A DNA stretch of 29,775 nucleotides from a virus, in IMG/VR virus record IMGVR_UViG_3300036573_000003, positions 1-29,775 of that record; one strand, written 5' to 3'. Shown here piece by piece: positions 1-29,775 of this stretch; the stretch's first letter is position 1, and the number at the start of each line of letters is the position of its first letter. Below the pieces are notes generated by a model, which was given only the letters and a program-made list of their open reading frames with translations, was not told where the DNA came from and made no database searches. Made by a program: the position numbers and the translations under genes.

Positions 1-13
1 TAGGTACTAAAAG

Positions 14-367
14 ATGGATATTGAACGATTCAAAAACTATGATGAAGATTACCTTCTTTCACAATATGAGTATAAGAAGCAGCAATCTGAAACCAGATTA
101 ATACCTTTTGAATTCACAAAACAACAATGGTTAGATTTTCACAAAGTTTTGTATTCTGGGGTACATTGTGCTTATCTAAATCAAGAATTTGTATTCAAAG
201 ATAAACATCCCTACTTCCCAACCATTGAACGTCTTGTGGATGAAGGTAATTACTCTGTTGAAAATTGTGTGTGGGTTAGTTGTAAGGCTAATGGGATTAA
301 GGATAAACTTAGAAAGGGTAATTTAGATTTAAACCAGTTCAGTGCTGGGGAAGAAAACGTATACTAG
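14..367 (+). CDS. Small HNH-fold-like phage protein (degenerate)
   Basis: A 117-residue protein of unknown function. Its second half has the layout of small phage HNH proteins: a Cys-Ala-Tyr-Leu turn (around residue 52), then a TIERL motif, then a glycine/asparagine turn leading to ENCVWV and a closing N-x-x-K-D helix. In active HNH relatives the motif before the turn is usually D-H or E-R followed by an Asn and a His/Asn ligand. Here the metal-binding histidine is not apparent, so nuclease activity is doubtful. The next gene has a looser version of the same pattern, so the two may be diverged duplicates. The ATG follows an A-rich stretch with only a weak ribosome site. The window opens with TAG, possibly the stop of an upstream gene. 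The coding call is solid; the fold assignment is inference. Confidence 0.75.
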   Translation: MDIERFKNYDEDYLLSQYEYKKQQSETRLIPFEFTKQQWLDFHKVLYSGVHCAYLNQEFVFKDKHPYFPTIERLVDEGNYSVENCVWVSCKANGIKDKLRKGNLDLNQFSAGEENVY

Positions 368-447
368 AGAATATAGACTCCATTAAGATTATACAAAAAC
401 CTTATAAACATTTGTTCACTAAAAATATTAAAGAGGAAGAACCGCCT

Positions 448-780
448 ATGACAAATGAAAAACCTTTCACCAACCAAGAACTTAATATTGCACAAGAATA
501 TCTAAACTTTGGTAAACAAATTGAAAGTTTTGATGTTGAATTCAGCTTGACATTTACCAGTTTCAAGCAATTATGGGTTCGTAAACATGACATGTTAACT
601 AAACGACAACTCGTAAGTAAAGGTATCTTTGTCTTAGACAAAACTAAAGCTGTCACAAAAGATAATTGTTTGGTTGTGGAGAAAGAATTGCAGGAAAGTC
701 TTGACAATCTCATGGCTAAGAGTAAACTTGGGTTAAAAGAGTTGCAATCTTTGTGCAAAGTGTTGATTGGTAAGATTTAA
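448..780 (+). CDS. Hypothetical protein, possible paralogue of preceding gene
   Basis: A 110-residue charged protein of unknown function. The frame is open from 412, but ATG 448 is chosen because AGAGGAAG lies about 8 bases upstream of it, while 412 has no ribosome site. The region F-K-Q-L-W (around residue 35), then VLDKTKAVTKDNCLVVE, recalls the ending of small HNH-fold phage proteins ('ENC-x-x-V' followed by a helix), as in the gene at 14-367, but without catalytic residues. Lysine-rich with no membrane segment, so probably cytosolic. It sits in a same-strand run of small genes ahead of the replication genes. No specific role can be assigned. Confidence 0.75.
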   Translation: MTNEKPFTNQELNIAQEYLNFGKQIESFDVEFSLTFTSFKQLWVRKHDMLTKRQLVSKGIFVLDKTKAVTKDNCLVVEKELQESLDNLMAKSKLGLKELQSLCKVLIGKI

Positions 781-791
781 GGAGAAATATT

Positions 792-1130
792 ATGGAAATT
801 GTGTGTTCTTTAAAGAAATACAATGAAGCTTGGGACAAAAAGTTAAACTTTCTGCTGGATAACTATGTTACTGTAGAACTACATAATGGTTATATTGATT
901 TCAGGGTACAAACAGGAATCAAAAAGAAGTTTTTCGGGATAATAAATACCCCAACCTTTAAGACCTACTCTGTATGGGTATGTGATAGCTTTAAGAGAAC
1001 AAGCTATGGGACACTATCTAAGATAGATGAAAAATTCTACGACTTAGGATTTGCAGCATCACAAGAAACCTTGCAGAAACTATATAAACTTGAACAGGTA
1101 TTAGTTGCTGAAATTATTGAGAATTGGTAG
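792..1130 (+). CDS. Hypothetical protein
   Basis: A 112-residue protein I do not recognise. The ATG lies 11 bases after the previous stop, with AAGGAGAAA as a good ribosome site. The composition suggests a mixed alpha/beta soluble domain: alternating hydrophobic strands in the first 70 residues (for example VTVELHNGYIDFRV) and an amphipathic helix at the C-terminus. There is no signal peptide, membrane helix or metal motif. It belongs to the early cluster of small genes with strong ribosome sites, a location that in many phages holds host-takeover proteins, but nothing specific supports that here. Confidence 0.72.
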   Translation: MEIVCSLKKYNEAWDKKLNFLLDNYVTVELHNGYIDFRVQTGIKKKFFGIINTPTFKTYSVWVCDSFKRTSYGTLSKIDEKFYDLGFAASQETLQKLYKLEQVLVAEIIENW

Positions 1131-1140
1131 GAGGATAAAT

Positions 1141-1302
1141 ATGGAAGAAAACAATATTTCAAAAAGTTATACTGTATTTACAAGTAAACAGTTGAGAGAC
1201 AAGCAACGTAAATCTTACTATGCAAAGTATCCAACGTTTAGTTACAAGCGTGGAGACACTGTGTTTGTTGTTGTTTGTCATGGTGATATGACTATACTAT
1301 AA
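1141..1302 (+). CDS. Hypothetical small protein
   Basis: A 53-residue basic protein of unknown function. An in-frame start exists at 1105, but ATG 1141 directly follows TAGGAGGATAAAT, a near-perfect ribosome site, and the 1105 start would overlap the previous gene without one. The first 25 residues are polar and lysine/arginine-rich; the last 18 form a short hydrophobic beta-like stretch (TVFVVVCH). A complete gene with its own stop, followed at once by another strong ribosome site. Confidence 0.68.
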   Translation: MEENNISKSYTVFTSKQLRDKQRKSYYAKYPTFSYKRGDTVFVVVCHGDMTIL

Positions 1303-1313
1303 GGAGGATAATT

Positions 1314-1475
1314 ATGTGTAAACAAACATGTAAAACTTGTAAATGTAAAAACAAAGATTCTGAAAACACAGTTGACACAATCTACAAAGTGGATTACGAT
1401 GAGAGTAAGTGGAAAGGACTTATCCCATCTACAACTTGCCCACATAACCTATCCAACAAAAATAAAGAGGAATAA
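1314..1475 (+). CDS. Cysteine-rich 53-residue microprotein
   Basis: A short gene starting at ATG 1314 behind AAGGAGGATAATT, one of the strongest ribosome sites in the window. The N-terminus is packed with cysteines and lysines (MCKQTCKTCKCK; Cys at 2, 6, 9 and 11) and a further Cys-Pro-His lies at residues 42-44. This spacing could bind zinc or an iron-sulfur cluster, or form a redox-active knuckle. No family is recognised. It ends two bases before the next ATG, so it is translationally tied to the gene at 1478. The strong ribosome site and tight packing support it being real. Confidence 0.62.
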   Translation: MCKQTCKTCKCKNKDSENTVDTIYKVDYDESKWKGLIPSTTCPHNLSNKNKEE

Positions 1476-1477
1476 TA

Positions 1478-1828
1478 ATGCCTGATAAAAATTACGACTT
1501 TTACATCAAACCTTTCGAATGCAAACTTAATGGAAGAATTTATATTATTGAAGCGGATGGAGTGTACATTCCTCCACTTTGCTTTGATAAAAACGTAGCA
1601 GCTTGCAGAGATGACTTGTACGAAGATTTCTATATTGAAAACATGGTTGTTACTAACCAAGATGGGATAGAATGTACTGAAGATATGAATGACTTTATAT
1701 CAGATGATCTTCTCATAAAACAACTTGCATTCCAAAAAGATATTGAGATGGAGGATAATTATGACCTGAGAGGATTGACAATTAAATCTGTTCATAACTT
1801 GGCAAGTTGGTACTACGATCATGAGTAG
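1478..1828 (+). CDS. Hypothetical acidic protein
   Basis: A 116-residue acidic protein of unknown function. Its ribosome site (AAAGAGGAAT) overlaps the end of the cysteine-rich gene. The N-terminal 45 residues look like a beta-rich domain (FYIKPFECKL, IYIIEADGVYI) and the remainder is helical and rich in Asp and Glu. A few cysteines occur but in no clear metal-binding pattern. It ends overlapping the next start by 8 bases, indicating coupled translation. Confidence 0.72.
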   Translation: MPDKNYDFYIKPFECKLNGRIYIIEADGVYIPPLCFDKNVAACRDDLYEDFYIENMVVTNQDGIECTEDMNDFISDDLLIKQLAFQKDIEMEDNYDLRGLTIKSVHNLASWYYDHE

Positions 1829-2033
1829 GGTAGAATCTTTTATCAATACTTATGTAGAAAGGATTAATCGTTATGTTGATGAAGATTTTATCTCTTGTAC
1901 AAAACAAGGAAATCTTTATTACGTAAGTAATGGTGAGTACACTTCCTTATTCACAGAGGAGCAAGTCTGTGGATATCTTATAGGTATGCTGTATGGGTAT
2001 CTCTATGGTAAAGTCGATGGTTGGAGGAGTTGA
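1821..2033 (+). CDS. Hypothetical small protein
   Basis: A 70-residue protein starting inside the last codons of the preceding gene (8-base overlap). N-terminal helix (ESFINTYVERI), a short beta hairpin, then a glycine/tyrosine-rich C-terminal helix (YLIGMLYGYLYGK), too polar to be a confident membrane segment. The stop shares its last base with the next ATG (TGATG). Function unknown. Confidence 0.66.
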   Translation: MSRVESFINTYVERINRYVDEDFISCTKQGNLYYVSNGEYTSLFTEEQVCGYLIGMLYGYLYGKVDGWRS

Positions 2034-2194
2034 TGACAGAAGAAGAAATTGAGAAAATTTTAGAACAATGTGATGATAATGATGAATACGTTGCAGATAT
2101 TATCTACCATTTTGAAAAGATGAAATGGCACAAAAGGAAATTGAGGGAAATTGTTGAGTGTGCAACGGGAGTTGCAAGGGGGTTGTGTGAGTGA
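2033..2194 (+). CDS. Hypothetical small helical protein
   Basis: A 53-residue protein starting at ATG 2033 in a TGATG stop-start overlap, with GGAGG 6 bases before the ATG. The sequence is acidic and helical at the N-terminus (MTEEEIEKILEQC) and basic in the middle (MKWHKRKLREIV). It ends at 2194, 8 bases into the primase-helicase gene, so it probably serves translational coupling to that gene as well as encoding a small product. Function unknown. Confidence 0.6.
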   Translation: MTEEEIEKILEQCDDNDEYVADIIYHFEKMKWHKRKLREIVECATGVARGLCE

Positions 2195-4199
2195 TTATGA
2201 TGATGGACTATTTATAGGTTTTCACGTAAAATGTTGTGCTAATGATTTTCCTAAAACCTCCTCAGGTAAGCAACGTAGACCTTGTAATAGTTCGGATGGA
2301 TTGGCTATATATGAACATGTTGATTCTGAAGGAAACCTCTCTTATGATGCAACGTGTTTCTCTTGTAAACAACGTTTTTCAAAGGAAGAGATACATAATA
2401 AATATGGAGAACAATTAGGGGTAGATCCAGAAACACTAAAAGTGGTTAATAAACAAACTTTTGAAAACAAAGCTACTAAAAAGGTACGTATTACTAGGGA
2501 AGAAGTTAAAGATTTATGGGATCGTACGGGAGGTAAACAAGGTAATTCTGGTAAAGGTTATCGTGGTTTATCTGATTGGGTACTGAAGTTCTATGGACAC
2601 CGTATAGAGTACGACCAAAAAGGAGAAGTAAAAGCCGTATATTACCCAGAAACATATGATTATAAAATTAATGGTTATAAATCACGACACTTACCTAAAA
2701 AATTTGGTATTGGAAATATAGGTAAAACTGGTTTATGTAATCAACTCGCAGGGCAATATAAATTTCCTGATGGTGGTCGTACTGTGTTAATTGTAGGTGG
2801 TGAATCTGACCTATGTGCTGCACAAGATATGTTGAGAAACTACCAATTACAAAAAGGTCAGGGGGATTATGCACCTTATGCTGTGGTAAGCCCTACTACA
2901 GGAGAACCATCTGCAGCAAAGCAGTGTAGGAAAGAGTATGAATGGTTTGATAAGTTCGACAGTATTATTATTGGTATGGATAACGATGATGCTGGTAACG
3001 AAGCTGCTGAAGAAATAGCAAAAGTCTTACCAAAAGATAAAGTAAGAGTAGCTAAATGGTCTGGAGGTAAAGACCCTAATCAAATGCTCATAGATGGAAA
3101 GCAAAAACAGTTTTTAAGCGATTTTTTCGGTGCAAAAGAATTGGTTGATACTGGGGTTTATAATGCTAATGATACTATGTTGAATGATGTTATTAGCGTT
3201 TTAACTACACCTAGAATTAAACTTCCTCCATTTGCTCGTAAGTTAGAAGAAATGACTAAAGGAGATGGTTTATTCAGTAGGTCTATCTACTCACTGATCG
3301 GTGATACAAGTTGCGGTAAAAGTACTTTCATTGATTCTTGGATTTTCTACTGGATGTTTGAATTAAAGCATCATAAAGTAGGTATCGTTAGTATAGAAGC
3401 TACAAAAGGTGAATGGGTTGCGGGTATGTTATCTACTTACCTAGCAAATAATCTTTGGTGGATTCCTCAAGATGAAATAGAAGATTATATGAATACCCCT
3501 GAAGTTAAAACTAAGATAAACAATTTCTTTTATAATGAATTCGGGGAGAGCCGTTTTGCTATAGTAGATGATCGTGAAGGGACAGTACAATCTTTACAGA
3601 AGTGTATAGAACGTTTAGAAAGACAATATGGTTGTACTATAATTGTAAATGATGTACTTACAGATATTCTACGTGTAGAAGATATGGAAGCTCAAGCTAG
3701 ACATTTTAACTGGCAAAGTAATTTTGTCAAAGGAGGAGCTACAATCTTCAACATACTTCATACAAGAAAACCAAGCAGCAATCGAGGAGGGAAGCCTACT
3801 TTTCCAGATGAATTTGATGCCTACGGAAACTCTATTTTTGTACAAAAAGCTGCAGGTAATTTTATAATTGCTAGGAATAAAGAAGCACCTAATGGGGATT
3901 GGATAGAACAGAACACCACGTACTTGCGGGTTCCAAAGTTACGTAAAGGTATTACTGGTGAAGGTGGTGCGTGGTTTTATGACGGAGATACTCGTCAAGT
4001 TTATGATAGAGATGAATATTTTAAAAACAACCCTGACAAACTTCCTTCGGGTTATGATTTAACTATTAGTAGTTTTGATAGAGCTTATTGGGAAGAAGGT
4101 GGAAGAGGATGGGATGGAAGTTGTGATAAAAAATATCAACCTAAACAAAAGACAAAACAAACAGATGAAACGGACTTTATGGACGGAGTGAATCTGTAA
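2187..4199 (+). CDS. Replicative primase-helicase, T7 gp4-like
   Basis: A 670-residue bifunctional enzyme that unwinds the phage fork and makes RNA primers. The start is placed at GTG 2187, with AAGGGGG 4 bases upstream; an open frame extends to a TTG at 2151 without a better site. N-terminal zinc domain: a C-N-SSDG motif and a CFSC pair match the T7 gp4 finger, but the partner Cys expected three residues before the first is Arg, and a Cys-Cys pair lies further upstream. The Toprim domain shows GGESD (Glu about 206) and MDNDDAG (about 264-270). The RecA-type helicase domain carries Walker A GDTSCGKST (from about 372), a catalytic Glu in VSIEA, Walker B-like IIVNDVLTD, and ILHTRKP in the sensor position. 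The C-terminus is acidic (TDETDFMDG), like the T7 gp4 tail that contacts the polymerase. It forms a replication cassette with the polymerase at 5031-7562. Confidence 0.93.
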   Translation: MSDYDDGLFIGFHVKCCANDFPKTSSGKQRRPCNSSDGLAIYEHVDSEGNLSYDATCFSCKQRFSKEEIHNKYGEQLGVDPETLKVVNKQTFENKATKKVRITREEVKDLWDRTGGKQGNSGKGYRGLSDWVLKFYGHRIEYDQKGEVKAVYYPETYDYKINGYKSRHLPKKFGIGNIGKTGLCNQLAGQYKFPDGGRTVLIVGGESDLCAAQDMLRNYQLQKGQGDYAPYAVVSPTTGEPSAAKQCRKEYEWFDKFDSIIIGMDNDDAGNEAAEEIAKVLPKDKVRVAKWSGGKDPNQMLIDGKQKQFLSDFFGAKELVDTGVYNANDTMLNDVISVLTTPRIKLPPFARKLEEMTKGDGLFSRSIYSLIGDTSCGKSTFIDSWIFYWMFELKHHKVGIVSIEATKGEWVAGMLSTYLANNLWWIPQDEIEDYMNTPEVKTKINNFFYNEFGESRFAIVDDREGTVQSLQKCIERLERQYGCTIIVNDVLTDILRVEDMEAQARHFNWQSNFVKGGATIFNILHTRKPSSNRGGKPTFPDEFDAYGNSIFVQKAAGNFIIARNKEAPNGDWIEQNTTYLRVPKLRKGITGEGGAWFYDGDTRQVYDRDEYFKNNPDKLPSGYDLTISSFDRAYWEEGGRGWDGSCDKKYQPKQKTKQTDETDFMDGVNL

Positions 4200-4261
4200 T
4201 TCAATATTTCAACAAGATTAACCGATTCATACAGAAATGATGAAGTTAAGAAGGAGAATAA

Positions 4262-5038
4262 ATGGCAAAAAGAATGTACAAAAAAGACCCAATAGTGGTA
4301 GGAAAAACTTACCTTACTAAAAGTTTTGGGGAAGTTGTAATAGAAGATTATAAGAACTATAAAGAGATTCTTGTAAGGTTTAAGAATACCGGAAGTACTA
4401 AATGGGTAAGAGGTGACCACATAAAAGAGGGTTCATTACGAGATTCTTACGCCCCTACCGTATTCGGGGTAGGTGTTGTTGGTGATAGTATTACTAAAAT
4501 TGAGGGTAAAATTACCACAGTGTATAATACTTGGGTAGGGATACTAGAGCGTTGTTATTCTGAAAAACTTCATAATATAAGACCGTCGTACAAAGATTGT
4601 GAAATTTCTGAAGAATGGAAGTATTTAGATAACTTTAAGGTTTGGTTTGAAGCTAACCACAAGGATGGTTGGGAAGTTGATAAAGATTTACTTATTAAAG
4701 GTAATAAAATATATTCTGAAAAAACTTGCAGGTGTATACCTAAATCTCTAAATAATCTTATAAAAGAGAATTGGAAGTTGAATACCAAAGGCTTACCATT
4801 AGGTGTCACGGAAAGGGTAGGTTGTACTAATAACCCTTACAATGCAAGTATCTCTGTTGGGGAGTCTAAAAGAATTTCTATAGGGAATTACCCAACGCCA
4901 GAATTAGCATTCGAAGCTTATAAGATTGAGAAAGAGCGACGTATAAAATTTGTCGCTACAGAACTTTTTACAAACAATGAGATTGACAATTCTCTTTACG
5001 AAGCTTTGATAAACTACGAGGTAACGCCTTATGAGTAA
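4262..5038 (+). CDS. HNH/AP2-type homing endonuclease-like protein
   Basis: A 258-residue free-standing endonuclease-like protein placed between helicase and polymerase genes, a classic site for phage homing genes. The N-terminal 75 residues are a small basic beta-rich domain. The centre (about 83-165) has the family pattern W-x-x-I-L-x-R-CYSEK, P-S-Y-KDC, EEW, then DKDLL, GNKIYS and TC. In canonical HNH proteins the DKD position holds Asp-His, so this belongs to the H-deficient branch. The C-terminal segment (about 178-235: GVTERVGC to GNYPTPELAFEAY) matches an AP2-like DNA-binding repeat. Ribosome site AAGGAG. The end overlaps the polymerase start by 8 bases, so polymerase translation is now coupled to it. 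It shares the core with the gene at 11624-12244. Confidence 0.85.
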   Translation: MAKRMYKKDPIVVGKTYLTKSFGEVVIEDYKNYKEILVRFKNTGSTKWVRGDHIKEGSLRDSYAPTVFGVGVVGDSITKIEGKITTVYNTWVGILERCYSEKLHNIRPSYKDCEISEEWKYLDNFKVWFEANHKDGWEVDKDLLIKGNKIYSEKTCRCIPKSLNNLIKENWKLNTKGLPLGVTERVGCTNNPYNASISVGESKRISIGNYPTPELAFEAYKIEKERRIKFVATELFTNNEIDNSLYEALINYEVTPYE

Positions 5039-7562
5039 GTTTTCAAAAGAACAATTAACCCTATATGCCAACCGACCTAATTATAGTGACGTGGAGAGCG
5101 TTGGCTTCTGGTGGGATGTCCATTCACTCAAAGATATTCACACAATCTGCAGTGTAGTCGAAGACCCTGAAACTGGTGAAGATGTTACACTAGTATTTCA
5201 TGATAGACCTGATCTATGTGGTAGTGTGGTTCTAGACCCTTACGATGATAAAGAATATACAATCCCTCAACGAGCCGGAACACTTATAGATGGATTTAGG
5301 TATTGGTATCAAGTGGGACAGTCCAAAGATGGTTACTTGTCGGTGCATAACTGTTTTACCTACGATAAACCGATAACAGAGAAGGTACTCCCTAAATGTA
5401 TTATCCCTGATAGTAAGTGGGAGGATACTTTTATTTACAGTAAAATCCAATACTTTGACCGACCGACACCTAAAGGGGCTAAGTCTGCCCATGGTCTTCA
5501 AGCTTACGCTCTCCGCATGGGGATACATAAACCAGAGATCACAGACTACACTAAAATGGATGCTATGATGCTCCACAGGGTGATCGAAGACTGTAGGACT
5601 CAGAAATACGCTTCACAGTATTTAGAAAAAGAGCGTGGTATGTGCAAATCTAAGTTAGGTATCGATTTTTCAGATGCCTATAATATGGAAGTCCAATATG
5701 CTAAGATTTGTCACAAACAAGAGATCTATGGAGCTAAGATTGATGTAACACATGCGAAAGCTTGTGTAGAAGAGTGGGATAAGAGGTTACACGAGCTGGA
5801 AGCTCTTATTGAACCACAGTTACCCCCGACAGTGAAACCGCAAGGTCAAAAGGTAACTAGAAAAGAGATGGCTGTTGCATTAGGTTTTCCAGAAAAAATA
5901 ACCAGTAATATGGTAGAACCTACTGAGTTAGTTAATCGTAGCGGTGAACAGGTAGAGGTTAAGATCAAACCTTACTACAAACCTTCTACAAATTTTTACA
6001 CAACTAAAAAGGTTAATCAATATTCAGGTTTCCATATCTCTTATGGCGAGAGTCCAACTTTTTTTAAGAAGAATGAACTTACTTCTTGGATAAAACATAA
6101 TTATCCTGATACTAAACCAAAAGAGTGGGATATTCAAAAAGAGATTAAAGAGACTCTTCTTCTTAATAAAAATACTTGTGACTACTTCGGAGTAAAACCA
6201 GAAGATACTCATATAATTTCTGGACCATTCACCAGAGTTAAATTTGAGGATAGTAAACTTACCCAACATGAAGTAGTTAAAAGTGTTCTTATAAAGGCAG
6301 GTGTGACATGGGCAGAGCAATGGAATCTAGCCAAAGATGTCAATGGAGATGTAATAAAAGCGGATAAAGATACAAGAGTGAGTTATCCAAAAAAAGCTTC
6401 TCCAGAAAACCAAATTCATATAGATATCAAGAAAGGAGACGCTCTTGTTACTAGTCCTAAGTTTGGGGATTCTGAAATGGAACAAGTGGAAGGGGAACTG
6501 GGTAAGCAAATTAAAGAATATAACACGACTATGCATAGGCGTAGATACCTACTTAACGATAAAGACCCAGAAAATAAAGGTATTCTGGCTATGTTACGCC
6601 CTGATGGTAGAGTTTCAGCAGGGGTTAACAACTTCAATACTGCAACAGGTAGATCTTCTCATAGGGTCATAGTGAATTTGCCGTCAGATTCTGCACTACT
6701 TGGTTATGAAATGCGTAAGTGTGTAATTGCAGATGAAGGTAAAGAGTTAGTGGGTATTGACCAAAAAAGTTCTCAACTTTCTATCGCAGCTTTTGTTACC
6801 AATAATACTCAGTATTACGATGCGGTTGCAAGTGGGGTAGAGTTTTTTAACAATGAAGACGGTATCCCTATTTATAAAGGAACTAGTGCTCACTGTCTTA
6901 ATGCCAGATATTTTAACTTAGTAACTAAAGAAGAGTGGCAACAAGCAATAGATACACAAGATCCTGACCTTATACATGATATTGTACTTCGTAGGAAAAA
7001 ATCTAAAGGTTTATCATTCGCTTCGTTGTTTGGTTGTGGTGCTAAGAAACTGGCGTTAATGGGAGGATTCTCTGAAGCTGATGCAAAAAGTAAGCTTAAA
7101 TCTTTCTTAGATAATATTGGTTTGACGGGGGTTATAGAGTTTCTAGAGGAATGTAAGGTTAAGTATAAAAGAGGCAAAGGTTTTTATATACCTACTGCTT
7201 TTGGGTATTGGATCTTTTGTGAAGGTATGCACAAGGCTGTAAATTACTTGATACAGTCTATAGAAGGGGCTGTTCAAAAGATGGCGGTAATACTTTTCGA
7301 TAAAAAAATAGCAGAAAATTCTTGGGAATCTTCCGTAAACAAAATATTAGATATGCACGATGAGGTATTATTAGAGGTTAATTCTGGAATGGGAATTGAA
7401 GTGGGTAAAGCTATGTGCGCTGCTTATACAGAAGCAGGTATCAAACTTAACGAATTCTTTACAAAAAATTCAGATATCTTCTCTGGTGGTGGGTTACCTA
7501 ATATAACTTGTGACTTCGCAGGTGGTTATGCTGTAGGTTCTTCCTATGCTGAATGCCATTAA
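5031..7562 (+). CDS. Family A DNA polymerase, T7-like
   Basis: An 843-residue replicative polymerase, longer than T7 gp5 (704). Start ATG 5031 has GAGGT 7 bases upstream. The exonuclease domain keeps three of the four usual acids: D29 in WWDVH, D112 in HNCFTYD and D187 in VIEDC. The Exo I partner glutamate (T7 E7) is replaced by H31. A region of about 200 residues (roughly 260-470) has no obvious T7 counterpart in length and accounts for the extra size. Polymerase motifs: NTATGRSSHR; motif A GIDQKSSQL with D577 but Gln at 582 where family A has the steric-gate Glu; motif B R655-x3-K659-x3-F663 (T7 R518, K522, Y526); motif C MHDEV with D777. Ends in SSYAECH, comparable with the T7 C-terminal AICH. 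Probably acts with the primase-helicase and a host or phage processivity factor not seen here. Confidence 0.93.
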   Translation: MSKFSKEQLTLYANRPNYSDVESVGFWWDVHSLKDIHTICSVVEDPETGEDVTLVFHDRPDLCGSVVLDPYDDKEYTIPQRAGTLIDGFRYWYQVGQSKDGYLSVHNCFTYDKPITEKVLPKCIIPDSKWEDTFIYSKIQYFDRPTPKGAKSAHGLQAYALRMGIHKPEITDYTKMDAMMLHRVIEDCRTQKYASQYLEKERGMCKSKLGIDFSDAYNMEVQYAKICHKQEIYGAKIDVTHAKACVEEWDKRLHELEALIEPQLPPTVKPQGQKVTRKEMAVALGFPEKITSNMVEPTELVNRSGEQVEVKIKPYYKPSTNFYTTKKVNQYSGFHISYGESPTFFKKNELTSWIKHNYPDTKPKEWDIQKEIKETLLLNKNTCDYFGVKPEDTHIISGPFTRVKFEDSKLTQHEVVKSVLIKAGVTWAEQWNLAKDVNGDVIKADKDTRVSYPKKASPENQIHIDIKKGDALVTSPKFGDSEMEQVEGELGKQIKEYNTTMHRRRYLLNDKDPENKGILAMLRPDGRVSAGVNNFNTATGRSSHRVIVNLPSDSALLGYEMRKCVIADEGKELVGIDQKSSQLSIAAFVTNNTQYYDAVASGVEFFNNEDGIPIYKGTSAHCLNARYFNLVTKEEWQQAIDTQDPDLIHDIVLRRKKSKGLSFASLFGCGAKKLALMGGFSEADAKSKLKSFLDNIGLTGVIEFLEECKVKYKRGKGFYIPTAFGYWIFCEGMHKAVNYLIQSIEGAVQKMAVILFDKKIAENSWESSVNKILDMHDEVLLEVNSGMGIEVGKAMCAAYTEAGIKLNEFFTKNSDIFSGGGLPNITCDFAGGYAVGSSYAECH

Positions 7563-7582
7563 CAGGCTTTAATATTGTTTAT

Positions 7583-7611
7583 AAAATCCTATTTTCAGGG
7601 GGTTTTCTTTT
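7583..7611 (+). terminator. Probable terminator after DNA polymerase
   Basis: AAAATCC (7583-7589) pairs with GGGTTTT (7600-7606), including one T-G wobble, around a 10-base loop. It is followed by CTTTT. It lies 20 bases after the polymerase stop and before the promoter at 7680. The stem is weak, so termination is probably partial. Confidence 0.5.
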
Positions 7612-7679
7612 ATGCAAATTCACATTCCCCTACCATAATTTATTTGATGAAAATAGTATGAAAAGACCAGAATAACCTC

Positions 7680-7708
7680 TTGACACCATCCCCAAACCAA
7701 GCTATCCT
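7680..7708 (+). promoter_or_regulatory. Sigma70-type promoter for the second early gene run
   Basis: A perfect -35 hexamer TTGACA (7680-7685), a 17-base spacer, and -10 TATCCT (7703-7708; 4 of 6 to consensus). Transcription would start at about 7714-7716 and read the gene at 7742. The -10 box overlaps one arm of the hairpin at 7705-7733. Confidence 0.72.
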
Positions 7709-7733
7709 CTAGACATCAACAGTGTTTAGAGGA
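7705..7733 (+). promoter_or_regulatory. Hairpin that would sequester the ribosome site of the 7742 gene
   Basis: TCCTCTA (7705-7711) is the exact reverse complement of TAGAGGA (7727-7733), with a 15-base loop. The right arm contains the Shine-Dalgarno AGAGGA, 8 bases before ATG 7742. The left arm overlaps the -10 box and lies upstream of the predicted start of transcription. Only read-through transcripts from the polymerase operon could therefore form the hairpin, while transcripts from the local promoter would leave the ribosome site free. Confidence 0.5.
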
Positions 7734-7741
7734 TTTTTATT

Positions 7742-8014
7742 ATGAGTAAACTATACAACATGAACCAACACAATTATGCTTGCAAACAAAACTTCCGTGT
7801 AGAATGGTCTTATGGACATGAATCTAGTCCACATACTGTAGCTTATGTACAAGGTTTTCAAAGTGTTCTTCATGAAATTGAATGTTTTCCACATTCTTTA
7901 AATATGGGAGAATTATTCCGTGTATTCATTGATAACAAAGCTAAGAAACACTATATCATGATGATTGATGATAATGGTAATCTTGTATTAACTATTAAAA
8001 TATCTGAGGAATAA
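7742..8014 (+). CDS. Hypothetical protein, first gene of second early run
   Basis: A 90-residue protein of unknown function, first gene after the promoter at 7680. It is histidine-rich (YGHESSPHTV, HEIECFPH) but without a spaced metal motif. The C-terminal half looks like a small beta domain (LFRVFIDNKAKKHYIMMIDDNGNLVLTI, read as strand-turn-strand). No signal peptide or membrane helix. Ribosome site AGAGGA, 8 bases from the ATG. The gene ends 3 bases before the next ATG, so the two are likely cotranscribed and coupled. Confidence 0.75.
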   Translation: MSKLYNMNQHNYACKQNFRVEWSYGHESSPHTVAYVQGFQSVLHEIECFPHSLNMGELFRVFIDNKAKKHYIMMIDDNGNLVLTIKISEE

Positions 8015-8017
8015 ATT

Positions 8018-8200
8018 ATGAGCAAATCAATTTATTACAAACGTACACATGATTACCCAAATGGTTGGTGGACTAAAGGTAAACTTTACAAAATAACATA
8101 CCGTTGTGGTAAAGCTCGTCTTACAGATGATGAGGGTTCATACATGTTCATTGAAGAGTGTAATCTTACTTACCTAAGACAAAATTTTCAAAAAGTTTAA
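8018..8200 (+). CDS. Small beta-rich protein, SH3-like in appearance
   Basis: A 60-residue basic protein. The pattern YYKRTHDYPNGWWTKGKLYKI followed by RLTDDEGSYMFI resembles short single-domain phage proteins with an SH3-like beta barrel, in which a W-T-K-G-K-x-Y strand is followed by an acidic D-D-E-G turn. This is a look-alike judgement, not a proven match. The ATG follows GAGGAATAAATT. The gene ends just before the promoter at 8209. Function unknown. Confidence 0.7.
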   Translation: MSKSIYYKRTHDYPNGWWTKGKLYKITYRCGKARLTDDEGSYMFIEECNLTYLRQNFQKV

Positions 8201-8208
8201 AAACCCCA

Positions 8209-8236
8209 TTGACAACCACAAAATTCTTGCTAGAAT
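8209..8236 (+). promoter_or_regulatory. Extended -10 sigma70 promoter
   Basis: TTGACA (8209-8214), a 16-base spacer ending in TGC, and TAGAAT (8231-8236; 5 of 6). The TG one base before the -10 box makes it an extended -10 promoter, so it should be strong. A 10-base palindrome ATGTATACAT (8235-8244) covers the end of the -10 box and the expected start point and could be a repressor site. It drives the gene at 8268 and the overlapping genes that follow. Confidence 0.75.
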
Positions 8237-8267
8237 GTATACATATTGAAATGAAGGGGAAATAATT

Positions 8268-8699
8268 ATGAATATTGTAGAGTCTTGTAAACGTACTCTT
8301 GGTTCATCAGGAGAGTCAAATTTAACGATTAACAAATTCCCACATCTTACTATTGTAAGTGGTATTAGCGGAGGAGGTAAGAATACTCTACTTGCCGGAA
8401 TCGCTTTACATACCAACAAGGGAGATAATCATGTAATTTGTACAGAATGTTGGGCAAATGATTGTGGTGTGTTACAGAAGGTGGCAAAGTATCATTCACA
8501 GGTAATTGGTGGGTATATCGAGGGTATTATTGAAATTATTAATGAATCTCCTGTGGAAAACATTTTCATTGAACAGTATCAAAATTGTGGCAATGTTAAT
8601 CAACCTACCAAGGACATGAAACTATTATCTGATCTTGCTAAACTGCTGAACAAAAACATTACAATTTGTGTTCATAGACCACGCCAATCAGGAGAATAA
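8268..8699 (+). CDS. Orphan mini RecA-like ATPase-fold protein
   Basis: A 143-residue protein that reads as a minimal RecA/DnaB-type core. The strand PHLTIVSG leads into GISGGGKNT (32-40), a P-loop in which the residue after Lys38 is Asn rather than Ser/Thr. VICTE (56-60) matches the strand carrying the catalytic glutamate of gp4/DnaB helicases, and NIFIEQYQN (98-106) sits at Walker B with Glu102 in place of the usual Asp. KLLSDLAKLLNKNITICVHRPRQ (read in two parts around residues 118-140) matches the helix and sensor strand, like ILHTRKP in the phage helicase. No zinc, Toprim or linker domain is present. ATPase activity is uncertain because of the altered P-loop. It may modulate the helicase or a host RecA-like protein. 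Ribosome site AAGGGGA; strong promoter immediately upstream. Confidence 0.75.
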   Translation: MNIVESCKRTLGSSGESNLTINKFPHLTIVSGISGGGKNTLLAGIALHTNKGDNHVICTECWANDCGVLQKVAKYHSQVIGGYIEGIIEIINESPVENIFIEQYQNCGNVNQPTKDMKLLSDLAKLLNKNITICVHRPRQSGE

Positions 8700-8701
8700 T
8701 C

Positions 8702-9049
8702 GTGAAAATTAAACAATCCCTCTTGAAGCATGGCTTCAAACTACACCCTGTTATAAAAGGTTCAGAATCTTTGTACAAAAATGCTGATGAGTTTGCACAA
8801 CTCAAAGTGTGGGATGAACTTGGCGAAAAGGCACTATACTTTGTAAATTGTTATCTTTATTCGTTTAAAGACGCTTACAAATGTCCTGATTCTTTGAAGG
8901 AAGATTTGCAAGCTAGTTTTGAAGTACAATTCTCTTTTGGAGAGGATGAATTTTTCAACGTTGGTTATTCTACACAGAACGTTGAAGAAGCTTTACAATT
9001 CTTCAAAAAGATGTATACTGTTATGAATTGCACAGCTTACGACGATTGA
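8702..9049 (+). CDS. Hypothetical protein
   Basis: A 115-residue protein starting with GTG at 8702, two bases after the preceding stop, with AGGAG 7 bases upstream. Predicted mixed alpha/beta and soluble: a basic N-terminal helix, a central aromatic strand region (KALYFVNCYLYSF), and a C-terminal half with FEVQFSFGEDEFFNVGY followed by an amphipathic helix. No recognised family. Its position in a five-gene string behind the ATPase-like gene suggests coexpression. Confidence 0.75.
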   Translation: MKIKQSLLKHGFKLHPVIKGSESLYKNADEFAQLKVWDELGEKALYFVNCYLYSFKDAYKCPDSLKEDLQASFEVQFSFGEDEFFNVGYSTQNVEEALQFFKKMYTVMNCTAYDD

Positions 9050-9057
9050 GGAATAAA

Positions 9058-9291
9058 ATGCAAACAATTGTTTACACAAACTCACCACTGAGTGAAATTG
9101 AATATCTTGTAAGAATGATCAATTCTCACGAATTATGTAAGGTTGAGATACACTCAGTGTTGTGTAAAGATTCAGCCATGTTTGCATTAAAGTGTAAAAG
9201 ATATACCAATATTTGCAAAAGTGTCTTGCAATCATGTTTACCTTTTGCTAAAGTAATAATTGTTGAAGAAGAGGAGGTATTTGCAAAATGA
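9058..9291 (+). CDS. Hypothetical small protein
   Basis: A 77-residue protein. The frame opens at 9028, but ATG 9058 is chosen because TGAGGAATAAA precedes it and the earlier start lies deep in the previous gene. Beta-alpha-beta character (MQTIVYTNS; EIEYLVRMI; KVEIHSVLC; KVIIVEEEE) with four scattered cysteines. It overlaps the next gene by 4 bases (ATGA). Function unknown. Confidence 0.72.
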   Translation: MQTIVYTNSPLSEIEYLVRMINSHELCKVEIHSVLCKDSAMFALKCKRYTNICKSVLQSCLPFAKVIIVEEEEVFAK

Positions 9292-9530
9292 AAAGTATAA
9301 CATGGGATGAGTTTCTTGAAGAGTTTTCGTCTATAAAGAAATCTAATAATTCGTATCGTCTAGGCCAAGCTTTCATTAATAAGTTTATCAAAGATGAATC
9401 AGATAAAGTTTTAGAGGGTTTGTGGGAGAAAGACTGGTTTGATGCAGTAGTACAAATTACTGAGATTATTGATGAATACCAGTGGGACTATAATAATTTG
9501 ATTGTTGTAAATGAAGGAGAAAGAAAATGA
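9288..9530 (+). CDS. Hypothetical protein
   Basis: An 80-residue mostly helical, acidic protein rich in tryptophan and aromatics (ITWDEFLEEF, WEKDWFDAVV, YQWDYNNL). No cofactor or DNA-binding motif stands out. It is joined by ATGA overlaps to both neighbours, so the three genes 9058-9892 are translated as a coupled set. Function unknown; the acidic aromatic-rich character would suit a protein-binding inhibitor, but that is speculation. Confidence 0.74.
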   Translation: MKSITWDEFLEEFSSIKKSNNSYRLGQAFINKFIKDESDKVLEGLWEKDWFDAVVQITEIIDEYQWDYNNLIVVNEGERK

Positions 9531-9892
9531 ATAAGAAACTTGCTAAGATTTCTAAAGCATCATTAGAAATTAAAGAACGTGGTATCCTAAACTTTTGGAT
9601 TTATGTTGATTATGAAGAAGGGTGTTCACAAGAGGTTGGTGGTATTGTACTTGATACTTATGATAAAACTAAAGAGTGTCGTGTTGGTACAGCTTACGGT
9701 TGTGAAGTTATCCGACAACTACTACTAGCTTTAGATGTAAATGATTTCAGTGAAATGAAAGGTAAACATGTTTGGGTTCTAGGTGAAGGTGAATACCTTA
9801 ATTTTAAACCTAAAGGTATCCAACCACTGTACGTTGACAATAAATCTAAAAATAAACCCGTTATTTTTGATGATATCTTGAAAGAGTTTTAA
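9527..9892 (+). CDS. Conserved-looking phage hypothetical protein
   Basis: A 121-residue protein with the pattern of a small beta-barrel-like phage protein: FWIYVDYEEG, a glycine strand (EVGGIVLDTY), an RVGTAYGCEVIRQLL helix, a region SEMKGKHVWV and a final GIQPLY strand. I recall this general layout (strand, helix with a V-IRQLL core, 'K-G-K-x-V-x-V', 'G-I') from uncharacterised replication-region proteins of several phages, but cannot name a family. The start overlaps the previous stop by 4 bases with GGAGAAAG as ribosome site. Function unknown. Confidence 0.76.
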   Translation: MNKKLAKISKASLEIKERGILNFWIYVDYEEGCSQEVGGIVLDTYDKTKECRVGTAYGCEVIRQLLLALDVNDFSEMKGKHVWVLGEGEYLNFKPKGIQPLYVDNKSKNKPVIFDDILKEF

Positions 9893-9906
9893 AAGAGGAA
9901 AATTTA

Positions 9907-10110
9907 ATGAAGAGTAACCAGAAATTCTCGCCTAAATATTGGGTTGTACACGACGTTAGTACAGATGATGTATTCATTGACACAGCTTCTAAATCTTTGG
10001 CTGAGGCTGAACATAAGTACATAACAAAATATCTTCGTCCAGATAGAAGTTTGGATTATTATGATAACGATAACCTAAAATGTATTTTAATTAAAATTAA
10101 AGAGGTTTAG
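9907..10110 (+). CDS. Hypothetical small protein
   Basis: A 67-residue protein with an N-terminal strand pair (YWVVHDVSTDDVFIDT) and a helix SLAEAEHKYITKYL, then an acidic Asp/Asn turn and a C-terminal strand (CILIKIKEV). A compact strand-helix-strand fold is likely. Ribosome site AGAGGAAAATTT. It ends 3 bases before the broken gene at 10114. Function unknown. Confidence 0.7.
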   Translation: MKSNQKFSPKYWVVHDVSTDDVFIDTASKSLAEAEHKYITKYLRPDRSLDYYDNDNLKCILIKIKEV

Positions 10111-10113
10111 TAT

Positions 10114-10300
10114 ATGAAATTTACTGAAAAAGAAATAACTTCTTGGTACATATGTTATTATCTACCTGAGTATAAGAACCAAGATAGTCATCAATGTTTT
10201 GCGGATGCCCTCAATATAGAGCAGTGGGGCTAAAGAATTATGCTACAAGATAGCTTATACACTATCTAAGAGTGACTTAATAAACATCTATAAAAAGTAA
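10114..10300 (+). pseudogene. Small gene split by a one-base frameshift in a G run
   Basis: ATG 10114, behind AGAGG, opens a 39-codon frame ending at 10233. The next frame continues without a break to TAA 10298-10300 with coherent protein character (AKELCYKIAYTLSKSDL, then IYKK). The switch point is GGGG at 10226-10229: reading it as GGG gives one continuous protein of about 62 residues (EQWAKELCYK at the join). A base inserted in the homopolymer, either real decay or a sequencing error, is the simplest explanation. The small 39-residue product could still be made. Function unknown. Confidence 0.5.
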
Positions 10301-10308
10301 TTTCTATG

Positions 10309-10337
10309 TTGACACAATAAAGTTTTCAATATAAAAT
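10309..10337 (+). promoter_or_regulatory. Sigma70-type promoter for the SSB gene
   Basis: A perfect -35 TTGACA (10309-10314), a 17-base spacer and -10 TAAAAT (10332-10337; 5 of 6). Transcription would begin at about 10344, giving a leader of roughly 117 bases before the SSB ATG. The leader contains a small stem AGGTA/TACCT (around 10400-10415) and a G6 run but no clear riboswitch. This accounts for the gene-free stretch 10301-10460. Confidence 0.75.
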
Positions 10338-10460
10338 AAATAATTCCGTAGAACTTTTCTTTCACAGAGATGTGATTTTTGGGGGGAAGAAACACCTCTA
10401 AGGTAGCTGGATACCTATTGAAACCAGTACAATAATCAATTAAATAGGAGTAACACTTAT

Positions 10461-11552
10461 ATGGCTTTTAAACCATCAATACCCGTAACAGAAAGTAATG
10501 ATACACAAAAACAAACAGCAAGTGTAGATTATGATGCTCAACGTGCTCATGTTATTGAACAAGCTGGCACACAAAACAAACATCGTGTAATCACAGGTTA
10601 TATCGGTGCATATTATTCGTTAGGTAAACAAAAACAAAAACCTTATCAAGCTATCTACGATGAAAAAGCTAAAGATTTTGATAAAATGAAAGCTAATGTT
10701 GAAGCAGGTAAGGCAACTGTAGAGCTAGGTAATATTAACATTGAAGGTACTTGGCATAATGATGTGCAAGTATACAGTGCCCCCCGTCCACCACGAGAGG
10801 CTATTGCACTAGGTGTTTATTTCCCACAAATTATAGTTGACCGTGATAAGTTTGTAGAGGGTAGTGAATCTAATCCACGCCCACTTATGATGGTAATGGG
10901 AGGTGAAACGTTTGTACCGCGTCTTGATGAATCTGGTAAGAATGAGAAAGTTATTCAATATCCTACCTTTATTCAAGAGAACACAAACAATCCTTCAGGT
11001 ACGTGGGGTTTAGGTCAAACAACAACTTTACATAAAATGGGTTTGGCACTAGATTTACTTAATGAACATAATCTTATGAAAGTAGACAAACTTGGAGATA
11101 TGTTAGGTAAACCATTACAATTTAAGATGCGTATTTGGGATAAACCAACTAAGAATGGTGGAACTTGGTTTACAGAAGAAATTAAATTTGTATCAGAAGT
11201 TCCAGAAGGACTTACTCCACCAGTGTTTGATGAATCTTATATTCATGGTATCAACTTTAATGAACCTAATGATATTGAAACTGTAAAGCATTTACGTACT
11301 GAAATTGTTAATACAATTAAACGTGCTGTTAATTTTGAAGGTAGTATTATTCAGAAAGAGTTGAAAGAGGTTGGTCGTCTTGGTGGAAACACACCTTCAA
11401 ACGCATCAGAAAGCTCACAGAAAAGTAGTGATGAACATGAACAATCACCATCTGTAGATAGTAAAGCTTCTCAGAATGCGATTGAGAAGCAGGAAAGTGT
11501 AACAACGTATAATGAGCCTCCAATGGATTTCTCAGACGAAATCCCATTCTGA
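10461..11552 (+). CDS. Phage single-stranded DNA-binding protein
   Basis: A 363-residue protein that coats single-stranded DNA at the phage fork and in recombination. The decisive feature is the C-terminus PPMDFSDEIPF, which mirrors the bacterial SSB tip (DFDDDIPF) that recruits replication and repair proteins. It is preceded by a Ser/Gln/Glu-rich disordered linker (about 305-350), also typical of SSB. The first 290 residues form the body: a polar start, then beta-rich stretches (RVITGYIGAYYSLG, LGVYFPQIIV, FKMRIWDKP) compatible with an enlarged OB-fold domain. It is about twice the size of E. coli SSB (178). ATG with AGGAG 10 bases upstream; own promoter and own terminator, consistent with high expression as a single unit. 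Confidence 0.85.
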   Translation: MAFKPSIPVTESNDTQKQTASVDYDAQRAHVIEQAGTQNKHRVITGYIGAYYSLGKQKQKPYQAIYDEKAKDFDKMKANVEAGKATVELGNINIEGTWHNDVQVYSAPRPPREAIALGVYFPQIIVDRDKFVEGSESNPRPLMMVMGGETFVPRLDESGKNEKVIQYPTFIQENTNNPSGTWGLGQTTTLHKMGLALDLLNEHNLMKVDKLGDMLGKPLQFKMRIWDKPTKNGGTWFTEEIKFVSEVPEGLTPPVFDESYIHGINFNEPNDIETVKHLRTEIVNTIKRAVNFEGSIIQKELKEVGRLGGNTPSNASESSQKSSDEHEQSPSVDSKASQNAIEKQESVTTYNEPPMDFSDEIPF

Positions 11553-11596
11553 TCAAACCCTAGTTTTATATCTATTTATATGTATATAAAATATAC

Positions 11597-11620
11597 AAAA
11601 CCCCTCTAGTGAGGGGTTTT
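11597..11620 (+). terminator. Terminator of the SSB unit, also carries a ribosome site
   Basis: AAAACCCCTC, loop TAGT, GAGGGGTTTT: a perfect 10-base-pair symmetrical stem with flanking A and T runs, 44 bases after the SSB stop. It can terminate on either strand. Its right arm (GAGGGG) is the nearest purine-rich ribosome site to the start of the following endonuclease-like gene. Confidence 0.85.
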
Positions 11621-11623
11621 AAG

Positions 11624-12244
11624 GTGAGTTGTGTGATAAAGAATAAAAATAAGAAAGTTTTTAATATCGGTATTAACGATGCAGATTACGATACATCCAG
11701 ATCTGAAAAAGTTGGTATGGTGTGGAAGCAAGTTTGGAGATGTCCATACTTTGAGAGGTGGTATAGTATCTTGCGAAGGTGTTACTCTGAAAAATATCAA
11801 AACAAACAACCAACTTATAAAGATTGTAGTGTCTGTGAGGAGTGGTTAACATTTAGTAATTTCAAAGCTTGGATGGAACAACAGGATTGGGAAGGTAAAC
11901 ATTTAGATAAGGATTTATTAGTGGAAGGCAACAAGGTTTATTCACCAGAAACTTGTGTATTTATAGACAGAGTGGTGAATACTTTTATGACTGAAAGAAG
12001 TAACCATCGAGGTAACTACCCTATAGGTGTAACATTATTTAATGGTAAATTTGTTGCCCAATGTAGTAACCCACTGACAGGGAAAAGAGGTTATATAGGA
12101 ATTTATACGTCTGTAGATACTGCACATAAAGCGTACTGTATTAAGAAATTTGAGTATGCTAAAATCCTTGCTGGTATACAAAAAGATACACGTGTAGCAA
12201 CAGCACTAGTTGATAGATATAAAGTCAATGACAATAAACAATGA
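11624..12244 (+). CDS. HNH/AP2-type homing endonuclease-like protein
   Basis: About 206 residues. There is no ATG near the start; in-frame GTG codons at 11624 and 11633 are the candidates (a third at 11609 lies inside the terminator). Core motifs match the gene at 4262: ILRRCYSEKYQ, P-T-Y-KDCSVCEEW, F-S-N-F-KAWM, LDKDLLVEGNKVYSPETC. The DKD again replaces the canonical HNH Asp-His. An AP2-like C-terminal repeat (PIGVTLFNGKF to GIYTSVDTAHKAY) should give DNA specificity. It lacks the extra N-terminal domain of its relative and begins instead with FNIGINDADY, a start typical of this free-standing phage family. It sits directly behind the SSB terminator and its last 17 bases overlap the start of a broken gene. 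Probably a mobile passenger inserted after the SSB gene. Confidence 0.82.
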   Translation: MSCVIKNKNKKVFNIGINDADYDTSRSEKVGMVWKQVWRCPYFERWYSILRRCYSEKYQNKQPTYKDCSVCEEWLTFSNFKAWMEQQDWEGKHLDKDLLVEGNKVYSPETCVFIDRVVNTFMTERSNHRGNYPIGVTLFNGKFVAQCSNPLTGKRGYIGIYTSVDTAHKAYCIKKFEYAKILAGIQKDTRVATALVDRYKVNDNKQ

Positions 12245-12488
12245 CCTTTTATTAATACCTTATGAGTTTTTCAAGAACATGCAAAGTATATCTGTGAGTT
12301 GTAGGAAATCAAAATGGTTTGATTTTGAAGTCACTGAATCTGAATTGAAAGAGTTCTTTGACTCTATTTAATATCATTGGTCTTATGAAGAAGAACATTG
12401 GTTGGATGTTATATAGTTGTGTATAAGATGTTATGCTGATGAACATAATAGACTACGAGAAGAAGGTAGAGATCCAGATAAAGATTAA
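12228..12488 (+). pseudogene. Small gene interrupted by two in-frame stops
   Basis: ATG 12228 lies inside the end of the endonuclease-like gene and opens an 86-codon frame that reads as one protein except for TAA at 12369-12371 and TAG at 12414-12416. Segments: NNDLLLIPYEFFKNM, WFDFEVTESELKEFFDSI, then YHWSYEEEHWLDVI, then LCIRCYADEHNRLREEGR and PDKD before TAA 12486. Each internal stop is one G-to-T change from Glu (GAA, GAG), and Glu would fit both places. TAA and TAG are ordinary stops elsewhere in the window, so code reassignment is unlikely; decay is the simplest reading. The 47-residue first part may still be translated. Confidence 0.6.
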
Positions 12489-12565
12489 TGTCCCACTTTT
12501 GTTCCAATAGGTTTGATGTACAACAATAACCTTTTGCATGTAATGTGATAATGTGGAATATGAAG

Positions 12566-12602
12566 AAACCCACCTGAAAAGATGGGTTTTGTTTTTTTTT
12601 TT
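12566..12602 (+). terminator. Rho-independent terminator of the plus-strand genes
   Basis: A stem of AAACCCA-C-CT and AG-A-TGGGTTT closes on a GAAA tetraloop with one C/A mismatch. It is followed by TTTTG and a run of twelve T. This is the final stop for plus-strand transcription of the replication side. Confidence 0.88.
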
Positions 12603-12760
12603 GCTAAAAGTAGATGGGTATATTCACTTGAACCAAAACTACCTAAATCTTTAAAATCTACGTTCATCGCTTATACCTTATGTTTTGTGGGTACTTATAA
12701 TATATAGTATCTCTTGTGCTTTGTCTTTTCTGGATGTTTGTGTATAAGTTTATGCGCATA

Positions 12761-12787
12761 AAAATACCCTCGTGTTGAGGGTATTTT
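12761..12787. terminator. Bidirectional terminator between the converging units
   Basis: AAAATACCCTC, loop GTGTT, GAGGGTATTTT: a perfect 11-base-pair stem with A/T flanks on both sides. It lies just beyond the minus-strand late genes and after the plus-strand terminator, so it mainly ends the late minus-strand transcript. Confidence 0.88.
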
Positions 12788-12802
12788 ATTAGGTTTATGT
12801 TG

Positions 12803-12895
12803 TTAAGTGAAATTTGTTGTAATTAGTCGTTTACGTAACCCCCCTTCGACCCGGATAATTTCGTTAATAATTTCGTTAATAATTTCGGTCTTCAT
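12803..12895 (-). pseudogene. Truncated, frameshifted 5' end of a GH108-type endolysin gene
   Basis: ATG at 12895 overlaps the esterase stop by 4 bases (ATGA). The open frame is 30 codons. It begins MKTEIINEIINEIIRVEGG, which matches the start of glycoside hydrolase family 108 lysozymes (M-K-x-E-x-I-N-x-I-I-x-x-E-GGYVNDP). After the glycines the frame changes. Removing one G from the G6 run (plus-strand C at 12839-12844) restores G-G-Y-V-N-D, followed at once by TAA (12825-12823). So only about the first 20 residues of the enzyme survive, and they carry a 12-base internal duplication. The catalytic Glu of this family is normally the E of the E-G-G motif and remains, but the domain is gone. 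The break falls where GC-rich sequence gives way to AT-rich sequence. Confidence 0.68.
12855..12887 (-). repeat. 12-base tandem repeat, 2.75 copies, in the endolysin stub
   Basis: On the plus strand ATAATTTCGTTA occurs twice in tandem (12855-12866, 12867-12878), followed by ATAATTTCG (12879-12887). On the coding strand it repeats the codons for E-I-I-N, in frame. It probably arose by slippage within the degenerating gene. Confidence 0.85.
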
Positions 12896-13689
12896 ATACC
12901 GAACTCCTGTAAAATACTTGCTATGGCGTTACCAGATGTAACATGAGCGTCTTTCCAGAAGTGTATCCCGTCGCTATATACTGGCAGCCCCGTCGGGTCG
13001 TATAATTTCACGTTGGGAACGGTGTAAACTACCCGAGCTTGAGCGTCCTGCACAGTTTGCAATGGGGCCGTGCCGGTAGCCCCGCTCGCGTCTGTTAATG
13101 TCTTACAAATTACCACGGGTAACTCTGGGCGTTTTACTGCAGCACGAAAGAACGTAATAAACCGCCGTAAATTCCGTTCGTAGGCGTCCGCCGTCAAAGC
13201 GCTATTGGCGTCCGATTCCCCCTGCCAATAAACTAACGCCAGATGGTACGGGTCGCGCAGCTCTGTTTCTAACGCGGAGTAATGGCCGTTTAAGTACAAA
13301 AACAGCTCGGTCCACCCGGATCCCTCCGGCTGCGGATTGAAGAACCCGTCTAAAGTCTGGCCGCCTATTGATTCTTTGACTACTGAAACCCTCCGGCCAA
13401 AGCCCCCCATAGCCTGGGCGCATGTGATTTCAGGGCCGAACCCATAAGAGCTGAAGCCCGGTGGTATCGTTATCTCGGGGCTTGAGAACCCTGTGCCCCC
13501 GCCATCGGCCCTAAGTATTGGCTGCAGTGCGTAATAATCCCCGACTGCCGGTCTGTTAGCGAAGTTGTTGTGCGAGTATGGTATGAAGTTGTTTTCATCG
13601 GCTATAGGCCACACTAAGCTAGGGTCTGAGCGATACCCTACCATGTTTGACTGACCTACAAAAGTAAGTATACCTGTCCCGGTGGTCAT
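12892..13689 (-). CDS. SGNH/GDSL-type carbohydrate esterase
   Basis: A 265-residue hydrolase, probably removing acetyl or other ester groups from host surface polysaccharide. ATG 13689 is chosen because GGAGG lies 8 bases upstream and 2 bases separate it from the fibre stop; the open frame beginning at 13740 runs through the fibre gene. Motifs: FVGQSNM with nucleophile Ser14; YGFGPE (72-77) and ESIGGQ (106-111), which supply oxyanion-hole positions; YWQGESDA around 154-161; and SDGIHF with Asp240 and His243 completing the triad. The GQSNM/QGES combination is that of the sialate O-acetylesterase-like (CE6-related) branch. No signal peptide, so it is probably a virion or fibre-associated protein rather than secreted. 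GC-rich and imported with the fibre tip. Confidence 0.87.
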   Translation of the reverse strand: MTTGTGILTFVGQSNMVGYRSDPSLVWPIADENNFIPYSHNNFANRPAVGDYYALQPILRADGGGTGFSSPEITIPPGFSSYGFGPEITCAQAMGGFGRRVSVVKESIGGQTLDGFFNPQPEGSGWTELFLYLNGHYSALETELRDPYHLALVYWQGESDANSALTADAYERNLRRFITFFRAAVKRPELPVVICKTLTDASGATGTAPLQTVQDAQARVVYTVPNVKLYDPTGLPVYSDGIHFWKDAHVTSGNAIASILQEFGI

Positions 13690-13691
13690 GT

Positions 13692-15776
13692 TTACGCCTC
13701 CGCTGTTATGGTGAAGGTGCCGATCACATTCGTTACCCAATTTTCTTCGGGCTGATTAGCGAAGCACTCGCCAAAAATCCGGAGGTTTGAGTCGGTTGTG
13801 CTGCCTACCCAAGAATTTAGGTCAGGCCCTGCCGAATTGAGCCGAGCGTTTCGAGTACATTCAAAAAAGTTTTTAACAAACGTCGACGAAGTTGTGTCGC
13901 CGAAATACCGCCATATTTGATAATTTGACGTGTGGCGTCCGCCTATCAGGTTTACGCGCGTCGTTTGCTCTGAGCCCGGTGCGCTACCCGTAGGGGTGCC
14001 GACCGCAAACGACGGGTTATTGTTCGATGCACTCTCGTCGAATTCGACGTCTACCTCGGCCCCCTCGATCGCCACCAGGATATATGAGGTAAGACTCCCC
14101 GCGCTCGTCGTGGCATACGCGCTCTCGGCGCGCAACCCCTTGATACGGTGCTTCTCATGGGTATCATTCCACGAATCCGCATACCGAAACAGGGTGTGCC
14201 GTTCCGTGACCGCGTTCCTGAAAGTTACAACCGAGGCACCCGAGGCAATGAAGTTCAGGACGTAATTAGGATCTACTGTGTTTTGACTGTCGATGTCTCG
14301 CAGTTCTAAGGTAGCGCCAGGGCTATTAATGAACTCGAATATAGGTTTCACATTTCCCGTCGTCATTGTTATGTCGGCGTGGCCGCGCCAGTCTAAACCA
14401 GGTTCGCCGACCACTCCAAAGCGGCAGTTCACTAAGTCCACACCCGTGCAGGCGTAATAGAATACGCCAGATACTAACGACCCACTCTCAGTATACGCGC
14501 CCGGCAGTATAACGATGCGGTCGCCAGGCTGCGCAGCTGCCGCAGCGCCGACGATAGAAGCGTACGGGACCGGGTAGTATCGGTATCCGGACGGAGATAC
14601 GTTAGCGCGCGCGTTGGCCTCGGCGTTGTCGCCCGCCGGAGATACGAATATTACCCCCGCTCGTGCGTCTTGTTTAGTATTGAACGCCTGCTGGAAGGAT
14701 GACAAAGGTTCGTAGGGTAGCGCTCCAAAGGCGGCCTCCGCGCCCGCGTTATCCGTCACCCCGTCGTATACCGCGCCTGCGTCTACTGCAGACTTGGCAC
14801 CGTCCTCACGGACGAAAACGCCGACTCCTGCAGGGTCGGTCTCTCCTGTTCCTGCGAGAAAAGCGTCTCGACGGTCCGCATACGTCGCGCCCGCCTGACT
14901 CGCTACTCCCGGGACTGTCGGACTGACTACGTTAATACCGTCGTGCTCGGACTTAGCGACCAAGGAACGACCTATAAAAATACCGCCGCCGTAGTCGCTC
15001 CCATCCTTCCAGCCCGCCGCGAAATACTGGCGGCCGTTTACCGCTGTTTTCCCTGCGAAACCGTCGCCGACGCTGCCCACGGCGAAAGATATGACAGTTT
15101 TTAGAGCTTCTAGGTATTTCGAATTCACGCCGATTTCCGGCATGTTATCCGGCACGATGCCGGCCTCCTCAGCCATCTGCTCAAAAAACAATTGATAGTT
15201 CGGTGGTGACACTAATCTTAGAGTATAACTACCACCACTAGTCGTCATCGCATCACCGACCACAGAAACAATAGTTTCGTCAACACCAACTGAATCAGGT
15301 TTCCGCCACGTAGTTTGTGTACTTACAGCATAGATGTACAACACATTATCAAGTGTTGTGGTGGTGTCAGTTGAATAAATAACTTCATCGTCTGCAACGT
15401 TTAAGCTACGAGCAACAGAAGTTATATGCACAAAATCTTTTGATAAACTTATTGGCGCAACTCTCCAGTTACTATCCCCCACAGGGGTTGCTCCCATTGG
15501 GATAATATTGGTTGAAGTTGCCAGCGGCGCGTAATATACTACACCATCTGTAAAGGTGCGTAGTTGTAAATAGTCCGTCTCATCATTACCTTCAACCCAA
15601 TCTATTGGTGCTTTAAAAAGTAAAGAATCTGCAATTGCTTTACGTACAGATGGGATTTCCCCGCTTTCAGTTGTAACTGATTCTGTAGATCCTTTATTAA
15701 CCACTTCATAAAGTTGATTACCTACATCAATAACTAATTCTGATGCATCTAGTGAATTTGTTGCTGGATATGTCAT
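13692..15776 (-). CDS. Chimeric tail fibre/tail spike protein
   Basis: A 694-residue fibre that should trimerise and bind host surface glycans. Residues 1 to about 200 are encoded by AT-rich DNA and form the virion-attachment part (SLDASELVIDVGNQLYEVVN, then SVRKAIADSLLFKAP and MGATPVGDSNW, motifs common at the N-terminus of many phage fibres). From about residue 200 (FEQMAEEAG onward) the DNA becomes GC-rich. This distal part includes a right-handed beta-helix-like region: SPAGDN, then PGDRIVILPGAYTESG, then repeated short strands with G/N turns (about 350-620), as in pectate-lyase-like spikes. No catalytic pair could be fixed by eye. Ribosome site GAGGG. The downstream esterase starts 2 bases after the stop, so both probably act together at the host surface. 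Confidence 0.88.
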   Translation of the reverse strand: MTYPATNSLDASELVIDVGNQLYEVVNKGSTESVTTESGEIPSVRKAIADSLLFKAPIDWVEGNDETDYLQLRTFTDGVVYYAPLATSTNIIPMGATPVGDSNWRVAPISLSKDFVHITSVARSLNVADDEVIYSTDTTTTLDNVLYIYAVSTQTTWRKPDSVGVDETIVSVVGDAMTTSGGSYTLRLVSPPNYQLFFEQMAEEAGIVPDNMPEIGVNSKYLEALKTVISFAVGSVGDGFAGKTAVNGRQYFAAGWKDGSDYGGGIFIGRSLVAKSEHDGINVVSPTVPGVASQAGATYADRRDAFLAGTGETDPAGVGVFVREDGAKSAVDAGAVYDGVTDNAGAEAAFGALPYEPLSSFQQAFNTKQDARAGVIFVSPAGDNAEANARANVSPSGYRYYPVPYASIVGAAAAAQPGDRIVILPGAYTESGSLVSGVFYYACTGVDLVNCRFGVVGEPGLDWRGHADITMTTGNVKPIFEFINSPGATLELRDIDSQNTVDPNYVLNFIASGASVVTFRNAVTERHTLFRYADSWNDTHEKHRIKGLRAESAYATTSAGSLTSYILVAIEGAEVDVEFDESASNNNPSFAVGTPTGSAPGSEQTTRVNLIGGRHTSNYQIWRYFGDTTSSTFVKNFFECTRNARLNSAGPDLNSWVGSTTDSNLRIFGECFANQPEENWVTNVIGTFTITAEA

Positions 15777-15788
15777 ATAACCCTCAAA

Positions 15789-16253
15789 TTAAAATAGTAT
15801 TTGCAGTATGCAATAGGTATAACTCATAATAATAATTAGAGATTTGAAATCTTTTATTTCTAATGAGTTAAAATTGAATTTTGTGATATCTAGTGTTATC
15901 AGTAATAGTAAAGATGTTATTAAAAAATAATCTGACTTTAATAGGTATTCAGTTGGTAAGAATATATCAGCAATTACTCCGATAACTACCAGTATCTCAA
16001 TAATTTTAAAGGTTATTGAAGGGAGTATAAATACACAACTTTTAATAACATCTTTACTGTAAAATGTATAATAACCTGTACAAACTATTAGAAATATGGA
16101 ACTTACTAAGTACATCTCTATTGAAAAGAACTGTGAATATTTGATAAATAAGCAATAAAGTAATGTTACCAACAATATCCACTTTGTATGTAATAACCTA
16201 AAACTACTTAGAATTAGTAACACTGTTGTTAACATTACTAAGTTTAAAAACAT
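15789..16253 (-). CDS. Multi-pass membrane protein of unknown function
   Basis: A 154-residue, extremely hydrophobic protein with about five membrane helices: residues 3-18, 24-38, 47-63, 70-95 and 108-120, plus a possible sixth at the end (SLIIIMSYTYCILQILF). Loops are short, with a few lysines. It starts within a TAATG overlap with the coiled-coil membrane protein just upstream, so the two are translationally coupled. Position between two tail-fibre genes, away from the structural modules proper, fits a lysis (holin-like) or exclusion protein, but classical holins have one to four helices and this one has more. AT-rich throughout, in contrast to the downstream cassette. Confidence 0.72.
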   Translation of the reverse strand: MFLNLVMLTTVLLILSSFRLLHTKWILLVTLLYCLFIKYSQFFSIEMYLVSSIFLIVCTGYYTFYSKDVIKSCVFILPSITFKIIEILVVIGVIADIFLPTEYLLKSDYFLITSLLLLITLDITKFNFNSLEIKDFKSLIIIMSYTYCILQILF

Positions 16254-16651
16254 TACTCTTTGTCTCTTAATGTTCTAATTTCACTTTTTATCTCTTTTAA
16301 TGTACTCCGTAGTTCTTCTCTGTCTTGTTGTCTTGCCTTCTCCCATTGATGTGATATTGACTCTACAGAAGACCTCATAGCTTCCCTTAGCTCTGTAACA
16401 GCTTCTCTCATTTGTTCATGAGAAACTTTCCCACTTTTTAATTCAGCTATATCTACATCGTGTTTATGAATAGAACTGCTTTGTTGTTTTTCATTATCAT
16501 AAACTTTTTCAGAAAGGTTTTCTAATTTCTTTGTATTCTCCTTTCTCTCATTCTGCCAATTATCAATAATCTTTTTTAAAGGCCAACCAAACAATGTTGC
16601 AACGATTGCTATTACATAACCCACTATTTGAAGAGTCTCTAACCATTTCAT
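16253..16651 (-). CDS. Membrane-anchored coiled-coil protein, candidate holin/i-spanin
   Basis: A 132-residue protein with a single N-terminal membrane helix (IVGYVIAIVATLFGW, about residues 9-23) followed by a long charged coiled coil (about 28-130; RKENTKKLENLSEKV, REAVTELREAMRS, REELRSTLKEIKSEIRTL). This layout is seen in inner-membrane spanins and in some phage holin-like proteins. No partner outer-membrane lipoprotein is visible. Ribosome site AAGGAA. It shares a TAATG junction with the following multi-pass membrane gene. With the endolysin stub downstream, these two are the only lysis-gene candidates in the window. Confidence 0.72.
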   Translation of the reverse strand: MKWLETLQIVGYVIAIVATLFGWPLKKIIDNWQNERKENTKKLENLSEKVYDNEKQQSSSIHKHDVDIAELKSGKVSHEQMREAVTELREAMRSSVESISHQWEKARQQDREELRSTLKEIKSEIRTLRDKE

Positions 16652-16774
16652 ATTTATTATTCCTTATGTTAATCTATACATCTTAAATGATAAACTACCA
16701 TATAGATCAATTTTATTTATAGTAAGAACTATCTGCTAAAACTACTGCATCTAATAATTTTGTTACAATTATTT

Positions 16775-17572
16775 TTAGTAACCTATTGCTAAATATGTCC
16801 CATTGACAAGTATATTCCATGTTCTATATTGGAAACCTGATGCTGTTCTTTCACTACCCCAAGCCTCCCAATCATCTCTTACTGTTGAGTAAACGGATAC
16901 TTGTACATTTAAGCATTGATTCGGAAACGGTTTTGTAAATGTTACCGACTGTCCTGCTACACTGGTTGCATCTGCAGTTGCTACCACATCCCCCCACTTC
17001 ATAATAAGGCCGTTAGGTAATGTAACGCTGTTTGTTCCACCATTAACTGATGATGGTGAAAACGTATAAGGGACAGCTTCATGCACCCGTAAAGGCGTGA
17101 CAAGTTTTGTATTATCTGTACCTGTCTGAGATTCAGCTTGTGATGCCATATCAAGATTATGTGTATGGGAATCCGTTGTCACAGAATTAGAGGTTGAACC
17201 ATCCAAGGTGGAAGGGGTACCAAGTGTTAGTGTTCTGTCTGCTGTTAAATCTCCCCCGCCAGCGATTCCCTCGCCAGCAATAATATCAATATTTTCTAGA
17301 TTAGTGATATCATTTTGTAGATTATTGACATCAGAATTTAAAGTTGAGATATTTGTGTCTTGTTCTTCTTGTGATAGTTTTAGATACGTCAACCACTCAC
17401 CGAAATTATCAAAAATGTAATTTAAGTTTTCAGCAGTTACAACTTGTTCATCGTCATATCCTGTACCAAGAATTGTAGAGGAAGGTGCAGTTTTATTAGG
17501 TAACCCTGTCCCCGGTAAGTTAGTATCGTTTTCTGCAACTCTAACAATTATATTTGTTGGTTCTATAGCCAT
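16775..17572 (-). CDS. Tail fibre protein with gp53-like C-terminal domain
   Basis: A 265-residue fibre in the position of P2 gene H, directly after the gpI-like gene. Layout: N-terminal attachment region (1-75), a short coiled coil (about 66-95; SQEEQDTNISTLNSDVNNL), a glycine-rich repeat of the IIAGEGIAGGGDLTADRTLTL type common in marine phage fibres, an SHTHN motif, then LVTPLRVHEAV. The final 95 residues (LPNGLIMKWGDVV, then FTKPFPNQCLNVQVS, ending YLAIGY) match the gp53-like receptor-binding C-terminal domain. Ribosome site AAGGGG; 2 bases after the preceding stop. It probably forms the main fibre joined to the baseplate. Confidence 0.85.
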   Translation of the reverse strand: MAIEPTNIIVRVAENDTNLPGTGLPNKTAPSSTILGTGYDDEQVVTAENLNYIFDNFGEWLTYLKLSQEEQDTNISTLNSDVNNLQNDITNLENIDIIAGEGIAGGGDLTADRTLTLGTPSTLDGSTSNSVTTDSHTHNLDMASQAESQTGTDNTKLVTPLRVHEAVPYTFSPSSVNGGTNSVTLPNGLIMKWGDVVATADATSVAGQSVTFTKPFPNQCLNVQVSVYSTVRDDWEAWGSERTASGFQYRTWNILVNGTYLAIGY

Positions 17573-17574
17573 TA

Positions 17575-18225
17575 TTACCCCTTATAAAAATATTCATCAT
17601 CGACATGTGTTACGGCAGCTATATTATTCCACCCTGTAGGAGAATCATGGATACTACCAAGAGCACCAACCTTAGATTCTTCATTCGTTCTGGAAGAATG
17701 TTCACTACGTACACCAAAAGGTCTTGCAACAATAGGAACACTGCAAAGTTTTAAATTCGTATTTACAGGAAATATTGCTTCAATTTCTGATTTTATTTCT
17801 GAAACATTTACACAATCTATTGAAATGCAAACTTCAATATAGTTATCCAGACCTTTGTATATTTTCACAAAACCATTAGCTGTGAGTACTTTTAATATGT
17901 TTATTATATCCGCTCTAGTGCCTTGGTTAACTTGCCTTAAAGCAAAAAGTTTTATTGAAGCTTTTAAATCTTCATCGGATTTATCTCCACGATTTATAAA
18001 AAATCTAGAAGCTATACTATCAAGCATGTCACCATAGGCATTATCCAAAAACCTTAAATAAGCTAATTTTATTGCTTCATTCTGACAAGCTTCTAATCTA
18101 TTAAGTAGGATAGATAGTAGCTTTACATAATTCTCTTTCTGTAATTGGTCATAGGGTAGCTCTTTTAAACCATCAGTAACAAAACTTAAATCGAATACAA
18201 CTCTATTTACATCTTGTATTGTCAT
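17575..18225 (-). CDS. Baseplate protein, DUF2612/P2 gpI-like
   Basis: A 216-residue baseplate component that links the wedge to tail fibres. The region FLDNAYGDMLDSIASRFF, followed by GDKSDEDLKASI and QGTRADIINILKVL (about 60-115), matches the DUF2612 layout, in which 'G-x-x-L-D-x-I-G' is followed by 'D-x-x-Y-R-x-x-I'. The C-terminal third is a polar region that may hold the fibre. It follows the baseplate J gene by 10 bases, as gpI follows gpJ in P2. Ribosome site GAGGTG. Confidence 0.83.
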   Translation of the reverse strand: MTIQDVNRVVFDLSFVTDGLKELPYDQLQKENYVKLLSILLNRLEACQNEAIKLAYLRFLDNAYGDMLDSIASRFFINRGDKSDEDLKASIKLFALRQVNQGTRADIINILKVLTANGFVKIYKGLDNYIEVCISIDCVNVSEIKSEIEAIFPVNTNLKLCSVPIVARPFGVRSEHSSRTNEESKVGALGSIHDSPTGWNNIAAVTHVDDEYFYKG

Positions 18226-18235
18226 AACACCTCAC

Positions 18236-19708
18236 CTAAACAACGCGTACAAAAGTAATATTATCACTTTGTAATTGTGGTAATTCTGTAGCTGCGGGGG
18301 AATAATCATTGGATGAGTAAGAGCTTATAGGGTCTTCAAGTTTCTTGACTTCTACTAAAAGCGTAGAGAATTCACTAGAATCTTGTGCAGATGATACTGC
18401 AGACATTAATGAGAAGTTGAATATTTTCTTACCTAATTGCCATGATTCTGAAACATCTAGCAAGTTATTTTTCATTGTAGACCTCTCAGATAAAGTAAGG
18501 TCTACATCAGTGGTGGTGGAATAAGTAATCCTAATTGAAAGCTCTTGTTCAACCCCTCTAGAGAATTGAATGGTCTCTATCTCATCATCCTCAGTGGTTA
18601 CACTATAGGTAATATCCCCTGAATATTGATTGTTAATTGGTTGTGTCCGATACAACTCTTGCGCAACATCTGCAATAGTACCCCCAATAATAATAGGGGA
18701 AACTGTAACAATCCCCCCACTTATTTCTTTAACAAGTTTAACTTTTTCAATACCACTTACATTTGCTAACAATCCTGCAATTATAGCTGTTCTTGTAGCT
18801 GAAGCAGGACTATCACTAACATCTCTTGCTCTTTCAATAAAAGCTGCATCAGACTCTACATCAGTACCTGCACTAAAAGCAGATAAATTAGTGACACTTA
18901 CATATCCAGTAGGCAACACTGACATTGTTGAAATTTCACCAACACCTAAAGGATTGAAACCCGTAGCAGTATTCACACACTCAACTAGAGAATAACGATT
19001 CCCCAAGCTTGGAGTACACAACATTTGAACTGTATTGTTAATTCCAGTTAATTCATAGGCTTCGTCGAAACCCCAATACAAGATCAGATTGGTATTATCT
19101 ATATAAACTGTTTGTGTTGGATCAACTGTTTCTAGGAAAGATTTTATTGAGTTTAAAAATGTCAGTCTTGCAGAGGGTGTTGTTGAAGATAATGTAAAGG
19201 AAGAAGAGTAACTATCACCAGTTGTTAAAACTTCTACATCCATATTATAAGTTGCTAAAGAAGCTGTAGCACCATTTACTTTAAATGCTGTTACTCTTTC
19301 TGACACAAGTGTTGTTGATGTTGCAGCGTATTGACCTGAGTTTTCTCCTAAGAAGATCGTACCAATACCAACACTTGTCGTATCAGTGGCGTCAGAATCT
19401 GTCTCTACAACTGCATCACCAGAACCACTTGTTGCAGATTCTCTGAATACTCCTTGAAGTGCAAGGATTTCATCTAAGAATGCACCTTCACAACCATTTA
19501 ATCGCCAAATATTGTAACATTGTTCTAAAGCTTGCCAGAAATTGTTCTCTCTCCCTGCAAATACCTTTAAAAATTGCCCCATGTTTTCATTATCTTCTAT
19601 AGAAAACTTAGGATTTTTAAAAGCAACCTTTACATCATTTTCTATATCTAGTATAATTTGAGATAAGTTATCACGTTCGAAACCTGTCTCAGTAAATCCA
19701 CTTGCCAT
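18236..19708 (-). CDS. Baseplate J-like wedge protein
   Basis: A 490-residue baseplate wedge protein of the P2 gpJ / Mu gp47 family. N-terminal segment (about 1-85): FLKVFAGRENNFWQALEQCYNIW followed by GAFLDEILALQGVFR, the family's 'A-x-G-x-x-LD-x-I-A' area. Central beta region (about 90-260), then the typical GTDVESDAAFIERA-RDV stretch (about 275-290), in which Asp/Glu and an Arg end the first domain, followed by SGIEKVKLVKEISGG. Ribosome site AGGAAC. It has its own strong promoter 34-62 bases upstream, so baseplate and fibre genes below it can be expressed above the level of the upstream operon. Confidence 0.9.
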   Translation of the reverse strand: MASGFTETGFERDNLSQIILDIENDVKVAFKNPKFSIEDNENMGQFLKVFAGRENNFWQALEQCYNIWRLNGCEGAFLDEILALQGVFRESATSGSGDAVVETDSDATDTTSVGIGTIFLGENSGQYAATSTTLVSERVTAFKVNGATASLATYNMDVEVLTTGDSYSSSFTLSSTTPSARLTFLNSIKSFLETVDPTQTVYIDNTNLILYWGFDEAYELTGINNTVQMLCTPSLGNRYSLVECVNTATGFNPLGVGEISTMSVLPTGYVSVTNLSAFSAGTDVESDAAFIERARDVSDSPASATRTAIIAGLLANVSGIEKVKLVKEISGGIVTVSPIIIGGTIADVAQELYRTQPINNQYSGDITYSVTTEDDEIETIQFSRGVEQELSIRITYSTTTDVDLTLSERSTMKNNLLDVSESWQLGKKIFNFSLMSAVSSAQDSSEFSTLLVEVKKLEDPISSYSSNDYSPAATELPQLQSDNITFVRVV

Positions 19709-19741
19709 AATTGTTCCTAATAAATCACTTAGCTATTACTA

Positions 19742-19770
19742 ATTATAACATAAATAAGAACGATTATCAA
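19742..19770 (-). promoter_or_regulatory. Extended -10 late promoter for baseplate J and fibres
   Basis: On the minus strand: TTGATA (19770-19765; 5 of 6), a 17-base spacer ending in TGT, and a perfect TATAAT (19747-19742). The TG one base before the box makes it extended. It lies in the 82-base gap ahead of the J gene and shares TGTTATAATTA with the promoter ahead of the sheath gene. Confidence 0.82.
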
Positions 19771-19790
19771 TTACATAGTTATCAAGAATG

Positions 19791-20327
19791 TTACTTCCAA
19801 ATGTTCCACCATGTACTAGAACCTGTTATTGGTAAACCATCGTAATTGACATATCCATATAGGTTATTAATACCTTGAATTTCCTCTTCAGTTTTCTTAC
19901 AAAATAGAAAATCATCAAAACTATAAGGTTCTGGGTAATTATTTGTTTTAGTATATGGGCTACTTAACGGTATTTCTATCAAACCACCATCAGTATAAAC
20001 CTCTATTCTATCTATAACATAACTTCGGTTAACATTATCTAAGGTAGATATGATATTCTTTACAGAAGTTACATCTTCTTCCAACAATGCAATTCTAGCA
20101 AATTCAGCATCTAATTGTTGTTTAGTAAAACCCCCTTTCATGTAACGTCTATATGGTGTACCAAACTCTGTGTTATAAACCCACTCTCCTGTCCAAGTTT
20201 TATAACGTAAATCTAAACGTTGTGCTAAACTTTCTTGAATTGTTGGAACCCAAGTAAACTCACCTTTTTCATCGAGTATGAGGTCATTATCCTCTTCGAT
20301 ATTCATATAAAAATCATACTTTGCCAT
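19791..20327 (-). CDS. gp25-like baseplate wedge protein
   Basis: A 178-residue protein in the place of P2 gpW / T4 gp25, which starts sheath assembly at the baseplate. The motif QESLAQRLDLRYKTWTGEWVYNTEFGTPY (read in two parts, about 29-58) with the E-W and N-x-x-x-G-x-P-Y pairs is typical of the gp25/DUF2634-type group, as is the following VTSVKNI and the strand D-R-I-E-V-Y-T-D. The C-terminal 50 residues (NNLYGYVNYDG to STWWNIWK) are extra. Start is in a TAATG overlap with the spike gene, with GGAG 10 bases upstream. Confidence 0.83.
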   Translation of the reverse strand: MAKYDFYMNIEEDNDLILDEKGEFTWVPTIQESLAQRLDLRYKTWTGEWVYNTEFGTPYRRYMKGGFTKQQLDAEFARIALLEEDVTSVKNIISTLDNVNRSYVIDRIEVYTDGGLIEIPLSSPYTKTNNYPEPYSFDDFLFCKKTEEEIQGINNLYGYVNYDGLPITGSSTWWNIWK

Positions 20328-21181
20328 TAAACTGGATCTCCTGAAGTACCACTAACATTATCACTTCCTACTACATAGCTTCCTGCACTATGATTATGTT
20401 CAGACATTTCTTTACTTGCCACTGTTAAGCTTGTTGCTGCTGCTAAAGTTGGAGCACCTACACTTACGGGGGATGTTGCAGCACCAGTAGGTTGAATGAT
20501 AAAACCATTAATATTAACACTACCGTCTTCTAATAATTTTATGAAGCCATTACCATTTTCTAAGCTAATCTCCCCAGATGGATTAAGTGTACAAGTCCCA
20601 ACCTCATTCTTAGAAATAATGGTTCCATTTTCTTTGTGTCTGGTTTCCGCTACACCGTTTGTTAGCACAACATCATTTGGGGCAAAAGGCATTGCGTTTG
20701 CATAAGTGAATATTTCTGGAAGGAACCCAATAGTGTTTAATATATAATCAGTCCCTATTGTGTAATAGGATTTACTGTCTTGAACATTTACACCATCAGA
20801 AGCTAAAAACTTTTCTGTGTGCCTGTCAGAAAAGAATAAAAGCCCAGTAGTTCCTGTGCTAACTGGGAACGTCATTCTAGCTACACCACGTTTAGCACTC
20901 TGGAATAGTATAGGGACTTCTAATACTTCTGGAATCTCTAATTCTTCCATTGACACTGGATCAAATATTGTTCTAATCAGAGGTTCTACATTAACTAGTG
21001 ATCTATCGTAGTCTACATTTATAACTTTAGCTGGAAGGCATGTTCTTGCAGAAGCTAACCTTTGACTTGTATAAGTTTCAAGCAGTTTTAATAAACCCCC
21101 CTCCATTACCTTAGAAGGTTTAAATTCTTGTCCTCCAGCTACATCTGGAATAGGATCACCTTTCCAATCTGTTCTAGACAT
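20327..21181 (-). CDS. Baseplate central spike protein, gp138/gpV-like
   Basis: A 284-residue spike that should form the trimeric needle at the tail tip. An N-terminal OB-like domain (about 45-150: RTCLPAKVINVDYDRSLVNVEPL, then VPILFQSAKRG and GTTGLLFFSDRHTEKFL, read in parts) matches the phi92 gp138 N-terminal type. A beta-helical shaft follows, with GNGFIKLLEDGSVNINGFII. At the C-terminus EHNHSAGSY contains H-N-H, comparable with the H-x-H iron site at the tip of P2 gpV and phi92 gp138. Start overlaps the hub gene by 8 bases, with AGGAG upstream. Ordered V-W-J-I-H with its neighbours. Confidence 0.87.
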   Translation of the reverse strand: MSRTDWKGDPIPDVAGGQEFKPSKVMEGGLLKLLETYTSQRLASARTCLPAKVINVDYDRSLVNVEPLIRTIFDPVSMEELEIPEVLEVPILFQSAKRGVARMTFPVSTGTTGLLFFSDRHTEKFLASDGVNVQDSKSYYTIGTDYILNTIGFLPEIFTYANAMPFAPNDVVLTNGVAETRHKENGTIISKNEVGTCTLNPSGEISLENGNGFIKLLEDGSVNINGFIIQPTGAATSPVSVGAPTLAAATSLTVASKEMSEHNHSAGSYVVGSDNVSGTSGDPV

Positions 21182-22133
21182 CTAACACTCCTTCTGTCTT
21201 ATCAGCTATAACATGACAAAACCAAGTATTTCCTTCATAGTCACCTTCAAAACGAACAGATGTTATTTTAAAAGCTGAATCATATTCATCATCTTTAACA
21301 TAAACTGTTTCAGAAGGTTTTAAACTTCCATCTAACAAACAAGTAAACTTTATTGTGTATTTATCTGGTTTATCAACAGAGGTACTTACCCCGCTTGTAT
21401 CATTATTATCTAAAGCAACTTTACCAATCAATCCAGTTGAAGAAGTGATAACACTTACTTCTTTCTTAAGCATTCTTTTGTATGGAATTATTACAATTTC
21501 ATTATTTTGAATACTATAATCTAAACCTAAAGTTTTACTTATATTAGAGAGAATATCGTGTGACTTACCAGCAAATGTTACTGGATTTAATAATCGATCA
21601 CCAGAAATACCTGCAAAAGTACTTACTGGTAACTTCATATCTTTATTTAAATCTTTAAGTATTTGCTCATAAGTAGTACCTCTTGGGTAAGTTCTGATGG
21701 TCTTGGCATTCTTAGCAGAAACAACACCATCACCTAGGCTAAATTTTACGTAGTTAACTTCTGAATCTTCCACAAACTCTGAACGTGTTATGGTCCCTTC
21801 AAATACTTTCTTCAACCCTTGTTCATTATCCCCAGCCTCCAATATACAAACAATATTACTGGCTTTGTTAGCTTTAATATATTGTTTAATTTCCTCATCT
21901 ACATTATATATTGTAATACTAGATGAATTAGGTTTTGAATTGTTGTCCATATTCACAGAGAACTGAATTTGATGTTCTGTGAAAATATAACTATTTGTTG
22001 GGTCTGATGTACTGTAATAATCCGCTAAAGCTATAGTTGGGAACTCTTCATTCTTTAATGGAGTAAAGAATTGTTTAGATAAATTCAGAGGTTTACCAAT
22101 GGTGAATCTATATTGTATACTTGTTCTTGCCAT
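21174..22133 (-). CDS. Baseplate hub / tail protein (gpD- or gp44-like)
   Basis: A 319-residue protein in the hub position between plug and spike. First half has beta-barrel character typical of hub proteins (HQIQFSVNMD, SSSITIYNVDEEI, IVCILEAGDN, LKKVFEGTITRSEF). Then a linker helix GTTYEQILKDLNKDMKLPV and KSHDILSNISKTLGLDYSIQNNEIVIIP (read in two parts), a layout known from hub proteins of the gpD/T4 gp27 fold, including the 'N-N-E-I-V-I-I-P' strand. The C-terminal domain ends in a strand series (FKITSVRFEGDYEG). Probably trimeric, fitting between tail tube and spike. Confidence 0.8.
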   Translation of the reverse strand: MARTSIQYRFTIGKPLNLSKQFFTPLKNEEFPTIALADYYSTSDPTNSYIFTEHQIQFSVNMDNNSKPNSSSITIYNVDEEIKQYIKANKASNIVCILEAGDNEQGLKKVFEGTITRSEFVEDSEVNYVKFSLGDGVVSAKNAKTIRTYPRGTTYEQILKDLNKDMKLPVSTFAGISGDRLLNPVTFAGKSHDILSNISKTLGLDYSIQNNEIVIIPYKRMLKKEVSVITSSTGLIGKVALDNNDTSGVSTSVDKPDKYTIKFTCLLDGSLKPSETVYVKDDEYDSAFKITSVRFEGDYEGNTWFCHVIADKTEGVLDV

Positions 22134-22134
22134 A

Positions 22135-22518
22135 TTAATTCTCTGTGTCTAAGTAGTATAATACAAATCTTGTACCTAGTGTATCATAACTTACTCTTTC
22201 TGGTGAATAGTATTTATTTTGAGCTAAGTTTTGGTCTGCTAATGTATCCCGTAACTGTAATTCACCTGACGGAACACCTTCAATATACCTATATATTCTA
22301 AGTAAGTCCCTATTGGTTTTCAATGGTGTTGTAAATAAAGGTTCTTTTCCAGATAAAGCTAAACTTAAAGTAAACTCATCAGCATCCACTTGTGTAGTAG
22401 ATTTATTAGTTGTTCGTTGATTATACCTAATACGCAGATCATAAACTTGAGAATTCATTCCTACTTTATAAGAAGCGTCTGGATTTACTTCTAAAGGAAT
22501 TTCATATAAGATACTCAT
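22135..22518 (-). CDS. Baseplate plug protein, Pam3 gp18-like
   Basis: A 127-residue protein: IPLEVNPDASYKVGMNSQVYDLRIRYNQR (read in two parts, 7-35) has the 'I-P-L ... Y-x-L-x-x-Y-N-x-R' beginning of the small plug proteins described in simple myovirus baseplates such as cyanophage Pam3 gp18. It continues with a 'SLALSGKEPLFTTPLKTNRDLL' type region (read in parts) where a first ligand set is fixed. Stop precedes the hub start by one base; start shares a TAATG junction with the Dit-like gene. Confidence 0.75.
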   Translation of the reverse strand: MSILYEIPLEVNPDASYKVGMNSQVYDLRIRYNQRTTNKSTTQVDADEFTLSLALSGKEPLFTTPLKTNRDLLRIYRYIEGVPSGELQLRDTLADQNLAQNKYYSPERVSYDTLGTRFVLYYLDTEN

Positions 22519-23111
22519 TATTGTTCAACTCCTGCAAGTGCATTTTTAATATCAGTAAACACAGTAGTACCTATTTGTTTCTTAGTTGTAGACCCTTTAC
22601 TATCTTTACCTTGAGCATCTTTGGATTTCTCATTATTCATATATTGAATAAGTGTACCTTTTTGATAACCAACTCGTCTAACATGTTCTAAGGTTAGATC
22701 AAATCTCAAACTATCATAAGAACCGTTTACACTGTAGGTCATGTTTGTAATAACGTATCTATTGTAAATATCAAACTGGTCAGCTAAGTATAACTCTGTA
22801 TCCTTATTATACCAGTTTTTAAGTACTTCTAGTGCTGCAGAAGGCCTACCCTCTAAGTTTGTATAACCGACGAGATTATTACTGTCTCTATCCAAAGGCA
22901 TTCTACTAATTAAACCAGAAAGACTTATTGTTGGATTACTTTTTACAGAGTGGTTTGTAATAACACTTTTATCAGAAATGGAATATTTACTTAAGGTTTT
23001 ATTATATGTTGGAGAAAAAGAAATTAAAGCGTCGAAGAAAAAAGAGGGTGGATTGTCCACCCCACTATTATTAGGAGTCTCTGTTATATAAAGACTCTTT
23101 AATTTTGCCAT
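22518..23111 (-). CDS. Dit-like tail/baseplate protein
   Basis: A 197-residue protein following the tape measure gene. Residues 24-60 (SFFFDALISFSPTYNKTLSKY, read in parts, then ITNHSVKSNPTISLSGLIS) match the N-terminal domain of Dit-like distal tail proteins, where 'F-x-A ... D/N-H-x-x-x-x-P-x-x-x-x-x-G' is characteristic. C-terminal third is basic and polar. It probably makes the ring joining tube to hub. TAATG junctions on both sides couple it to the tape measure and the plug. Confidence 0.82.
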   Translation of the reverse strand: MAKLKSLYITETPNNSGVDNPPSFFFDALISFSPTYNKTLSKYSISDKSVITNHSVKSNPTISLSGLISRMPLDRDSNNLVGYTNLEGRPSAALEVLKNWYNKDTELYLADQFDIYNRYVITNMTYSVNGSYDSLRFDLTLEHVRRVGYQKGTLIQYMNNEKSKDAQGKDSKGSTTKKQIGTTVFTDIKNALAGVEQ

Positions 23112-24952
23112 TATTGACCTCCTGCTAAACCACTCATACTATCACCTATCCACCCTTCCATCTTAGTATCAATCCTACCGTCTACAAAAGGTTTAATGTT
23201 ACCTTCTCTATCTACACTAGTACTGATGTTTAATTGTAGTTGTGGTTGTTTAGGCAAGTTCATCCAAGTTGGTTGAGAAGCTTTCACAGTTTCATCACGA
23301 ACTTTCATAATATCTGCTGCACGAGTTTTCTCTGCTTGTTTTGAAGCATCATACATTGCTTGGTCAAAGTAATTGCTTTCTTTGTCAAGACGTGGATCAT
23401 AGTAAACACCAATCTTATTTTTATAAACAAGCGCGTTTAACATTTCCTCTACGTATCCTAAAGCTAATACCACTGGCATTACTGTTCTCAATAAACCTAA
23501 CATACCTAGACGTAATGTTGAAAAGACAACTTTTAATGCAGGACTCAATGATGCAAATTTAACCATACCAGCCACAAAAATAGTATTCCATATATAAGAG
23601 AATTCTCCTGTAGCATCTGTTAATTTATCTAAAATTGTACCTAAGAATTGAAGTGGAGGCGTTATCAATTTAATACCTTTAGAAATAATTTCTAATGCTG
23701 AACCAGCAATCCTTCCAAGCCCTTTGAAGAGAGGTATTAAATCTCTAATTGAAGTTGACAGTTGATTAAATAGTTCCGTTAAACCTCTACCAAATCCACT
23801 CTTAAATAACTCATTACTAGCCTCCTGAGTTGCAAATATAAGTCTATTCATTGCAATTCGATTACTATCTAAAGCTTTATCTAAACCACCTTTTGCGGCT
23901 AATCTTAATTGCTTAGCAAATGCAGGTAATATATCTTTTGCATATAATTTACCATCTTGCATTAACTTCTCTAGATTTCCTACTAAATCTGCACCTTCTC
24001 CCTCTACTAACCCTGCATCTTTAGCTGCCTTAGCCATTAACTGTACAGCTCCAGGGATTCTTTCCCCAAGTTGTTGACGTAATTCTTCAGCTTGAACTTT
24101 CGTTTTACCAAACATTTGGCTTAATGCCCGGATCGCACCTGATGTGTCATCAGCGGATAATTGCAAAGCCGTAGAAGCTTCCGCTACACCTACAAATATG
24201 CTTCTTAAATCCTTGTCTGACACTTGCCCCTGATTTGATGCAACCAGTTGTGTGAAACCTCTAGTTAAACCCTTTAAATCTCCCCCAAGTCTCATAGCTT
24301 CTTCACGCACAAACCTAAGATTACTTGCTGTTCTTTCAGAGCTTCCGGAGGCCGCCATCATAGCGGACTCGAATCCTTCAAAAGCTTGGCCTGTTCTAGT
24401 TATTCCAGTTAATGTTCCACCTACTGCAAATGCACTTACATAACTACCAGCCATTTGTTTAGCAGAAGCTGAGATACGTTGTTGCAAGAAGTTTTGTTTT
24501 TGTAACTCTCGTGTGCGGCGCTTTTCATTTCTTGCTGTATCTAATATATTAGCTTTCAGCCTACGTTGGAGTAAATTCAGTTCATTCAAAGATTTAGCTT
24601 GACGTAACTTAGTGACCAACAGAGCTTTCTCTGAACGATCCATTTCACGTATCTCTTTATTAGAAATTAAAAAGTTACGGATAATTCTACGTTGTTGGTC
24701 TCTAAACTTTGACTGTTCTTTTTGAAGTTGCCTATATTGTTTTATATGAGCATCATCGCCAACAGGCTTATTACTTCTGGGAGTTTTCTTATCCATATCC
24801 ATAGGGTTTTGCATAGTAGTTTTAATACCTTTATACAACCCTTCTAGTTCTTTCTTAAAAACCCTAGCTTCCTTTTTAACCTTATTGAAAGATGCTAAAT
24901 CATTCTTCCAATAGATTATACTAGCAAGCTTATTTGGTGCTCTTGCTGCCAT
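23111..24952 (-). CDS. Tape measure protein
   Basis: A 613-residue tail length protein, short for the class. Positively charged N-terminal coiled coil (about 20-165), then the conserved tape-measure N-domain: FEGFESAMMAASGSSERTAS, RFVREEAMRLGGD, TALQLSADDTSGAIRALSQM and ELRQQLGERIPGAV, a very recognisable sequence. Hydrophobic helices at about 455-505 (FVAGMVKF, LGLLRTVMPVVLALGYV) could insert in the host membrane during ejection. The length predicts a tail of very roughly 90 nm at 0.15 nm per residue. Ribosome site GAGGAAG. Confidence 0.93.
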   Translation of the reverse strand: MAARAPNKLASIIYWKNDLASFNKVKKEARVFKKELEGLYKGIKTTMQNPMDMDKKTPRSNKPVGDDAHIKQYRQLQKEQSKFRDQQRRIIRNFLISNKEIREMDRSEKALLVTKLRQAKSLNELNLLQRRLKANILDTARNEKRRTRELQKQNFLQQRISASAKQMAGSYVSAFAVGGTLTGITRTGQAFEGFESAMMAASGSSERTASNLRFVREEAMRLGGDLKGLTRGFTQLVASNQGQVSDKDLRSIFVGVAEASTALQLSADDTSGAIRALSQMFGKTKVQAEELRQQLGERIPGAVQLMAKAAKDAGLVEGEGADLVGNLEKLMQDGKLYAKDILPAFAKQLRLAAKGGLDKALDSNRIAMNRLIFATQEASNELFKSGFGRGLTELFNQLSTSIRDLIPLFKGLGRIAGSALEIISKGIKLITPPLQFLGTILDKLTDATGEFSYIWNTIFVAGMVKFASLSPALKVVFSTLRLGMLGLLRTVMPVVLALGYVEEMLNALVYKNKIGVYYDPRLDKESNYFDQAMYDASKQAEKTRAADIMKVRDETVKASQPTWMNLPKQPQLQLNISTSVDREGNIKPFVDGRIDTKMEGWIGDSMSGLAGGQ

Positions 24953-24966
24953 AATTTCTTCCTCTT

Positions 24967-25007
24967 TATATAAAAGAAAACCTCCACCTCCTATAAAGGA
25001 GAGGAGG
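24967..25007 (-). terminator. Probable minus-strand (partial) terminator before tape measure
   Basis: CCTCC (24981-24985) pairs with GGAGG (25003-25007), an inner CTCC pairs with GGAG around the loop TATAAA, with a small internal loop between. On the minus strand it is followed by TTTTCTTTTATA. It lies between the tail chaperone and the tape measure genes, where reduced read-through would lower tape measure expression. Confidence 0.6.
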
Positions 25008-25013
25008 CTATGT

Positions 25014-25328
25014 TTACAACTGTTCTGTTAGCTTCTTAGTAAATTTTTCATCTGACTCTTGAGCGTCAATAATCATATTCCTTACAACAATGCGTTCATA
25101 TAACCAGAACAATTGCAATAAAGTCATATTATCTAAGCTTTCAACAGTCTCACACAAATTCTCTTCCCATAAGATCCTATATTTGATATTATCAATGAAG
25201 TGTTGTGGAGATTGTGTTTTCTCTATTTTATCTAAAACTTTATTTAGATGGTATCGGAAGGTTCCATGTTCACTTTCAGAATCATTGCTTCCAGAAGTTG
25301 TGGAGTCAGATTCAACAAATCCGAACAC
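25014..25328 (-). CDS. Tail assembly chaperone, frameshift-extension part
   Basis: This 104-codon frame overlaps the preceding chaperone gene in the -1 frame. It begins only with a GTG at 25328 that has no ribosome site, and is open upstream to and beyond the slippery heptamer at 25346-25340. The expected product is therefore a fusion: 155 residues of the first frame, then 108 residues of this frame (about 263 in all), as in lambda gpG-T. The extension is acidic at first (ESDSTTSGSNDSESE) and then helical (LNKVLDKIEKTQ; LLQLFWLYERIVVRNMII), suitable for contacting the tape measure protein. Confidence 0.78.
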   Translation of the reverse strand: MFGFVESDSTTSGSNDSESEHGTFRYHLNKVLDKIEKTQSPQHFIDNIKYRILWEENLCETVESLDNMTLLQLFWLYERIVVRNMIIDAQESDEKFTKKLTEQL

Positions 25329-25804
25329 AATTGAATCATAAAATTTGCTTGTAGTACCTCCGAAACTACTTCAACAATAGTTAACGGGTTTTCAAAATCT
25401 TCATCAAAATTCACTGGTGTAGTACTACCTTCTTTATAAACTTTGCCAATAGTATCTTTCATCCAATCATCTAAGTTTAAATCTTGCATACGAGAGTATA
25501 ATAAAAACATAATCTGACCTTTATCAACCAGCTCTGGTAGAAATTCAGTATTACCATCAGCTTCATAAGTTCCTTCTGACATAGGTGCCATGGTTGGTAC
25601 AAAGAGTAAATTAGCAATAGTAGGTAGTCTTTGAAATACTTCTGTGTTTGACCAACGTTTGATAATGTATTTAACACCATCAATTTCTACAAGTTTCTCT
25701 TTTTTATTAACTTGAGCTTTTTGTTTATTCTCTTTATTAATTTTTAAGAATGGGTTATTATCTTCTGTAGCATTCTTAACTTTACTGAAATCTTTATTAG
25801 CCAT
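25244..25804 (-). CDS. Tail assembly chaperone (gpG-like)
   Basis: A 186-residue protein located between the tail tube and tape measure genes, the standard site for the tail chaperone. ATG 25804 is chosen since GAGGAA lies 5 bases upstream; the open frame starts at a TTG 15 bases earlier without a site. Basic polar N-terminus (about 1-40; many Lys and Asn), then a compact helical domain (KRWSNTEVFQRLPTIANLL; IVEVVSEVLQANFM). Codons 154-155 (AAT TTT) belong to the slippery heptamer A-AAT-TTT where some ribosomes shift to the -1 frame. Without the shift, translation ends 31 codons later with EPSDTI. Confidence 0.83.
   Translation of the reverse strand: MANKDFSKVKNATEDNNPFLKINKENKQKAQVNKKEKLVEIDGVKYIIKRWSNTEVFQRLPTIANLLFVPTMAPMSEGTYEADGNTEFLPELVDKGQIMFLLYSRMQDLNLDDWMKDTIGKVYKEGSTTPVNFDEDFENPLTIVEVVSEVLQANFMIQLCSDLLNLTPQLLEAMILKVNMEPSDTI
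25340..25346 (-). promoter_or_regulatory. -1 programmed frameshift slippery sequence
   Basis: On the minus strand A-AAT-TTT (25346 to 25340) is in phase with the first chaperone frame and fits the X-XXY-YYZ rule exactly. After a one-base backward slip translation continues TAT GAT TCA into the overlapping frame, with no stop until 25014. Confidence 0.72.
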
Positions 25805-25852
25805 GTGCGTTCCTCGCAATCTTTATTAAGAACACTCCATGTTTTAGGAAAG

Positions 25853-25868
25853 ACCACATCCTTGTGGT
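25853..25868. repeat. Small hairpin between tail tube and chaperone genes
   Basis: ACCACA, loop TCCT, TGTGGT: a perfect 6-base-pair stem. On the minus strand it is followed by CTTTCC rather than a clean U run, so it is at best a weak attenuator or an mRNA-processing or stability element. Confidence 0.4.
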
Positions 25869-25891
25869 TCATGGTTTACTCTTTGAGATAC

Positions 25892-26356
25892 TTAAGTGTT
25901 GTCACTTTCACCGAAATTAAACACTGTATCAAAAGTATCATAGAGGTTAGTAGCACCGTCTTTATAACTTAGTGCTGAATTTTGCAACCATATAGTATGA
26001 GCACGTAATTCAGTTTGTTGACCATAACTCAAATCTGGTTGAGTCAAGTAACAACAATTTGTTTGAAGAACTTTACGTGTAGATTTCTCAAGCATTGAGA
26101 TTGGTAGGAATACATTATCACCTGCCCATTGGTCGAATGCTAAATCCTCATCACTTTGTGCCATTAGTGGGATAGTCAATGTACCTTGTTTGTCTAGGTT
26201 GGTTGCAATACAATGATCACCTAGAATACCCGGTTGAGGCAAAGCTACGTCATTTGAACGAGAAATCACCACTGAATCTGCTGGGCGTACTTCAACACCA
26301 CCAATAAGAAGGATAAGATCATCTGGATTGTATGAATATAATTTTGGACTTGTCAT
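25892..26356 (-). CDS. Tail tube protein, DUF3277-like
   Basis: A 154-residue protein right after the sheath gene, as tube follows sheath in most myoviruses. Features of the tube group: SYNPDDLILLIGGVEVRPAD at the start (read in parts), then a strand with SNDVALPQPGILGD, GTLTIPLMAQSDEDLAF and a final aspartate-rich T-F-D-T-V-F-N-F-G strand. Its length and the position of the short 'L-T-I-P-L' strand fit the DUF3277 phage structural family. It should form hexameric rings inside the sheath. Confidence 0.85.
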   Translation of the reverse strand: MTSPKLYSYNPDDLILLIGGVEVRPADSVVISRSNDVALPQPGILGDHCIATNLDKQGTLTIPLMAQSDEDLAFDQWAGDNVFLPISMLEKSTRKVLQTNCCYLTQPDLSYGQQTELRAHTIWLQNSALSYKDGATNLYDTFDTVFNFGESDNT

Positions 26357-26370
26357 CTTATTTTACTTCC

Positions 26371-27777
26371 TTATGCTGGGTCACGGTTTAGGATGACGTA
26401 ATTTTTAACTTTGATATAATTAGTACCACTGATATAAACGTATTCAATTACTGCATTATCCCAAACACGGTTACTGATATTTGCATTAGTTTGTTGTGCC
26501 CTAGTACTAAAGTTAATAACTGGGTTAAGGTTGATAGTTGCACCTGTATCTGGGTCAGTTGTATAACCTGTAGCAATAGTACCACCACGAATACCAACAT
26601 TGATCACATCAGTATACACTCTTTGCTCCATCATAGCCGCGCCAGCATCTGAGTAAGGTACTGCTGAACCACGGTCTGCTTTTTGTTTCAATAGTGCTGT
26701 CAATGCTAGTTGAGTACTTACTTGTGCCCAAATACCGTTACGGATAACATCAACAAAGTTAGAGCCCATTGTTAAACCAGACTTATAAACTGAATAACCA
26801 TGATCAGTTGTGTAGTAGTTTGTATTACGACTGACCATTGTTACCACTTGAGATGCAGTCAATGTATCTACTGGAATACCAGATAATGTTACAAAGTTAG
26901 GGTTCTGTAATTGATAAGGCGGTAAATCTGCAATACAACCAACAAGAGTAGCTTCTGGGAAATAATATTCATCTAAGCTATGATACATCAATGAAACATA
27001 ATCTTGTGCTTTAGCAAGCAGAGTTGTAGCAATATTGCTTGTATCTGCATTGTCTGTTACATTAACATCACCAGTACTGGTAAAGTATTGCTTAGAGTTT
27101 GAAGATGCCCAATCAGCCAACTTAACTACATCAGCACTTTCACGAGTAGTTGCAAGCAAGAAATGAAAATCATCATCTAAAACTGTCGCCAATTCTAGAA
27201 CAGTTACTACATCTTCAGAAGTAGTATCAACAACGTAAATATGAGGAACACCATCAGAATCAATTGAATTCCAACCAACAGAAACTGTTGACGTATCAGG
27301 TGTGATAGTGATAACATTACCTGCAGAAGTTGCTGTTGCAGAGTCAGTAAATAATGTATCAATTACTGCAGCTAAGCCTGTTGCTGCTTCATCTAATTCG
27401 TTTGTAACTTCGGTTACAATAGTGTATGATGCAACTGAAACAGTACCGTCAATATTAATATTTACAGAAATATCTTCACCAACTGCTGGAACTGAGTCAA
27501 CTGTAAGTTCGATGGTGGTGAGATTTGCACGAGCAATTTTAAATAGCTCTGCTGGAGCAATACCAGAATAAAAACCATTTACCATTTTGTGTGCTGGAGA
27601 GTTTGTAGCAAAACCAGCAGATAATGCATCGGAAGCACTAGTTAGTGTCAATAATCGATTTGTACTAACATTGGAAGGTACGATACACATAGGAAAGCTG
27701 AAGTTTTGAGTTGTCTGTGCTCTGGTTTCTAGAAACAAAGAAACGTCCACAGCAGACAGTTGTTGAAAACTTGCCAT
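26371..27777 (-). CDS. Tail sheath protein, DUF3383-like
   Basis: A 468-residue contractile sheath subunit; its presence defines a myovirus. The N-terminus FQQLSAVDVSLFL, the region ELFKIARANLTTIELTV, and the middle GCIADLPPYQLQNPNF, VTLSGIPVDTLTASQV and NTNYYTTDHGYSVYKSGLTMG fit the DUF3383 group, including the 'R-N-x-N-Y-Y' stretch followed by G-x-x-x-S-G. C-terminus: QRVYTDVINVGIRGGTIA-type strand and WDNAVIEYVYISG. Ribosome site AGAGGAAAA. Transcribed from the strong promoter about 70 to 100 bases upstream, so it is the first gene of a late operon. Confidence 0.92.
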   Translation of the reverse strand: MASFQQLSAVDVSLFLETRAQTTQNFSFPMCIVPSNVSTNRLLTLTSASDALSAGFATNSPAHKMVNGFYSGIAPAELFKIARANLTTIELTVDSVPAVGEDISVNINIDGTVSVASYTIVTEVTNELDEAATGLAAVIDTLFTDSATATSAGNVITITPDTSTVSVGWNSIDSDGVPHIYVVDTTSEDVVTVLELATVLDDDFHFLLATTRESADVVKLADWASSNSKQYFTSTGDVNVTDNADTSNIATTLLAKAQDYVSLMYHSLDEYYFPEATLVGCIADLPPYQLQNPNFVTLSGIPVDTLTASQVVTMVSRNTNYYTTDHGYSVYKSGLTMGSNFVDVIRNGIWAQVSTQLALTALLKQKADRGSAVPYSDAGAAMMEQRVYTDVINVGIRGGTIATGYTTDPDTGATINLNPVINFSTRAQQTNANISNRVWDNAVIEYVYISGTNYIKVKNYVILNRDPA

Positions 27778-27807
27778 GTATTATTTTCCTCTTAAGAAGG
27801 TATTTAT

Positions 27808-27825
27808 TATAATTTCGAAATTATA
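27808..27825. repeat. Perfect 18-base palindrome in sheath leader
   Basis: TATAATTTCGAAATTATA reads identically on both strands. It lies in the 5' leader of the sheath gene, downstream of the promoter, and directly abuts the inverted repeat at 27824-27843. Confidence 0.85.
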
Positions 27826-27843
27826 TGTTTTAGATAAAACATA
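27824..27843. repeat. Inverted repeat over the late start point
   Basis: TATGTTTTA, spacer GA, TAAAACATA: a perfect 9-base inverted repeat. On the minus strand its first bases coincide with the expected start of transcription (about 27841) from the promoter at 27848-27876. It could be an operator or a 5' mRNA hairpin. Confidence 0.82.
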
Positions 27844-27847
27844 AGTA

Positions 27848-27876
27848 ATTATAACACTTTTTATTATTTTATGCAA
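27848..27876 (-). promoter_or_regulatory. Extended -10 late promoter for sheath operon
   Basis: On the minus strand: TTGCAT (27876-27871; 3 of 6), 17-base AT-rich spacer ending TGT, perfect TATAAT (27853-27848). The TG one base before the box compensates for the poor -35. It shares TGTTATAATTA with the promoter at 19742-19770. Lies in the 135-base gap before the sheath gene. Confidence 0.82.
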
Positions 27877-27912
27877 TAAGTAGTTGTGTTACTTATAATA
27901 GTATGCTAATGT

Positions 27913-28527
27913 TTAAGGTTTGATTGCTGTACCTTCAGATATAATAGCACCACTAGCAGCTTTTGTTGTAACAGTGAAATTAACTTGTTCAATAGAATCA
28001 ACAGTCTCTGTAGTTTTAAATAGATAATTTAAATCGAAACTTAATGTTGCACCAGACTCCCAACTTGAACCAAAATCTACACTTGTTGGTAAGTCTGTAG
28101 CTTCATCAGCTATATTAGTAATACCTATGTTTGTGATAGTTTCATCTGTATCGGGATCAATAACATCACCAAACCACATTTGTAAGAACTGCTTATTTGC
28201 CAACCTTTCTAATAAATAGGTAGCATCATCCATTGCAGACCCTTTATGAAATTTCACTTGATAACGTTGTGTAACATGAAATGTTGTTGCTTCTTCACCT
28301 GTATCAGTTAAATCTATTGAAATAGGAACCAGATTCATTCCCGATGAATTTGTCTTACCATCTGTAAATATTCTTAGTGAAATATATTTAGTACTCGGAA
28401 CTGTATAATCTTCATTCAGCAATATTAATACATGATCTGGAAATAGAGAGTTAATTGCATATCCAATTCTATTTCTAGCTGCTTTTCTAGCGACACTTCT
28501 TGTTGTTAATGTTAAGTAGTCAGCCAT
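27913..28527 (-). CDS. Tail terminator/neck protein
   Basis: A 204-residue protein upstream of the sheath gene. ATG 28527 is chosen over a TTG at 28539 because GGGAGGATAC precedes it. The body reads as the tail-terminator fold (RIGYAINSLFPDHVLILLNE, then TKYISLRIFTDGK, GEEATTFHVTQRYQVKFH, MDDATYLLERLANKQFLQMWF, read in parts), with a closing strand SGATLSFDLNYLF. This matches the neck terminator type seen ahead of DUF3383 sheaths. Overlaps the preceding gene by 16 bases. It should cap the finished tail before head joining. Confidence 0.75.
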   Translation of the reverse strand: MADYLTLTTRSVARKAARNRIGYAINSLFPDHVLILLNEDYTVPSTKYISLRIFTDGKTNSSGMNLVPISIDLTDTGEEATTFHVTQRYQVKFHKGSAMDDATYLLERLANKQFLQMWFGDVIDPDTDETITNIGITNIADEATDLPTSVDFGSSWESGATLSFDLNYLFKTTETVDSIEQVNFTVTTKAASGAIISEGTAIKP

Positions 28528-29039
28528 GTATCCTCCCAAAGAGTTGAATCCATAAACTGACCCCTTGTTGTTACCAGAGTATCAAAATCTGTAGTATCTG
28601 GTACATCCTCATCTTCTTCATCTATCCTTACTGCTAATATTTCATAATGATTGATCACATTATTTAAATATGGTTGAGACACAACAACTTTAAACCATCC
28701 CCCAATCTCTGCTGGATAAGATGCATCTATTGTAAAATAAGCATTTGATATGTAAAATAGTGCTGGAAGACGATCACTACCTTCTGGAATGGATGGTACA
28801 AATGTGTTTGTATAAATACGTTTTACTTTCTCTGAGGAAATACCACTATCTAGTAGTTGTAAATCTTCTTTTGTTGGTTCTTGTATAATACACATTTCTG
28901 CAACCTTTTTAGTAAAGATTGTTTCCGTTGTATCAGGGTCATTATCGAAAGGCGAATCACTTCCTGCAACAGTTTGTGTATCTCTGTAACATAAAGGAAG
29001 ATTGTATCTTGGTATTAACCTTCTACCTCTAATTGCCAT
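28512..29039 (-). CDS. Head-tail joining/neck protein
   Basis: A 175-residue protein in the neck cluster between a gp10/gpG-like gene and the tail terminator. Beta-rich segments (MCIIQEPTKEDLQLL, KVKRIYTNTFVPSIPE, WFKVVVSQPYLNNVINHYEILAVRI, read in parts) and a basic N-terminus (RGRRLIPRYN). The 'IYTNT...... W-F-K-V' pattern is seen in neck or stopper-like proteins of phages with this gene order, but no firm family name can be given from sequence alone. Start is in a TAATG overlap with GGGAG upstream. Confidence 0.68.
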   Translation of the reverse strand: MAIRGRRLIPRYNLPLCYRDTQTVAGSDSPFDNDPDTTETIFTKKVAEMCIIQEPTKEDLQLLDSGISSEKVKRIYTNTFVPSIPEGSDRLPALFYISNAYFTIDASYPAEIGGWFKVVVSQPYLNNVINHYEILAVRIDEEDEDVPDTTDFDTLVTTRGQFMDSTLWEDTWLTT

Positions 29040-29536
29040 TAATTACTCCCTTTAGATTTTTGTGTAATTTTGTATTTTGCTTGATCATATAATGTATTGG
29101 TCTCTATAAGCTGGACATCACTTCCTTTCTGTACAACAGTGCTTGGTGCAAGTTCTTGGAAAGATTGTGTATCAATAGCTTCTCTAATTGAATCTGCGGA
29201 TTGATCACCAATATGTTTCAATATAGCATTTATTTGCTGCTTACCGCCACGTATGATAGCTTTGTAAACCATCTTGTTGTACTTGTCTATGTCATAAGTA
29301 ACGAAGCTGTCAGCCAATTCTAGGAAGCCTCTTGGGGGTATGTGCCAACCTTTACCGTCGCTACGTTGTGTTCCATAGTTGTTCCAGAATGCAATGTATG
29401 ATGTAGGATTACCACTTGGGTGTTGGTCTTCCTCAAAATATCCATATTCAATCTGTCTTGATGTTAAAGAATTGACATCTCTTTCCAACCCACCAAAGAA
29501 TTCATCAAAAGTATCTTCTACTTTAATATTAGGCAT
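29039..29536 (-). CDS. Tail-completion/virion morphogenesis protein (HK97 gp10/Mu gpG-like)
   Basis: A 165-residue protein. EYGYFEEDQHPSG, then YIAFWNNYGTQR, GWHIPPRGFLELADSF and a C-terminal helical stretch IIRGGKQQINAILKHIGDQSADSIREAI (read in parts) match the HK97 gp10 / Mu gpG group, where 'V-G-x ... A-x-x-x-E-x-G ... P-R-P-F' is diagnostic. It should act at the head-tail junction. TAATG junction with the next gene downstream. Confidence 0.8.
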   Translation of the reverse strand: MPNIKVEDTFDEFFGGLERDVNSLTSRQIEYGYFEEDQHPSGNPTSYIAFWNNYGTQRSDGKGWHIPPRGFLELADSFVTYDIDKYNKMVYKAIIRGGKQQINAILKHIGDQSADSIREAIDTQSFQELAPSTVVQKGSDVQLIETNTLYDQAKYKITQKSKGSN

Positions 29537-29538
29537 AA

Positions 29539-29760
29539 TTATTTCCAGTTATTAGTAAAGTCTAACGGGTGTCGTTGTGTTGAAGTGATAAGAGACGTGT
29601 TTAGACTTAATTCTTTTTCTATAATACTGGAAATATTTTTCAGTGCTACGTCATAAGTCAATAGATTACACTGATCTACTAGTACTTTTATATGTTTGAC
29701 GCTTATCTTTGGATACTTATCTGATAAAACTTTTACCAAGATGTTTTTGTTTACAGCCAT
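29539..29760 (-). CDS. Hypothetical small protein of the head-tail cluster
   Basis: A 73-residue mostly helical protein (ILVKVLSDKYPKISV; HIKVLVDQCNLL; ALKNISSIIEKEL). ATG 29760 follows AAGGGGAAACAT, a good ribosome site. It is the first minus-strand gene in the window and stops 2 bases before the gp10-like gene. Its position suggests a small head-tail connector or neck accessory, but no family is recognised. Confidence 0.68.
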   Translation of the reverse strand: MAVNKNILVKVLSDKYPKISVKHIKVLVDQCNLLTYDVALKNISSIIEKELSLNTSLITSTQRHPLDFTNNWK

Positions 29761-29775
29761 ATGTTTCCCCTTGAA

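Follow-up and report, generated by a model that had tools for sequence, protein, structure and literature searches.

We analysed a 29.8 kb virus record from an ICP1-like Vibrio phage, referred to below as the window, and found at positions 7680-7742, after the DNA polymerase gene and ahead of a series of short genes, a site which we read, with a probability of roughly 70%, as a fused cassette: a sigma-70 promoter nested in an intrinsic terminator, the descending arm of which is the ribosome-binding site (RBS) of the next gene. The hairpin, the promoter boxes, the U-tract, the Shine-Dalgarno sequence (SD) in the arm, the covariation of the arms and the recurrence of the arrangement are all seen directly in the sequences.

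Promoter and hairpin elements

All elements of the cassette lie on the + strand. The -35 box TTGACA (7680..7685) is perfect and invariant among the aligned cassettes. It is followed, after a spacer of 17 nt, by the -10 box TATCCT (7703..7708), which matches at 4/6 positions. TTGACA-17-TATCCT scores 10/12 as a sigma-70 promoter, and the promoters of the relatives score 10-12/12. The initial annotation had called this promoter strong, which fits the -35 box but is generous for the -10 box. From the spacing, the transcription start (+1) is predicted near 7715 (7713-7717).

The hairpin has a stem of 13 bp with one G.U pair and a free energy of -16.8 kcal/mol, formed by a left arm (7704..7716) and a right arm (7722..7734) around a loop (7717..7721). 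Its z-score was -4.6 to -5.4 and 0/200 shuffles were equally stable. The pairing of TCCTCTA (7705-7711) with TAGAGGA (7727-7733) ahead of the ATG at 7742 had been described in the initial annotation with exact coordinates, but the stem is longer than was claimed there. The left arm overlaps the -10 box and lies almost wholly upstream of the predicted +1, which would leave about 2 nt of it in the local RNA. The SD of the 7742 gene, AGAGGA (7728..7733), lies within the right arm and hence inside the stem of any read-through RNA. Directly after the stem follows the T-tract TTTTATT (7735..7741), which is at once the U-tract of the terminator and the spacer between SD and AUG. Hairpin and TTTTATT together match the terminator consensus, a feature absent from the initial annotation. 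In the predicted folding the SD bases are unpaired in only ~0-3% of read-through RNA, whereas in RNA begun at 7713-7717 each SD base is 29-76% unpaired. The nested arrangement that had been proposed, in which the left arm lies over the -10 box, the right arm contains the SD and the local RNA is unfolded, holds in silico.

Genomic setting

The nearest named relative of the window phage is P018-4, the DNA polymerase of which is 91% identical. Upstream of the cassette lies a gene for a DNA polymerase I-type protein of 843 aa (5031..7562, + strand; open reading frame, phrog_17 DNA polymerase, E 3e-82). It is the last gene of the upstream operon and is preceded in the window by primase-helicase and HNH genes. 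Downstream of the local promoter, a 90-aa gene of unknown function (phrog_8863; 7742..8014, + strand) is the first of a cluster of short genes. Homologs of its protein were found in 91 Vibrio phage records, ICP1 among them. In ICP1, RNA-seq places the peak of the polymerase at 8 min, and the genes of the 4-min class are mostly short and hypothetical (PMC7567579). Separate timing of two gene sets, as proposed earlier for the site, is compatible with these data, and we claim no more than that.

The fragment contains one copy of the cassette. An Rfam scan of the window matched no family. In IMG/VR, the 90-aa protein gave a single match, an unrelated GC-rich locus, and the exact pattern of the window also gave a single match, likewise unrelated.

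Several other elements were noted in the window and around the polymerase gene. Group I introns (Rfam RF00028) lie in or adjoin the DNA polymerase gene of relatives, namely at 319-539 and 913-1133 in VnaP (L006), at 1270-1481 in IBT34 (L007) and at 4587-4926 in 10AMN (L052). The VnaP polymerase gene, with its two introns, is annotated in pieces; that of the window is uninterrupted. At 10309-10460 of the window a near-consensus promoter (TTGACA-17-TAAAAT) is followed by a leader of ~115 nt, the predicted fold of which is no better than shuffles, and then by a 363-aa gene (phrog_2544). Strong symmetric hairpins with A/T on both flanks occur at 11597-11620 and 12761-12787, around the point where the genes switch from the + to the - strand, and are likely to terminate transcription in both directions. 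A short array of tandem TAATTTCGT(TAA) units at 12858-12889 directly precedes the convergent - strand genes.

Conservation in related phages

The same cassette was found in five relatives (P018-4, VnaP, IBT34, qdvp001 and 10AMN), making six with the window. In P018-4, VnaP and IBT34 a cassette of the same plan stands before the same 7742-type gene, and in qdvp001 and 10AMN it stands before other genes. In PWH3a-P1 and ICP1 a cassette precedes a neighbour of this gene within the cluster, and the homolog of the 7742 gene is an internal gene of an operon in 11895-B1 and 1.084. VnaP and PWH3a-P1 are phages of V. natriegens, a harmless Vibrio.

The arms fall into three versions: ATCCTCTAGACA/TGTTTAGAGGAT in the window, ATCCTCTCTGC/GCAGAGAGGAT in both P018-4 and 10AMN, and ATCCCTCTACCG/CGGTAGAGGGAT in VnaP, IBT34 and qdvp001. 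Between the VnaP-type and P018-4-type stems 6/11 pairs are changed on both sides, and between the window and P018-4 3/11 pairs are; in both comparisons all of the pairs still form. A stem that was neither conserved nor compensated in related phages would have spoken against the initial annotation; what we observed is compensation at 3-6 pairs. The T-rich tail after the hairpin is also kept in the relatives. The left arm is placed in one of two ways: either it takes up the spacer from -35 to -10 or it overlaps the -10 box and the start. With either placement the local RNA would lack the pairing arm wholly or for the most part, given the predicted start. Even so, the SD is predicted to be still partly paired in the local RNA of some members and mostly paired at two sites (P018-4 94355 and 1.084 117887).

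The cassettes also appear to lie at gene-exchange borders between related phages. At this spot P018-4 and 10AMN are similar solely from -79 to -4 (95%), and the flanking genes differ on both sides. IBT34 and qdvp001 share 97% of the cassette and then change sharply to different genes.

Termination

The hairpin resembles an intrinsic terminator of the polymerase operon. Its approximate terminator score is marginal at 6.1 (the T-tract family mostly ranges from about -33 to +28), and given this score read-through past the hairpin could be substantial. The distance from the upstream stop codon to the left arm has a median of ~30 nt (3-141 nt at 21/22 sites), and the cassette frequently starts <=5 nt past that stop codon. 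Because the left arm follows the upstream stop codon so closely, the hairpin is usually the sole terminator candidate at such a site. In the window, a hairpin of lower stability, with a T-rich stretch behind it, follows the polymerase gene at 7583-7610; it may be an earlier end of the polymerase operon or may share the work of termination.

Recurrence in phage genomes

In nine ICP1-like genomes we found the nested design at 15 of 1,814 candidate starts. When the upstream regions were shuffled with the last 20 nt kept, the design was found 0 times in each of 20 rounds. In the window a -10/-35 pair alone is cheap by comparison (69 found, 52.5 expected). A single relative carries at most four sites at the strict cut-off. 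In a promoter-blind search of 11 genomes the SD was part of a terminator-like arm at 41 gene starts, and 22/41 had a promoter of at least 10/12 with its start between the arms. Across the ICP1-like and jumbo genomes, promoters were located at 21/1026 positions between the arms compared to 6/11574 positions outside, a density ~40x higher. The association with the T-tract can be viewed from both sides: in 13 genomes a nested promoter was present in 22/42 SD hairpins with a T-tract and in 9/134 without, and a T-tract followed 22/31 nested SD hairpins and 20/145 other SD hairpins. The genomes counted are related and formal p-values overstate their independence; the independent arm sequences are for this reason the better argument.

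Two further candidates in the window were rejected. The site at 8992 looks nested but has no T-tract and is probably due to chance. CCCC (8204-8207) and GGGG (8255-8258), which surround the next promoter, give a fold no better than shuffles.

Sites in IMG/VR and bacterial genomes

The pattern used in two scans of IMG/VR consisted just of TTGACA, one arm, the complement of that arm and TTTT(T), and demanded no -10 box. They returned 83 distinct sites, on contigs of 354-378 kb as well as on many unrelated contigs. At 41/83 of the sites a -10 box was also present, together with a start codon leading into an open frame, and 34/51 of the -10 boxes matching at least 5/6 positions stood at a spacer of 17. 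The control with reversed arms partly regained the same real sites (5/13), which bounds chance only loosely. Counts of G.U and A.C in the unbiased IMG/VR set were 9 and 7, respectively, and did not separate RNA pairing from DNA pairing. In bacterial genomes 6/79 distinct sites among the matches listed were complete, compared to 15/26 in IMG/VR.

Relation to known systems

T4 gene e has promoters whose RNA omits the 5' strand of an inhibitory structure (PMC3014915). The parallel drawn in the initial annotation is accurate in its geometry (PMC3014915), and the sequences of T4 e and soc both show the hairpin. Like the cassette, they place the promoter in or over the left arm and the SD within the right arm, and it is the 5' end that determines how the RNA folds. 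In silico, the SD of the window is paired in the long RNA and free in the RNA of the nested promoter, as in an e-type switch. T4 e and soc differ, however, in having late promoters and no U-tract, whereas the cassettes combine sigma-70-type promoters with a U-tract and would act repeatedly as an operon insulator. The U-tract argues that much of the long RNA would end before it reaches full length, unlike in a T4 e-type switch. On the reverse strand of T4 (NC_000866), near 62791, 123085 and 136325, we also noted long SD hairpins with nested promoter-like sequence and no T-tract, and these three starts are possible further gene e-type switches.

Ordinary phage inter-operon terminators likewise consist of a GC-containing stem and a U-tract, located a short way past the upstream stop codon. 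The terminator of the cassette, by contrast, shares sequence with the following promoter and provides the RBS that goes with it.

Promoter-early stem-loops (PeSLs) join an early sigma-70 promoter to a stem-loop terminator, occur in several copies per genome and are found in regions of short unknown genes and at gene-exchange borders. Such cassettes of RB49/phi1 and other T4-like phages are reportedly the subject of Arbiol et al. 2010 and Comeau et al. 2014. The cassette resembles them in joining a sigma-70 promoter to a terminator-like stem-loop, in its recurrence, in the short unknown genes and in the exchange borders. Its promoter is strong and sigma-70-like by sequence (10/12), it recurs in the relatives and it lies at a border according to the P018-4/10AMN flanks. 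As for an effective terminator, stem and U-tract are there and the predicted score is marginal. The RB49-type tandem arrangement was not found: in RB49 the two parts follow each other with the SD outside the stem, whereas in the cassette they are nested, with the start between the arms and the SD in the terminator. The carriers differ as well, since PeSLs belong to T4-like phages and ICP1-like phages are not T4-like. The genus of ICP1 is Mohonavirus, and the relatives of the window are ICP1-like by genome and not T4-like (Straboviridae).

In the RB49 genome we counted 14 terminators upstream of a -35 box, none of them nested at the strict cut-off. For the most part the terminators of RB49 precede the -35 box and its SDs are unpaired; nested cassettes with the SD in the arm are rare there (2, one of them before modB). 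Many early promoters of RB49 (NC_005066) carry a hairpin of the GGGGATC..GATCCCC type that takes up the spacer between the two promoter boxes and does not include the SD, for example at - strand offsets 40724, 41137 and 42282. We regard the cassette of the window as a nested, RBS-containing, PeSL-like putative insulator, which would work like a PeSL but is not a classic one.

Alternative explanations

An unlikely alternative is a purely translational switch as in T4 gene e, in which the read-through RNA is made in full, its SD is hidden and the apparent U-tract is an A/T-rich spacer. The SD is indeed predicted to be fully paired in the read-through RNA, the terminator score is marginal and the nested geometry matches that of T4 e, for which a roughly 100-fold effect is described (PMC3014915). 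Such a switch would leave the T-tract after 22/31 nested as opposed to 20/145 other SD hairpins unaccounted for, and the hairpins of T4 e and soc themselves do without a U-tract. We consider it improbable that an ordinary terminator and an ordinary promoter are simply packed together, with the pairing of the SD an economy by-product that has no effect on translation. Phages do compress intergenic space, the cassette is often <=5 nt from the upstream stop codon and RB49 has terminator and promoter in tandem without pairing of the SD; covering the SD with a stem of about -12 to -27 kcal/mol should nevertheless lower the translation of any read-through RNA. The SD in the arm is the search definition and true of every member, and sequence data cannot separate this packing from our preferred explanation.

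The inverted repeat over the -10 box might also be a DNA-level operator bound by a dimeric regulator, as the overlap of the palindrome with promoter elements would allow. Its arms, however, differ between the cassettes of one genome, the loop length is highly variable, members differ in whether the repeat occupies the spacer or the -10 box, and the T-tract is found on the right side only. We rejected this highly improbable reading. There is scarcely any likelihood that the cassette is kept mainly as a short homology for the recombination of modules with regulation secondary. The similarity of P018-4 and 10AMN is confined to the cassette, the genes of IBT34 and qdvp001 change sharply after it and a role in recombination is reported for the PeSLs of T4-like phages. 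The arms nevertheless diverge and still pair, and homology for recombination needs no pairing.

Proposed mechanism and significance

In the fused cassette that we prefer, an RNA polymerase coming out of the DNA polymerase operon would transcribe both arms and the hairpin would fold ahead of the U-tract. Most incoming transcripts would then end at about 7738-7741, and read-through RNA that escaped would have its SD locked in the stem and be poorly translated. RNA from the nested promoter (start at ~7715) would omit the left arm and be subject neither to termination nor to hiding of the SD. The cluster of short genes would be insulated from the upstream operon in minimum space. We infer termination, the start site and the difference in translation from the arrangement of the elements. 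The initial annotation had seen the site as a translational switch; its nested logic holds in silico and its geometry is that of T4 e, but the U-tract had been overlooked. Since a U-tract is present and recurs with nested SD hairpins, stopping transcription is probably the primary act and hiding of the SD a second layer, which could be important for leaked RNA. The U-tract, the closeness to the upstream stop codon and the nested start site together favour an insulated promoter.

We put forward tentatively, at somewhat less than even odds, that fused promoter-terminator-RBS cassettes are widespread and repeatedly evolved in phages that are not related to T4, where they would gate transcription and translation by the start site and serve as a joint for the exchange of modules. 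If this is true, dense phage operons could adjoin without leakage at the RNA or protein level, and module exchange at such borders with expression kept would be explained. The order of the elements, from the -35 box through the left arm, the -10 box, the SD-bearing right arm and the T-tract to the start codon, would also be a signature by which promoters and operon borders in uncultured phages could be searched for, and the cassettes would constitute a compact self-insulating part.
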